This document shows, piece by piece, positions 1-64,000 of a stretch of DNA of 64,000 nucleotides. Numbering within the stretch: position 1 is the first letter of the stretch; the number at the start of each line of letters is the position of its first letter. Both the position numbers and the translations under genes were made by a program. Source of the stretch: Aurantiochytrium sp. KH105 (taxonomy: Eukaryota > Sar > Bigyra > Thraustochytrida > Thraustochytriidae); the NCBI GenBank assembly GCA_003116975.1, contig BGKB01000041.1, forward strand, positions 457,530-521,529, read 5' to 3'. The notes under the pieces are model-generated. The model was given only the letters and a program-made list of their open reading frames with translations, searched no databases and had not been told where the DNA came from.

Positions 1-1
1 C

Positions 2-481
2 TGGTGGCAGCAAGGCTTCGACTTGGCTTGACAACACAAACGGGCAAAACTGACAAATGGTTGTTTTTTGGTGCATGATTACGCGTTTGTGTGCTTTGTT
101 TGTTGCTGCTACGGCACGCGCAGTTTTGGAAGCAACCAGATCGGCGATGAGGGTGCCAAGGCGCTGGCTGAGGGATTGGCGGCCAGCAGCACGCTGACGA
201 CGCTGGAGTAAGTTCATGATCATCCGGCAGGCGCATGGGCGCACTGTGTGACAGCGCGATTGTATTCTTCAATAATGGTGGCAGCAAGGCTTCGACTTGG
301 CTTGACAACACAGACGGGCAAAACTGACAAACGGTCGTTTTTTGGTGCATGATTACGCGTTTGTGTGCTTTGTTTGTTGCTGCTACGGCACGCGCAGTCT
401 CTATGGCAACCAGATCGGCGATGAGGGTGCCAAGGCGCTGGCTGAGAACCTGGCTGCTAGCAGCACGCTGACGACGCTTTC
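2..481 (+). repeat. 274-bp tandem duplication of intron plus LRR exon
   Basis: Positions 2-207 and 276-481 are two copies offset by 274 bp. The 122-bp intron ends (2-123 and 276-397) differ at 3 positions. The 84-bp exons (124-207 and 398-481) differ at about 15 positions, clustered at the beginning, the middle and the last three bases. The remaining intron sequence downstream of each exon is not shared beyond the donor. This is a recent duplication of one LRR module. Confidence 0.9.
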
Positions 482-3400
482 GTACGTTTATGGTCCGATT
501 CTTATAAGATTGGGAGGTGGGGAGGAGCTGGGTGCGCATGACTGCTCTGATTGCGGATGCATGCAGGCGTGAATGAGGAGCAGCAGCAGTGATCTGACTT
601 GCGTCGACTTCATTGACGGACATAACTAACACACCATTGCTCTTCTTTTTTTATTTGATGATGTGGCCATGGAACGCGCAGTCTTCAAGACAACCAGATC
701 GGCGATGAGGGGGCCAAGGCGCTGGCTGAGGGATTGACGGCCAATAGTAGGCTGACATGGTTCAAGTAAGTTCATGCTTCAGCAGAAAGGCTTTCGACCA
801 AATTGAATGTAGATGTGTACATTCATCAGATTAAAATGATCACTATTTGTCTGGACCGATGAGCAGAACTCACACAACGGAATATCGCGCTCCCAAAAAA
901 CACCTCTTCTATTTTTCCGATTCATCTGCTGCACAATGATCCGACATGCGCAGCATTGCCGAAAACAAGATCGGTACCGCAGGCTATGAGCGACTGGCCC
1001 GTCTGCTGGACGAGAACTTCACACTGAAATCATTGTTGTAAGTCTCCTCTCGCTCTCTTGCTTGTTTCGAATAATTTGCTGATAAAAGGTCCTTGTCTCC
1101 TATAATCATCTCTAAAGTGGCATGCCCCTTTCTTTCGAGGACCTCTGGTCCAGAAAGGTTGGCGAAAAGGAGGATGGCGCGGCAATCTGGGAGCCTTTGA
1201 CTCGATCGGAGCGCGTACAAGAGATCCGCGAGTACCTTGTCAACGGATCAGGCTCGAAATGGACGGCAGCTGCACACGAGCTTGCAAGCAAACAGGCTCA
1301 CATCTTCGCAGTTTTTTTGTCGATACTGGTCACTCATGATCCGGATGTAGCACTAACTCTCGATGACTACAAACTTTGGCTTCAAAAGGACGAGGACGAA
1401 GCGGATGATGACGCCGTCCCGATCATTCATGCGCTGCTAGATTGCCGCCCTGGTGGCACGGAATTTGCACTCCCCATGTCCTTCCTGGAAAATTTCATTT
1501 CTGCCAAGCTGCATCTCAAAGATGGGCTGGCTTTGATGGCAAAAGAAGACAATAGTGGCCGCTCCGCTCGGTCGCTCGCACTTGCAAACAAAAGAACGAA
1601 AGCCTGGGCCAAGACCTACGGCACTTACCTCGACCGCTACGAGATTGCCGAGGGGCCACCCGTGCACGAGTCCAAGACCTGCGCCGTGCACCTTGCCACA
1701 GATATACGCACCAACAAACCTGTGGCGATCAAGATCATGCGCGAAAAAAAACAGTACGATCGCGAAGTCGAAGCGCGAAAGCCAAAAGATGGCAGCCAGC
1801 TCCAGGGATGTCTGAAACTACTGGATCGCGAATCGGAAGATGATCGCGAGCTCTTGGATGAGGAGATGTGCCTCGTCATGCCCCGTGGATCTCGATCTCT
1901 TTTCGAGGCGATCAACACCGAACGATTCGCAGGTCGCGATCTGGACAAGATTCGCGAGATCGCGTACCAGATCGCATTAGCCTTACAGAACCTCCACGAC
2001 AGCGGTCGTATCCACGGCGATATCAAGCCGCGGAATGCGGTGCGCACGAGCGAATCGAGTGCAAACACTTTTGTGGACAACAAGAATGGAAGGCAGATGG
2101 TGTCCATGGCCTGGCGTGACTCTCCGACGGGTGAAGGGCTCGATCGCGAAGAGAAGTGGGAGCTGATCGATCTCGATGCCTCTGTGGTGATTGGGGCCGA
2201 GGTCAGCGAGAAAGCAAGTACTGGCTACGTGTCCCCGGAGGTAGCCCGCTGCATCTTCGAAGGCGATGAGAGGCCAAAGGGGCACACGTCTCAGGATGTA
2301 TGGGGCTTTGGTGTGTTACTGTACCAGTTGCTTTCGGGAACCAAGCTCTTCATGGTCGACGAGTCGGATGATAATTTGGTGCACAATCACGATAAGCGCA
2401 AGCTCATGAACTGGCTTGGTCTTGATGAAGACCGCATGAAGCGCATCAAAAAGCGAAAAGACGCTCGACGCGGTAACAGACCGGCTCGTGGAGCGGAGGA
2501 TGGTTTGAGCGGCAGCGAGAACGAGATCGAGGCAGCCCGCGATCTAGCGCGTCTTTGTCTTCGCGGGCAAGCCAAGGAGCGACTCGGTCTTGACAAGATC
2601 CTGGTTCATCCGTTCTTTGACAAGATCCTGGAGTCTGAGCTCGATTCCTCAAGTGAAGCTGCGGAAGACCCGAGTCGACGAGAGTCCAGGAAGAAGCACA
2701 AGTCAGGAAGCAGGCGCGCGTCTGAGCGCAGAACAAGTCGCGCGTCTGGACGCACGTCTGGGCCAAAGCCGAAGTCTACTCGTTTGTCAAGGAAGCGGTC
2801 TCTGAGAGAAAAGATGGCGAGACCGATGAAGGACAGAATTGTGAGCATCCATAGGAGTATCAAGGGCATGGGCCCGCGCTTCGATCCAATCAAGACAACA
2901 CTCAGGCTGTCGCAACGAAACGAGCAAAAGTTCCCCAAATGGTATCACGAACCTGCTCTCAGAACGGACCTGCTCGAGCTGCCCACGTACCACTTTTTCC
3001 TGTCGCATATGCAGCAGCAGGCGGCTGGTATTGTCAAGGATCTGGACGCTGGCCTCGAGCGCAACCAGATGACGGCGTGGGTCGACATGCGCGCACTTGA
3101 CATCACGATGGGTGCGATGCAGCGTGGCGTCATGTCGTCGCAGTGCTTTGTGATGGTGCTGACGACGGACGTTCTGTTCCGGCCCTTTTGCCTCGCCGAG
3201 CTCAAGTTTGCCGTGGACCACTTCGCAAGCATGGGATGGGATCTGCGCAAGCATATATTCTTTCTTGCAGAGGAGGACGAGCGCTTCAACCCCTGGCGAG
3301 CGATCGAAGACGAGCCGTGGACCTGGGACGATACGGAGAAAGATGATGAGACTCTAAGATTGAAAACAAAGTCCGAACTGGACAGAGCGACAATGCTGCA

Positions 3401-4238
3401 AGATCTCGCCAACGAGGCTGATGACGAGGACTTTGCTAAAAGCTGCAAACTGGAAGCACTTAAGGCACGGAAGAAGGCGAAAGAGTTCAAGTGCAGGCTC
3501 GCGCGACGGAAGCTTGAAGAAGATCTCTCGAGCTCACTTTTTGACCTCAGCGCGAGCGCCGCAGACGATGATGACGACACTTCTGTCCACTATTTAGCGG
3601 ACAATTATAAGAAGTACTTTGATGCAGCTCAGCTGGCGCTGGAAGAGTGCTACATCATCCCTTATCGTCGACGTCACTTTGAAGAAGAAGCCATGCTTCG
3701 CGAACTGGCCAGACTCGCAGATTTCAAGACAAGGGCGCCCGAGAAGCCTCGAGCAGTCCCTAAGCTTTACGTTCTTGGAATGGCCGAATCCCTCGTGGTA
3801 ACGACTCTCAAGAAGGCGCTCAAGAGTGTGTCGTCGATGAGTATGGCGGAAGTGGTCGTGATCGTGCTGGAACCTGGGTGCTGTCTTGCCGTGCACGGCG
3901 CGTTGGGCATCGAATCCATCGATGAGGACAATGAGTTACTGAAGAGCAAGAAGTTCCTCGCGGTGGAGAATGGGTGGAACTATGGTGGCAAAGAGAAGGA
4001 GAAGTTTCACGTTGACCTACAAAAGAAGCTGTTTGACCACCTCGAAGCTCTTTCATGGCATGGGTCGCACGAAGCTTATACTTTTCATGATGGGTCTAAC
4101 GGGAGCACGAACTCGGTGCACGAGGAGACTTCTCGACGTAATTATCGGGAGGAACACGAGCTCGAAGCGCTCATTTTTGAGCTGCAGCTGCGTGCCTGTA
4201 GGGTAGTGGAGGACCGCACAATTTCGGCAACTTCGTGA
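124..4238 (+). CDS. LRR - protein kinase - TIR fusion protein (5' partial, spliced)
   Basis: Exons visible: 124-207, 398-481, 682-765, 954-1037 and 1118-4238; earlier exons lie off the window. Each of the first four exons is exactly 84 bp, begins and ends in phase 2, and encodes one 28-residue RNI/NLR-type leucine-rich repeat (NQIGDEGAKALAE core). Donors are GTAAGT or GTACGT and acceptors CAG or AAG; splicing 1037 to 1118 runs in frame into the long last exon. Counting from its first ATG (1122), a protein-kinase domain spans about residues 173-500: VAIK Lys204, catalytic loop HGDIKPRN (D300, N305), DLD at 350-352 in place of DFG, SPE, DVWGFG. A basic Ser/Arg linker follows. A TIR-like domain starts near residue 622 (FFLSH) and holds CLAEL, whose Glu693 aligns with the NADase glutamate of TIR enzymes. 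Known LRR and TIR families suggest a sensor with a TIR output; that role is inference. The kinase may be weakly active because of the missing DFG glycine. Confidence 0.8.
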
Positions 4239-4585
4239 GGTTGCAGTGGACAAGTTGAGCTTTGATCTTCTTCCTCTTCTTCCTCCACAACTCTCTTTTC
4301 GTTCCGATTCCATGACAGCTTTGTTTGCCTTCTAGCTGCGAGTCACTTGACCTATCCACGTCGATTGTCCTGCGGTATGCGCTGGTGCTTGCGCTTTCCA
4401 CTCTTGCGCCTTGGCCTTTCAACTTCGGACCGGCGGCTTCGACGTTCACGGCCTGCCGCCTCTGACACCTCGCTCTTCTCGCGGGACAGACTTCGGGCTA
4501 CTCCAATCTTTCAAGTTCATTCAAGTTCACCGCCTTCCTTCCAAGTCCTTCCCCCTGGCCCTCGAAGCCTGCCTTTGCGTCGCTG

Positions 4586-4863
<278 letters not shown>

Positions 4864-5094
4864 CGTTCATTCCCCCAAGCAGTCCCCTCCTCCGCCTCGG
4901 CACCACTTTCCATCTTCGCAGCTCATCTCCATCTCGCTTCTTTCGCCTCTCCCCTTCCCCTCAACCCCAATCACCTGCATCATAATTGCCTCGCCAGACT
5001 CGCTGCATTTCATCGCCGTCCCTTGCTGCCTTGCCGAAGTGCGCTGCACTGCACTGCATCTCTCGCCCTGTCCTGCATTGCAATGCCTTGCCTT

Positions 5095-5156
5095 GCCTTG
5101 CCTTGCCTTGCCTTGCCTTGCCTTGCCTTGCCTTGCCTTGCCTTGCCTTGCCTTGC
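5095..5156. repeat. (CCTTG)n pentanucleotide array
   Basis: About twelve tandem GCCTT/CCTTG units directly follow a looser stretch of GCACTGCACTGC-like sequence. It lies about 275 bp upstream of the CPT2 start codon. Confidence 0.95.
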
Positions 5157-5430
5157 ATTACTACACGTTGCACCGCTTCGCATTGCAAGGGCCTCCCGGC
5201 GATTACACACAGCCGGGGCGGATTGCAGCCAGGATTGCGGTACCGCACGCAGCGCCGGCGCGCTGCAGCCGCAGACCGACAGACAGCCAGCAGGCAGACC
5301 GAGACAGACCCCGCTAGACGCCCCCGCGCCCCGCCCGGACCACTATCTGCGCGCGCGGCTCCGTGCGTCGCGCTCGCGAGCGAGGCAGGCAGGCCGGCGC
5401 GAGGCGAACGGAACTAGCGCCCGACCGACC

Positions 5431-7464
5431 ATGACGATGATGATGTCGTCCCTGACGGCAACGGCGACGCGGCGCGGCGCGGCGAAGCGGGCGGCGGCGG
5501 CGGCCTCGCGCATGGGCCTGCGGGCGATGGGCACGCTGCCGCCGTACCTGCACGAGACCAAGATCCCGACGTTCCACTTCCAGGACTCGCTGCCCAAGCT
5601 CAAGGTGCCCAAGCTCGAGGAAACCCTGGAAAAGTACGAGTACTTTACCAAGCCCATGGTGTCAGAGGAAGAGTTTGAGCAGACGCGCAAGGCCGTGGCG
5701 GAGTTCAAGTCCGGCGCGGGCCCCTCGCTGCAGGAAGAGCTCATCGCACTCGACAAAAAGGAGTACTCGAGCTTTTACAACCAAATGTGGTTCGACATGT
5801 ACCTCAAGTCTCGGGACCCCCTGCCCCTCAACTTCAATCCGCAGCTCACCTTTGTGGACGAGACTGATCCCAAAAAGATGGACCAGGCGGCGCGCACGGC
5901 CAACCTGCTGGGCAGCTCTTTGCGCTTTTACCGCACTCTGGAAGACGGCAAACTCATCCCGGATATCTTTCACATCGAACCCAAAAGGAGCCAGACGCGC
6001 ACGTACGAAATGGTCTGCAGCATGCTGCCGCGCCAGCTCTCATTCTACGGATCGTACTACTTTAACGCCTATCCGCTGGACATGAGCCAATACAAGGGTC
6101 TCTTTTCCTCGACGCGCATTCCCCACCAGGGCCGCGACGAGATCCGCAAGTTCTCTGCGGCGCAGTCCAAGCACGTTGTTGTGCAGCGCGGCACGGCATT
6201 CTACACCGTCCAGGTCCTCAACGACGACATGTCCATCGTGGACCACGAGACTCTCGAGCGTAGCATTCGTTCCATTCTTCAGGACGACAAGAACGCCAAC
6301 GCGCAGCCTCCTCTGGGCGCTCTTACGACCATGGAGCGCGATGCGTGGGCGGACGCGCGCCTTGCCCTCGAGAAGAATCCAGCCAACAAGGCCACGCTCG
6401 AGGCCATCGACTCGGCCCTCTTTGCAGTCTGCCTCGATGAGGCCAAGCCCGAATCTTATCAAGAGATTGCCGGCGTCATGCTCCACGGCAATGGCCGCAA
6501 CCGATGGTTTGACAAGAGCTTCCAGCTTATTGTGGCGGCCAACGGCAAGGCCTGCGTCAACTTTGAGCATGCCTGGGGTGATGGTGTTGCGGTGCTGCGC
6601 TACTTTAACGAGATCCACACTGACGCCACGGCAGTTCCCGCGCGTGAGCCTGTCGTTTCTGGCATCCCCGAGGTTGTGGCTTCAGGCCCGAGCGGCGCGG
6701 ATGCTGGCGCGGGCCCCGCCGCTGCCGGTGTGGGCGTGCCCAAGCGTTTGCACATCGACTTTGACGGTGATCTCACGAGCCGTGTCGAAAAGGCTGGCAA
6801 GGACTTTGACGCTGTCGTGAGCAAACTCGAGGTGGGCACCTTTGAGACTGAGACCTTTAGCAAGAAGTCGCTCAAGGATCTCAACGTTGGAGGTGACGGC
6901 TTCATGCAAATGGGCTTTCAGCTTGCGCACGAGCGCTGCAATGGCTTTACGCCGGCCACGTACGAGTCCGCGAGCACTGCCGCCTTTAAGCATGGCCGCA
7001 CGGAAACGATTCGATCTGCAACGCCCGAGGCTGCGGCGTTTGCCAAGGCGTTTTGCAACGACTCGGTGAGCGACGAAGAGCGCGCCAAGTTGCTGCGCAC
7101 TGCCATCAAGCGCCACGGCTCCATCACAAAGGACGCCCTCATGGGCAAGGGTATGGACAGACATCTTTTTGCGCTGCGCGTGCTCGCAGAGCAACGCGAC
7201 GCCAACCGGCTGCCGGCCATCTACACGGACAAGGCGTACCAGGTGATCAACAAGATTATTCTGTCCACGAGCACCCTTTCGAGCGATGCCCTTTTTGCCG
7301 GTGGCTTTGGCCCCGTTAACCAGGATTGCTACGCTCTTGCATATGGTATTTCGAACGTGGGCGCGCGAACTGCTGTGGCCACGTACGGCCTTGGATCGCA
7401 GAATTTTGCGGACGAGCTCGAAAAGGCTTACCAGGACATGATCGAGGTCCTGAAGAAGGCCTAA
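5431..7464 (+). CDS. CPT2: Carnitine O-palmitoyltransferase 2 (mitochondrial)
   Basis: Transfers long-chain acyl groups from carnitine back to CoA on the matrix side of the inner mitochondrial membrane, feeding beta-oxidation. The 677-residue protein is close to the usual CPT2 length of about 650. It has a basic, Ser/Thr/Ala-rich, acid-free N terminus (residues 1-35) suited to mitochondrial import. It then reads LPPYLHETKIPTFHFQDSLPKL, the usual start of choline/carnitine acyltransferases. The catalytic signature EHAWGDGVAVLR is present with His380. Near the C terminus STSTLSSDALFAGGFGPV matches the family's conserved STS and GGF region. The ATG at 5431 is preceded by ACC. The open frame continues upstream through the (TCAA)n array, but that part is repeat sequence, so the start at 5431 is preferred. 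Confidence 0.93.
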   Translation: MTMMMSSLTATATRRGAAKRAAAAASRMGLRAMGTLPPYLHETKIPTFHFQDSLPKLKVPKLEETLEKYEYFTKPMVSEEEFEQTRKAVAEFKSGAGPSLQEELIALDKKEYSSFYNQMWFDMYLKSRDPLPLNFNPQLTFVDETDPKKMDQAARTANLLGSSLRFYRTLEDGKLIPDIFHIEPKRSQTRTYEMVCSMLPRQLSFYGSYYFNAYPLDMSQYKGLFSSTRIPHQGRDEIRKFSAAQSKHVVVQRGTAFYTVQVLNDDMSIVDHETLERSIRSILQDDKNANAQPPLGALTTMERDAWADARLALEKNPANKATLEAIDSALFAVCLDEAKPESYQEIAGVMLHGNGRNRWFDKSFQLIVAANGKACVNFEHAWGDGVAVLRYFNEIHTDATAVPAREPVVSGIPEVVASGPSGADAGAGPAAAGVGVPKRLHIDFDGDLTSRVEKAGKDFDAVVSKLEVGTFETETFSKKSLKDLNVGGDGFMQMGFQLAHERCNGFTPATYESASTAAFKHGRTETIRSATPEAAAFAKAFCNDSVSDEERAKLLRTAIKRHGSITKDALMGKGMDRHLFALRVLAEQRDANRLPAIYTDKAYQVINKIILSTSTLSSDALFAGGFGPVNQDCYALAYGISNVGARTAVATYGLGSQNFADELEKAYQDMIEVLKKA

Positions 7465-7818
7465 AGTAGTAGCCATCATCGCGATGCGTGTCAAGAAAAA
7501 AGAACAAGACTAGTTGTAGACCCTTTTAATTGTCGAAACGTTTTTGAAGGATGCAAACAAACAATTTATAACATTCAGGCCATGTGTGATGCTTGCGTGA
7601 CAAGAAAGATTGACAGGCAAGAATGAAGCTTGCTGTCAATGCCTTCTCGTTGCGACGAGGCGGCAATAATAATAAAAAAGAAAAACAAGTGTCTGGATAC
7701 AGGACACGCGTGCGAGCCCTTTGCACGAAGACTGGCTCGTGCACGGATCATGAGATACAAAGACTGCTTGCGAGCGTTTTGAACAGCAGAGCAGACAGCC
7801 AGCATGCGAAAAATAAAA
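7465..7818. other. Convergent 3' spacer
   Basis: Three-prime flanks of CPT2 (+) and the CMGC-like kinase (-). Moderately AT-rich with short A runs (AATAATAATAAAAAAG near 7666-7680). No gene is seen. Confidence 0.6.
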
Positions 7819-9855
7819 TCACGCGTCGACCTTGAGGATCGGATGCTCCAAGGCTTCGCGGGCACTGAGTCTTCGCTTTGGGTCAAAGACGAGCATTCGC
7901 GCCAAGAGATCAACGCAACCCTCTGAAGAAGCAATTTCAGAGCCATGGAGGCAAAGCAAATTGTGAATCTCTGCACGGACGCGACTGAGCTCAAAGGGCT
8001 CCACGCGATGCAGACCTGTCTTGGTGCCGTCTTCGCGTGCTGCAGCTCCTTTGCTGCCGCATTCACTCTCCATGTGCGTCTCGTTGCTCGTATGCGCGGA
8101 CAACGCACGCTGACAAAGTGATGCAACACTTATATGGGGCCCGCCAATGCGCGACCCGCGAGAACTTCCAATGCTAGCTGGTTGCGAACGAGGGGATTCG
8201 TGCATAATGTGAGCCTCGGCGTTCGCATCGTGACCCATGGCGGCGTCCCGGTGCGTTTGGGCCTTGCTGTCGCTGCCACCATCATACTCCTCGCCATCGC
8301 TGCATTCCATGGCATTGTCGTCGTCATCGTCAGTCGGAGCGTTCATGATCGACGAGGCTTTCGTAGCGGCGTCGAGATATGGCGTGGGAACGGCAAACGC
8401 AAAAGGACTGTGAGACCCCGAGGAGGAACCACGAGATGATCGCGATTCCGAGTGCAGACGATAGGTGCTGATATCGAGGCCCGCACCCGGCGAGGATTCG
8501 TGGCGACGCATGACTTTTTGCTGAGACGTGCGAGGTGCGAGTTGCGCGGCCCGAGCAATGTTCCAAATTTGTAGTTGCGTCTTTTCCATGTCGACGTCGG
8601 GCTCGGCATCGATAGCGTGTTGCTGAAGCGTTCGATCAGCGCGGGCACCGGCGCTGCTGGTGCTTGACGAGCGACTGTGATGCACATTTTCCTCCCCAAT
8701 CACATTAACGGAGTCGTAGTTGACGCAGTCATTTTCCTCATCCAAGGTCTCGCGCGATGCGCGGGCCGACGCGAGAGGTGGCACCTGTGGTTGCTGGTTC
8801 TTCTGCGAACACTCTGTATCCATGGTTGTGTCTCGCCTTGTGCCGACGCCAATCACGCTGGCACGACGGTTGATATGACTGACAGTGGCAGGGGCCGCGT
8901 CAGCTGCGGCGGTATCTGTTGGCCGTGTATAGGGGTGCTGAGGTGATTGACCCCTCACGGCCTCCAAGCTCGATTGTGGCCGGTATTCGGCGCTCCTGTG
9001 ATCACGGAGACGCGCGACGTTTCGTACGTGTTGCATAGTATCGTGAGCTGCAAAAGCCGAGGCAGACGTGGGTCCGGCAGAGTCTGCACCGGCCGAGGCT
9101 CGTTTCTTGCGAGATGCTCTCCTGCTGGAATAAAACTTGCCATTGACAAAAGGAGCCGGATCGACGCGACCGAAAAAGTGACGCCATTGCGCAACGAGGT
9201 CTTTGTTCTGCGTGGCCGTAAAAAGTGGTTTGCCCAGTGCGAGCTCAAGCAGCGTGACCGCGGTGGACCAAATGTCTATTTTTGCGTCAAAAGGGACACC
9301 AAATACGCACTCGGGGGCACGATATCGCGTGGTCTGAACTTCAAAGAGATCAAAGTAGAGCGATGCGTCTTGAAATGTGATTGCGTTGCCAAAGTCGATG
9401 AGTTTGAGGCGGCCAGGAGCGTCGCGGAGAAAGGCCAAGTTTCCCGGTTTAATGTCCGCGTGGATGATGTCATTTTCGTGAACAAAGTGCACAGATCGCA
9501 GAATCTCTCGCGCAACCTGAATAAAGGCCGCCACGTTAACTCTGCTCGTCTGGCGCGCGCGGTCGTGCAAGGAGTCGCCGAGCAGCTCCATGACGATACA
9601 CGTGCGACCATTTTCCACAAAGAGTTGCTGAACGTGCACAATTCTGTTTTGCGTGTCTACATCACGTAGGGCGCGCAGCAGGTTGAATTCCTGCGCGCCG
9701 AGCACGTATAGCTCGGGTCGCACTATTTTGATCGCCACGGGACGTCCGCCTTGGCCGAGGTCTCGGCACGCGAGGACCTGCGAGGCCCCGGTCTCGCGCA
9801 CGGTGCTTTCGACCTCGAACCTGGCGCCTAGAATCGCACCTTTGGTCATCATCAT
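7819..9855 (-). CDS. CMGC-like protein kinase with a long insert in the C-lobe
   Basis: Serine/threonine or dual-specificity kinase of 678 residues from the ATG at 9855, first of three tandem ATGs; the frame further upstream has no ATG. The N-lobe has VAIK Lys43. The catalytic loop is HADIKPGN (D134, N139), and DFG is at 154-156. TTRYRAPE (175-182) and DIWSTAV follow. HADIKPxN together with RYRAPE is typical of the HIPK/DYRK/CLK branch, but neither the TxY nor the YxY activation motif is present. The last kinase subdomains (CVDLLARMLVFDPKRRLSAREALEHP) occur only near residues 645-674. Residues 240-616 are a Ser/His/Asp-rich low-complexity insert. The exact subfamily is uncertain; target and pathway cannot be told from sequence. 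Confidence 0.85.
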   Translation of the reverse strand: MMMTKGAILGARFEVESTVRETGASQVLACRDLGQGGRPVAIKIVRPELYVLGAQEFNLLRALRDVDTQNRIVHVQQLFVENGRTCIVMELLGDSLHDRARQTSRVNVAAFIQVAREILRSVHFVHENDIIHADIKPGNLAFLRDAPGRLKLIDFGNAITFQDASLYFDLFEVQTTRYRAPECVFGVPFDAKIDIWSTAVTLLELALGKPLFTATQNKDLVAQWRHFFGRVDPAPFVNGKFYSSRRASRKKRASAGADSAGPTSASAFAAHDTMQHVRNVARLRDHRSAEYRPQSSLEAVRGQSPQHPYTRPTDTAAADAAPATVSHINRRASVIGVGTRRDTTMDTECSQKNQQPQVPPLASARASRETLDEENDCVNYDSVNVIGEENVHHSRSSSTSSAGARADRTLQQHAIDAEPDVDMEKTQLQIWNIARAAQLAPRTSQQKVMRRHESSPGAGLDISTYRLHSESRSSRGSSSGSHSPFAFAVPTPYLDAATKASSIMNAPTDDDDDNAMECSDGEEYDGGSDSKAQTHRDAAMGHDANAEAHIMHESPRSQPASIGSSRGSRIGGPHISVASLCQRALSAHTSNETHMESECGSKGAAAREDGTKTGLHRVEPFELSRVRAEIHNLLCLHGSEIASSEGCVDLLARMLVFDPKRRLSAREALEHPILKVDA

Positions 9856-12360
9856 CGTTCGTCCCCTTCCCGCCAGCCAGCCAGCGAGCGAGTGACCAAC
9901 CTCGCCAGCGGCCCCGCCGGGGCGCGAGCGAGCGGCCTCTGCCGCCAACTCCGGCCGACTTCGGTCGCCAGCCAGCCCGCTCGCCTCGCAAGCGAGTGCT
10001 CTCGCGAGGAGGCGGAGGGCTATGCTCTGCTCTGCTCTGCTCTGCTCTGCTCCGCCGCGCTAGCGATGATGATTGTTTGTGTGTATAGCGACGGTGTATC
10101 GCGCAATACAAATGTAGTAGGCCCTGAAGGGAAGGGAGATCTGGGGCAGAATGCACACGCCCCGACGGGCTTTCACAAGCCCGCCGCGCACACAGGCTGG
10201 CTTTGCACGCAAGAATTCGGGCCGTCGCCGTACACACGACGCTACAGAATGCCACCCAACGGTGCGGCCTTCGCGGCTGCGCCTTTCTTTCCGCGCCGAC
10301 ACGAGGTGTCCCCGCAGACGCAGACTAGCGAGTGCACGAGCTTGAGCCCAAGCTCGCGGGAGCGACTGCGACTGCGCCTGCGACTTGGACGTGCAATCAC
10401 AGGCCGCGAGCGTCCCGCCCGATGCCGCTCTCGCGCGTCGTGTGCACGCTCGAGGGCCGCTGCACTGTGCACGTGCACGTGCTCCTCGTGCACGTGCGCA
10501 AAGCAGTGCAGCTGGCAGGGCCGGCGCTGCTCGAGGTCTCCCTTGCACAACTCGCGCCAAGACGGGCGGAGGAGCGAGCGAGCGAGCGGCTCCGCTCGGC
10601 GCGCAGGGCCGGTCGCTTTCGGCCAGCTGGGACGGGGTCGGAGTCGGAGTCGCGGTCCGATGGGATGGATGGGATGCCTAGTTGTCCAAGAGAGCCGCCC
10701 CGCTTCGCCCAAGAAAGAAAGCGGCGGCAGCTTCCGCGACGGTGACCAGGACTTCTGGCTGGCGGGCTGGCGGGCTGGCGGTCTGGCTGTCTGGCTGTCT
10801 GCACACGCCCGCTCGCCCGCGAGCCTGCGTGTGCGAGGCCTGTGACGCGGACGCGCCCGTGCGTGCAGGCCCTGACTGTGCGCGTGTGTTTTGCGCAAGC
10901 GATCGGTGGTACGCACGGCGAGCCAAGGGGGCTCCGCTTTAACCCCCGCCCGCTTGTTGCCGCGGCGAACTCGTCTCCGCGCCTTGCGCCAGAGCACGCC
11001 AGCAGTGCAGCCAGCGAGCGAGCGAGCGAGCCTCGGTCCCAAGCCAAGCCAAGCTAAGCTCGCTCGTTGTTTGCGTGTTGTGTAAGATGGTCGACCAAGC
11101 TCTCGAGCTCGCTTTTGCTCCCCTGGCCAGCCTCGTCCCCGCGCGCCTTGCGGACGCCGCTAGCGCCGCGGCCTCGGTGTCTCCGGCCCTCTCGCGCAGG
11201 CGCGAAGGCGGTCTGCCCTGCCTTGCTCTGCCTTGCTCTGCCCTGCAGTGCTGTGCCCTGCTCTGCTCCGCCGCGTCGCTGCAGCCGCGAAAGTAGAAGC
11301 CCTGTCTGTATCCTCGCTTGTTTCGGATCGCATCATACGCGCCCAGCAGCTGCAGCTGGAGGCGGCCGCCGCCGCCCGGCTCTCCGCGCCAGGCCCTGCG
11401 CCGCCAGTGCCGGTCTCGCCCGCGCAGGAGAACGCGCGCCGCGCGCGGGGTCTCCCGCGCTCTCCGCGCTGGTTTATCGGCTGCGCGGCTTGATGGCATG
11501 GAGTGGAATCGAACCAAAGCGAAGGGACAGATTAGATTAGATTCTGGGCTCCGGCGCCTGCTCGCTCGCCCCCCGCGCACGGCCTCGCCCCACGCGCAGA
11601 GCAGAACAGAGCGCGCGACCGGCGCTCGTTCGGCCGCTGCGCCGCTACGCCGTGCCGTGCCACGCCATGCTCTGCGCTGCGCTGCGCTGCTGCGCTGCGC
11701 CGTGCTCGGTGGCGAGACCTGGCCGGGCGAGACTGGGACGGTCGTGACGTCATTTTGGGACAAGGTCAAATCTTCTTCTGCACAGAGAGAGAGGGAGACA
11801 GACAGACGGAGAGACAGAAACGAAGCGAGACACCGTGACAGCGGGAGAGCAGAGCAGAGCGTGGCACGGCATGGAATGGCATAGCGGCGTAGCGGCCGAG
11901 CGTTCCTGGCCGCAGCGGCAGGGAGGCAGACCCCGGAGCGCAAAGCGGACTGCCTCCACGAGCGACGCCTCGAGGTTGCAGCAGTCCCGAGTCGGAGAGC
12001 GCGCAAGGCTCGAGCTTTCCAAGAACTTTACGAGGCCCGCGAAAGAGCAAGCCGTCATGTGCTGCAGCTGTACCTCCGAACTCGTGCGGCGCACGCGTCC
12101 GTCCGTCTGTCTGATGCTGGCTGTGCAGTGCGCATGCACAGCAACTGCAGCTGCACCGCGGGAAGAAGAGGCGTGCTCGTGGATGATGATGCGAACGTCT
12201 TGGGGGAGTCCCAGTGTCGACGAACGGACCGACCGAACGACCGACCGACCGGACGACTGACGAGAGACAGACCAGACAGACAGACTGAGACAGACAGACC
12301 GATCGCCCCACGAGTGGTCGGCCTCCCGTCTGGTCAGACGGTCGCTCAACTTGATCAACA
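9856..12360. other. GC-rich non-coding region upstream of the kinase gene
   Basis: About 2.5 kb of strongly GC-rich, CpG-rich sequence. It carries short tandem motifs: (CTCTG)n at about 10027-10052, a GGCTGGCG/GTCTGGCT ladder near 10757-10801, GCTCTGCC repeats near 11215-11270, and GACC/CAGA ladders at about 12225-12300. Overlapping open frames occur on both strands, but they are Arg/Ala/Ser-rich, mostly lack ATG starts and show no domain. It probably includes the promoter and 5' UTR of the kinase gene ending at 9855. No gene is supported. Confidence 0.6.
10469..10497. promoter_or_regulatory. Perfect 11-bp inverted repeat containing CACGTG boxes
   Basis: GCACGTGCACG (10469-10479) and its exact complement CGTGCACGTGC (10487-10497) are separated by a 7-base loop. 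The element holds three CACGTG (E-box/G-box) hexamers at 10470, 10476 and 10491. It lies about 610 bp upstream of the kinase start codon on the minus strand. A bHLH/bZIP binding cluster is possible; its role is inference. Confidence 0.5.
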
Positions 12361-14268
12361 AGAGTGGTCTCTGTAGTGTACTCTTCAAGTTGCGATGCGA
12401 TTGGCGCAGCAGCACAGCAGGCAGCGGTGGGCAATCCAATGCAGAGAAGCACAAGAGAAACCAACCATGGCAAATGGGAACTTTCTAGATTTTGTCATGC
12501 GAACGAGACGGATGGTCTCGTCTGCAGCACTGCAGCATGCGGCTCACGCCCTCCAAAAACGCATGCGGAACTCTTTTTGCTGCCGGGTTCTCGCACCAGT
12601 TCCACGTCTGTCGTCAGGGCCGGTCAAAATTCCTGGGCCTCGTTTCAGCGTCAGACTTTCTCCTGCGATCTCAAAGTAGCTTTATCCAAGCCACTACTCG
12701 GCTGCAGCTCGAGCGACGTCTACGTTGCGCCCGAATCGCGGTGGTCTTGTGATCAGTCGCTGGCGCTGGCATGCTCGTCGGGCTCCCTTCCTCCGCCGCG
12801 CGCTCGGCACGCTTGCTTGAGTTCGGCTTGCTTTGCTGGTCGGGCACGCTCGTCACACTGACGCTGCGGTGGGACGACTCGCCGGAGTACCTTGAGCTGA
12901 CCCTTCTCAAACTGCGCGATAGAAACGTGTCAGATCCTCGCATGGACAGAGGAGTGATGAAGAGGATAAAGTGTAAACTTGCTTTGAGCAGAAATACACT
13001 CGTCTCGAAATTTTACAAAGTCAAGAAAGGGTCTGCATTCGATAAGGAAAAATCGGGCATCGAATGTGAGAGCTAGAGCCGTCACACAGACCATCTTGTT
13101 TACTTTGATTGATTGGCTGATTCTGATTTCGTCATGCCTTTGTGTGTTCTACTACACTATACTCCAAGGGAAAGCGTTTGTTGACATCTTGGATGTCTTG
13201 CACAAGCTCGACAGGCCTTACTTTGATGGTGGCGTTCCTGAAACGTCTCAGATGAACTTCAATGTGGTCTTCTATGTGCAAAAGTGGCGCCCAGATTCTT
13301 CAATTCGTCCACGCGGAGAGCGACGCCTTGTCCATGCACCATGAAGAGCGTCTCACGGATCCGACTGAGGACTAACGATCCTAGAGTCTCGTTCTCATGC
13401 TCGCTGTATTGTATTGACATCAGGTTTCCCAAGATGAACTTTGTAGCGCTAAAAAGACTCATCGCAACCTCCACGAAATGTAGGATGGCAAGAACAAAAG
13501 ATGCCTGCCAGGGCCTATTTAAAGCGAAGCCATCGACGACCACCCATACGGGGAGTTCTTCTTTTCTGTCAGCTCGTCTTATGGACCACTTTGACGTGCT
13601 GCACGCAAAAGGCTCCCGGCACGATACCAAACTTGCCCACGGGGGATCGTCGCGGCACAGAAGCCGTGGTTCCAAGGAAGTCTCGTGTCGACGCTGACGT
13701 TTGCGCCAACACATCCATGATGTGCTCCAGTCGATGCTAGCTGTGCAGCAAGTGCATGATCGAATGCTCCACTTTTGGGATTAGGTTTTTGACTCCAAGG
13801 TTCTCGCCACGCCACGCGCGTCCCATCGTCCAGAACGTATGCGGAACAACCGCGGAACCGCATGTTCCGGTTCGTTCTGCTATCGAGCAAGACAGGCAGG
13901 GGCGTCCACCGTCTTCTTTTTTCGCGAGCAGCCAAGCAGGAAACGCACGAAGCCGACGGTGAGTTTTGGACGAGCGCGCGCGCGCGTGGGGCGCGAGGGA
14001 GAGTCTGCGCGGCGGGGCAAGCGAAGGCAGAGGCCCTCTTTCCGCGCCTGCTCGCGTGCGAGGCCACAAGCGCGGCCTGCGCGCGAGCGAGCGCCGACTG
14101 TTATTGATGGACTCGGCGGTCTAAAGCGGAAATCTAACGATAACCACGTCGCGTGCAGCAGAAACGGGTCAAGGTTGAGGGCGAGGGCGAGGGCGAGAAC
14201 TGGGCGCGCATCCGGCGGAGAGGAGCAAAGACCCGGGTGGGATACGCTTGAAAAAGGCAAATTTCACA
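12361..14268. other. Unassigned region of lower GC, no supported gene
   Basis: GC falls compared with the flanks, especially at 12900-13800. Several medium-length frames on the minus strand (about 13259-13714 and 13579-14067) have protein-like composition but shift frame, lack ATG starts and match no family that I recognise. They could be remnants of a decayed gene or chance frames. The last few hundred bases should hold the promoter of the MYCBP-like gene at 14269. Confidence 0.5.
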
Positions 14269-14553
14269 ATGGCGACCTCGCACAAGACCTCGGACAGCAA
14301 GAAGGAGGAATTCCGCAAGTACCTGGAAAAGAGCGGCGTCATTGATGCCCTTACCAAAGTCCTCGTCGGTCTCTACGAGGAGCCAGAAAGGCCGACGAAT
14401 GCTGTAGACTATGTGAAGCGATACATGGGTGCCTCTGCAGGTCAGGACTCGGAGGCCTTGAAGCGCGAAAACGAGGAGCTCAAGCAGCAGATTGAAGACC
14501 TCAAGTCGCAGCTCGATTCTGCCGGCGCGGGTGCCGGCGCCGCAGCCGAGTAG
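14269..14553 (+). CDS. MYCBP: c-Myc-binding protein (MYCBP/AMY-1) homologue
   Basis: Small protein of 94 residues, close to the 103 of human MYCBP. The N-terminal half has the family core: SKKEEFRKYLEKSGVIDAL, then TKVLVGLYEEPERP and a DYVKRYMG segment. A short coiled coil follows (about residues 60-85, LKRENEELKQQIEDLKSQL) and an Ala/Gly tail. MYCBP proteins in animals bind MYC and also AKAPs and ciliary/axonemal complexes; only the latter kind of role is likely in a protist, and that is inference. The ATG at 14269 (context CACAATGG) gives the family's usual N terminus; the codon seven positions upstream is TTG, not ATG. Confidence 0.88.
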   Translation: MATSHKTSDSKKEEFRKYLEKSGVIDALTKVLVGLYEEPERPTNAVDYVKRYMGASAGQDSEALKRENEELKQQIEDLKSQLDSAGAGAGAAAE

Positions 14554-15243
14554 ACATTGCGGGTGTCTAGCGCAGAGATTGTCAAATCTCTTTTCATGGA
14601 TCGATTTTTTACGCGCTCGGCAGCGGCAGTCGCAACATTAATCTCACAATACCAGACGGGTGGAGAAGGGCGACGGCGAGAAGAGAATCATGTTGTCGAT
14701 CGAAATGACAAGGTTCCATGAGCGATTCTCGCATGAATCTGCCTCTCTACGTAAAAAGAGCTCAACTGAAAAGAAGAAAACCTAATATACACGTCCTTTT
14801 TTTGTGTCATCATGTATATGGACAACCAACCTGTCAAGCCCTGCATCGCGCCATTATTTCTTTGGTTAACAGTCTTGCGCAACAGAACAGAAATTTTTTG
14901 CTTTTGCTGCAAAACTCAGCAGCTCTCTTGCAACCACCTTACGCGTTGTATTAGCGAATGGAAACTTTTCTTCGCGGTCATCATTTGCACGCGCTGCGCG
15001 TCGAAGACCTTTTACTCTGAACATGTGGAATATGAACTTTATCCTACTCACGCCCCAGGCCGAGTGCATGAATTATATATTTTTAATTTTGGATGCACAC
15101 ACAACGCGAGATTCGATGCGATATGCAAACAAGAGTTGATTGATCAAGGACGCGTGAAGATATTGGCACATTTTTTCGTTTCGTCCTTGGAGCGTGACAC
15201 GGCGCTGCGGTGATTGCAACAAGCAACATTCTCAGGAGCGAGA
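14554..15243. other. Convergent spacer of lower GC
   Basis: Three-prime flanks of the MYCBP-like gene (+) and the VIT/vWA gene (-). AT-rich for this window, with TTTTTTTG and ATATATTTTTAATTTT stretches. Short frames on both strands match nothing. No gene is supported. Confidence 0.6.
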
Positions 15244-17982
15244 TTACGCGCACGCGAGGCACTCCAAACAGGCCTCGCAGTCACAGCAGTCACAGCAGTC
15301 ACAGCAGCCATCATCGCAACATACCTCGCCGTCGGCAGCATCGGCAGCCACTTCCGCTCCAGTGGCGGCATTGGCCATCACCGATGTGTATGCGATGGAA
15401 CCAAATGCAGCGGCACCGGCGAGAGCGCCACCAAGAATGAGGATCTTGGAGTGCTTGGACAGATCAAAGCGCTGGCGCGAGATCCGCTCATCGCCACTGG
15501 CGGCGGCGGCCTTGTCCCGCTTGTCCATTTCCACTGCCACCATGCTTGTAAAGGGACAGGAAATACCCTCGGAAACGGCGAGACTAATGCATTTGCGCTT
15601 GAGACGCTCTCCCTCGGGCGATTCGAGATCGGCGAGCCAGGCATCCGCCACCATCATATCTACGAATTGCTGCGCAAAGACTTTGGCGAGAGGCATGTGC
15701 TTGGCCCCGCTCAAGGCAAGGCTCGTACGCCAGCGCTCGCCAGAGGCGAGGGTCCCGGACACAGTCACCTGAAGTCCATCGGGCAAATGACCTCCGTACC
15801 GCATCGAGACGATTGCAGGCGCGTGGCAGTACAGATCAGGGACGCGCTGGGGGCACCAAGAGCGTTCATCGAGGGCCTCTAGCTTGGCGCGCGTGGCCTG
15901 TTGGTCTTCGGCGCTGAGGGAAGACATGGGCTCGAGCTCCACGCTGACGTCCTTGAGGACGGCAAGTTGAGCATGCGAAAAGAGACTCGTCATTTTGGCG
16001 CGTACCTGCGTCCGCAGCATGCAGACGTCGGCGTAGCCGCGGCCAATGGACGCAAGCTTGCGCAGAAAGTAAGCATTGCAATCAACGCCAATGCCAAAGG
16101 CAAAAAGACGCACCTCGGGCGCGATGCAGCCTGCAAACTTGCAGATTTCCCGCTCATTTTCTACAGCGCCATCAGTGACGACAAAGATGGTGCGCAGACG
16201 CTGCGGGTCCTTGACCGCGACGCGGCCCCGGCGTTGCGTGGTATCCGCTCGCACCCCACCGGACTCGCCCTCTCCAATGGCAGGCGGGACGGGCTGATTC
16301 TGCAGATTTTCGCTCAGCATGCCCCAAAAGGCTTGCTTCAATGGCGAGAGGATATCCGTCAGACCGCCTGGCTCGACGGAACGAACCCACTCGATGGCGC
16401 GCGTAATGTACTCGGGCTTGGCGCGAATGCAAATGGGTTTGGTGCCATCCGGAAATTCTTGCACCTGAGGGGCGGCGGGTCCTCCGTCCGCCGCAGCTTG
16501 GCTCTTGTTAGTCGGGTCCACCAAAAGGACGCCCGGCGTTGCCAGCGTCGAGGTAAAGTTGAGGTCTTGGCCCTCGAGCCCCAGCGCCGACATGAGCGTG
16601 GCGACGTCAGTGTCTGACGGCTCGGGATAGCACCCGCCGAACCAAATCTGGCGGTCGTCAAAGCAGCAAATTGCGAATCGGTCCTGGGGGCGCAGTTGTT
16701 GCAGCGCGGCAATCACCGCGTCTTGGGCGTGGTGGAAAACGTTCGAAAAGCCCATGCTTCCAGATCGATCGAGCACAATGACAACGTCGCGAGGATGAAG
16801 ATTTGCGACAGTTGCTTCAGGGCGAGGTGGCGCCAAAAACGTCGTGACCACGCCTCCGGGAACTACTTCGACTTCCTTGGACTTGCCGCTGGAACGGAAC
16901 GAGGGCGATGTATCGTGCACGAGCTGCGTCTGAATTTCGCTCGACCAGGCAGGATACGAGAGCTCGAACTCGCCGCCTGGGTGCTGCTGCACGCTGCCGT
17001 CGAGCACAAGTCGCAAAGTCGTGTAAGGCCCGTCATCCTCAGGAGTCACTTCATCTTGGTTCGCGTCAATGTTCTCGGAGGCTTGCTTGCACAGCACGAG
17101 ACCTTCAGACTCCCACACTTGGGCCTTGGCGTCGTTGCTCGTTTCCCGGAGCACGTATTTCGGAATGTCCATAGAGATGTCAAAGCTGATGACGTCCTTG
17201 AGCGGGACGCCGCCCAAGCTGCTCTCGGGAACGCCGAGAGGGAGCGAAAGCTTGTATCTTCCGTCCTCGAAGTTCAGCGTATCCATAAATTCTGCGGTGA
17301 CACGAACGGTCTCATCCTTTTTGACGTTATGAAAGGGCAAGCTGAACATTTCCGGGTGGTATGTCGAGGGGTCGTAGCCCGACTTTTCGCGATACAATTG
17401 CATGGCAAACGCCATGCCACGACCTTCGTTGTTCTTGAATCCAGAGAGGGCCGCCGTGGCGTCTACAACGTGCACCTGAAAGACCTTGTCCCTCTCTAGA
17501 TGGGCTGCTGCTGTGGTCACGGTGGTTGTGTGCCTTTTAGGCAGCTCGAACACAAAACCGGGCGGCGATCGCGAGGTGCTGGTTTCACAATGTTGATCGT
17601 AGACCCACTCGCCGTTGAGCTTGATAAAGGCCATGGAGAGATGAACGTCCACTTTGATGCGAAGCTTCTTGAGCGTGAGGAGCTTGCTGTCCTCAGGTGC
17701 GAGCGCGATCACGCGCAGGTACCTTCCAAGAAAGTTGCCGTGCATGTCCGCGTCTTCAGCGCTCATGGCGTTGGCCGACTCTCCTTCTGGGTTTTTATTC
17801 ACCCCATCATCCCCGCCTACGCTTGAGCTCGAGCCGGGATGAATGTTGGCATTATACTCGGTGCCAATGAGATGCTGCGCTCGACGGCCCCACAGTGATC
17901 GCGCCGCGATACTGCCGAGCGTTGACCGTCCGAGTTGTTGTTGCTGCTGCTGTTGTTGCTGTTGCTGCTGTTGCTGTTGTTG

Positions 17983-18013
<31 letters not shown>

Positions 18014-18018
18014 TGCAT
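15244..18018 (-). CDS. VIT and vWA domain protein with polyQ N terminus, membrane segment and Cys-rich tail
   Basis: 924 residues from the ATG at 18018. It begins with a run of about 27 Gln. A VIT (vault/inter-alpha-trypsin) domain lies at about residues 110-260, followed by a von Willebrand A domain whose MIDAS reads DRSGSMG with Asp417. The order VIT-vWA is that of inter-alpha-trypsin heavy chains, PARP4 and VWA5A. Near the C terminus a hydrophobic Gly/Ala-rich segment (about 858-879) looks like a single membrane anchor. The final 25 residues hold 12 Cys in CC-D steps, encoded by a CAGTCA repeat. There is no signal peptide, so the vWA domain is probably cytosolic and tail-anchored (inference). 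The frame continues upstream of 18018 without another ATG, so a 5' exon cannot be excluded. The partner or ligand is unknown. Confidence 0.85.
17934..18015. repeat. (CAG/CAA)n polyglutamine-coding microsatellite
   Basis: Mixed CAG and CAA codons on the minus strand, beginning immediately after the start codon of the VIT/vWA gene and encoding about 27 consecutive Gln. The last nine units before the ATG are pure CTG on the + strand. Length is likely to vary between strains. Confidence 0.95.
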
Positions 18019-19600
18019 TGTCCCTGTCGAGTTGCGCGTGTACAACCGGCTCGCCTTGTCTGACTGAATTCACCAGTGGAACAAAGGTCCCAACAAAGAG
18101 AGAGAGACGCACGAACGAGGTCGCTGTATGAGCTCGCGCTGCTCCCCGCGTCAGCTGCGCGCGAGCAGGCAGGCAGACCGGCGAGCGCCTCTCCGCCTTC
18201 GTCGCACGCTCCGCGCGCGGCCCTCCTCCCGCCTCTGCTGTCCGCGTCGCGGCGGCGCGAGCTCCGCGAGTATCAGGACTGGCCTCGACTTCTTTCTCTC
18301 CTCTTGTCCCGCAATCAGCCAATCTCCCTCTCCTCGCTGACGGCGAACCCGTCCGCGTCGCCGCGCAGCGCCTCGCGGCGGGGGGCGCGGGGCAGGCGCG
18401 TGCGCGGCGTGTCGAGCGCTCGCGAGCTCGCAGCGGCGCTCGCGTCTCGAGCGGCGTCCGCGACAGACCTCGAGCAAGGGTTTTGTTTGGACGCCTATCC
18501 TCGCGCGCCGCCCGCCGCCTAGGCCCCGCTAGGCCCCGCCTACGCAGCCCAGCTCCGGCTTTTCGGATTCCGGGTCCTGTGCGGCCGCAGACCGCTCCAA
18601 AGACACAGCCCGCGCGCACCGGACAAGGGAGCAGCCATCTCTTCTTTCACCTGCAACCAGGCCACCCACCCACGCACGCACGCACGCGACTAGTACCCGG
18701 CCACCAACCCGCGGCTCCTCGCCGCTCTTGGCGGGGCGAGAAGAGGCTTCCTTCCCCTCTTCCCCGCTCGCCTTGGCGGCGGGCCCTCGCGGCCACCTCC
18801 GGGAGTGAGGACCTTCGTTTGTGGACCCTGCGACACGACCGGCGCCAGAGGGAGAGAGAAAGAGGGAGAGAGACTCTTTTCTTTCGCCGTTATACTAGTT
18901 CGACGGTCTCGATCGAGAAGAAGCGGTGCAGCTACGCCGACTGCGACTCGAATGTCTTCGGCGACGTGGAAAGAAAGGCCTTTCGGAATGTGCACGAGGG
19001 CAGCAGCAGCCATGGCAGGCGGCCGCGAGGACGTTTTCGACGATAATGGCTCGGGGGAAGGGTGGGAGGGAAGGACGGGAAATGATTGGCCAGGTCAGGC
19101 CGCGCCAGGCACGAGTCTCCTCACGGAAGTCGCGTGCGCGCCCGCTTGTCATCAACGCGCCGCGCCCTCAGGTCTTCCCGGCCGCGGCAGTTGGCGGAAC
19201 GCTTGGAGTCGGGAGAACTCACTGTCAGTCAACTCACGGTCACTGTGTTGCGAGAACTCAGCTCATTGTGTTGGCTGGTGGGAGAACTCAACTTTGCAGC
19301 GGCAGCTGAGCGGGTAACTTTTGTCAGACGCCATGGATCGCGTGATTGCGCCGCCGGAAGACGGAGGACCCAGACCGGGAAGGTGAAGCGACCGGGTTGG
19401 CGAGCCGGCTCGGTCATCTTCAACCCGAACACCAACGTTGCTTGTTCTGCTCCAAAGCATTGGAGGGAGATAGGCCTATGCATGGCTCGGGTAGTTTGTT
19501 TTCGCGCGCGACGATGTGTGGCTCGAAGTTCTTCGGAAAGGTTGGTGCGAGTCTGAAATGAAGGAGGCGGACCAATCTACCTGCGATGGCAAGAAAAGGA
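18019..19600. other. GC-rich region upstream of the VIT/vWA gene
   Basis: Contains the presumed promoter and 5' UTR of the VIT/vWA gene, then purine/pyrimidine tracts such as GAGAGAGAAAGAGGGAGAGAGA near 18850 and a cluster of GAGAACTCA words at about 19210-19295. Several overlapping frames show only compositional bias. No gene is supported. Confidence 0.55.
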
Positions 19601-22072
19601 CGCTGGAGTTCCTCTTCGCTAACGCTGAATGAAGGGAAGCCTCATACGCGAGAAGAACGTAGTAAACTCACGCGATTTCAAGAACCAGATTGCAAAAGCG
19701 ATGCGAATGCCGGAAACCGCTTGACGACATGATGGTTCTGACATGTATGTACCTTTCGAACGAATCAAGGAATGGAACGCAGATAACTTAGCATACAATC
19801 AAGCTGCAATTCGAGACATCTGCTTGATGAGAATGATGAGAGCATAGCCAATCCAGCATGTATCGTTCAGTCGAGAATTAAAGAGTGCAACTTTCTTCGC
19901 GAGATGGGGTAAAGAATGTGGACAGGACACTTTACAATCTGTATTTTTCTGAAATTTAAAAAAAAAAAGGCACGCAAAACATCTCTTTGACGACTCGGAA
20001 ATGACGAGAGCAAACCAGATCCGGCAGGTTGCGTTCGGATTTATCAAGATGTGCAACTTGCTTCGCGAGATGAGGAAAGCACGCGGACAGGACAGTAGAC
20101 AATGTGTAATGCGAAGAGGCACATTAGACATCTCTTTGACGACCCGAAAATGATGAAAGCAAACCAGATCGATCAGGTTTTGTTCGGGTGAATCAAGATA
20201 TGCAGCTTCTCTTCACGCAAGGAAGGCATGCCTACGCTCGTCCCGACGTAATCTGCTCTCCAAGAAGAAGAAGATTTATCGTCATTTGCGAAGGCGTCAG
20301 TTTTACGTCGCTGCATCATGCCGTAGTGTGTGCTTTGAGACGCGGGCGAGAAGGCCCATTCTGACTCACTAAGTCAACTGGTGCTGTTGATTAGCAATAA
20401 CAGCAGCGACACTTGCGCATAGTCTCTGAAGAAAGACTGACAGTGAGTCGAGCCCGTGCTCTCCAGACGCTCTCTTTCGATGACGCAGGCGGACGCATTG
20501 CAATTTCGTCACTATTTTGTGTTTTCCAAAGAAACGCTGCTCTTTGCATCGTTGGCCCCAACCAAGAAACATGCTACCCGAGAGACGCTCATCAAAGTTG
20601 CTGCTTTCAAGACACTCACCCTCTGAGTATAGGTGTTTGTTGCATGCACTCCTCGGTGTGAGAAAACAAGTAGGGGGCCTATTGGGCGCGTCACATGAAC
20701 CTGCTGGACTTCCATTGATGTAAAGAGCCATCCATGCCCTGACCGCAAGCGCCGCAGCTGACCAGGAGGCAAGACATACATCGTGCCGAGACTTGACCCT
20801 CATTCTACACCAACGAGCCTGCGCGCGCCAGCGCACGAGCTGTCGATTCGCTGCGCCCTCGCGGACTGTGCGGCAATCTCACGCGCACAGCAGCCTCGCC
20901 GAAGCAGCCTGCCAGGTGCGATGGCTTTTTCTGCACAGGGTAAAATGGTGGCTGCAAGACGCGGTGCACCGCCCGCCGCACATGTTCCACAATTTTCGGA
21001 GGCAGAGAAAGCGTCCAGCCCGTCTGCGCTGCTGGCGGCTGCAAGGCGGCGTAATCTTACGCAGTGCATCTGACCTGGAGCTGGCTGCAAGAAAACCCTG
21101 CCGCCAGTTTGCTGGCCAGCTGGCTGCTTTTTGCGGCTTGAGGTGTTTCTGACAGCCAGACAGATCACACAACAACCATCTAACTGTAAGTCATGAGACC
21201 CGTGGTAAGTCGGTCGACAGCGCGGCGCACACCCTCCCGCGGGAGAGCGAGATCGTCGCGCCATCAGGGGGCAGGCAGCATAGAAAAGACCCTCGCGCGC
21301 AGCAGACCTGCGAGGCGGGCTGTCGGCCTGGCAGCTCTGGGGCCGCGTGCACTCGCATTTTGATTCGCAAGGACGGCGGTCGTCGTGATCTGGGGCGGCC
21401 GGCAGTCTCGCGCGGTGTGTGGCTTGATCGCCCTTCCGAGGCTGCGTCCAGGGAGGCGCCTCACCCACCTGGGGGAACGCGCGCGAACGTAAAATGTACA
21501 CGGCATCTGATACAAGAATAGTACGGAGGGGAAACAGCCAGCGTAGGTGAACTGCCAAAAGGCGCAACAGCCGCGCAGGGCCACGCGGCAGCTTTTGCTA
21601 CGGACAGATATGGTTGAGCAGGACAGACTTGTAGCTGGTGTCAGGTGGCCGCCCCTGCACGTGCTGATTTTGCACTTCGACCTTCGCCGCGTGCAGGGAC
21701 AAGAAGGCTAGACTGACATACATAACAAGGCAAGACAAGGCAAGACAAGGCACGCTTGCTTGGTGTTCTGCTCGTAGTCGCTTGTCCCTTCCTCGCTCGC
21801 GCGCGCGAGGAGAGAGCAGTCCGTGAATGGCGCAGAGAGAGCTCGCCGCGTCCGCGCCCTGCCCGTCTGCGTGCCTGGCCACTTGACGCGCGCGCCCGGA
21901 CACAAGCTGCATAGAGACCTTGGAGACGCGAGCGACTTTCGCCACGACGCTACGCAGCGGTGACGAGGTAGGTCGTGCTGGCTGAAGAATCGGACTGCTG
22001 CGACAAAGGCGGCAAAAGGAAATCGCTCGACGGCCTCTTGACTCCCGAGAGCAGAGGCACAACGTAGCGAAC
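19601..22072. other. Gene-free region with a degenerate tandem repeat
   Basis: The left part (about 19600-20400) is AT-richer and contains the repeat at 19818-20230. The right part (20700-22070) is GC-rich and should contain the promoter of the acidic-protein gene starting at 22073. It also holds an AAGGCAAGAC triplication at about 21728-21752. Frames of 70-255 residues exist but have no domain and mostly no ATG start. Confidence 0.5.
19818..20230. repeat. Degenerate tandem repeat, three units of about 150-163 bp
   Basis: Units begin with ATCTsyTTGAyGA at 19818, 19981 and 20130. Within each unit the same blocks recur in order: GATGAGAGCA/GACGAGAGCA/GATGAAAGCA, then AACCAGAT, GTTCGG, ATCAAGATRTGCA and GCGAGATGrGG with GGACAGGACA. 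Unit spacing is 163 then 149 bp; the third unit is truncated. Divergence between units is clear but the block order is kept. Confidence 0.7.
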
Positions 22073-22264
22073 ATGATGAGTCGAATGTTGAGCTTGGGCC
22101 AAGGGCCCGCCGACGGCAAAGTTGATGCAATCGACGACGACGAAGAGGTCATTGCGCCCGAGGAACTCGGCCAACAAACCTTGACGCAAAGGTTGCCCCC
22201 TGGACTCGGGCTCGAGGCCGAAAGCGACGAGGATGTAGAAAGTGAAGACGAAGAAGAAGAAGAA

Positions 22265-22300
<36 letters not shown>

Positions 22301-23479
22301 GATGACGATGACGATGACGATGAAGAGAATGACGACGACGAGGAGGATGACGACAACGACGACGAAGAGGAGGAGGAGGAGGAGGAGGAGGAGGAAGAGG
22401 AGGAGGAAGAGGAAAAGGTCGAACCGACCGAACTCCACCGCTTTCGACTCAGACCCGACACCCCACCAGTGACGCAACGCCAAACTGTCACTGCACCTGC
22501 TCCTGCACCGATGGCGCAGGACATGGTCCCTACAGAAAACCTCATTGACTTTTCCTCGGAAGACTTGGTCACGTCTGCTGCAGAGGTAGAGAACGCAAGA
22601 ACCTTACTGGGCCGCCGCGAAGAGGTTCTCTCCATGTTCCGAACAAACGCAGACATTGTCCACAAGCAAGCCTGGGCGCAGGTTCGCACGCTTTTCAACC
22701 CCATCTTTGCGTGCTACTTGATGGTAGCCCCTTGCATGGTTCGAGGAGCAAGGCAAGCCGAGGAGGCCGGACGGAACACCTCATACCTCATCACTTCCAA
22801 AGGTATTGGAACTTTTGCAAGACGTATCGATGAAGACTCGTGTGCGTTGCCCCGCAATGTCGGATACACGAGCGGCTTTATTCCTTGGGACGACATCATC
22901 CTCATTACGACCTCTGAGGAGGGCGGCGAGACCTGCTGCGCCGCCTCGTACCTGGTTGTCAGTATCTCGTATTCGCGCATTCGTCGGCGGCACTCGGGCT
23001 GGTCCTTGCACATGGAGGGCCAGCCAGAGACGGTAAATGAGTGGTGGTACGTGAACGACGCAGATGAGGTCTGTAGACTGCTCAATGAATACTGCGACCG
23101 CTACTCTTCGGTGCCCCGGCATAACTCGTCGTTCAACAGTTTGACCTCGCGCGGATCCTTAATTGAGAATCCAGAGGGCCCGATCGATTCCATGGACTCG
23201 CTTCGTTCACTGCGCAACCGTCTTGATTCGATGCTGCCGCCCGAAGAGCGCGAGGTCAAGCGCATTTTTGTTGTGAACTCTCGTAGCCCACATGCCGGCG
23301 AAACCGTCCACGTGACGAATGACACTGAATGGGGGGCCTTTATTGAATCGATTGAGATTTCACTCTCCATCACCACGAAACCCTCTTCAGTGATCTTTTT
23401 GCGCAAAGGCGAAGCTCGCGTCAAGATCTCTTCTGTCGCAGACTTGGAGCACGATGATCGCGTCTTTGTCGAGGTGTAA
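22073..23479 (+). CDS. Unknown protein with a long acidic tract
   Basis: 468 residues. Residues 50-114 are an almost pure Asp/Glu run (an Asp-rich half then a Glu-rich half). A Pro/Ala linker follows. Residues about 170-335 form a globular part with a hydrophobic strand pattern ending in WWYVNDADEVCRLLNEYCDR, which resembles the last strand and helix of a PH-like fold; this is only an impression. A second small domain near the C terminus (about 385-468) has alternating strands and could be PB1 or ubiquitin-like. No signal peptide or membrane segment. I do not recognise the family; no function is assigned. ATG at 22073 is followed by a second ATG codon. Confidence 0.75.
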
Positions 23480-24121
23480 AGAAGGACTGGGCAAAATGTC
23501 CATGCGAGCATGCATGTTTGTATGCATGCACGCAAGGAGGTAAAGTTCAAGGACTCGCGCACGCAGAGGAATCGTCTCCGTGACCGAACCCGATTGGTCA
23601 CGAGATGCATGCGCAGAAGCTTCTTGTCTTTTTCAACTCCCCTTACTACCGAATGTGTCTACTCCGCGATTCCTCGTTTTGATGTTTTCTTCCTTTTTCT
23701 GCTTTTCCATTTTAATTTTCTCCCTGAGCTGCAACAGCTTGCCCATCATGCCCGAATCTGGTTGCCTGTCTACTTATTTGACACCACTGTTCTCTTTCTT
23801 CTTCTGCGAACGATTACACACGCTCACGAGAAGCTTTCGTTGTGCACAAAATCGAATTTGCAGATCATTTTTCTCCATTTGTTTTCAGAGATTGCGCTTG
23901 CCGGCGCTGTGTGTTCTGTTTGTAATTTAGGAGCCAGGAGGGAGAGTAAAGGATTGACTGTGAAAAATTGTGGAGAATAGAGGAAATGACGCCGTCAATA
24001 AGGCAAAGAACCAGAGAAACCGTTGGATCCTAGAGAAACAAAACTCGAGGCAAACCAAGAACCAACCGTGTCCTACGTATATGCACTGGAAAGAAGTGAG
24101 AGGCAAAAATATTACTTTACT
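23480..24121. other. Convergent spacer, AT-rich
   Basis: Three-prime flanks of the acidic-protein gene (+) and PEX11 (-). Contains a CATGCATG cluster near 23508-23530 and long pyrimidine-rich stretches (TTTTCTTCCTTTTTCTGC). Open frames here are translations of those tracts. No gene is supported. Confidence 0.6.
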
Positions 24122-24826
24122 TTACTTGATCCAGATGCCGTAGAGAGCGGCAAGCGAGGACACGGCGCCCACAAGGCCGACGACATCGTCGCCGTAGCTC
24201 GAACCGCGCACGGCCTTGAAGACCTCGGCAGAGTTGGCATACGTGACAACGTCAAAGACGTTCTTGACGAGACCAACGACGTTGGCACCCTGCTTCTCCT
24301 CGGCCTTGACGCGCTCGGCATCCTCCTTGGCAGCCTCCACGACGAGAGCCTGCTTTTGGAAGTCGAGAACACCAATGGCCGTGTTGAGCAGCGCAGCGGT
24401 CAGGCGGAACTTGTACGCCTTCTTCTTGAGAGCATCCTTGTCAAAGTCCGCAACCTTGAGCGTGGTGAGCCACACGGCGTTATCCAGCATGAGAAACACG
24501 GTCATGCATGCGCGCAGGATGATGCTCATGGTCCGTTTGGGGTCGTCCTTGCCATTTTTAACGAGCTCGACGAACTTTTGGTACTCCTCGAGCCACGAGC
24601 CCACCTTGAACGCCTTGCGGTGAAGGCCAATGCCCTTGCTGAGGAGCTCGACGCGCTTGGCCAGATCCGACTTGGCGTCGCCCTCGCGAAGCTTGACCAC
24701 GAGAAACTTGGTAAAGTACTGCACGAGCCTCAGCAGCTTGTCGCGCGCCTTGAGGTCTCCCATGAACTTGACCACATTCTTGAGCTCTGCGGGCTTGATC
24801 GCCTTGGGCACCAGTCGCGCCGACAT
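24122..24826 (-). CDS. PEX11: Peroxisomal membrane protein PEX11
   Basis: PEX11 proteins elongate and divide peroxisomes by remodelling the membrane with an N-terminal amphipathic helix. From the ATG at 24826 the protein has 234 residues, the usual family size. It shows the expected early helix (ARDKLLRLVQYFTKFL), a central YKFRL...LLNTAIGVLDFQKQAL region and a hydrophobic C-terminal segment (VVGLVGAVSSLAALYGIWIK). An in-frame ATG at 24964 would add 46 Arg/Gly/Ala-rich residues of spacer-like composition, so the downstream start is preferred. Together with CPT2 in the same window it fits an organism with active fatty-acid turnover. Confidence 0.87.
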   Translation of the reverse strand: MSARLVPKAIKPAELKNVVKFMGDLKARDKLLRLVQYFTKFLVVKLREGDAKSDLAKRVELLSKGIGLHRKAFKVGSWLEEYQKFVELVKNGKDDPKRTMSIILRACMTVFLMLDNAVWLTTLKVADFDKDALKKKAYKFRLTAALLNTAIGVLDFQKQALVVEAAKEDAERVKAEEKQGANVVGLVKNVFDVVTYANSAEVFKAVRGSSYGDDVVGLVGAVSSLAALYGIWIK

Positions 24827-26261
24827 TCTCCCTTTTCGCTCTTCCCGCGCGCCTCCTCGGCCTCGCTGCTCCGCGCGCCGCCCTCGCCTTCGCGTCTGTC
24901 CGTCACAGCGCTTGCCTCCGCTCCCTACTGACGCTGCTGCAATGCGGCTCTGCGCGGCGTCCATTTCATTTCGCGCATCCTTTTATCCTTCCATGAAATG
25001 CAGCATTCGACTCCCCTACTTGCGTGCTCCGCAACTTTCACTTACACTGTCCGCATTCTCCACTTACCGCTACAGCATAGCTGAGTCTCCCCCTTTCCAC
25101 TGCAGGCAGGCAGTCAAGTCAACCCGTTCTTTCCGTGCGCAACGCATTTTACAAAACCTGCGCAACGCTTTTTCGCTTCTCTCCCCGAGAAGGGCGCGGG
25201 GTGTAGACGCCAAGTCTGCTCGGGACCAGCGCATAGGAATATCCCACAGCTCGCTGACTATGCGGCTGGCGGGGGAGGTACTGTGTAGACGTTTCCCCCC
25301 CTGCGTGCATGCCCCGCACTTCCGCTCGGCTCCTCCCACTTCCGCTCCGTAGGCCCTTTTCCACCTTCTTCTCTCCCTTTGCGCTTGGGGGGTACTCGCG
25401 ACCTCTCATCGCCTCAAGACTTGCCCCGCCTCCCGCACCCGCTGCCCGTTTCCCGCCGCAGCCAGTAAAACGCAAGTCAGTCATCCACGCGCGTAAAGGC
25501 CACTCCCTGCACCGCAAGTCCGCTATACGCGCACGCCCACTGCCGCCAATATCCCCACACTTTCCCCACACCATCCCCGCAGCCCCTGCGCGCGTGCGAG
25601 CGCGAGCGGGGGATGGGCCCGCACACCACGCCTGCAACGTCCCTAGAGCTCGCTAGGCCGTCGCTAGACGTCACAGCCATCGTCGCCACCATCGTAGACA
25701 TCCCGGGCGCGCCCTGGAGTTGCTATCTCGCAGTGGACCAGCGTCGCACGTGTCTGTCTTTATTCGTGTGTCGCGTCCGGAAATACACACCACGAGCAAG
25801 TAGACCATACCATACGTACTACTGCTGCTGCCGCTGCGAGCTCCGGACGAGGGAGGGAGACCAGAACCGATCGCCTCTCGCTCGCTCGCTCGCTCGCTTG
25901 CTCGCTCGCTTGCTTGCTTCGTGCCCGCGCTCGGGCTCGGCTGTGCTGCGCTGCGCCGCGCTGCGCTGCGCGTCGCGGTCGCGGTCGCGGTCGCGGGCCG
26001 GGGCTGGACGGCCCAAGTGGGTTGGCTTGGGTTGAGTAGATTTGTCTGATTTGATTGATCGGAGCGCATTGGCGGCGCACGCTCGGACGTGCGCGGCACG
26101 CGCTGCAGAGCGCGCAGAGCGCGTATACGCGGGCGGAAAAGGACGTACGCGGGGTCGCTCGCGGGGTCGCGCGCGGGGTCTCGCCCGGGCGGGGCGGAGG
26201 GAAAGAGGCGCGGCGTTGGGCGGCGTGAAGCGGGAGTGTGAAGGAAGCGAGGAGCGAGACC
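24827..26261. promoter_or_regulatory. Divergent intergenic region between PEX11 and the membrane protein gene
   Basis: About 1.4 kb separating two genes transcribed outward, so both promoters must lie here. GC-rich, with a CGCTCGCT/CTTGCTCG ladder at about 25878-25920 and GGTCGCGGTCGCGG repeats at about 25976-25998. No gene is supported; the frames crossing it are Arg/Pro/Ser-rich. Confidence 0.55.
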
Positions 26262-27269
26262 ATGACGTACCTGAGGTTCGAGGTGGACGGCGGCGAGCTC
26301 GAGGCGCGAGAGCTGTCGAATATCATCGCTGAGGGCCTCAGCGACTATCCGGCGTGGCTGCTGCTGGTCGTGTACGCCAGCATTGGCGTGGGCGCCTTTC
26401 TGCTGCTGCTGCTGGGATGCTACTTGTGCAGGTGTATCGGTGCCCGCGAGACGGGCGACCCGGCGCTCGCTCATAACCCGTACCCGCGAGAGTACGCAAC
26501 CGACAATCCGTATAGGGCCGGTGGCGGCCGCGTCGTGAGCTCTGCGCCAGCGCTTGCAGACTTTATGAGGGCTAATCCTGTCCATACCGACGACTCCAAG
26601 AGCGGAACCGGTAGCCACGGAAGTCGGGGTAGCCAGGAAGACAGTGACGAGTTCGAGGTGCGTCGCTCCCAGGCGATCGCATCTTACAACAAACGCGTCA
26701 GCACGAACCACTCGGGCGAAGACTATGGTCGTCTTGATGCCGACGCCAAGGAACGTATTCGAAGCATTCGGGTCGAGGGTAACTTGCAACCTTTTGGCGT
26801 GGCCAAGCCGTCCGCCAAGGCACTTCGTATGCTCGGTGTCGAAGAGACCGCAATCCAGCGACCTTTTGATGAAGATATTCAGACACGCATGGAGCGCGTC
26901 GCTACTCGTGCAGGTGGCGGTCTTTATGCCCCAGGCCTTGCGACCGCCAAGCTTGGTGGGCAAATTGCACAGGGTTTCAAGGAACGTCGCGCTAAACAGC
27001 TCGAAAAGGCCGAGGCGCGCAAGGCTCGCGAGGAGGAGCAGCGCCGTCTCAGGGAGGCAAAGATGGCCGCTCAGGGTAACAAGCCTGCTCCACCGCCCAA
27101 ACCTACCACACCCAAACCAGAAGCTGAAATGAAACCAGGCCCTAACAAGCTTGCTGCTTTTCTCGCAACTACCTCTGATCAAGGCCAATTTGCAAATGAC
27201 GACGACGATGATGACGAGGAGGAGGACGACGATTCCGATTCGGACGACTCGCTCGACTCGGTGGTGTAA
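26262..27269 (+). CDS. Single-pass membrane protein of unknown function
   Basis: 335 residues. A short acidic N terminus is followed by one strong hydrophobic segment (about residues 31-58) ending in LGCYLCRCIG, whose Cys cluster next to the membrane may be palmitoylated. The remainder is presumably cytosolic. It has a Ser/Gly-rich stretch (about 100-125) and a helical Arg/Glu/Lys-rich coiled segment (GFKERRAKQLEKAEARKAR, about 240-275). A Pro/Lys linker then leads to an acidic C-terminal tail of about 25 Asp/Glu/Ser residues. No recognised domain. The ATG at 26262 (GACCATGA) is preferred over the upstream in-frame GTG. Confidence 0.78.
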   Translation: MTYLRFEVDGGELEARELSNIIAEGLSDYPAWLLLVVYASIGVGAFLLLLLGCYLCRCIGARETGDPALAHNPYPREYATDNPYRAGGGRVVSSAPALADFMRANPVHTDDSKSGTGSHGSRGSQEDSDEFEVRRSQAIASYNKRVSTNHSGEDYGRLDADAKERIRSIRVEGNLQPFGVAKPSAKALRMLGVEETAIQRPFDEDIQTRMERVATRAGGGLYAPGLATAKLGGQIAQGFKERRAKQLEKAEARKAREEEQRRLREAKMAAQGNKPAPPPKPTTPKPEAEMKPGPNKLAAFLATTSDQGQFANDDDDDDEEEDDDSDSDDSLDSVV

Positions 27270-27524
27270 TTCCCTCGCCAACGCTCCCTCCTTTACCCTG
27301 TTGCCATGGGCTAGCAGCAGCATTTGTTTAGGGCAGCATTGCCATGGTAAGGACGGATTATAACGACGACGACGATTACAAATTCAAAATCCCCCAAAAG
27401 ATGTGTTCATGTTTGTTTCCTTTTGATGTTTTCCTTTTGATACTGATTGTCTAAGATGTTGTTCGGATGTGTATTGGCCGAATGAAGCTCTCTTTCCCAC
27501 GTCATTTTGTACGTCTCCCCCCAT

Positions 27525-30500
27525 CTAGATTTTCCACAAACGAACCTTGAAGCCGAGAACATCGGACGACATGGTTCCCATTGCCGAAAGTATGGTCACA
27601 CGGAAAAGATTGTACACGACCGGGTTGAGAAGAATTGCCTTATAAGCATCTTTGCCGGGTTTGCTCTCCGATGAAAGGAGCTTGATAGCGATCTTGAGCA
27701 TGTTGTTGCACGCAACGAGCTCCTCCTTGTTTGCGGGGTTCGCGAAAAGCTGGATATAAATGTTCAGTTGCTCTGTGTACAGCACTCTGGCGCTCGCATT
27801 GTACTTTTTCTGCGTGTCGCTTGCAAGGTTCATGAACCTGTACATGAAGATGCTAAACGTCGTCGAAAGGAGCAAGGTCGCCCAATCGTCAAGTCGTTGA
27901 AAGGACCATGCCCCAGAAAAGAGTCGCAGACAGACACGCGCAACCACCGTCAACGTCACGATCACGAGCGTGTTAGCTGCTGCATCGCCAAATTGATACG
28001 TCGAATTATGCGCCTCGCGAGAATCGTTGCGCAGGTCCAACCATACGCGAATATGATTGACACGATTCAAGCGAAAGTGCGGCAAGCGCGCCTTTTGCGA
28101 CCGACGCGATGATGTCAGTTGCCCAAAATACTTTGCGTATAATAGACGTCGCCGAAAGATCTCCTCCGCAATGACCACAAATTGAAAAAAGATGGCAAGC
28201 AAAAACAACGTTGCCAGCATACTCGAGAACGAAATGAAAATAGCCTGCTTGTCGTACCTCTTCGAAGCTGCGGCAATCATCGCTTCCAGCATTGTGTGCT
28301 CGCAACGTTCCTGGTCGGCAATGTAGCAAACGAGCGGGTCCGTGGTCGTGTCCAAACCGCCCTGCGCCACACGTGACGTAATATTTATCGACCCCGATCC
28401 CATATTCGTCGTGCCGTTGGTCTGCAAGAGCGCCGGCGCGCACACAGACTCTTGGAGAAAGGTATCGAACCCACCAAATGAAAGCAAGGCCGCGCTCTCG
28501 GGTTGATCCGCAAACCAACACAGCGCAGGCAGGACACTCTCTGCGCAGCGAAACAAGGTTGGCAGCGCGGCCATGGCCAAGACGGAAATATCTGCAATGC
28601 GAACGCGCGTCCGATCGAGCTTGCTCATGCTGATGCGCTCGTAAATGCGATTTCGCACGTCTGATACAGAAAGCGTGCTCTCTTGGGGGCCCGCGCTCGA
28701 CCATAGCAAGCTGCGCACGGATGAAGTCTTGTGCATCAGCCGGGGACGTCTACGCGCGGCGCTACCGCTCCCAAGGTGCAGAATATCGGGCCCTCGGACC
28801 GGCGGCGCCAAATAGCTTGCGTCAGCCCTTGTCGAGGGCGGCGACGAGGCGCTCGACTTGGCTGAAGAGTTGGAAATAGGGCGCGCGCGACCCTCTGCGT
28901 TCGACGCGGCGCCGGCTTGCTCGGGTCTCTCGTCATCCCCCGACAGAGTCCCGCCGCCCGCTCTGAGACCCAACGCTGGCGCGGCAGATCTTGTGCTGGT
29001 GACCGTCTTTTGCGACAGGGGCCTTCCCAGACCTTCGAGCGAGTCTTTTTTGTTCTGGACCTCGTCCAAGTCGGTCTGCTCCTCTTCGTCGCTCGAAATG
29101 GAATCGTCTTCTTCGTCGTAGTCATCGTGATCTGTCACATATTTGACACTTCCCACAGAAAAGGCGGTGCTGCTCCGGTTTGGCATGCGAGAGCCGCCGT
29201 TTTGCCTAGGCTGCCGCAAACCCTGGCCACGAGCCTGTTGGGCGTTGCCCAGTTGTTCAGCCTGCTGTCGCTGTTGGAGTCGCCGTTGCAGCATTTGCTG
29301 CTGTTGCTGCTGACGCTGGCGTTGCTGGCGCTGTTTCTCCAGGGCTTGCGCCACATCAGGACGGAATGCGCTTGCCTCGTTCGCCTGCGCGCCTGCAGCC
29401 GGTGGCACATCTTCGCGTTCCTTTTTCAACGCCGTCGTTACAGCATTGCTCACGGCGGCGCAATGACCGAGCATAAAGGCCACAACAAGGAGCAGAATTA
29501 GAGACGAAACAATCTCGTACCGCGTCACCTCGGATGGCTCCTCGGGACTAAGCCAGTACAACGTCGTAGCAGAGAGCTGCATCATGTAAACCATGAGGCT
29601 TACAATAAGCCACCTTGTTTTGAGCTTGCCCGACCACCAAGAGAGGAAGAGGGGAAAGAGCAGCACGCGCACGGTCCACATTTGGCCCTTGCGCACGCTT
29701 GGGCGGTCGAGTTTCTTGCTCGGCTTGATGCGAGTCTTGCGCTTCATAATGTCAAAGTCAAACATCTCCGGCCCACCAAGTGCGCGTGGCGACGCCAACG
29801 ACTTGGCACGCATCACATCCGGACTTGCGCTCGAGTCGTATTCGCCAAGGTCAAAGTCAGAATCCTCCTCGTCGTCGAGTCGAAGACTCACACTCGAGAC
29901 GCCAACATCGTTTCTGCTGCCGCTCATGATGCCGACGCCAGTCATTCTACTGCCGGGAAATTGGCGTGAACGTTCGCGCACGAGCCGCTCATCGAGTTGC
30001 AGACTTGATCGCGTGTGGAGAGGCTGCGGACGGCTATCCTCGCTTTTTTGCAACGAGATATTGTCTTCGCCTTCAGTTGAAGTGTCGTCGATGCCGCTCG
30101 AGGCTTGACTTGCGCTGCCTGGCGTCGTTGCGCCAATATCTTCGTCAAGCGCCAATGGGTTGCGTGCTCGGCCAGGCCCGAGGAGAGTTTCAGGAATGAG
30201 GCTGTCCGCAGAGCAATCGCGCAGCAGAGGCGGTTCGGCTACCCGCGCAACGGCAATATGCGCATGAGCATACGCAGTGTCTTCGTCTTCAGTATCCTCG
30301 TCGGCCCCTGGTTTGTGGCGGTTGCGCGTCGCGTTTGCGAATCGTGCGGCTGCGGCCGGCGCAGTCTCGTGACCGTTCAACTTTGCAGGGCTCGCTTCGT
30401 CTTCGTCGGACGTGAACAGTGTTCCTTCGCGCGCCACGCTGTACTGGACAATGCTCCCGCTGCTGTGCGACTTCTTCAGCCTTTCCGCATGCGCGGGCGC

Positions 30501-30767
30501 AATGCCGCCAACGCCTCTGCGCCTCAGGAAGGACGCCACGTGCTGATCCCAAGCCAGCGCCGAGCGTCCGGGTCCCCGTCGCTCTTCTTCAACCGGTTTG
30601 GCGATCACCTCGACCAGCGAGGCCGCGACGTTTCCCCCGAGTCCAGCGCGGACGCGTAGCTCGCTGTGCAGCTCGGTGCTGGCACGCGGGCTCCCCGCGC
30701 CGCCGCCTCCGCCGCCTCCTCCGGCGTCGCCGCTGCCGGCGTTGTCGGCCTCGACGGGCTCCTCCAT
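27525..30767 (-). CDS. PHTF-family multi-pass membrane protein
   Basis: 1080 residues from the ATG at 30767. The C-terminal third closely follows PHTF1/PHTF2 (named putative homeodomain transcription factors, but found in ER membranes in animals). It has HIRVWLDLRN, then hydrophobic segments, SDTQKKYNASARVLYTEQ, a conserved LEELVACNNMLKIA-type helix, and the terminal block NPVVYNLFRVTILSA leading to GFKVRLWKI. Near the N terminus LAWDQHVASFLRR resembles the PHTF N-terminal domain. Hydrophobic segments occur at about 375-450, 735-765, 850-885 and 925-985. The middle holds a Gln-rich tract (about 495-535), Ser-rich stretches and an acidic patch. Molecular function is not established in any lineage; a membrane role is more likely than DNA binding. 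Confidence 0.85.
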   Translation of the reverse strand: MEEPVEADNAGSGDAGGGGGGGGAGSPRASTELHSELRVRAGLGGNVAASLVEVIAKPVEEERRGPGRSALAWDQHVASFLRRRGVGGIAPAHAERLKKSHSSGSIVQYSVAREGTLFTSDEDEASPAKLNGHETAPAAAARFANATRNRHKPGADEDTEDEDTAYAHAHIAVARVAEPPLLRDCSADSLIPETLLGPGRARNPLALDEDIGATTPGSASQASSGIDDTSTEGEDNISLQKSEDSRPQPLHTRSSLQLDERLVRERSRQFPGSRMTGVGIMSGSRNDVGVSSVSLRLDDEEDSDFDLGEYDSSASPDVMRAKSLASPRALGGPEMFDFDIMKRKTRIKPSKKLDRPSVRKGQMWTVRVLLFPLFLSWWSGKLKTRWLIVSLMVYMMQLSATTLYWLSPEEPSEVTRYEIVSSLILLLVVAFMLGHCAAVSNAVTTALKKEREDVPPAAGAQANEASAFRPDVAQALEKQRQQRQRQQQQQQMLQRRLQQRQQAEQLGNAQQARGQGLRQPRQNGGSRMPNRSSTAFSVGSVKYVTDHDDYDEEDDSISSDEEEQTDLDEVQNKKDSLEGLGRPLSQKTVTSTRSAAPALGLRAGGGTLSGDDERPEQAGAASNAEGRARPISNSSAKSSASSPPSTRADASYLAPPVRGPDILHLGSGSAARRRPRLMHKTSSVRSLLWSSAGPQESTLSVSDVRNRIYERISMSKLDRTRVRIADISVLAMAALPTLFRCAESVLPALCWFADQPESAALLSFGGFDTFLQESVCAPALLQTNGTTNMGSGSINITSRVAQGGLDTTTDPLVCYIADQERCEHTMLEAMIAAASKRYDKQAIFISFSSMLATLFLLAIFFQFVVIAEEIFRRRLLYAKYFGQLTSSRRSQKARLPHFRLNRVNHIRVWLDLRNDSREAHNSTYQFGDAAANTLVIVTLTVVARVCLRLFSGAWSFQRLDDWATLLLSTTFSIFMYRFMNLASDTQKKYNASARVLYTEQLNIYIQLFANPANKEELVACNNMLKIAIKLLSSESKPGKDAYKAILLNPVVYNLFRVTILSAMGTMSSDVLGFKVRLWKI

Positions 30768-31929
30768 GGCCGTCAACGCCGCCTCCTTCGCTCCCGCCGC
30801 GACCAGCGCGACGCGGCGCGGCGCGGCGCAACGACGCAGCGCGACGCCACGCGACGCGACGCGACGCGACGCTCGGTCTCTCGCGGCGGCGCAGACACGC
30901 GCGCGCGCGGGCGTCTCGGTTTTGGCTTCTCCGCGCCGCTTTTCTGCTTCTGCTTTCGGCTGCAGTTGGCTGCCTTCGGCTGCTTTATGTTAGCGCGCTT
31001 GAGCTTCTCGTCCTCGGCTCCCGCTTCTTCTCCGCCGGAAACCCGCGCGCCCTCGGCCAGCTGCGCCTCTCGCGCGGCGAGCGCTCGCAGCTGCGAGCGG
31101 CGCGGGGCTCGCGACGCCGGCAGGGCAGCTCGCCGGACGGAGAAGTACGGCTCGCGCCACGGGCAGGCGCGGTCGTCAGCCGCAACCACGTGGACCAAGT
31201 GTGCGCAGCTAGTAGTTCTCTCAGATAACGGGTGGCCGGCATCCCAGAACTTGGTGGAGAGGGATGCCAGTGTGATCTTTTTAGAGGGAGGATGTGCGCG
31301 CTCGAACCTGGTCGCCTCCGGAAAGTGACGGGAGCGGGGACGGTGAGGACGGCGCGGGTTGACGAGGTCGGGTTTACGGAGGAGAGATGTCGCGGCACGA
31401 TCGAACGTCGATTTCGACCTTTACTTCCCGTCCGAGGGCTGGCCAACGCTGGTAATACACTGAAATCTTGAACGGGGATGCTTGCTGTCCATCGTGATAA
31501 ATGGGCAAATGGAAATGCGTCGAGCTTGAAGAAGCCACAGACACCATCCACTGCCAATGCAACATGATCTCTGTGTTCGCCCATCATCACGATGCCAATT
31601 CATCGCCAAGGAAAATTTTGTTCTTTTTGGGCAGGGCTTTTTTTTTTTTTGGCGTGGCCGAGGCGTGGCTTGCCCTCACGATGGCAAAAGCAGTTGCGGA
31701 TCGCACGTGGACAGTCCACGTCGCGCGCGCCCACCGACGCCGTGCGAGAGAGCGCCGCCAGCGCCTCGACCCGCGGCCACGCGCCGCCCCACCCCCTCCC
31801 CCCTCCCCCCTTGCTTCTCTCGCCCGCCCCGCGCGCAGGCGAGCCCGGAGAGTAGAGAAGAGATCTAGATTGACGGCCGCGAGCTTTTCGTTGGCTAGCT
31901 GCGCAAACAGCCGCGCGGAGAACGACAAG
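30768..31929. promoter_or_regulatory. Divergent intergenic region between PHTF and SR-protein genes
   Basis: Both neighbouring genes start outward from this 1.16-kb stretch. The PHTF side (30768-31150) is extremely GC-rich with GCGACGCGACGC repeats at about 30838-30872. The SR side is mixed, with a T11-type run near 31639 and a C-rich tract (CCCCACCCCCTCCCCC) at about 31788-31808. No gene is supported. Confidence 0.55.
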
Positions 31930-32907
31930 ATGGCGGAGCAACAGGAAGGCGTCAAGCTCTACGTGGGCAACCTCTCGTACGATGTGCGCGAGGCCGACCT
32001 CGAGGAACATTTCTCGCGCAATGGACGCGTACTTGGCGTGTGGCTGGCAAGAACGCCGGCTGGATTTGGCTTCGTGACCATGAGCGACGAGGCCGCCGCC
32101 GAGGAGGCCATTCGTTCGTTCGATGGCACCGAATTTCTCGGCAGGCGCATCAAGGTGCAGATCTCCACAAACAAGGGCCCGCGTGGTGGTGACCGTGGTG
32201 ACCGCGGCGGACGGGGACCTCCTGGGGATGGACCCGGCGCGCGCCGTACCGACTTTCGTCTCGTTGTGACAAACCTTCCGCCCCGAGCCTCTTGGCAGGA
32301 TCTCAAAGATGTTGCGCGCAAGGCTGGCGATGTCAACTTTACCAAGGTTGAGCGCGACGGCACCGGCCTCATCGAGTACTCGAACCGCGACGACATGGAG
32401 CGCGCGCTGCGCGATCTTGATGGCTTCTCCATGGGCAACAGCCGCATTCGTGTGGAGGAAGAAAGTGGACGCCCTCGCGGACCCCCGCCTCCCCGGGGTG
32501 GCCGCCGCGGCGATAGCCCTCGTCGCCGTCGCAGCCGCAGCCGCTCCCCGCGTCGCCGCAGCCGCTCTCCGCGTCGATACAGCCGCAGCCGCAGCCGCTC
32601 CCCGCGGTACCGGCGTTATTCGCGCTCCCGCTCGCGCAGTCCTCGTCGCGACCGCCGCGATGACCGTGACGACTACCGCCGTGATCGCGACCGCCGCGAT
32701 GACCGCCGCGATGACCGCCGCGGAGACCGCCGCGACGACCGTCGCGATGACTTCCGCCGCGACGACGACCGCCGTGATGACTTCCGCCGCGACGACGACC
32801 GCCGTGATGACTACCGCCGCGACGACCGTGATCCCCGCGACGACCGCGACGACCGCAATCCGCCTGCGGACTCGGGCCCGAAGGACAATGGCGCCGAGGA
32901 GAACTGA
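31930..32907 (+). CDS. SR splicing factor with two RRMs (SRSF1/SRSF5 type)
   Basis: Nuclear pre-mRNA splicing factor, 325 residues. RRM1 spans about residues 9-78 with LYVGNL (RNP2) and GFGFVTM (RNP1). A Gly/Arg hinge follows. RRM2 (about 104-178) is a pseudo-RRM carrying the invariant SWQDLKD heptapeptide of SRSF1-like proteins. The C terminus has RS dipeptides in SRSRSP blocks (about 195-245) and then an unusual tail of RRDD and DRRDD repeats ending in an acidic segment. The RRDD repeat is encoded by a DNA repeat of CGCCGCGATGAC-type units (about 32640-32850) and would mimic phosphorylated RS by alternating charge (inference). The ATG at 31930 gives the family N terminus; the open frame upstream is spacer sequence. 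Confidence 0.93.
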   Translation: MAEQQEGVKLYVGNLSYDVREADLEEHFSRNGRVLGVWLARTPAGFGFVTMSDEAAAEEAIRSFDGTEFLGRRIKVQISTNKGPRGGDRGDRGGRGPPGDGPGARRTDFRLVVTNLPPRASWQDLKDVARKAGDVNFTKVERDGTGLIEYSNRDDMERALRDLDGFSMGNSRIRVEEESGRPRGPPPPRGGRRGDSPRRRRSRSRSPRRRSRSPRRYSRSRSRSPRYRRYSRSRSRSPRRDRRDDRDDYRRDRDRRDDRRDDRRGDRRDDRRDDFRRDDDRRDDFRRDDDRRDDYRRDDRDPRDDRDDRNPPADSGPKDNGAEEN

Positions 32908-33197
32908 GCGCATGGAGCTCATGCCATGGCAGCAACCTAGCTTCATATCAATCCTCAGCAAAACCTAAAAGAGGCGAGCAATGGAGTACGGCCGACCGCA
33001 CATCGGATTGGCAGCAATATCATCATTACAACCTAGACAAGAGTGCGTGAACAGGTACGCAATATAGTTGGGCAGCAACTGGTGTCTCACTTCGTTTTTC
33101 TTCTTCTTCTTCTTCTTCTTTTTTCTTCGATTTCTCCATGCTGACGTGAGTGTTCTATTCAATTACTTTGTGGCACCATATCTCAATTCTTGGCGTG

Positions 33198-33230
<33 letters not shown>

Positions 33231-34119
33231 TTTCAGCATCTCACAACATCGGTCGCCTACCTACACATGTGTTCGCGGTTGTCTTTTTTTTGTTGTGAGT
33301 AGTATCCTTTTTTTGGGGGGGGGGGGGGAGAGAGATGGAACCTTTTCTTTTTCTCTCGATCATTGGTTTGTCTTTTCCATCGTTTGTTTCTCTAGGTCGT
33401 AGCGCTCACTCCCCGTGTCTGCTCTCGACCTCGCGCTTCTGGCTTTGGAAACTTCACGAAATTTGTCTTACTGTTAGAGCGGCTTGCCACTGCACATGTC
33501 TGCCTGTCGGTGGCCGGAACCCTTTTGACTGCCCTGTCAAGTCATGATTCATGCCGAGGAATGCGTGCATCATTTATTATTCGACTCTTGATATTCTGGA
33601 AATTGGAATTCTGAGCAGATCTCTTCCGCTCGCTCAGCCCTCACTGGACCTCCTTTCGGATTTTCATTTCTTTGTTCGTTCGCTGGCCAAGAGTTCGTTT
33701 CAAGGCATCGTTCGGAGAGGAAACCCTTGCTCGCCCTAGTCAGAAAGATCAAGGTTCCTCCTTCTCGCTGCGATCATATTGTCTTGGGCTTGGAGCCCAA
33801 GACAATGTCAGCCAACTTTCGCCGCGTTCTGTCGTGACAACGTGCAGTAATATTTATACACAACCATCATCATCCTCATCATCATCTTTATTATAATCCT
33901 CCACGATCGATCACTCGGTGGGCGTCTCACTCGTTTAGGCCATTACATTTGAAGACTTGATGGGTTTAGTCTATCCAATGCCTAGAACTTCCTATTAAAT
34001 CGCGGTCGCAGCGCCACGTGCAGGAGATAGGCCGTGACACTGCGGTAAATTTTTGTGCAGCTAACTTTGAAAATTTATCCGTTGAAGACCCGTTTATCTT
34101 ATGGTGTGAGCATTGAAGG
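32908..34119. other. AT-rich spacer with simple repeats and a perfect hairpin
   Basis: Holds (TTC)n at about 33099-33128, a CTCTCTCTTT tract at about 33199-33232, a run of 14 G at 33315-33328 and the inverted repeat at 33778-33806. It also contains the 3' flanks of the SR-protein gene (+) and of the decayed C48 gene (-). No gene is seen. Confidence 0.6.
33778..33806. repeat. Perfect 13-bp hairpin
   Basis: ATTGTCTTGGGCT (33778-33790), loop TGG, then AGCCCAAGACAAT (33794-33806), exactly complementary. It stands alone in AT-rich spacer. No T-run follows on either strand. Confidence 0.8.
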
Positions 34120-35223
34120 TCATTGATGAGACATCTGCTCTTGCGATTGGTCTATTTGGGTTTGAAATGGCACATTGGAAGAAATGCTATCAAGGAAGAG
34201 TTCAGCAAGACCGATCTGGGCAGCTAAACGCTTCTGCGGGATCGCACTGCTGCCCGCCTCAGGTGTCAATGCCATGTCAAGCTCAGTCTCACCGTGCCCA
34301 GCTGCAAGCCCTGCCATCATCATCATCACGTAAATACCACAGTCAAACCCGTTTCTTTGAGACTTTGAGCGGTAACATGGCTCCGCCCAATTCTCAGTTT
34401 TGAAGAGTCCCGAAGTAGTTGGCGACAACAAAGGCTTTGTCTTCTCTCCTCTTCGGATCCGACACTTACGCTCTTTCAGGCTCTTTGACCTGCCTCAGAC
34501 CCTGCCACACTCTCCACCTCACGATTTCCTTGGTTTGAGTCTATCATGTCAACCGTTCGTGCATGCTCCTGCTCTTTGCAAGCTCCCGAGGGAGATGGAA
34601 GTGAGCTGAAGCAATTTTGAGTCCCATAGCGCCAGCGAAGCTTCTCAGCTCTGTGGTAAATGCACTCGAGGACGAGAACCCTGCTGTTGGGCCGAAAAGG
34701 ACCAAGCGGCCCTTTATCATGTCGAGATACATTGACATCCAGTGAGCATTGTAGCAGGCGGGCATGAACACAAAGAGAAGATTGCTCGGAACGCAAGTCT
34801 CATATCTCTTCAGCTCCTCTCAAGATCTACGGTTATGAGAAGCTTGTATGGTAACTGAGGCTTCCCGATGCAATGAACGATCCAGTCTCCCAGAGTGTGT
34901 ACATACAAACGCACAGCCGTCCTTGTGAGTCCCGTTATTTTCTTGAAGGATCTCCACGAAGACTTTCATCACAAAAGAGGTCAAGCATCAGCAGTTGACA
35001 GTTGGTGAAGCTCTTTGAAACTAGCTTGCAGTCGAAGTCCAATTTTGCTGTGCCGCCGCCCGCATCGATGGCTTCTGTGAACGAATTTGAACTGAGCCCT
35101 AACGTTCCTCTCAAATGCTTTCTCGAGCAGGCTCAAGTAGGAGTTCATGAGAACTCCGTCCTTACTTGAAACTTTGCAAAGAGGGCTCAAGACCCACGGT
35201 ACAGAGACATTTTTGAAGTGACT
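34120..35223 (-). pseudogene. Broken or intron-split Ulp1/SENP-type (C48) cysteine protease
   Basis: Three separate minus-strand frames carry successive pieces of a SUMO-protease-like catalytic domain in the right order. Piece one (35223-34981) reads KDGVLMNSYLSLLEKAF, like the substrate-loop region (W-L-x-D-x-x-I-N-x-Y). Piece two (about 34771-34544) has MFMPACYNAHWMSMYLDM, the block around the catalytic His. Piece three (34431-34120) has QRNGFDCGIYVMM, the block with the oxyanion Gln and nucleophile Cys. Between them the frame changes and stops occur, and the catalytic Asp position appears to read Gly-Pro. No convincing GT-AG introns join the pieces in frame. It could be a decayed host gene, a remnant of a Ulp1-bearing transposon, or a spliced gene that I cannot resolve. 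Confidence 0.5.
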
Positions 35224-35802
35224 TCAANCCTCACTCCATCACGTGTGCACCCGGAAGTTCAATCAACCAATGGCAGCCCACAGTGTGAGTGGGAGCGAGA
35301 GACAATCAACAATCAATCTCCGCTTGTCTGCGCTGCCAGTGGCAGCAACGACAGGCACCTCTCTGGCAGTGTGCGACCGCCCCGTGAGGGGCGCGCGTGC
35401 CGCTTTTCGAGCGGCCGATACCCGACTTGCAGCGCGGAATACCCGACTTGCGCTGGCTGGTGCGTGCATTTACGTACATACACGCAGTCCAAGTTTCCAG
35501 CGCAGCGGCCGGCCTACTACGGGGGCGGAGCAGGCAGGCACGCAGACTTCGATCGCGCGCGAGTACCTCGGGCGAGCGAGGGAGACGCAGCGCGCGACGC
35601 GCGGACGAACGCGAGCGGCCGCGGCCGACGCAGACAACCCCGCACGCGAAGCGCCCGTAGCGCGCCTGCTCGCCGGAAGCGCGTCGCCAAGAGCAGCGCG
35701 AGCGAGCGAGGCCCGAGACGACCTCGATCGGCACGTGCCGACAAGAGAGAGACTACTAGACACGGGAGGCAGGCTGCACAAGGAGCTCTTCGCGCGGGCA
35801 TC
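35224..35802. other. Spacer upstream of SERINC, contains one ambiguous base
   Basis: Includes the N at 35228. The right half is GC-rich and CpG-rich and should hold the SERINC promoter and 5' UTR. A frame open from 35218 joins the SERINC frame but is Arg/Ala-rich spacer translation without an ATG before 35803 that gives a family-like protein. Confidence 0.6.
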
Positions 35803-37164
35803 ATGGGTCTCCTCTTGAGCGTGCTGTGCTGCTGCGGCACGTGCGCCAAGTCGGCGGGGTCATGCTGCTGCGCCATGGGGTCGGGCGCCGTGCGCGGGTC
35901 CCGCCAGGCGTCAAAGGCGACCTACGTGGTGCTCCTGCTCCTCTCGGGGCTCTTTGCCTGGGTCGTGCAAAGGTACGGTCCAGACGGCGAGCGCGAGTTC
36001 GCCGAGCTCGACTTCATGTGCGATGGCCAAGATGGGGACACCGTTTGCTCGGATGTTGGCTTCGTGTACAGGGTGTCATTTTTGAACGTCATCTTTTTCT
36101 CCTTCATGCTCCTGGCCACGACGCCCGTGCCGACATGCATCGGCGAGGAACGCTTCCGGCCCGTTTTCGGCTGGAGTTTCCACCTCGGGTGGTGGTCTAT
36201 CAAACTCGTTCTCTACTTCGCTCTCATGTGCTCTCTTCCCTGGCTCCCATCCTTGCTCTTCGACAATCCGGACAATGCGTACGCCTGGGTCGCTCGCATC
36301 GCTTCCGGTTTCTTTCTCATTCTGCAGGTACTTCTTCTCATCGACTTTAGCTACCAGCTCAATGAGGACTGGCTCGATCGCTCCGAGGACGGCAGCAAGG
36401 GCTGGATCATTGGTCTTTTTATCATTACCTTTCTCTGCCTCATCGGTGGCTTCGGTCTGACTGCTGCCATCTTTCTCGAATATGGCGACTGCGGGACAGG
36501 CAAGGTCTTCAACATCGTCAATATCTGCCTCTTTGTGGGTTACTCCATCCTCACCTTTTTCCGCGAGCGTCTCACGGATATTCCTGGATCGGCTGTCCCT
36601 GTCGCCATCGTCTTCTTCTACACCAGCTACCTCACGTGGTCTGCGACCGAGTCCATTCCTTCCGAGGAGTGCCGGCCTCTTGATGATGGCAGCAACCTCG
36701 TCATTTTCATTGGCGTTGGCTTTGCCATGCTTTCGATGGTTTGGCTTGCGTACACCGCTTCGAAGCGCGCAAGCAACCTCATCGCCGGAGACACCAAGGG
36801 CGGCGACAACGCCAGGCTTGGCGACCCCAGCATGGGCGGCATTTATGCCGTCGGCACGGACAAGGCTGGTAACGAGATCATGGCTCGCGATACCGAGATG
36901 GCCGCGGCCAAGCAGGAAGAGCTCGAGAACAAGAACGATGCGCTCGAGGACAGACCGCACATCTTTTACATGATCCTCATCTCTGCCAGCTTCTACATGG
37001 CGATGATCCTTACCAACTGGGGCGTCATCGAGGGCGAGAGCGGCAACGCCGCCATCGGCAACGTCTCCTCGTGGGTCAAGATTGTCTCTGCATGGTTCAC
37101 CGTCGCTCTCTATGTCTGGACCATCATCGCGCCTCTCATTCTCGACCGCGAGTTCGACTACTAA
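35803..37164 (+). CDS. SERINC: SERINC / TDE1 family membrane protein
   Basis: Serine-incorporator family protein of 453 residues (typical 450-475) with about ten hydrophobic segments. The N terminus has the family's Cys-rich start (SVLCCCGTCAKSAGSCCC). Further family marks are VYRVSF, RFRPVFGWSFHLGWWSIK (length within the conserved loop), FLILQVLLLIDFSY and the C-terminal FYMAMILTNWG and WFTVALYVWTIIAP blocks. In animals these proteins act in the endomembrane system and plasma membrane and scramble or help supply serine-derived lipids. The ATG at 35803 (ATCATGG) gives the exact family start. Confidence 0.95.
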   Translation: MGLLLSVLCCCGTCAKSAGSCCCAMGSGAVRGSRQASKATYVVLLLLSGLFAWVVQRYGPDGEREFAELDFMCDGQDGDTVCSDVGFVYRVSFLNVIFFSFMLLATTPVPTCIGEERFRPVFGWSFHLGWWSIKLVLYFALMCSLPWLPSLLFDNPDNAYAWVARIASGFFLILQVLLLIDFSYQLNEDWLDRSEDGSKGWIIGLFIITFLCLIGGFGLTAAIFLEYGDCGTGKVFNIVNICLFVGYSILTFFRERLTDIPGSAVPVAIVFFYTSYLTWSATESIPSEECRPLDDGSNLVIFIGVGFAMLSMVWLAYTASKRASNLIAGDTKGGDNARLGDPSMGGIYAVGTDKAGNEIMARDTEMAAAKQEELENKNDALEDRPHIFYMILISASFYMAMILTNWGVIEGESGNAAIGNVSSWVKIVSAWFTVALYVWTIIAPLILDREFDY

Positions 37165-37283
37165 AAGGCGACCCATGTACGTAGGCCGCCTTTCTTTCTG
37201 ATCTCCTCCCCTGGTCCAGCCATGTAGTCCGTCTTTTCGTGTGTCTGCAAGTGTCTGACGTGTGTTGTGTGCTCACGCTCCTT

Positions 37284-37310
37284 CCCCCCCCCCCCCCCCC
37301 CAAAAAAAAA
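37284..37310. repeat. C18-A9 homopolymer junction
   Basis: A run of about 18 C directly followed by a run of 9 A and then G-A8 in the 3' spacer between SERINC (+) and the TBC gene (-). Length is prone to sequencing error. Confidence 0.9.
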
Positions 37311-37397
37311 GAAAAAAAATCGAGCAAGGTTTTGCGCGCACCACACGCGTGTCACGAGAAAAAGCCTACCCTATCGTTTTGCATGATCAAATATAGT

Positions 37398-38786
37398 TTA
37401 CATCCACAGAGCAGAACCCGCATTGCGAGCGTTACCCTCGGTTTTAATGCCCCCAACACCGTCTCCGTTCTCGCACGTTGAGCCTTGCAGTGCAGAGATT
37501 GAAATCGTGCCCGGACTTGGCTCGCTGGCGTTAACGCCATATGCGAGAGACTTGGCGTCGACGAGACGAGGGCCCTGGTCGCTGAGCCTTCGCCTACCGC
37601 TGCCGCCAAGCATGTCAAAAAAGGATGGCGTGCGCGGACTTTCCGTTGTGAGAATGGTCGCGGGACTTCCGCACCCGGCAAGTTGGGCTCCCAAGAGCTC
37701 ATCATCGCGAAAGCTGCTGCCGATGCTCGCGCGACGCAATCGAGATTGCGAAAGGGTCGCTACAGAGCTGCTGTCGTCCATGGTGTGCGTTGCGGGTGTG
37801 ACGGGTGGCGACACGTACTGATCTTGCTGCTGCACAGCGCATGCAATTCTGCGCACCTCGTCCGGGGTGAGTCTTATGCCATCAGCAATGTTGGACAGGT
37901 TCGAGGGCGGACGCTCCGCAGTCGTGCGCAAAAGAACTGCTGCGCTTTCAAAGTCTGCAACGAGAAGAGTATCGAGATTGATCTCGAAAAAGGCGAGCCC
38001 ATGCTTGAAGATGGCCTCCCAGCCGTGCTCAAAGAAGCGGTCCCAGATCTTGGCCAACGGAGAAAACGGGACCATGTACGAAAACAGCGTGACTGTCCAG
38101 TTCTGTGAGTAAAACAGGGGTTCCAAGCCGATCTCGTCAAAGTGCCGGTGCAAGGACGGATGTCTGGCCGCCATCAAATCTGCGAGGAGATCCGTGAATC
38201 GCCGAAGGTTCGGTAAGCCCTCCTGGAATACGTTGACCAATCGATATCGCGGCGCCTCCATCATGTATCGAATGAGGAGAAAGGTCTTGTCCATGGCGCC
38301 GCGCATATGAAGGAGGACGTTGGCCGCCAAAAAGTTCATGCCCTGGACATATCCTGTCTCCGGGTAAGCAATGGCCACCGCACGCAAAATCTGGCCAAGA
38401 CCGTTCTTGACGTCTGTGTTTGCGAAAAAGTCCACGTCTGGGTACGTGCGTGGGAGGTCGCGCTCAATTTGCTCGAGGGTCTCCACCATGTAAGGGCTGC
38501 TTGCTGACCTGCGCGCGCACAGCGTCTGCACGATTATGTCTGGCTGAAAAGCTGTATATGCCGCAATCTCCACCGCATTCGGCAGCTTCCACGCTGGATC
38601 TACGCTGGGTAGTTTTCCTTCGCGCGACGCAAGACGCAGCCATGCCTCTCCGCGCCGCTCGAGATCCGAGGGGATCTTCTTTTTCACTTCTTCCGCTACG
38701 GCGCTCCGCGGCTTCAATTTGGACTTGAAGATCGTCGCACCAGGGGTTTCGTTGCTGTTGCCGACCATGTTTTGCGCCCTGTGCAT
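37398..38786 (-). CDS. TBC-domain Rab GTPase-activating protein
   Basis: 462 residues from the ATG at 38786. The TBC domain spans about residues 35-310. The arginine finger motif IERDLPRT (Arg113) and the glutamine finger YVQGM (Gln148) are intact, so it should accelerate GTP hydrolysis by a Rab. Conserved later blocks include FLLIRYMME, LPNLRRFTDLL and the SQNWTVTLFSYMVPF with DRFFEHGWEAIFK region. The C-terminal 150 residues are Ser/Thr-rich and probably disordered. Rab target unknown. It faces SERINC tail to tail, with 233 bp between stops. Confidence 0.92.
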   Translation of the reverse strand: MHRAQNMVGNSNETPGATIFKSKLKPRSAVAEEVKKKIPSDLERRGEAWLRLASREGKLPSVDPAWKLPNAVEIAAYTAFQPDIIVQTLCARRSASSPYMVETLEQIERDLPRTYPDVDFFANTDVKNGLGQILRAVAIAYPETGYVQGMNFLAANVLLHMRGAMDKTFLLIRYMMEAPRYRLVNVFQEGLPNLRRFTDLLADLMAARHPSLHRHFDEIGLEPLFYSQNWTVTLFSYMVPFSPLAKIWDRFFEHGWEAIFKHGLAFFEINLDTLLVADFESAAVLLRTTAERPPSNLSNIADGIRLTPDEVRRIACAVQQQDQYVSPPVTPATHTMDDSSSVATLSQSRLRRASIGSSFRDDELLGAQLAGCGSPATILTTESPRTPSFFDMLGGSGRRRLSDQGPRLVDAKSLAYGVNASEPSPGTISISALQGSTCENGDGVGGIKTEGNARNAGSALWM

Positions 38787-39650
38787 GCTCGGCTCGAAGC
38801 GAGCACCTTGACGCGGGTGGGCGAAACTTTTGCAGTGCAGCGAGCGAGCGGTCGGCTCTTGTTGCGGCCCCTTCTTGGCCCCGCCCCTCGCTTGTTTTTA
38901 CGCCCAACTTTCGAGGCTCGCGCCGATCGTCGTGGGCCAAGAATGCAAGCGGGTCGCTTTTCGTGGCGGCCTCTTGTGCTGGCGCGCTCGCGCTGCCGCA
39001 GCGCAGTGCTCGGCTGCGGCGGCCGCGGCGGACTCTTTCCGTGCTTGACCCACTTGAACAATCGAATCCAATGCTATCCAGTTGGATCGAACGAAGTCTC
39101 CCCTTCTCTCTCAGGGCGCTCTCCTCGCGCGCGCAGGGGGGCTCACCGCAGCTGCGCCGCGCGTCCCTTGCGCGCTGCACGGCACGGACCTCGCGCGGAC
39201 CCGCGCACCGCCGCCGCGCCAAAAAGCTATTTTGCAGGAATGAAGACGACGCCCGAAGCGAGCAAGAGAGCGCAAGCGCTTGGAAAAGGAAAAGAAGAAA
39301 GTGAAAGAACCGAGAAAACAAGAAGTGGAAAAGCGAAAGAACAGCTTGATGGAAAGAACACCTAGGCCTAACTAACGCTGAGCCTTTGGAGTTGTCGTTG
39401 ATGATCATGATGGGTGGAAAGGAACCTGAAGTTCAAGTCCTTGAGCACGCCCGCCAAGATTCGGTGTTTCTGCGGCTGGTGAACATCATGAGCGCCCGGC
39501 AAGTTCAAAATCAATCAAAAGTATACCTACCAGGGTGTGGTTGAGGGCAGCCAAGACCTCGTTTGCTTGCAATGATGACAATGATGGTGCTAATGGTGCA
39601 GATACGCAGGCAGATGGTGTTGCAGAGGATATGTTCGTTTGTTTGTTTGT
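38787..39650. other. Spacer upstream of the TBC gene
   Basis: GC-rich on the TBC side (promoter and 5' UTR expected), more mixed toward 39650, where it becomes the 3' flank of the aspartyl-protease-like gene. GTTTGTTTGTTT lies just before that gene's stop. No gene is supported. Confidence 0.6.
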
Positions 39651-41621
39651 TTAGCGAAAGCTATCATCGCCATCACTAAAGTCGTCCTGGTCGAAAAGAA
39701 AGCCATTGCTGCCCGCGCCGTTCGCGCGACCATTCCGCGAGGATGCCGCTCCTGCACGTCCGTTGCCATGTGCTCGGAGCCCACGTGATTGCATGGATCC
39801 CTCAGAGACAAACTCGTCATCGTCGTCATCATCGTCTCCATCAACCTCGAGTGCAAGCTCATCGTGCTCGTCTAGATCATCATCGTCGTCGGAAGATCCA
39901 ATACTAAATTTGCCAAGGCGCGCAGGCGGCAGCTCCACAGCTGCACGCCCCACTGCCCCACCATTCTGACCGCCGCTACCGAACTCGTTCAGCGACTCGT
40001 ACGGCGTGCTTGCGCGCGCACACATGCAGCGGCCACAGCACAAAAGCGTCAGTGTTGCGACAAAGGTGCCAAAAAAGGCTGCCACACCAGATTGCGCACC
40101 CGCGTGCGCCCCAGAGGTAGAATCGCTCTCTACAGATGTATTGTCCTGGTCAATCGCCAAGTCGAACTTGCGAAGACACGGCTTGATGGAAAACCTGCAC
40201 TCCTCTCCACTATGGTGAAAATTGCGTAAATCCATGGTGATGTTCCATCCGCGCAAGACGTTTACACCGAGCGTGACGTCGCCCTTGGTCGGTCCTGTCG
40301 TGCTGCTATCACGCATGATTCCCACACAGTAAACTCCAGAACCCTGATAAAACATGTACTCCTTTGGGTGCACCGGAAGTGCAAAAGACGTGGCGCCCCC
40401 AAGGTTCCCCGGCTCCGAGCGAAAGTTGAAGGTAATGTTTGGAAAGCTGTCAAAGATCGGGTACACGAGGTACTTGTTCGGCCCTTGATCATCCTCAAAA
40501 AGCTCCTCGTTCTGCTGAAAGTATTCTGTGTCCAGAATTTCGTAGCAGCCCAGCGCGTTGGGTCTACCCGTGACGCGCTTGTTTCCTGCGCAGCGGGGTA
40601 CCGTCGGCTTTGCATCGCTGCTCTGCGCCTCTTCTTTGTCGCAAAAGGAGAAAAGCGCTTCGCGTGCGTTCTCAAAGAGCGACTCGGGCAAGTACGTCAA
40701 GGGCGATCCGGTATTGATCAGGGCATGCGTGTGTTGATTCACCGAAACGGTCTGGTTTCCAACCGCGAGCTGCGGTTCCGAAAGAGCGCTCACGTAAAAC
40801 CCTTTCCAGGGGTCATTCGAGTCGGTACGCTCCTCGTGCAGCTCGATCCATGGTCCTTCGTTCTTGTCGTCAAAATTAAGATGCTTGCCGACCTCGAGCG
40901 AGCCGCCATAGTAGCCGCCAGGCGCGAGACACATGGACCACCCATTGCTTCGACCAATATCCACGGCGAGGGTCTCGGACGACTGCGCAAACGCTAAAGA
41001 ACCATCGGCGTACTGCGTGCGAAAAGACGGGCTCATGTCCCACACGCAACCAAGCAGCGTGTTCTTAATGCTGGCACTCATGTTCACAAAGGTTTGCACG
41101 AAGTTGCCCTCGAGCCATTCGTCCTCGCCGAATCCAAGCGTCATGAAACAGTCGTTGGTTAGTCCGCTTGAAGTGGCCTGACACGTTCTCGAGGCAGCAG
41201 GGCATTTCTGATTGTGGCAATCCAGTCGAGTCGTCTGGTGCAGTTCGTTCACAAGTCGCTCCATGCGCCGCTCGCCACAGTCTTCCGTTTCGCAGCCGGT
41301 GCACGGGGCGTACGTGAGTTTCGACGAAGAGTCGAGAATCATGCGAAAAACGTGGCCCATAGCGTCTGCGCCCTCTTCAAAGCTTTTATGAAATGTCACC
41401 TTGGTGTATACGTAGCCAAGGCGGTCCACGTCACCGTACAAGGGCATCGTGACGGTATCAGGGCCGAACATGGACCCTACTCCGCAGCTCTGCACCCCTA
41501 GAAGGGCCAGCACCAGGCATGACAGCCACGCTGCACTGCCTGCGATCCGCCTCGTTGACCTTGGAGCGGACCTCGACGAGGTTGTCGGTGGCGCCACCGG
41601 CATCGTCAACGTTGCCGGCAT
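39651..41621 (-). CDS. Membrane-anchored aspartyl-protease-like protein with altered catalytic sites
   Basis: 656 residues from the ATG at 41621. A hydrophobic segment near residues 29-45 looks like a signal peptide or anchor. A pepsin-like (A1) fold follows: the first active-site loop reads ILDSSSKLTYAPC (Asp97-Ser-Ser-Ser instead of DTGS), a flap-like YADGS is at 204-208, and the second loop reads ALINTGSPLTYLP with Asn303 where the second catalytic Asp is expected. Cys pairs around the loops and the GDVTLGVNVLRGW block near residue 450 fit plant/protist membrane A1 proteases. One membrane segment (about 511-533) precedes a Cys patch and an acidic cytosolic tail. Loss of the second Asp suggests a non-proteolytic protein (inference). 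The frame runs upstream of 41621, but ATG at 41621 places the signal correctly. Confidence 0.85.
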   Translation of the reverse strand: MPATLTMPVAPPTTSSRSAPRSTRRIAGSAAWLSCLVLALLGVQSCGVGSMFGPDTVTMPLYGDVDRLGYVYTKVTFHKSFEEGADAMGHVFRMILDSSSKLTYAPCTGCETEDCGERRMERLVNELHQTTRLDCHNQKCPAASRTCQATSSGLTNDCFMTLGFGEDEWLEGNFVQTFVNMSASIKNTLLGCVWDMSPSFRTQYADGSLAFAQSSETLAVDIGRSNGWSMCLAPGGYYGGSLEVGKHLNFDDKNEGPWIELHEERTDSNDPWKGFYVSALSEPQLAVGNQTVSVNQHTHALINTGSPLTYLPESLFENAREALFSFCDKEEAQSSDAKPTVPRCAGNKRVTGRPNALGCYEILDTEYFQQNEELFEDDQGPNKYLVYPIFDSFPNITFNFRSEPGNLGGATSFALPVHPKEYMFYQGSGVYCVGIMRDSSTTGPTKGDVTLGVNVLRGWNITMDLRNFHHSGEECRFSIKPCLRKFDLAIDQDNTSVESDSTSGAHAGAQSGVAAFFGTFVATLTLLCCGRCMCARASTPYESLNEFGSGGQNGGAVGRAAVELPPARLGKFSIGSSDDDDDLDEHDELALEVDGDDDDDDDEFVSEGSMQSRGLRAHGNGRAGAASSRNGRANGAGSNGFLFDQDDFSDGDDSFR

Positions 41622-42033
41622 CTTCGTCGTCTCGCGCAACAGCCGCAGCACGAGAAGCAGCAAACGCAGCAGTGACACCGCCTCAATCAACGACGCCCCA
41701 CGCCGGCGGGGAGGACGAGGGGGCGGCCTCGCGGCCTGGGCTGTCCGCAAACTGTCAATGGAGGTCTCCGCCGGATTCGGATTGACCAAGGAGGCCAGTC
41801 GAGCTCGTAGATTTTTGCCACGTTTACAACGCTTTGTGTGAGTATGACACGCAAATGCGCGGCGCCCAATCGTGATCTCCTTCCCCAAGCACGCAACGAC
41901 GAGCAGCGCTCTGGACGTCGCTCGCGTCGCAGACCTTGCGAAGGCCCGGACGGGCCTTGGGCAGATCGCATCTTGTGGACGCCAGTAGGCGTAGGCTTCT
42001 TTCCGAGACGCAGAGAAGAAAAGGGAGGAAGCC
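41622..42033. promoter_or_regulatory. Divergent promoter region, 412 bp
   Basis: Separates the starts of the aspartyl-protease-like gene (-) and the TcdA-like gene (+). It must contain both promoters. No clear TATA element was found. A minus-strand frame crosses it but lies over the TcdA-like gene's start and looks non-coding. Confidence 0.55.
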
Positions 42034-43947
42034 ATGTCCATGACGAGGACGTCGACCTCCTCGACGAGGACCACGAACTGGGCCTCGTTGACCGTCGTGG
42101 CGACAGCTGCGGCAGCGTGCGGAGCATTTGCAGCCGTCGTGATTAGTCGCGAGCTGGAAACGCGAAAGAAGGCAGCTGCATTTTCGTCAGCGGCATCGCG
42201 GGCCACCGCCGCCAAGGAGGATGCAACCACGACTGGCGACGCCACCGGCGCGTCGGAAAAGGTTACCAAGACGTCTCCGCTTCCACCGCTTCCCGAAAGC
42301 GAGGTCGAGCTTTTGGACGAGCAGCTCTCACGCGGACGCGTCTTTCTGGGCGAAGAAGGTCAGAAACGTGTGGACGACAGCTTTGTCATTGTGGTTGGCG
42401 CTGGTGGTGTCGGATCCCACTGTGCGCATTTCCTTGCCCGTTCGGGCGTGCGGCGACTCCGGCTCATCGACTTTGACAATGTCACGCTCTCTTCTCTGAA
42501 TCGGCACGCCGTCGCGGACCGGTCTGACGTCGGCAAGCCCAAGGTTGCGGCTCTGAAGCGTCATATTGCTGCATTCATGCCGTACTGCGCCGTGGAGATC
42601 CGCAACGAGATGTTCACGGGAGAACATGCTGAGCGGCTGCTTGAAGGCGAGCCAGACTATGTTGTAGACTGCATTGACGATTCCGACACCAAGACGGACC
42701 TTCTCGCGTACTGCGTCACAAACAAGATTCCAGTCATTAGCTCCATGGCTGCGGGCGCTCGCACGGACCCCACAAGACTGCACTTTTGCTCATTGAGCGA
42801 AGTTGTACGTGACCCAATTGCTTCCAAGTTGCGCTTCTTGTTGCGCAAAAAGTTTCAAGAGGAGACTTCTGAAGAGGCGGGCAGTCTCGACGATGCAAGC
42901 ACGCAAATCGAGGTGCTGTACTCTTCGGAAACGACGCGCGTCAACCTCTTGCCCCTTGGTGATGAGGTAGCCGACGCCGCGCCCGAGGATCTTGGCGCCG
43001 TGGCAAACTTTCGTGTGCGAATCATGCCTGTCCTGGGTCCGATTCCGGCCATCTTTGGAATGTCCATGGCCTCTCGTGTGCTTACGAATCTCGCAGGACA
43101 AGCTTTTGAGCCTCTTGCTGCACCCCGCATGAAACAACGTGGTGCCCAAAAGCTGTACTCCAAGTTCCGCTCCAATCTCGCAAAGATCAAGCAGGCCATG
43201 GCCGAATCAGCGCCAGAAAGTGAGAGCGAGGAGGCCGTCTGGAAATCTTGGAACCTTGACGATCTCAGCGAGGAGGATATCGAGGTCATGGCTGCGCAGT
43301 TTGGCATGCGATGCCCCGTCACGGGTACAAAGCCTGGTGATGGCACCAAGTACCAACTCGCTATTTGGCGCTATGACCGTCCCATCTCGGCGCAGAACAT
43401 TGTTATTGCCGCTCCTTCCGGATGCGACAAGCTTGCCGACCTGCTCAATGCCCGCAGGCTGCCAACACCGTTCAGCCTTGGTGTCACCAAGGAGGAATAC
43501 GACGCAACAGTGCGCATCTCTAGTGGGGTGCGTGACCCTGCAACCCGGCGCAGGGAGGTCGCGAACGAGAAAGGCTTTCAGGCCGTGTGCAAGCGCGCCT
43601 GCACGCACATGAACAAGGATCATGCCAAGGATAACATGACTCTCGTGCAGCGCTACGGAGACATTGACCCTGTCTCGGTCGAGATGCGATCCATGGACCG
43701 TCTCAAAATGACTTTCACCTGCACGATGTCAAGCGGCGACACGCGAGATGTTGATGTGTATTACCCGAGCATCTTAATTGAGCCCTCTGAGATCCGCGAA
43801 ACTATTGTTAAGATGACCTTGCAGGCGCGCAAGGAGGGAACGTCTGCAGAGACAGAGACGGAGCCAGCTACAAAGACGGAGCAACCTGCAAAGAACGAAT
43901 CGTCTGCACAGACAGAGCCATCTGCAAAGAACGAGACGCAAGCATAA
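42034..43947 (+). CDS. TcdA/Tcd1-type tRNA t6A dehydratase fused to a DUF2470 domain
   Basis: 637 residues. The N terminus has one hydrophobic segment (about 16-38), as in yeast Tcd1/Tcd2 at the outer mitochondrial membrane. The ThiF/E1-like domain (about 90-400) has the ATP-binding GAGGVG (122-127), then RLIDFDNVTLSSLNRHAV and GKPKVAALK, which identify the CsdL/TcdA subfamily. This enzyme cyclises N6-threonylcarbamoyladenosine at tRNA position 37 to ct6A. A C-terminal domain (about 515-600) begins with HMNKDH (His525) and contains VEMRSMDRLKMTF, the pattern of DUF2470, best known from haem-binding or flavin-type pyridoxamine-oxidase-like proteins. The last 35 residues are a Thr/Glu/Lys/Pro repeat. 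Fusion of the two domains is unusual and its purpose unknown. Confidence 0.87.
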   Translation: MSMTRTSTSSTRTTNWASLTVVATAAAACGAFAAVVISRELETRKKAAAFSSAASRATAAKEDATTTGDATGASEKVTKTSPLPPLPESEVELLDEQLSRGRVFLGEEGQKRVDDSFVIVVGAGGVGSHCAHFLARSGVRRLRLIDFDNVTLSSLNRHAVADRSDVGKPKVAALKRHIAAFMPYCAVEIRNEMFTGEHAERLLEGEPDYVVDCIDDSDTKTDLLAYCVTNKIPVISSMAAGARTDPTRLHFCSLSEVVRDPIASKLRFLLRKKFQEETSEEAGSLDDASTQIEVLYSSETTRVNLLPLGDEVADAAPEDLGAVANFRVRIMPVLGPIPAIFGMSMASRVLTNLAGQAFEPLAAPRMKQRGAQKLYSKFRSNLAKIKQAMAESAPESESEEAVWKSWNLDDLSEEDIEVMAAQFGMRCPVTGTKPGDGTKYQLAIWRYDRPISAQNIVIAAPSGCDKLADLLNARRLPTPFSLGVTKEEYDATVRISSGVRDPATRRREVANEKGFQAVCKRACTHMNKDHAKDNMTLVQRYGDIDPVSVEMRSMDRLKMTFTCTMSSGDTRDVDVYYPSILIEPSEIRETIVKMTLQARKEGTSAETETEPATKTEQPAKNESSAQTEPSAKNETQA

Positions 43948-44117
43948 AGACAAGACACGCCCGTCTCTGTTGCAAGTGGATGCGCTCTTTGCAAACGACG
44001 GACTACCGATTTATTGATTCATTGATCTATTGATCGCTCGGTCAAGCTAAACGCACATTTTGATTTTGGATTTTGATACTTTATAATGACTTCTCTGCGG
44101 GCTGACGAAGTCTCAAC

Positions 44118-45464
44118 TTAGCGGAGGAAAGCCAAATCGTCCTCGTCCTCGTCAGCATCATCCGCAGCAACCTCCGCTTGAACGGGCGACTTCGGTTCCG
44201 CAGTGCTTTGTCGCGGCTCCTCATCCGAGACGGCCTGCGTTGCATCTGTAAGCTCAGCAGTCGGTACACTTGCAGCTGGCGAAGCTTCAGGCACAGACGG
44301 AGGAGCAAGGGCTGGTGCAGGTGCCGGCGCGGCGACAGGGACTGCTGCTGGCGGCTCCGTTGGCGCAGGCGCAGGCGCAGGTGCAGGTGCAGGCTTGCGT
44401 GCAAATAGACCTGCGCGATTAGGGTCCTCCTCGGACACGGCTTGAGCCTCTGCCGTGGGAGCTGCTGCTTGCAAAGTCTCAGACGAAGACACGGGTTCTG
44501 TTTTTGCGTCAAGAGCGGCCAGAGGAGACGCCATGAGGGGCTCATCGCGACCTTGAGCAGAGGCATTGTACGGACTCAGATCGCGGGCAACGAGTGCTAC
44601 CTGACGTTCGAGGAATGTAAAGACTGGACGCGCAATAACGGCCCTCACCTCATCCACGTCGAGGGCCTCCCAAGCGCGAAGCAAATCCTCTGCCGCGGCG
44701 CACTCCTCGGATCGCAGATAGTCGGCATCGTTAAAACCTTCACGGAAAGCGGCGCGCGCTGCTGTGAGGTCATTACGCTGCAGGTGGATAATGACAGCAC
44801 TTAGACGAAGCTTGTGCGAGCCGCTGGTCTGATTGAGATCCTTGTAAACGGGGATCATTTTCGAAAGTACTTGGATGGCGTCGCCCCAGCGACGCATTTT
44901 GACGACAAGATTGAGTGCATTTCGATAGGTATCCTTGCTGAAGACCAGCTTATTGTGCAGCTCGAGCACCTCGCATGCAGCGAGCATATTCTGAAGTGCT
45001 TCGGTGAGAAGAGGGTCGCGTTCCTTGTGGGCCTCCGGCAGCGAGGCGGCGCCGTCTGCAAGTGCTTGGCCCTTTTTCGTCAGCGCTGACGATGCCTGGG
45101 CAGCCATGCCTTCTTCGCGGTACACCATTGCGGCCTGGCCAAAAAGCGCGGCGGCTGCCTTGGCCTCCGCGAGACCGCCTTCGATGCCCTTGCTTTGGTC
45201 GCGGAAAAAGCCCAAGCGGATATCCGCGGCCGACTCCCAGCATTTCGCCGCTCCTGCTTCGTTCTCGGCTTTGGCATGGGCCTCTGCGGCCTTTTCGTAC
45301 GCCTCTGCGCTCTCTGCTGGCTCGCCCGCCGCCTTGAAGGAGATTGCCGCCTTCTCGTACGCGTGCGCCGCCGAGACGTAGTCTGGGCTCCACTTGAACA
45401 TGGACGTCTTGAGCGCGCTCTTCGCCGTCGCCGCATGCTTGCGTGCCGCGCTTAGTGCCGACAT
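44118..45464 (-). CDS. NAPG: Gamma-SNAP (NSF attachment protein) with a Pro/Ala-rich extension
   Basis: SNAPs recruit NSF to SNARE complexes for disassembly after membrane fusion. 448 residues from the ATG at 45464. Residues 1-290 form the TPR-like helical array of SNAPs: AAHAYEKAAISFK, AAKCWESAADI, ALNLVVKMRRWGDAI and SAVIIHLQRNDL match gamma-SNAP better than alpha-SNAP. The remaining 150 residues are Pro/Ala/Glu-rich, including a (PA)n run, and end in an acidic DDADEDEDDLAFL tail; gamma-SNAP in animals is about 312 residues and lacks this. The acidic tail resembles the acidic C termini of SNAPs that contact NSF. Confidence 0.85.
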   Translation of the reverse strand: MSALSAARKHAATAKSALKTSMFKWSPDYVSAAHAYEKAAISFKAAGEPAESAEAYEKAAEAHAKAENEAGAAKCWESAADIRLGFFRDQSKGIEGGLAEAKAAAALFGQAAMVYREEGMAAQASSALTKKGQALADGAASLPEAHKERDPLLTEALQNMLAACEVLELHNKLVFSKDTYRNALNLVVKMRRWGDAIQVLSKMIPVYKDLNQTSGSHKLRLSAVIIHLQRNDLTAARAAFREGFNDADYLRSEECAAAEDLLRAWEALDVDEVRAVIARPVFTFLERQVALVARDLSPYNASAQGRDEPLMASPLAALDAKTEPVSSSETLQAAAPTAEAQAVSEEDPNRAGLFARKPAPAPAPAPAPTEPPAAVPVAAPAPAPALAPPSVPEASPAASVPTAELTDATQAVSDEEPRQSTAEPKSPVQAEVAADDADEDEDDLAFLR

Positions 45465-45857
45465 CTTGCGGCTCTTTTCTCCTTGCCCTGGCTGCTCCCA
45501 CGAGCTCGCTTCTGCCGCAGAACCGCTCGCGCCGTCGCTGCTCGTGATCCAAGACTCGTTCAACAATCGATCGATCGATCGAATCGAACTGTGGCAGGCG
45601 AGTTCTTCTTTTGGTTTTTTTCATCGTGTTTTTTTCTTTTATCGTGTTTCCCCCCCCTTTGTTTTGCAAATGATGATGAGACGATGTTTTCTTTTGCATG
45701 AGTAAAAGAACTCGGTACTTTACACGGTCGCGGAGCTTGACGTTCTCTGCAAATCGTCTGCGAGAGCATGGTTCTACACGATATCCAACCTCCACTTTTC
45801 TTTCTGGCTATCATATCACAGCGAGTCAAATTCATACAATCAAAAGTTAGGTCAAAA
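45465..45857. other. Spacer between gamma-SNAP and the fusion gene
   Basis: Contains the 5' flank of gamma-SNAP (TCGATCGATCGATCGA at about 45568-45583) and the 3' flank of the upstream minus-strand gene. T-rich runs at 45610-45660. No gene is seen. Confidence 0.6.
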
Positions 45858-48800
45858 TCAAAAGCCTTGGGCCGCGTAGTCGAAAGCGGTGCGCGAGCTG
45901 CAAAATATGCAAGAGGCCTCAAAGAGGTCGACGCTAGCACTGTCTTGGTCGTCAACGCCTCTGACACCACAATCTGGAAAAGAGTTTCCACACGGCGAAC
46001 CCAAGTAGGCGCCGTTGCGCAATTTGAGAACCTGTGTCGTCGTGTTTGCGCCATAGAGCGTGAAATCAGGCTGTTCACTTTGAGCTGCAATGCCCACCTC
46101 GACGGCATCAAAAGTATACTCGTTGATGGCTTGCACAAGAGCATTTTCAATCGAGAGCTGGGGGTTCCGCAGGAAAAGCTCTGCCGTGCGCAAAAGGATG
46201 GGAGAGCCCTTGGGAAAGAGCAAGAGATCTGCTCCGTCCTGCCAGGCGCTAGGAAAGGAGCGCGGTATTGTCTGCATGACGAGTCCATTGTGGTTGCGCA
46301 GAAAAACACCTCCATGTATGAAGAGAACGAGCACCGGCAAAATATCGAGATCATCAGGAAACTTTCGCATGTGCGAAACAAAGCGCTTTACCAAGTTGTG
46401 ATCCAGGTGAAGCTGCCTTAGTTGTTGCACCATGTCAAAACTCTCCACTGCAACGTCGTAGCCGACCAGAGCCAGTTGCACCAGTTCTGTTTGCCGCATA
46501 CCCACGTTGTCATTGCAGTGCACGACAAGTCTTGCATTCGGGTGGTGACGAAAGACACTCTCGGCAAGACGCATTGTACTATTGGTCATGGCATTGGCGG
46601 ATGGAAGCATAATGTGAAACACATCTTGCGGGGCCTCGACACCGTAGGGCTGGCCGTGACCGAGCCGGCGAAGGGGCACGATTCCGAAAAGAAAGGCAGT
46701 GTCCGAAAAAAAAGACGAACGCTTGGAGATATAGTTCCAAAACGTTGCGCGGTGTCGATCGACAATATGATTGCCTGGGTTGGGGGGCGGATGCGTCCAG
46801 TTGAAAAAGCGGGGAAGAGGTTGATCACGGCCAAGAACGTGAAAGAAGGAAATGATGTCGTCCATGCCAGCGCCCATGGCACCTTGCACATCCGTTACAG
46901 TGGCATCCGCTCCGCGAGGAGGCTTGAGAAATATCACTGGCACACCTTGAGCCATGGCCGCGAGACCAATGTGTGCGCGCGACGTGATGACCAGCTTGGC
47001 CTCCTCGGCAAACGAGCGCAGCAGGTGGAAAGCGTAGTGGTGGACGCCCTCTTCATCTCGAAGAACATCTAGCGCCGGTAAAACGGACCGGCGCTCTACC
47101 ACATTGAGAACGCCATCAGGGATGAGATCGGTGCGTGCAACATCAACGAGAAAGGCCTTGTTTCCACGAGGCTGGCGTACGTCCGTCGCAACGTCGACAA
47201 TGGTCGAGAAGCAGCCCGAAAAGAACGCCTCGACCCCATTGGCCACGAGAAAGTCGAGCGTGGCATGGTCTCTTGCACCCACCGGCCCATGTTTTTTGTT
47301 GTAGTCCGTAAAGTACGAGATGTCCTTGCCGAGGACCTGTTTTCGGAATTTGGGGCTTGTGTGGACCGACAACATTACGGGGTCGAGCTTCGGGCCAGGT
47401 GGCCACTGCACGTTGGGGCCAAGCCAGGTGTTCATGAACAAGTGCCCATGTGCGTCAGGGAGACCCTGATCACGATCCGTAAAGTGAGAGAGGTACGGCA
47501 TAAAGGAGAGACCGGCAAAGGCTTGCAGCTCATCGCCGAGGTCCACGCCAACGAGCTTCTTCGAGTGCGACACATAGCTGAACGAAGAGTACTCTTCAAA
47601 TTGGTCTTGCAGCTCTCGAAGGTTGGGCAACATAAAAGGCGGCATCATGCTCAGCGTTGCTGGCTCATAGTCAATAGAAGGCCAGTTGCGGTCGCTATGG
47701 CAATGCCAGCTGACTTGGCCGAGGATTCGCACACAAATGCCAGGCTTCTTTAGCAGCAACGACAACATTGCCACAGACTGCACATGATCGGCAAATTGGC
47801 GTTTTAGACGTACCTTTTCCCACATGTGATGGCGCACAAAGGTCTCGTACGGCGTGCCTCGCACAAGAGACTTGAGATTGAGACGGCGCGCACCAGCAAA
47901 GCGGTTCATGCAACCCGAGAAGGCGCAATATACCACTTCGGTGGGGCAACGCCGATTCACATTTGGCCCTGGACTGAACGGATACGCCCAGATACTGTAC
48001 AGCTGCTCCTCGTAGACGTCGCAGATCGCTCGAGGCTCTTCGATGCGACCGTCCTCGCTAATGCCAGGGGTGAACTGACGCTGCGAGCGTTCTTGGAGCC
48101 AGGTTTCTGGGCCATAGTGCGCGTGAATGTCGTCTCCGCCCATCACGAGAGCGGCCGTGATGAGGACTGCTAGTGAGCCAAGCGCAGCAGTACGTCGTAC
48201 GGAGCTCTGGTGACGGTTCATGTCAACGCCCGCCCAGCCAACGCCCACGAGACCAATGCCTAGCCACTGCGCCACAGTAATGTGCTCAAAGTGAACGCAT
48301 GCAGCAAGCACGGCAATAAAGATACATTGAAGCAACTTGAGTCCTTCGTGCGCCCCCTGCGAATAGAGTTGCGTGATCAAAAGGTTCACCGCGCTCGCAC
48401 CAAAGTAGTAGAGGCCGGTCTCGACGCTGACACGTCCCGTAAAGACCGAAAGGTTGGTTGCGTACATGATGACAAGGATAAAGAGCGCTAGCACAAATCC
48501 CACCGTCGAAGTGATGCCAAACGCCAGAAACGGCGCATCCGCGTGCACCTTGTGCATCATGCGCCGCACGATGTGCGATCGCCACTGAAGCAGTGCGCTC
48601 GATAGAAAAATGAGAATGACACCCGAGACGACGCTAGGCCCTGAAACTGAAGCTGCCATGGCGCCAGCGCCCAGGACAATACCAAACAGGGTCTGCGTCG
48701 TTGACAAGGGCAGGTGGGTTTGAGGAACCCAGCGAAGTGTCGCCATCGCCACGAGAATCGCGGGTTCCACCAACTTGGCGAGCTGGAGTGTCGAAACGTC

Positions 48801-49631
48801 GAGAACTGCGAGACCGCTCAGGAGAAATGCGTGACTGAGGAGATGCGCAAAACCCAGAACAATCCAAACGATGTGGGGCGTGCTGTCCAGCAACGCGGTC
48901 AGGGCTTCGAGTTTGTGAGGATGGCCTGCCACGTGCATGAGCACGCCATGGGAAAACATTAGAGCACAGCTCACAAAGAGGTGAACAGCCGTTTGCGCGA
49001 GAACGTCACCGGCGCCAAGGGCACCCTTTATTGATTCGTGGAGCTCCATGAAGAATATTGCACTCAAGCCGAACCAGATGCAGATTAACACAAAGGCTGC
49101 GGGTTGGCTTAACAGGACACCAAGACATTCGCATGGCCCGCTTTCTGAGAGCTCAGAGGATCCTTGACCATCTGCTCCGCAGTGTCCCCCGACGCCCCCG
49201 GAGTTCGCATCCCCGGCCCCCAAAGCGCCGGCGTTTGCCTCATCGATGTCCCCGTCCCATCGATCGTCTAAATACACGGACGACTTGCGTTTGAAGCGTG
49301 CGCGGTCTTCCTCGCCGTTACCATTCGTACCGCGCAGCGTTTCCTGGTGATGATAATAGTGAAGGTTTCCGATCGAGGCAGGACCCGGTCTTTGCATGCC
49401 AACGAGGTGGACGCCATCGCTGGTCATGCCAACATCGACGTCATTCAACCTGATGCCCTGGTACACAGCGGAGCCGACGGCCGCGCCCGCATGCAGCGTC
49501 GTGGCCGCCGCCTCGTGAAGATCGCACAGCTCTTGCGGCACGCTGCCGCGGCGCCGCGGGCCGTCTCCCTCCTCGTGGCCCGCGGCGACCGCGCCGTCGC
49601 TTGTGCTCGCGTCCGGGCGCCGCTGCGGCAT
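45858..49631 (-). CDS. Fusion: TPT-type nucleotide-sugar transporter + polysaccharide pyruvyl transferase + glycosyltransferase-like domain
   Basis: 1257 residues in one uninterrupted frame from the ATG at 49631. Residues 1-165 are a Gly/Asp-rich, probably cytosolic region. Residues about 172-495 contain about ten hydrophobic helices in the EamA/TPT (triose-phosphate or nucleotide-sugar transporter) pattern; the Lys-leucine/proline region STLQLAKLVEPAILV resembles the substrate helix of that superfamily. Residues about 535-905 form a polysaccharide pyruvyl transferase domain, with VGVDLGDELQAFAG, the core GPVGARDHATLDFLVANGV leading to FFSGC (782-807), and VITSRAHIGLAAMAQGVPVIF (880-901). Residues about 1001-1170 resemble the sugar-binding DXD glycosyltransferases (Gly_transf_sug/A4GALT type): DILPVLVLFIHGGVFL at 1096-1111, but the following DxD reads RNHN. 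The likely site is the Golgi, where pyruvylated surface or wall polysaccharide would be made with locally imported donor; that is inference. Confidence 0.8.
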   Translation of the reverse strand: MPQRRPDASTSDGAVAAGHEEGDGPRRRGSVPQELCDLHEAAATTLHAGAAVGSAVYQGIRLNDVDVGMTSDGVHLVGMQRPGPASIGNLHYYHHQETLRGTNGNGEEDRARFKRKSSVYLDDRWDGDIDEANAGALGAGDANSGGVGGHCGADGQGSSELSESGPCECLGVLLSQPAAFVLICIWFGLSAIFFMELHESIKGALGAGDVLAQTAVHLFVSCALMFSHGVLMHVAGHPHKLEALTALLDSTPHIVWIVLGFAHLLSHAFLLSGLAVLDVSTLQLAKLVEPAILVAMATLRWVPQTHLPLSTTQTLFGIVLGAGAMAASVSGPSVVSGVILIFLSSALLQWRSHIVRRMMHKVHADAPFLAFGITSTVGFVLALFILVIMYATNLSVFTGRVSVETGLYYFGASAVNLLITQLYSQGAHEGLKLLQCIFIAVLAACVHFEHITVAQWLGIGLVGVGWAGVDMNRHQSSVRRTAALGSLAVLITAALVMGGDDIHAHYGPETWLQERSQRQFTPGISEDGRIEEPRAICDVYEEQLYSIWAYPFSPGPNVNRRCPTEVVYCAFSGCMNRFAGARRLNLKSLVRGTPYETFVRHHMWEKVRLKRQFADHVQSVAMLSLLLKKPGICVRILGQVSWHCHSDRNWPSIDYEPATLSMMPPFMLPNLRELQDQFEEYSSFSYVSHSKKLVGVDLGDELQAFAGLSFMPYLSHFTDRDQGLPDAHGHLFMNTWLGPNVQWPPGPKLDPVMLSVHTSPKFRKQVLGKDISYFTDYNKKHGPVGARDHATLDFLVANGVEAFFSGCFSTIVDVATDVRQPRGNKAFLVDVARTDLIPDGVLNVVERRSVLPALDVLRDEEGVHHYAFHLLRSFAEEAKLVITSRAHIGLAAMAQGVPVIFLKPPRGADATVTDVQGAMGAGMDDIISFFHVLGRDQPLPRFFNWTHPPPNPGNHIVDRHRATFWNYISKRSSFFSDTAFLFGIVPLRRLGHGQPYGVEAPQDVFHIMLPSANAMTNSTMRLAESVFRHHPNARLVVHCNDNVGMRQTELVQLALVGYDVAVESFDMVQQLRQLHLDHNLVKRFVSHMRKFPDDLDILPVLVLFIHGGVFLRNHNGLVMQTIPRSFPSAWQDGADLLLFPKGSPILLRTAELFLRNPQLSIENALVQAINEYTFDAVEVGIAAQSEQPDFTLYGANTTTQVLKLRNGAYLGSPCGNSFPDCGVRGVDDQDSASVDLFEASCIFCSSRTAFDYAAQGF

Positions 49632-50326
49632 GGCTCGACGGCTTGCTCAGCGGACACCGGCGGGCCGGGCTAGCGGCCGCGCTGGCTGCCGCCGCGCCGC
49701 CTCGCCTCTTCCGCTGCGCCGTGCCTCGCCGCGCCTCGCGCGCCGCGCTGCACGATATCGGGTTCTGCTTTTTTCGCTTTGGCTTTCGCTTTGGCTTTTG
49801 CTTTTGCTTTCTGCTGCAGCAAGTTATACTAGTACCACTACACAACCACGTTGTGTACTACAACTTCGTTGTGTAGTAGTAGTTCGTCAACGACCCGCTG
49901 CCGGCAAGGGTGGGATCGACTTGTGCACGACGCGAGGCCAAATCACCGCTGGCTCAACTTGGATCAGGGCATCCAGGTGTACAACTTGCTCGTCTCGTGC
50001 TCAATCGTGCCTCTCTTTGCGGAGCGCTTGCATGCAGAGAGCGGACAAGCTGACAGAGCTGCATCGACACAGTATTCCTGGCCTCATTCGTCCTCTTCCT
50101 CTCCTGACTGCGAACCTCCATTTCCTTCTTCGTCTACTTGTTCATGGTCGCCATGAATGGCAGGAGCGTGAGCTGCCCGACTCGGATGGAGCGCTCTCAT
50201 CGCCAGAAAACGCATCGCTTCGGCGCATCGCTTTGATAATCAATCATCTTGTGTTGTTGACTCCTATTCTCTCTCACAGTCAATCTTCGACCACATCCTA
50301 GAAGGGCGAGCAAAACCTCAAGCACC
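49632..50326. promoter_or_regulatory. Divergent promoter region between the fusion gene and thioredoxin reductase
   Basis: 695 bp with both promoters expected. It holds a TTTTGCTTTGGCTTTCGCTTT ladder at about 49769-49810. An inverted repeat follows: ACTACACAAC at 49837-49846 against GTTGTGTAGT at 49868-49877, with a further GTTGTGTA at 49850-49857. No gene is supported. Confidence 0.5.
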
Positions 50327-52060
50327 ATGGCGGGCATCGTGCGCGGCGGAGGCCTTGTGGGCCATGCGGTCCGCAAACCGCTCACGCGCGGCCTGCTCAC
50401 GGGAGGTGGTGGAGGTCTTGACCTGAGCGCAGCTCTGGCGGGACCCGCGGCGCCCAAGACGGCAGACGTCGTGGTCATCGGAGGTGGGTCCGGAGGAATT
50501 GCCTGCGCGAATAATCTTGCGGAGCGGGGACTCGAGGTCGCGCTCGTAGACCACGTGCGACCCTCCACGCAGGGCACGACCTATGGGTTTGGTGGCACTT
50601 GCGTGAATGTAGGATGCATTCCCAAGTATCTTTTCCATCGCGCTGCAAGTCTGCGAGATGAGGTCAACATGGATGGGCCCGCTTTTGGGCTCGGGCCGAC
50701 GCCAAGACTTGCAGACAGCAAAGATGCATGGTCCACCGTCGTACAGACCGTGCAGAACCATGTGCGCTCCCTAAGCTTCTCGTACGCCGCCAATGTGAAC
50801 GCCAATGTCTCGCTCGTGCGATCCCGGGCAGTGGGAGTTGACCCGGAACCTGACTCGCGCAGTGTCGAGGTCGCCAACGCTGGCAAGTCGAATCGTATTG
50901 AAGCGCGCCAAGGTGTAATTCTGGCCATGGGCGGCCGGCCCCATATTCCCGATCACATTCCTGGTGCAAAGACGCATGGAATCACGAGCGACGACATTTT
51001 CTCACTGAACAAACCACCAGGCAAAACCCTCTGTGTTGGCGGCTCGTATGTTTCCTTGGAAATCGCTGGCTTCCTTGCAGGTCTCGGTTTTGACACAACC
51101 GTTGCTGTGCGTAGCCGACCTTTGCGCGGTGCCGCCTTTGATGTCCAATGCGCAGATAAGGTCGTTGAGCTACTGGGGGCTCACGGTGCACGTGTCGCGC
51201 AAGTGGAGCCGATTCGACTTGAACGAGACGGACCCGATGCACCGATTCGAGTATCACTGCGACACAGTGATGGGTCAACAACGGAAGAAAGCTTTGACAC
51301 GGTTCTTTTTGGAACGGGACGCGCGCCAGAGGTGACGGACCTCGGCCTTGATAAAGCAGGTGTAACGTTTGATCAATCGTCGGGCAAAGTCCTCGTCGAT
51401 GATCGCTTCGAGACATCGCGTGAGGGAATTTTTGCTCTCGGAGACTGCGCGCTCACTCCGATCGACGCTCCTGAGTTGACACCTGTGGCGATTCGCCAGG
51501 CTGACGTGCTCGCCGACTTGATTGTCCCTGTGGCCAATGGCGACAGAAAGCCCGCACGCTTTCTCGACACGGCAGTCGCTGAGCTTATCGGACGCGAAAG
51601 GGCCGCAAGTCTCATGGTCCCAAGCACCGTGTTTACCCCGATCGAGTACGGTCGCGTCGGACTCGGTGAAGATGCGGCATGCGATCTACTTGGCCCAGAC
51701 AATGTCGAAACATACATTATGGAATGGCAGAGCTTGCATGTCTCGGCCTCGCACCGCACGGCCCACGACGGCAGCGAGTACCCACGCCAATGTTTGGCCA
51801 AGGTTGTTTGCCATCGAGGGGGCGATGAACCTGCTCAGCAGCGTGTGATTGGCTTGCACTTTGTCGGACCTGCAGCTGGAGAGACCATGCAGGGACTCGC
51901 TCTCGCTGTAAATCTAGGTGCGACCAAGGAGGACCTCTTTGATCGTGTGCTGGGGATTCACCCAACCAACGCAGAGGCCTTTGTGGATCTCAGCATCACC
52001 ACGCGCTCGGGCCAAGACTACGTGCAGCAGGGCGGGTGCGCGGGCGGTCGATGTGGTTAA
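50327..52060 (+). CDS. TrxR: High-Mr thioredoxin reductase with Plasmodium-type C-terminal Cys pair
   Basis: NADPH-dependent flavoenzyme reducing thioredoxin. 577 residues. A Gly/Arg-rich, acid-poor N terminus may be a targeting peptide. FAD site VVVIGGGSGG (48-57), N-terminal redox pair in GGTCVNVGCIPK (Cys92, Cys97), NADPH site GGSYVSLEIAG, second FAD motif EGIFALGDC, and catalytic base HPTNAE (His545, Glu550). The C terminus ends GGCAGGRCG then TAA, giving a Cys571-X4-Cys576 pair. Animal enzymes end in Cys-Sec or Cys-Cys; Plasmodium falciparum TrxR is known for Cys-X4-Cys with a GGGK spacer, nearly the same as AGGR here. TrxR is preferred over glutathione or dihydrolipoamide reductase because of this tail. 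ATG at 50327 has context CACCATGG. Confidence 0.93.
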   Translation: MAGIVRGGGLVGHAVRKPLTRGLLTGGGGGLDLSAALAGPAAPKTADVVVIGGGSGGIACANNLAERGLEVALVDHVRPSTQGTTYGFGGTCVNVGCIPKYLFHRAASLRDEVNMDGPAFGLGPTPRLADSKDAWSTVVQTVQNHVRSLSFSYAANVNANVSLVRSRAVGVDPEPDSRSVEVANAGKSNRIEARQGVILAMGGRPHIPDHIPGAKTHGITSDDIFSLNKPPGKTLCVGGSYVSLEIAGFLAGLGFDTTVAVRSRPLRGAAFDVQCADKVVELLGAHGARVAQVEPIRLERDGPDAPIRVSLRHSDGSTTEESFDTVLFGTGRAPEVTDLGLDKAGVTFDQSSGKVLVDDRFETSREGIFALGDCALTPIDAPELTPVAIRQADVLADLIVPVANGDRKPARFLDTAVAELIGRERAASLMVPSTVFTPIEYGRVGLGEDAACDLLGPDNVETYIMEWQSLHVSASHRTAHDGSEYPRQCLAKVVCHRGGDEPAQQRVIGLHFVGPAAGETMQGLALAVNLGATKEDLFDRVLGIHPTNAEAFVDLSITTRSGQDYVQQGGCAGGRCG

Positions 52061-52200
52061 TCTAAAAAGCCTGCAAAACAACGGCAATATCTCTTCTTCT
52101 TGTTTCTCTTTTCTTTTTTTCCCCGTTTCTTCTTCTCATTTTGGCTTGGTTCTGTAAAGGTAAGGAGGAGAAGGAGTGATAGCTACCAAAATTGGCCTTC

Positions 52201-54639
52201 TTACAGTGCCCACTCATCGTTGTCACTCCATTCTTCGTCACTTTCTGCGTCGCTATCACCGCCAACAATTTGGTCTCGGCGAGCATCCAGAGCCTGTGCG
52301 ATGGCCGACATGGGGTTGCCACTGTTGGCAGCGGAACGTCGACGCTCCTCTTGCAACTTTTCTGTATCGACGTGCTTGAGGTTGTCCTTTTTGGCATTTT
52401 GCAAGGCTGCCAAGAGAGGATTGGTCGGGGCCGCAGGCGCACGTTCGACAGGCTCCGCCTTCTTGAGATGGACGCCACCCTGAATCGCCGCAAGTAGAGG
52501 GTTGCCACCACCGCCGCCGCCCGCCGCCGCTGGCGACGATGACGGAGGTGGGGGTGCCGCCTTCTTGAGCTGGGGACGCGCCTGAATCTGACCCAAAAGA
52601 CCTCCAGGGCCGCCACCTCCGCCGCCCGAAGAAGGAGCTGCGGGGGCAGGAGGAGGGGCCGCCCCGCCTCCAAACCCAGGAGGCGGGGTAACCCCGTCAC
52701 GCGACATGGCCTGAAGAATTGCGCCTTCGGGCAGACCTGCCTTTTGCATGCGCTCGTACTTTTCATATCCTGGCGGCAGCGAAGCGCCCGGCGCGGGCGG
52801 CGGTGGAGCAGCTGCTGCTGCGGTGGGCGGCGCTGCGGCTCCGGGTCCAGGGGGCGGAGGCGGAGGCATGCCTCGGCGAGGAGCGGCTGGCGGAGGCGCA
52901 GGTGCTCCAGCACCGGTCGCAGCGTCCCCTTGGCCCGCGAAAAAGCTGTCCGGGAGCACAACACCATCCTGGGCGGCCTTGTTGCGCACAGCGCCCTCGG
53001 GCAAGCCCATCTTGAGCATCTTGCTGTACTTTTCAAAGCCGGCATCGTTGCCGCCACTGGCGGGCACGGGCGGTGCGGGCGCATGTGATGGAATCGGGGG
53101 CGGGGCACCGCGGCCCGAATCCGATCGGGTCGGTGGCGTTGGTGGCGCAGGCGGCGTCGGCGGCGACCTGCGGACCGCAGGAGCTGGCGGCGGCGGCGGC
53201 GCGCTTCCACGCGTCGGAGGGGCCTGGCTAGGCGCTGGCGGCGGCACCACAGGAAGAGGAGGCGCGAGTTTCGTCTGCGAAGCACCACGTCCGGGCGGGG
53301 CTCGTGTTGGGCCGGTAGGGACACTAGTCGAGCTCCGCGAAGGCGGTGGTGGCGCCGTCATCGATTTGGCCCCACCAGGGCGTGGGGGCGTTGTGGGCCG
53401 CTGCGGCCGTTCGGGAGCCTTTGGCCTAGAGCGCCGCTTGAAGGAATTATCTCTCGAGATCGAAGCGTTGCCGCCTTGGGATGGAATTGCCGAGGCAGCC
53501 ACGCCCGCAACTGACGTGGGTACAGGAGGAGGCGCGGGAGGCGTGTGCACCCCCGCCGCAGCGCCGCGCTGTGGAGGAGCAGGCGGTGCAGGCGGCGCAG
53601 GCGGCGTCGATCCGCGCGAGGGTGGTGGCGGGGGAGGCGCTGGCGCCGCCGCGCCAGGTCCATTCCGTGCAGCTGGTGGTGGTGGCGCAGGTCGAGGAGC
53701 ACGCGACGGCCGTGGAGGCTTGGGCTTCATGTCGGTCGCGATCTTCTTCACCTTGCGACCAGGTTTGCGATCTTCCATCTCAAAGCCTTTTGGAGCCTTT
53801 TCCATGAGGAGCACGACGGTCGTCGGGACATCGCGAAGAAGCTTGATGACCTGCTTGAAGGAGAGGTTATCGACACGTTGGCCCTGAATACCTTTGATGC
53901 GATCACCGACATCGAGCTTGTGTGTTCTCTGCGCTGCGCCGTTTTCCTCAATACTCCGGATCAGAACGGACTTGATGCGGTGGTCCCACGAGAGCGTCAT
54001 GCCCACGCCGGTTGTGCCTTTGGTCAGCTCTACCACGTACTCACTCGATTTGGCAACAGCCATTGATTGGCGACGTGCTTCGTGCATTTCGCGAATCGAC
54101 TTGGAAACCGGCAAGTAATCGAGATAGCCCACCACGCGTACCGCCTTGAGCACAGAGTTGCTAGAAAAGTTAACCACCATGGTTGCGTCACTCTGGTCAA
54201 CACTAATGAGGAACCTTTCTTGAACTTTGGGGTTCGACTTGTCGATTGAAAAGGTTTTCGTGGCCAGCTTTTCACGGCCGTCGCCAGAGGTCACGTCCAG
54301 CTTCACTTGAGCCCTGCGAGCCCCAGTGATGGAGCTGTGCAGGTCTGGGACCTCGGCCGTGAATGTGTATGTTCCTGCATCTAAAGAAGAGCGTACAAAG
54401 TGAGCGTCTTTGCTCGTGCTTCGCAGGGACGCCTCATCATTCCAGATGCGCTGTGGTTGTGCCTGCTTGAGCATAGGTTTCCCTCCTTCAACAACAACTT
54501 CGAAGCCGCTTTGAATCAGGTGATAATACATCTGCTGCGTCTCCAGTGATGCGAAATAGAGGCCGTCCGAGGTCGCGTACGCCTCGGACGGCTTCATCGG
54601 CTTTTGATCCACCGGGTCATAGACCACAGCCTCCGCCAT
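52201..54639 (-). CDS. PDZ / poly-proline / WH2 / acidic-tail actin nucleation-promoting factor
   Basis: 812 residues from the ATG at 54639. Residues 1-195 are an unknown globular region. Residues 201-281 are a PDZ domain (GTTGVGMTLSW, GDRIKGIQGQ). Then about 230 residues of poly-Pro/Gly stretches follow, able to bind profilin or SH3. Two copies of a helical motif appear: KYSKMLKMGLPEGAVRNKA with DG, and KYERMQKAGLPEGAILQAM with DG, close to the signature of WASHC3/CCDC53. Then come WH2-like actin-binding motifs: LLGQIQARPQLKKA, NPLLAAIQGGVHLKKAE and NPLLAALQNAKKDNLKHV. A basic helix and an acidic tail with two Trp (EEWSDNDEW) end the protein, as in the CA segment of WASP-family proteins that binds Arp2/3. 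Activity is inferred from motifs only. Confidence 0.85.
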   Translation of the reverse strand: MAEAVVYDPVDQKPMKPSEAYATSDGLYFASLETQQMYYHLIQSGFEVVVEGGKPMLKQAQPQRIWNDEASLRSTSKDAHFVRSSLDAGTYTFTAEVPDLHSSITGARRAQVKLDVTSGDGREKLATKTFSIDKSNPKVQERFLISVDQSDATMVVNFSSNSVLKAVRVVGYLDYLPVSKSIREMHEARRQSMAVAKSSEYVVELTKGTTGVGMTLSWDHRIKSVLIRSIEENGAAQRTHKLDVGDRIKGIQGQRVDNLSFKQVIKLLRDVPTTVVLLMEKAPKGFEMEDRKPGRKVKKIATDMKPKPPRPSRAPRPAPPPPAARNGPGAAAPAPPPPPPSRGSTPPAPPAPPAPPQRGAAAGVHTPPAPPPVPTSVAGVAASAIPSQGGNASISRDNSFKRRSRPKAPERPQRPTTPPRPGGAKSMTAPPPPSRSSTSVPTGPTRAPPGRGASQTKLAPPLPVVPPPAPSQAPPTRGSAPPPPPAPAVRRSPPTPPAPPTPPTRSDSGRGAPPPIPSHAPAPPVPASGGNDAGFEKYSKMLKMGLPEGAVRNKAAQDGVVLPDSFFAGQGDAATGAGAPAPPPAAPRRGMPPPPPPGPGAAAPPTAAAAAPPPPAPGASLPPGYEKYERMQKAGLPEGAILQAMSRDGVTPPPGFGGGAAPPPAPAAPSSGGGGGGPGGLLGQIQARPQLKKAAPPPPSSSPAAAGGGGGGNPLLAAIQGGVHLKKAEPVERAPAAPTNPLLAALQNAKKDNLKHVDTEKLQEERRRSAANSGNPMSAIAQALDARRDQIVGGDSDAESDEEWSDNDEWAL

Positions 54640-56176
54640 CTTGGCTTTTCAGACAGACGGTGGACTTTATTACTAGATACGGCTTGCGTGCAAGCTCGCG
54701 GGTCACTGGGTCGCCCTTGGGGGCTTCTGTTTCCGCCGCCTCGTCCCCACCACGCGCGATCGAGCTCGTCACAGCCTTCGTCGCGTCAGGGCTGCTTGGT
54801 GCCACGTAAGCGCACGGCCTCGGTCGTCAGAGCGTCGCGTTTCCTCTGCGTCGCTCGCTCGATCAAGGGCTCTTTGTGCCGCCGGTGCACGGACGAAGAC
54901 CTCCCTGCAGAACACGAGGTCCTGCCGGGCTAACGCGAGCCGCGTCCTCGCTCTGCGCTGCGGTGCGCTCCAGGGCTCTGCGCCGCCAGGCTCGGCGCCG
55001 GCGTCCGCACACGCACGCAAGTGAGCACGCACGAACGTGGGCACGCACGAACGTGGGCACGAGGGCACGAGGGCACGAGCAGGCGAGGTCTCGCTCGTCT
55101 TTGGCCACCTCCTGCGCGGGGCGAGCAGGCAGGCAGGCGAGCAGGCGGCGTCTGCGCCGTCGAGCGAACGTTCACGCCTCGCGCCTGGATCCGGTGCGAG
55201 ACGCTCTCGCGCGCCGGGGGCGTCTGTCTGCAGGCGGCCGGGGCGGCGCGGCGCGGGGCGCGGCGGGCACGCGGCGCTCGTCCGGCGGCGCGGGCGCGGG
55301 GCTGCGGCGGCGGGCGCGGCGTTCTTTTCTCCCTTCTGGATTTGGATTTGCTCCTTCTTCTTCTTCCTTCTTCTTCTTCTTCTTCTTTGCCTCGGTTTCG
55401 CTCCGGGCGGCCATTCTGGCGCCGTTTGCTTCACTTGCGCCGCCGCCATTCCGCACTGTGCGCGGCGATTGCTCCACTGTGCGCGCGGATTTGCCCCACT
55501 CTGCAGGGCCTGCCTGCCGGATCTTCGCTTTCGCTCTTGCCTTCGTGCTTGCCGGCCCTGGACACGCGCTGTCAATCAAGATGGCGGCGCTTCGTGCCAC
55601 CGTCGTCGATCACGAGAGGGAGCTCGGGCCGCGGCGAGGGCGAGCGCGTCTTGGCTTCTTGCCGACCGCGGTGGCGCATGACGCGAGAGGGTGGGGCCCC
55701 CTTCGCGCTCCACGGGGTTGGATTTTCTGGTAGATCCTACCCGGTGGCAAGTGCAGGTAGGAGGGCCTATAAAACGACGCACACAAGGAGCCAAGGGCGA
55801 AACACGAAATGTGATGGGGAGAAAAGCGAAGCTGGAAAATGCATTTTCTGCACGAGTTTTATTTAGTCAAACGAGAAGAGTGCGTGCATCTTCGTAGGGA
55901 AGCGACCTGCTGAGCGTCTCCTCTCCGCGTCTGCTGAATTCTCTAGCTGATTCTGGCATTAGTCAAGCGAGTATACCAATGCTCAATCTTGGGTTTTACA
56001 TGTTCCAGACGGTCTATGTTTTCCAGTCTGATCGACCAAAAGTCTGATCGATCGACCAAAAGTCTGATCGGTCAAAAGTCTGATCGATCAAGTCTGTCGA
56101 GTTGTACGCAGGCACATTTGTTTGTTTGTTTTGCCTTTTGTCGCTTCACTCCTCGCTATGTTATTCAAACTTCATC
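54640..56176. other. GC-rich region upstream of the nucleation-factor gene
   Basis: The first kilobase is GC-rich, with GTGGGCACGCACGAAC and GAGGGCACGAG repeats (about 55028-55080), a (TTC)n tract at about 55353-55386 and CACTGTGCGCG repeats near 55455-55480. A TATAAAA occurs at about 55769 without a convincing gene following. The right end is AT-richer and holds the repeat at 56025-56098. No gene is supported. Confidence 0.55.
56025..56098. repeat. Short tandem repeat, AGTCTGATCGATCGACCAAA units
   Basis: Four to five imperfect units of 17-21 bp (AGTCTGATCG with ATCGACCAAA or GTCAAA). They lie about 80-150 bp beyond the stop codon of the 454-residue coiled-coil gene. Confidence 0.85.
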
Positions 56177-57541
56177 TCAACGAAAGGGCTTGCTGGGTAC
56201 AGATCCTGCTGCGGCGGTGGAAAGTCGCGATTTGCGTGCAGGCGCCGTTGTATTGCCGTTGAGCGTCAATGTTGCTTGGGACTTGAAGCTAGAAGCCGAG
56301 GCCTTCGCTTTCGGCTTCTTGGAAGACGACGGCTTTCGCGTCACTCCAGTTGCAGCATGGGGTGCAGACGTCACGTTACCGGTGCGGACATTTTCTTTTT
56401 GCGTAATGCGTTTGTTTGACATGGAGTTCTTCCACTTGACCTTGATGCGGTCCAACTCGGCTTGGACATCTTCGAGCTTTTTCCCTTGCTCGGCCATGGC
56501 GCGACGGTGCTTCTCCTTTTGAACAGACATTTCCTTGCATGCGCGCTCCAAATCCCTGCGCTTTTCGTGCAGCTGACTTGTGAGGTCGCTCTGAACAGAA
56601 AGAAGGTTTTCGTGCGCCTCGTCGGCGTCCTGCTGGCGCTTGTCTTCGAGCTCTCGACGAAGTCGATCCAGATTGATTTCCTCACTACGACGCGCGTTTT
56701 TGAGCTCCACCTTGAGACGGGAGTTTTCTTCGTTGAGGTCGCGCTCGCGCTGCTTGGCCTCATCGCTCCGTGTTGCGTACTTGTTGATTTCGAACTCTTG
56801 CGCATTCACGCGCTCTTCATACAGATTCATTTGCAGCTCGTTCTCCTTGATAATCGACTCAAAACGACGCTGCGCCTGCGCATGTTTTTGCTCGAGCTCT
56901 TCGGACCTGCGTGCCGTCTCGCGCTGAAAGTCCTTTTGAGCCGTTTGGAGATCGATATTGGCCAGCTCCGCGCGCGTGACAGCCTTGTCTGCCTCCTCGC
57001 GCGCTTGCTGTACAAGAAGCTGCGTACTTGCAAGCTCCTCTTCGAGCTCTTGCACTCGCTGCGCGAGCTGGTTGCGCTCGGAAAGAACACCGGGAAGCCG
57101 TTGCGCTGTGGCTTCCATCGGCGCAAGTCGGCTCACTTCAGCTTCGAGAAGGCCGCATCTCTCCTGCGCAGCAACTTTGTCGGCTTCGCTTTGCTTTTGC
57201 GTTTCTTCTAGTTCTTGGCACCGCGCCCGTGCGGCATCAAGATCTTTGGTCTTCTCTTGGAGATCGGCTCCATAGTCGAGAACAATCTTGTTCAACTTTT
57301 CAATTGCTGTACGCGTCTTGCCGAGAAGGACCTGAAAGTATTCAACTTCTTCGGTGCTAGTTTGAAGTTTGGCGTCTGTTTCTGCAAGCTGCTCTTCGAG
57401 TTCTTGGTTGCGCATATGCAGCGTCTCTCCATCGAGGCCGTGCAGGTTTACCAGTTTCATGCGTTCCTCGTACTGGTGGCACTTCATTTTGAGCGTAAAT
57501 ACCTCGCTCTTGAGCTCATCGCGCGTAGGTTCGTCTGCCAT
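56177..57541 (-). CDS. Long coiled-coil protein of unknown function
   Basis: 454 residues. Residues about 5-375 are almost continuous heptad sequence (for example RNQELEEQLAETDAKLQ and LEEELASTQLLVQQAREE). This is broken only near residue 138 (APMEATAQRLPG), so the protein should be a long rod, probably a dimer. Residues 375-454 are Lys/Ser/Thr/Ala-rich, basic and disordered. No motor, GRIP or BAR signature is visible. It could be a cytoskeletal, centrosomal/ciliary or Golgi-tether protein; the sequence does not decide. It is transcribed away from another coiled-coil gene. Confidence 0.85.
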   Translation of the reverse strand: MADEPTRDELKSEVFTLKMKCHQYEERMKLVNLHGLDGETLHMRNQELEEQLAETDAKLQTSTEEVEYFQVLLGKTRTAIEKLNKIVLDYGADLQEKTKDLDAARARCQELEETQKQSEADKVAAQERCGLLEAEVSRLAPMEATAQRLPGVLSERNQLAQRVQELEEELASTQLLVQQAREEADKAVTRAELANIDLQTAQKDFQRETARRSEELEQKHAQAQRRFESIIKENELQMNLYEERVNAQEFEINKYATRSDEAKQRERDLNEENSRLKVELKNARRSEEINLDRLRRELEDKRQQDADEAHENLLSVQSDLTSQLHEKRRDLERACKEMSVQKEKHRRAMAEQGKKLEDVQAELDRIKVKWKNSMSNKRITQKENVRTGNVTSAPHAATGVTRKPSSSKKPKAKASASSFKSQATLTLNGNTTAPARKSRLSTAAAGSVPSKPFR

Positions 57542-58388
57542 CGTGTCGTCGCTATTGTTTCGTTCTTCTTTTGCGCCAGAACTGCAAAGTCTGCGATACC
57601 AGGCTCAAGGCAAAGCCCGCACAAATACACCTTTTTTCGAGCTTTTCGTTTTATCCCCGTTCTTCGCGACGGAGACCCCGTCTTCTCCTCTCTCTCGTCT
57701 GCCCGCCTGTCTGCCCGCCTGCCAACGTCCAGAATCTCTCTGCCAAGAGCAGCCTTCCGTCCCGGGTGTATGTATACCGTGCAGCAGCGCAGCGTTCGCC
57801 CTGGTCTTGACGCACTGCTGGCCCACTTTCGCCTGGACGATCTGATCTCTCTCGTCTCCACGCCCTCCTCGCCTTGAAAACTTTTGCGCTTCTCGCCCGA
57901 GTCCTTGCTTCCTCCCGAGTCCTGGTGCCAGTCGCCGTCGCGCCCGCGCTCGCCCGCGTTGCGTCGGGTGGAGTTTCTTGTCTTGCCTTGCTTCGAGGCC
58001 TCGTTCGTGCTCGGCGGCGGCGGTTTTACGACGTCTTCTCGCGCGCGAGCGAGCCTTCTCCGTGCCGCGAGGTGGTTCGCGTTCCCAGCAGGCCCCTTCT
58101 GTGGGGGTGTGCGCTCGGTCCGCGCGCGAGAACGCGCGCCGGGAGGGTGTGCGCTTGGTTCGCTTTTTCTTCTCCCTCTCCTTTGACTTCGACTTCGAAA
58201 CTTCGGGGCACCGAGGCGGCAGACGGAATGCGCAGCGCTCGAATCCGGAGAGCCTGCAGAGCTTGAGGAGACCGGGGAGTAGGTCTGCCGACGCGTAGGT
58301 GCTTGCTCGCTGGCGGGAGCAGGAGGAGGGAAGAGGGCAGAAGGGACACGCCTTTCGCGGCCGAGCGGCCGGACGCGAGAGACCGGCA
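57542..58388. promoter_or_regulatory. Divergent intergenic region between two coiled-coil genes
   Basis: 847 bp with both promoters expected. GC-rich, with a CTGCCCGCCTGTCTGCCCGCCTGCC repeat split over about 57698-57722. Frames here are compositionally biased and share no domain. No gene is supported. Confidence 0.55.
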
Positions 58389-59189
58389 ATGGCGAGCATG
58401 GAAATGTCGAGCACGGCGCTTGTGCTGCGCGAAGATAGCGCGCTAATGTCCACTCCACCAGCGACGGCGACGACGATGGCAACGACAATGACGACGATGA
58501 CGACGTCGACAGCATTGGCGCTAGCCGCAGCGCCGTCTCAAAGTCTTGCTCTGGCACGCAAGGCGAGAAAACAAGCCGAAGTTGATCAGCAAGCGCTGCA
58601 AAATCGTATATTGCTCTTGAAAAAGGAGGAAGAGCGTGCACGACTCCGTATCGCCCAGGCGCAGGACCGCGCGACCGACTTGGCTCGCAGACGTACCATC
58701 AACATTCGCGCCAAAAACGAAGCACTCGAGGACAGGAGACACGAACTCGAGTGCAAGGAGCGTTTGCTCGAAAAGGATCTTGCCCGAGCTGCTCGGAGAA
58801 AGCAGATGCGACAGGCCCAGGAGCGCAAGGTTCACGATGCGCAAGTCGTACGCTCGCTCAAGCAGCAAGCTGTGCAAGAAGCTGCCGACCAACGTCGACA
58901 AGCGCAAGAAAATGCGCTGCGCAAGGCCGAGGCAGTCAAGCGTTCACGTGAAGAGGCGCAACGAAAGCTACACCAACGCAAAGAGGCCGTTCGCGAAAAG
59001 GCGCGCAAGGAGTATGATCGCAAGGTCCGCGCCGAGGAAGCTGCTGCGCGAAAGATCGAGAAGCGGGTCCAAGCTCTGGAGAAGAAGGAGGCCCAGCTTA
59101 TTGCTCGATTGCAACGCACACAGACCATTCAAGAGACGGTCTTGGGTAAGCTTGAACAAGTAGCGCACGGATCTGCCACACCAAGATAG
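58389..59189 (+). CDS. Coiled-coil protein of unknown function
   Basis: 266 residues from the ATG at 58389; the upstream in-frame GTG is not used. Residues 1-55 are Thr/Ala/Met-rich low complexity. Residues about 60-255 are highly charged helix, rich in Arg/Lys/Glu/Gln/Ala (for example RRHELECKERLLEKDL, KAEAVKRSREEAQRKL). This is typical of trichohyalin-like or cilia-associated coiled-coil proteins. A Gln/Thr-rich end (RLQRTQTIQETVLGKL) may form a separate short helix. Not recognised as a named family. Confidence 0.8.
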   Translation: MASMEMSSTALVLREDSALMSTPPATATTMATTMTTMTTSTALALAAAPSQSLALARKARKQAEVDQQALQNRILLLKKEEERARLRIAQAQDRATDLARRRTINIRAKNEALEDRRHELECKERLLEKDLARAARRKQMRQAQERKVHDAQVVRSLKQQAVQEAADQRRQAQENALRKAEAVKRSREEAQRKLHQRKEAVREKARKEYDRKVRAEEAAARKIEKRVQALEKKEAQLIARLQRTQTIQETVLGKLEQVAHGSATPR

Positions 59190-59360
59190 GTTCACGCCTC
59201 CTCGTCTAGCTCTTCTTTGTAGCAGAACATTAACAACTGCTGTGTACACTACTTTGTCCAATTGCTGCCATGTGCGCATAACTTGCATACCTTTGTCTCG
59301 CCCACCCGTGTGCAGAACGCAAGCAAGAGATAATGTGAATAAGGCGAAAAAATCATTTAC

Positions 59361-61778
59361 TTAGTTGGCAGCTTCGAGCTTGGCAAGATCTGCCTGGAGC
59401 TTCTCGAGGTCCGCCCTGATGGCAGCCAAATAGGCGTCCGGATCACCGTTCGACTTCTTTGCCAGGTCAGCGTTAAGCTTGCGCTGCTTGTCCATGAGTT
59501 TCTTCAGCTTTTTCCGCTGCGAGTCCGGAATCGGACCCTCGGCGCCTGCGGCTTGCGTCGGAACACCTTGGTCGTCCCAGGCCGTGTACTCCGACGTACG
59601 CAAAAGCTCCTCCGCAGGCGTGAGCGCCGTGGTCCACTTTGTCAATTCCTTTTCCTTTGTGTCGACCTTACCCTTCGCCTTGTCGACACGCTCCTGTGCC
59701 TCCTTGGCTCGCTTTTGGTCCACCTCGCGACGCAGGCTCTCGGGGTCCTCCAAGTTCCACTTCGTTCCTTCGGGGCGGTCCTCGAGACGCAGACCCATGT
59801 CGACGAGAGTCTCGTCGCGAATCTGGTCGCACGCCTGCAAGATGGCGCGCAGAGCAGGGTCAGACTTGTTCTCGGCACTGAGAGCAGCGTTGCGGACCGT
59901 CTCACGAAAGCTGACGAGGACCTCGGCGAACTTCTCGCCGCTCTGCTGCGACGAGCTGGCACCCTCGGCCGCGCCAGCGTCCGTGGCAGCTGCGCCGCTA
60001 AAGCCAAAGCCGTCGTTGCCCTGGATCACGCCAAAGACCTTGAGAATCTGCGTCACGTAGACAGCGATGCGGCCCAGAAGCAAGACAGCTGGTTGCAGGT
60101 CGGCGAGCTTGAGGTACTTGTTGCATTCGGACACAAGGTCAATCATGGCGCGCATAGCTTCGACAGTGTTAAAGTTGTCGAGTAGCGAGCGGTGAACCGT
60201 CTCTTGCGTGGCCAAAAAGGCGTCGGCCAACGCATGATCCGTGGCGCCCATCCGCCAGCCGACCTCCTCGTCCAGGTAGTTCTTGCCGCGAGTGAGATTC
60301 TCAACCTCGAGAAAGAAGGAGCGAAAAGCGCGCTCTTTCTTTACAGCGTCGTCCATCTTTTGGTCGCTGTAGGCCATCGGGCTGTCCCAAGGCTGGAGCA
60401 AAAAGAGAATGCGCAGCTGACGCGCAGTGTGTGTTGCCAGCGCCTCGCGAATCGTGATAAAGTTCTTGAGCGACTTGGACATCTTCAGACCCTTGATGTT
60501 GAGATGTCCCGCGTGCAAAAAGTACGAGCACCACTGCTGGCAGCCAAAGCACGCCTCTGACTGTGCAAGTTCGTTGTCATGATGCGGGAACTTGAGATCC
60601 TCGCCACCGGCGTGAAAGTCGAGATGCTCGCCAAGGATATCCGATGCAATCACCGAGCACTCGATGTGCCAGCCAGGGCGACCTTGACCCCAAGGAGAGT
60701 CCCAAGCCGGCTCGCCAGGCTTGGATGCCTTCCAGAGCGCAAAGTCGTTGCGGTTCCGCTTGGCCTGGGCGTTTGCGTCGCCAAGCGCGCCCTCGCTTTC
60801 TTCGAGCTGAGCATCGCTCGTGTCCTCCTTGGCAGGCACAAGCTTGCGGTAGTTGTGCTCCTTGCGGAACTCGTCGAGGCTCAGGTACACGGATCCTTCG
60901 GCCTCGTAACCGATGCCCTTGTCCACAATGCGCTTGATGAAGTCAATGATTTGAGGAATGTACTCTGTCACACGCGTGAGGACATCCGGTTCACGAATAC
61001 CGAGCGCGGCCATATCCTCCATGAACTCGCGCTCGTACCGACGCGCATGGGCATTGAAGATATCGTGGTCCGTGATGCTTGCGCCCTTTTCCTTGTCAAG
61101 CTTCTTTGAGAGCACGCCCCGTGCAGCCTCGACGAGGGCCTCGCGATCTTTGGTTTCGCTGGCTTTGGCGGCCTCGATCGCCTCGAGCTCCTTGTCAAAG
61201 CCTTCAATCTTTTGCAAGTGCATGTTGAGCTGTTCCTTGGCTTCTTCGAGGTCACGCTTCTTGCCGGCGCTCTCGAATTCTGCGACCTCTTGCTCGAGTT
61301 TCTCGCGCTTCGCGAAAAGGTCCTCCTTGGACGCCTGCGCAGCCTCGTCGGCGAGCGCGCTCAGAGCGCCAAAGTCCACGCTCTTGTCGGCCTTGAGGTC
61401 ATCCACGAGCTTGTTCTGACGCGCGCGCAGGATGATCTTGTCGTCAATGTCCGTGATGTTCACTTGGTACAAGACATTGTACCCAAAGTAGTCGGTCATA
61501 ATGCGGCGCAGGATATCGAACGAGAGGTACGAACGCGCATGGCCCACGTGCGCGCTGTCGTACACGGTCGGTCCACACGTGTACCACTTTACCGTGCGTC
61601 CCTTGAGCGGCACGAAGACATCCTTGCGGCCTGTCAGCGAGTTGTTCACCAGCAGCTTGCCCTCCGCCAGCGGGTCGCCCTCGACGGGTAGCGGCGCCAT
61701 CCACGGATGTCTCTGGGTCCCCGTCCCGCTGTCCGTCGCGAACGCCTCGCCGAACTCGCCCCTGCCCGACGTGCTCAT
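59361..61778 (-). CDS. CARS: Cysteinyl-tRNA synthetase (cytosolic, eukaryotic type)
   Basis: Charges tRNA-Cys. 805 residues from the ATG at 61778; human CARS1 is about 750-830. Class Ia motifs are intact: CGPTVYDSAHVGHARS with zinc-ligand Cys68 and the HIGH-type HVGH (77-80), GWHIECS, GGEDLKFPHHDNE, and KMSKS at 432-436. A coiled-coil insertion (about residues 135-215, LEQEVAEFESAGKKR and similar) and a C-terminal Lys/Glu-rich helix are typical of eukaryotic enzymes. The frame remains open upstream across the divergent gene, but that part is antisense to DUS2 and not coding. Confidence 0.95.
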   Translation of the reverse strand: MSTSGRGEFGEAFATDSGTGTQRHPWMAPLPVEGDPLAEGKLLVNNSLTGRKDVFVPLKGRTVKWYTCGPTVYDSAHVGHARSYLSFDILRRIMTDYFGYNVLYQVNITDIDDKIILRARQNKLVDDLKADKSVDFGALSALADEAAQASKEDLFAKREKLEQEVAEFESAGKKRDLEEAKEQLNMHLQKIEGFDKELEAIEAAKASETKDREALVEAARGVLSKKLDKEKGASITDHDIFNAHARRYEREFMEDMAALGIREPDVLTRVTEYIPQIIDFIKRIVDKGIGYEAEGSVYLSLDEFRKEHNYRKLVPAKEDTSDAQLEESEGALGDANAQAKRNRNDFALWKASKPGEPAWDSPWGQGRPGWHIECSVIASDILGEHLDFHAGGEDLKFPHHDNELAQSEACFGCQQWCSYFLHAGHLNIKGLKMSKSLKNFITIREALATHTARQLRILFLLQPWDSPMAYSDQKMDDAVKKERAFRSFFLEVENLTRGKNYLDEEVGWRMGATDHALADAFLATQETVHRSLLDNFNTVEAMRAMIDLVSECNKYLKLADLQPAVLLLGRIAVYVTQILKVFGVIQGNDGFGFSGAAATDAGAAEGASSSQQSGEKFAEVLVSFRETVRNAALSAENKSDPALRAILQACDQIRDETLVDMGLRLEDRPEGTKWNLEDPESLRREVDQKRAKEAQERVDKAKGKVDTKEKELTKWTTALTPAEELLRTSEYTAWDDQGVPTQAAGAEGPIPDSQRKKLKKLMDKQRKLNADLAKKSNGDPDAYLAAIRADLEKLQADLAKLEAAN

Positions 61779-62051
61779 CTTCCCTGCCGCCGCGCCGCGC
61801 CCTGTCCCTCTGCAGCTGCCCCTCGCGCGCCGCGTGCACCTCCTCGCGCGCCGTGCTTGCTTGGCGCTTTGCCGCCTCTGCGATGGTGGCCGCAGCCTTG
61901 GCCCTCGGCCGGGGCACGTTCCGGGAACGGTCCCGGCCGGGGCCGCGTTCGTTCCGCGGCGCGGCGTTCTCTCCGTTCTCGCGGCGAGCGCCACTATTCT
62001 CGCGCGGGAGGACCAGCAGAAGGGCTTCGAGGCGGGCGGGAAGGAGCGGCG
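61779..62051. promoter_or_regulatory. Shared divergent promoter of CARS and DUS2
   Basis: Only 273 bp separate the two start codons, so the two tRNA-related genes must share regulatory DNA. The stretch is GC-rich with GGCCGGGGC and CGGTCCCGGCCGGGGCCG palindromic words at about 61909-61945. No TATA box is visible. Confidence 0.65.
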
Positions 62052-63296
62052 ATGGGCAGCACGGAGGGGGCGGCGCGAGAGGACGGAGAGCGAGCGGAGA
62101 CGCGCAGGGACGAGGACGGGCCGCGGAGGATGCTGCGCGCGCAGCGGAAGCTGTACTGGGAGGGCGGCAAGGCGCTGGCGCCCATGGTCCGCGCCTGCAA
62201 GCTGCCGCTGCGCCTGCTTTGCCTCGCGTACGGCGCTGACGTCGTGTACACGGAGGAGCTCATCGACAAGAAGCTCGTCGAGACGGAGCGAATACAGCAC
62301 GGGGATGGGCCGAATGGCCTCGTGGAGTACGTCTGGAAAAAGGACAGGTCGACGGTCATGTCCACGTGCGCCCTCGAACGCGAACGCGTCGTGCTGCAAA
62401 TCGGCAGCGCCAGTCCGGACCTGGTCGTGCGCGCCGCGCAGCTCTACGAGCGCGACGTCGCTGGCGTTGACATCAATATGGGATGTCCCAAGCACTTCTC
62501 GATCTCGGGCGGCATGGGCGCTGCTCTTCTTCGCAACCCAGAGACTGCCGAGGACATGCTGCGCGCACTCCGCCGAACCTTGGACCCCAACGTCACTGTG
62601 ACGTGCAAAATTCGCCTGCTTGAGGATGATGCCAAGACCGTAGAGTTGGTGCGTCGTCTTGAAGCTGCCGGCGCTCAGGCTATTGGCGTCCACATGCGGG
62701 AGACGCATCATCGGCCGCGCGAACCGGCCATCTGGGACCGTCTTCGCGCCGTCGTTGATGCTGTCCAAGTCCCTGTGCTGGCCAACGGCGACGTCTACAC
62801 GGCCAAGGACATTGATACCTTGCGTGGGGACCATGGGGCCAAGAGCATCATGATTGCACGAGGTGCGCTTGGCAATCCCTCGGTCTTTCGGCCAGAGGGA
62901 CCATTGCCCATTTTTGATGTCATGCGCGACTACACGCGCGTTGCGCGTCTCGTGGGACAGGGGGATCGCAGCACGATTTGGATGCTCAATCAGATGATTC
63001 GCTACGATACGACGCTTCCTCGCAAACCCAAGGATGCGGTGTGCACTGCGATCAAGGGCCCTAAACCGGATCTCAATGTCATTGCTGACGCAATGGGTCT
63101 GGAGTCCAGCAAGCTCTTGCCTATCAAGGATGACATTGCGTGGGAGAAGCTAGGTCTGAAACCTCCTGCTGCCTTGTCTGCATCGTCCGTTTCGGCAACT
63201 CTGCTCGAGGGAACTGATGGACCTCCGGCCAAGCGGGTCAAGTTGGGCGATGACTCAGGCGAATCAGCGCAGACCACTCACAATCAGTCGACTTGA
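62052..63296 (+). CDS. DUS2: tRNA-dihydrouridine(20) synthase, DUS2 type
   Basis: Flavoenzyme reducing uridine 20 in the tRNA D-loop. 414 residues from the ATG at 62052. APMVRACKLPLRLL (FMN-binding start), VDINMGCPKHFSISGGMGAA with the catalytic-loop Cys145, CKIRLLED, GVHMRETHHRP (the HxRxxxxR region) and VLANGDVYTAKDID are all present. The GCPKxFS with GGMGAALL pattern is specific to DUS2 rather than DUS1/3/4. Unlike human DUS2 there is no double-stranded RNA-binding domain after the helical domain; the last 50 residues are Ser/Ala-rich with a possible nuclear signal (AKRVK). Confidence 0.95.
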   Translation: MGSTEGAAREDGERAETRRDEDGPRRMLRAQRKLYWEGGKALAPMVRACKLPLRLLCLAYGADVVYTEELIDKKLVETERIQHGDGPNGLVEYVWKKDRSTVMSTCALERERVVLQIGSASPDLVVRAAQLYERDVAGVDINMGCPKHFSISGGMGAALLRNPETAEDMLRALRRTLDPNVTVTCKIRLLEDDAKTVELVRRLEAAGAQAIGVHMRETHHRPREPAIWDRLRAVVDAVQVPVLANGDVYTAKDIDTLRGDHGAKSIMIARGALGNPSVFRPEGPLPIFDVMRDYTRVARLVGQGDRSTIWMLNQMIRYDTTLPRKPKDAVCTAIKGPKPDLNVIADAMGLESSKLLPIKDDIAWEKLGLKPPAALSASSVSATLLEGTDGPPAKRVKLGDDSGESAQTTHNQST

Positions 63297-63659
63297 TATT
63301 CCTCAAAATGGTGAATGAAAACAAATCGCAAGAGTCACCTGTGCCTCGTATATGTACCCTTATAAACCATGCAACCATCCATCCATCCATCCATCCATCC
63401 ATCTTAACAGCCAGCTTGCCAGCCAGCCTTCATTACGTTGCTTTCAACTCTCAATTTTTATAAATGTTCTGTGCAGCACTGGGTTTTTACGAATGTTACG
63501 AGACGACTGAGCTCCCTGTAAGCGTTTCTCCGAAACCCTCCATTAGTCATTTAATGACGGCAGCATTAACGAGCTCTCGCGCCACCGCTACATGGACCAA
63601 GACGATTGAAGGATTCACGTTCTTAGCAAAAAGAAAGATTATAGGTTACTTCGCTTTGA
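63297..63659. other. Convergent spacer with (ATCC)n
   Basis: Three-prime flanks of DUS2 (+) and the RCC1-repeat gene (-). Contains (CCAT)n at about 63375-63403 and TATAAACC near 63361. No gene is seen. Confidence 0.65.
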
Positions 63660-64000
63660 CTATAGTCCATCCTGAGGATTCTCCAAGCGGCACAGAGCAT
63701 ACGTTTCGAAGCTTCCGCAACACAAATCGCGAACGGAAGAACCTGACAGAGCATCAACGTTTTGAGGCAAGAGCTTGGGGTTTGCACCGCGTTGATCGTT
63801 GCCCCAGACATAGACTGCTCGCGTTTCCGTCAGCGCCACCGTATGTGCTGCTCCGCACGTAACTTGAACAACCTTTACGTCGGCACCATTTCGACCGAGA
63901 CTTGTAACAAGAGTGGGCACGCGTTGCGACTCGAGGTCTCCAAGACCAAGCTGACCGCTATCGCCCTCGCCCCAGGTGTACACCTCGCCGTCGTCCGTGA
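63660..64000 (-). CDS. RCC1-repeat protein, C-terminal fragment (5' end off the window)
   Basis: About 113 residues up to the window edge, all in one frame. RCC1 repeat blocks are clear: DGEVYTWGEGDSGQLGLGD, then VTCGAAHTVALTETRAVYVWG, and a degraded further repeat ending in CCGSFETYALC. The stop is at 63660-63662. RCC1 repeats form seven-bladed propellers in Ran exchange factors, HERC ligases and many other proteins. Which of these this is cannot be told from the fragment. Confidence 0.85.
   Translation of the reverse strand, partial: TDDGEVYTWGEGDSGQLGLGDLESQRVPTLVTSLGRNGADVKVVQVTCGAAHTVALTETRAVYVWGNDQRGANPKLLPQNVDALSGSSVRDLCCGSFETYALCRLENPQDGL

Follow-up and report, generated by a model that had tools for sequence, protein, structure and literature searches.

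Does one membrane protein of a thraustochytrid both import a small substrate and use it? The question is raised by a frame of 1257 codons in the window (the whole 64,000-nucleotide stretch of Aurantiochytrium sp. KH105 DNA analysed here), in which a preliminary description had seen transporter, pyruvyltransferase and glycosyltransferase-like domains without a break. The single frame runs from ATG to stop, within an open frame of 1262 residues, an in-frame TGA lying six codons 5′ of the ATG. Contig C16 carries a second copy, colinear with the first over 6.5 kb at 95.2% identity, which holds the same 1257-codon frame at 97.7% nucleotide identity and unchanged length. Codon differences between the copies number 66 silent against 17 amino-acid-changing (dN/dS 0.08), and dN/dS is 0.02 in the transporter part (25 silent, 2 changing), 0 in the pyruvyltransferase part (16 silent, 0 changing) and 0.31 over residues 1–165, the most variable part. 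The unbroken frame thus stands, and a missed stop or frameshift, named beforehand as refuting it, is countered by same-length frames on two contigs and by purifying selection. On sequence grounds, the ORF is predicted to encode a TPT-like transporter followed by an eleventh helix, with a pyruvyltransferase (PvT)-like domain and then a GT32-like block behind them (Table 1). Pfam directly detects just the PvT part, at residues 776–902, and the TPT and GT32 calls are based on relatives from the same genome.

Table 1. Features of the 1257-codon ORF, in positions of the window
Feature	Position	Strand	Basis
Whole ORF	45858..49631	-	1257 codons + stop; second copy with same frame
N-terminal tail, residues 1–177, presumed cytosolic	49101..49631	-	hydropathy; high variability between copies
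Ten-helix TPT-like transporter, residues 178–469	48225..49100	-	profile and pairwise comparison, hydropathy; without direct Pfam match
K286, aligned with Lys204 of GsGPT	48774..48776	-	alignment
Q435-C436, at Lys362-Arg363 of GsGPT; basic pair lost	48324..48329	-	alignment
M471, internal ATG just 5′ of helix 11; possible start of separate type II protein	48219..48221	-	translation, hydropathy
Eleventh helix, residues 481–499	48135..48191	-	lined up with anchor of P0002, P0005/P0006; hydropathy
PvT-like domain, residues 546–960 (Pfam core 776–902)	46752..47996	-	Pfam, six-frame search, paralogue comparison
GARD 785–788, R787 ~ Pvg1p R217	47268..47279	-	invariant in four-row alignment; motif placement
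SRAH 884–887, R885/H887 ~ Pvg1p R337/H339	46971..46982	-	R and H invariant; motif placement
GT32-like block, residues 961–1257 + stop	45858..46751	-	similarity to paralogues' GT parts
NHN 1113–1115, where paralogues read DFD or DMD; DXD lost	46287..46295	-	alignment

Several other searches led nowhere. Against the PDB, phmmer returned nine weak tyrosine-phosphatase matches for the 1257-codon protein (best E 0.097), which we judged to be chance, and the lone NCBIfam match was at chance level; the paralogue P0002 had no PDB match at E ≤ 1, and PHROGs gave no family for any of three proteins. Patterns A3 and A2 found 43 and 127 matches in viral_contigs, and A3 found 99 in genome_contigs, with no confirmed relative among them. 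A promoter and terminator scan, not meaningful for a eukaryote, gave nothing exceeding shuffles.

The pyruvyltransferase-like part of the preliminary description is in line with PF04230, which matches residues 776–902 with E 1.8e-4 and 22.0 bits by hmmscan (under the cut-off of 25.3), with 26.8 bits in a six-frame search with neighbours, and with 43.4 bits in P0002. Residues R787, R885 and H887 are invariant in all four aligned rows and are matched, by motif rather than by direct alignment, to R217, R337 and H339 of the Schizosaccharomyces pombe enzyme Pvg1p, which have been named as PEP-site residues; the GARD and SRAH motifs agree with the PEP-site residues named for both Pvg1p and CsaB. This match covers three positions and leaves out D106 and K361 of Pvg1p, and D700 in a GDE motif is our guess at an equivalent of D106. 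Pvg1p itself was not found in the PDB by any profile of this PvT family.

The third domain is homologous to the GT parts of two paralogues (z 26.7 and 21.7), although Pfam gives it no match of its own. The paralogues resemble GT32 enzymes, such as the Och1-type mannosyltransferase, in passing PF04488 (P0002 27.0 and P0005 44.3 bits, cut-off 23) and in carrying a DXD motif. The 1257-codon protein departs from GT32 in reading NHN at that position, as does the C16 copy, so the earlier glycosyltransferase assignment holds as homology but is unsupported as activity. In a PDB search by profile, the best match, a weak one, is an initiation-specific alpha-1,6-mannosyltransferase (E 0.14). Two relatives, P0002 and the copy pair P0005/P0006, have PvT and GT32 behind one anchor, and a third relative is truncated at a contig edge.

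The transporter part is very divergent. PF03151 (TPT) gave no match to the 1257-codon protein at E ≤ 1, nor to the C16 copy at E ≤ 10. A combined TPT profile of same-genome proteins scored 47.3 (reversed 18.5, shuffled 12.2; an MFS profile 10.5), dropping to 36.6 with probability 34.5 when two fusion proteins, P0003 and P0007, were left out. These two are also the nearest TPTs found (z 10.1 and 7.8; remaining TPTs at most 2.5), and they pass PF03151 themselves (74.2 and 69.9 bits, cut-off 30), so that homology to PF03151-passing proteins holds. When each of the ten non-fusion TPT/UAA sets was compared on its own with the 1257-codon protein by hhalign, the scores (12.6 to 18.7) did not exceed those of the reversed and shuffled controls (up to 20.2). 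The TPT assignment thus comes from the combined profile and from P0003 and P0007, and it stands by same-genome comparison while a direct Pfam match is missing. Manual inspection of the hydropathy profile allows the ten helices described earlier, and one more, to be assigned, segment 8 being weakly hydrophobic (0.81).

P0003 and P0007 belong to a second fusion family; its two intact genes encode proteins of 804 and 820 aa, in both of which the frame runs continuously through a clear TPT and a PvT-like domain, and their presence in the same genome supports the TPT–PvT pairing. Among 24 TPT matches, frames longer than 600 aa occur solely at the two TPT–PvT places. Other long frames match UAA or EamA; of two inspected by eye, one appears to join EamA to a cation-efflux part and the other appears to be a lone carrier. 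The two best PDB matches of a P0003+P0007 profile are the TPT structure 5y78 (E 0.0023) and Pvg1p (E 0.019), and P0007 alone matches GsGPT (5y78/5y79) with E 3.7e-4. Residue retention is roughly opposite in the two fusion kinds: the 1257-codon protein keeps the PvT site, whereas P0003 and P0007 keep the transporter site better and have Glu at the PvT histidine position. Their eleventh segment is weak (KD 0.94–1.24). Because the PvT domains of the two kinds are unlike each other, a common origin is not established, and both separate fusions and one fusion followed by enzyme exchange are possible.

The 1257-codon protein shares with the Galdieria translocator GsGPT its ten-helix order and Lys204, a site residue of that carrier (PMC11661312), here K286. 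Of the three phosphate-binding TPT residues it retains this one, Q435 and C436 standing for Lys362 and Arg363, where all nine aligned ordinary TPTs have at least one basic residue. Unlike GsGPT, it has enzyme domains behind the carrier and no match to NCBIfam TIGR00817 (cut-off 317.9 bits; P0003 54.6, P0007 51.8). By these residues and this model, its transporter part appears to lie outside the phosphate-exchanging plastid-type TPTs.

The position of the enzyme depends on the eleventh helix, whose match to the paralogue anchors relies on location and hydrophobicity; in P0008 the anchor is split at this point. Ten helices would not by themselves allow a lumenal PvT-like domain, and the added helix would; the lumenal enzyme proposed earlier is therefore possible by virtue of this helix. 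The inter-helix loops carry nine K/R on the presumed cytosolic side against two on the lumenal side.

We tentatively favour a single endomembrane PEP-importing carrier joined to a lumenal, pyruvylating PvT domain, with the GT block binding the acceptor. The ten TPT-type helices would form a solute carrier, and the eleventh, which was probably once the type II anchor of a PvT–GT32 enzyme, would add a further membrane crossing and so place the PvT-like domain in the lumen. The imported compound, a small substrate that is most likely phosphoenolpyruvate (the PvT donor), would arrive beside that domain, which would ketal-pyruvylate a glycan, and the GT32-like block, its DXD lost, would probably hold the acceptor rather than transfer sugar. 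A precedent exists in S. pombe, where PEP is carried into the Golgi lumen (Pet1p, Pet2p) and used by the type II pyruvyltransferase Pvg1p (PMC6801904, PMC4872226). This precedent, the low dN/dS, the TPT profile score, the PvT fusions as nearest TPTs, the GARD and SRAH motifs and the K/R loop bias all favour such a protein. Against it are the missing Pfam TPT match, the profile drop, the loss of Lys362/Arg363, the Glu of P0003 and P0007, the failure to find Pvg1p in the PDB, and the unmatched D106 and K361. PEP import and hand-over, as first proposed, are supported in part: the three PvT residues are kept, but two of the three phosphate-binding residues of the transporter are lost, as is the DXD.

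TPT-fold carriers include nucleotide-sugar carriers, and it is unlikely, if less so than the other alternatives, that this one transports a nucleotide sugar, or some different sugar phosphate, in place of PEP, with PEP arriving via another carrier or the PF04230 domain using a different donor. The changed pair Q435/C436 would fit, as would the matches of P0003 to UAA and, below cut-off, to Nuc_sug_transp, and the DXD-bearing GT32 domains of the paralogues would require a sugar donor. Neither fusion, however, contains an evident domain that would call for a nucleotide sugar, since the DXD is lost in one and a GT32 match is absent from P0003 and P0007. Somewhat less probable is a protein in which at least one part has no activity and the TPT-like helices act as an anchor with several passes, as a dimerising element or as a sensor, the whole being a scaffold or a pyruvyltransferase without its own import; the mostly changed TPT site residues, the lost DXD and the strong divergence of the TPT part suggest this, but the near absence of amino-acid changes in the TPT and PvT parts and the kept PvT motifs speak against it. 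It is improbable that the continuous frame gives rise to more than one product, such as a type II PvT–GT protein initiated at M471: this methionine directly precedes positively charged residues and then helix 11, as in the single-anchor paralogues, but helix 10 ends at about residue 469, leaving no space for a stop or spacer, both copies preserve the frame, and the second TPT–PvT family is likewise continuous in both of its intact genes. An assembly or frame artefact, to which the restriction of direct Pfam support to residues 776–902 might point, is very improbable and largely refuted by the second copy, with its matching frame under purifying selection on a different contig.

The PEP-importing fusion that we favour differs from the fission-yeast system, in which Pvg1p and Pet1p/Pet2p are separate proteins without a GT32-like part, and whose Pvg1p is matched in the PDB by the second fusion family and not by the PvT family of the 1257-codon protein. 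Golgi complexes hold nucleotide-sugar carriers together with glycosyltransferases (PMC6453868); they too bring carrier and enzyme together, but as separate, associating proteins with other donors and enzymes, and the direct hand-over proposed from them is unproven. No carrier–pyruvyltransferase fusion was found in the titles and abstract openings retrieved from one open-access library, and a review (PMC6801904) contains neither 'fusion' nor 'bifunctional'. Of the undescribed machine announced earlier, the logic of import followed by pyruvylation is known from fission yeast, while the fusion itself did not turn up in that literature. The fullest version is doubtful: one polypeptide would import PEP into the Golgi lumen and hand it to its own pyruvyltransferase, and, within one lineage, carriers from a single TPT branch would have been fused to two widely dissimilar PvT-type enzymes, with an extra lumen-turning helix in either case.

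According to a 2019 review, Pvg1p is the eukaryotic one among three characterised ketal-pyruvylation enzymes (PMC6801904), and the present protein, if the favoured reading is true, would enlarge eukaryotic ketal-pyruvylation. A covalent carrier–enzyme pair would make direct hand-over testable, and the two fusion architectures in one genome offer a natural comparison.

The unbroken frame claimed in the preliminary description, in which domains resembling the sugar- and triose-phosphate carriers (TPT), pyruvyltransferases (PvT) and glycosyltransferases follow one another, is confirmed. The ORF opens six codons downstream of an in-frame stop, and a colinear copy of the region (95.2% over 6.5 kb), probably the other haplotype, carries a frame of the same length on contig C16 of the 76 Mb, 367-contig assembly. 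The two ORFs differ by 66 silent and 17 amino-acid-changing codons, with no indels. Between them dN/dS is 0.08 overall, and is 0.31, 0.02, 0.17, 0 and 0.12 for residues 1–165, 166–475, 476–545, 546–960 and 961–1257, respectively; the frame encodes a protein under selection, which is strictest over the transporter and PvT parts. The neighbours tested (a ThiF/DUF2470 protein, a SNAP protein, a pyridine-nucleotide oxidoreductase and a kinase-TIR protein) did not point to a glycan gene cluster. Elsewhere in the window, a 1038-aa ORF at 1122–4238 (+) matches protein kinase (76 bits) and TIR_2 (31.1 bits), both above cut-offs, and a long ORF at 4411–7464 (+) opens with a long Ser-Ile-Asn-Gln tandem run, possibly repeat read-through ahead of a gene.

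The window protein and its relatives in the same genome
Protein	Contig	Coordinates	Strand	Length	Features
Window protein	C41	45858–49631	minus	1257 codons	single frame
P0002	C308			873 aa (listed)	PvT then GT32; hydrophobic anchor near N-terminus
P0005/P0006 (copy pair)	C36/C17			840/839 aa (listed)	PvT then GT32; hydrophobic anchor near N-terminus
P0008	C2, contig end			partial	anchor and beginning of PvT part
P0003	C132			804 aa	PF03151 at 70–369 (E 1.5e-20); PF04230 at 491–757 (24.2 bits)
P0007	C8			820 aa	PF03151 (E 3.1e-19); PF04230 only 12.6 bits (E 0.13)

Relatives in the same genome uphold the domain assignments. Residues 776–902 of the window protein match PF04230 at E 1.8e-4 and 22.0 bits (cut-off 25.3), or 26.8 bits with neighbours in a six-frame search. 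A whole-protein query found six places in the genome: the window, its C16 copy, C308, C36, C17 and the fragment at the end of C2. P0002 exceeds the cut-offs for both PF04230 (43.4 bits) and GT32 (PF04488, 27.0), and P0005 exceeds that for PF04488 (44.3 bits) and scores 22.8 bits for PF04230; the PvT parts of the window protein and P0002 align with z 75.6. Residues named for the phosphoenolpyruvate (PEP) site include R217, R337 and H339 in the fission yeast pyruvyltransferase Pvg1p and R148, R306 and H308 in CsaB (PMC4872226 and PMC10435577). By motif, R787 (within GARD), R885 and H887 (within SRAH) would be equivalent to the Pvg1p residues, and all three are invariant in a four-row alignment representing three genes. 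Pvg1p was not among the PDB matches of either profile made from the family of the window protein, one covering the whole family and the other its PvT part only.

The transporter part has no Pfam TPT match at E ≤ 1. Using hhalign, residues 258–478 matched an 11-member same-genome TPT profile, which includes the fusion proteins P0003 and P0007, with probability 83.7 and score 47.3; the reversed and shuffled controls gave 18.5 and 12.2, and the score against an MFS profile was 10.5. Once P0003 and P0007 are removed, the probability is 34.5 and the score 36.6. On this nine-member profile three MFS proteins score 15–24, and the nine ordinary TPTs that make it up, each scored after its own removal, 80–414. 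Smith-Waterman z values (150 shuffles within 15-residue blocks) are 10.1 with P0003, 7.8 with P0007, 2.5 with L026, and at most 1.1 with the other ten TPT/UAA proteins and with six MFS proteins. Judged by these alignments, the transporter part is a very divergent TPT, the nearest kin found being P0003 and P0007. A further ORF (L059, 2–3715, minus) appears by eye to join an EamA-like part, for which a match was found, to a His-rich cation-efflux-like part.

P0003 and P0007 form a second TPT-PvT fusion family. PF04230 reaches 26.6 bits in P0003 in the genome-wide search, above cut-off, and the two best of six PDB matches to their joint profile, the Galdieria translocator GsGPT (5y78, E 0.0023) and Pvg1p (5ax7, E 0.019), are made by different halves of it. 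GT32 has no match in either protein, and their PvT domains bear no recognisable likeness to that of the window protein (z 3.1 and −0.5). The strongest new evidence for a functional TPT-PvT pairing is that TPT domains of one branch precede PvT-like domains of two very different kinds. A stop-interrupted copy on C132 (L025, 1547–3769; two TGA, one TAG and one TAA within the match) may be a broken allele of the intact C8 gene, because the regions align at 90.5%. Between the C132 copies lies a 446-aa ORF (L025, 6132–7472, plus) that matches no Pfam family at E ≤ 0.001; it has a hydrophobic stretch at the N-terminus and, on inspection by eye, resembles a type II membrane protein.

Membrane segments, placed manually, comprise ten in TPT order and an eleventh (residues 481–499) preceded by a positively charged stretch; the inter-segment loops carry nine K/R on the presumed cytosolic side versus two on the lumenal. 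Segment 11 aligns with the P0002 and P0005/P0006 anchors; the eleventh segment of P0003 and P0007 is weaker. On the simplest history, a TPT would have been joined ahead of a type II PvT-GT32 enzyme, whose anchor would have been retained as helix 11.

The phosphate site of GsGPT consists of Lys204, Lys362 and Arg363 (PMC11661312). A constant offset of 89, consistent for all three, was used to map these residues to the chain. His185, Thr188 and Tyr339 were added to the positions compared. P0003 and P0007 retain T188, K204, Y339 and K362, with Asn at H185 and Gly at R363. The window protein retains H267 (H185) and K286 (K204), with L270, A412, Q435 and C436 at the T188, Y339, K362 and R363 positions; one or both of the K362 and R363 positions are basic in all nine ordinary TPTs aligned, but neither is in the window protein. 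In the PvT domains of P0003 and P0007, placed against Pvg1p with a hand-fitted offset of 53, Arg occupies the R217 position and Glu that of H339; the R337 position is His in P0003. In CsaB, replacing His308 with Ala or Arg abolishes activity, whereas Lys or Ser does not (PMC10435577). At the place of DFD in P0002 and DMD in P0005, the glycosyltransferase block of the window protein has NHN. From these residues, each fusion looks to have one sound half and one altered half, a pattern that argues against a simple story.

In fission yeast, Pet1p and Pet2p admit PEP to the Golgi, where Pvg1p then uses it (PMC6801904), and in mammals carriers associate with glycosyltransferases and hand-over has been proposed (PMC6453868). 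No carrier-pyruvyltransferase fusion of this kind was found in the open-access literature searched, and searches of viral and prokaryote collections confirmed no relative. The families to which its parts belong suggest a Golgi location for the window protein. Import of PEP or a nucleotide sugar with direct hand-over, as originally proposed, is a reasonable, unproven mechanism, and the covalent linkage of the parts looks like a new version of the known pathway of PEP import and pyruvylation.
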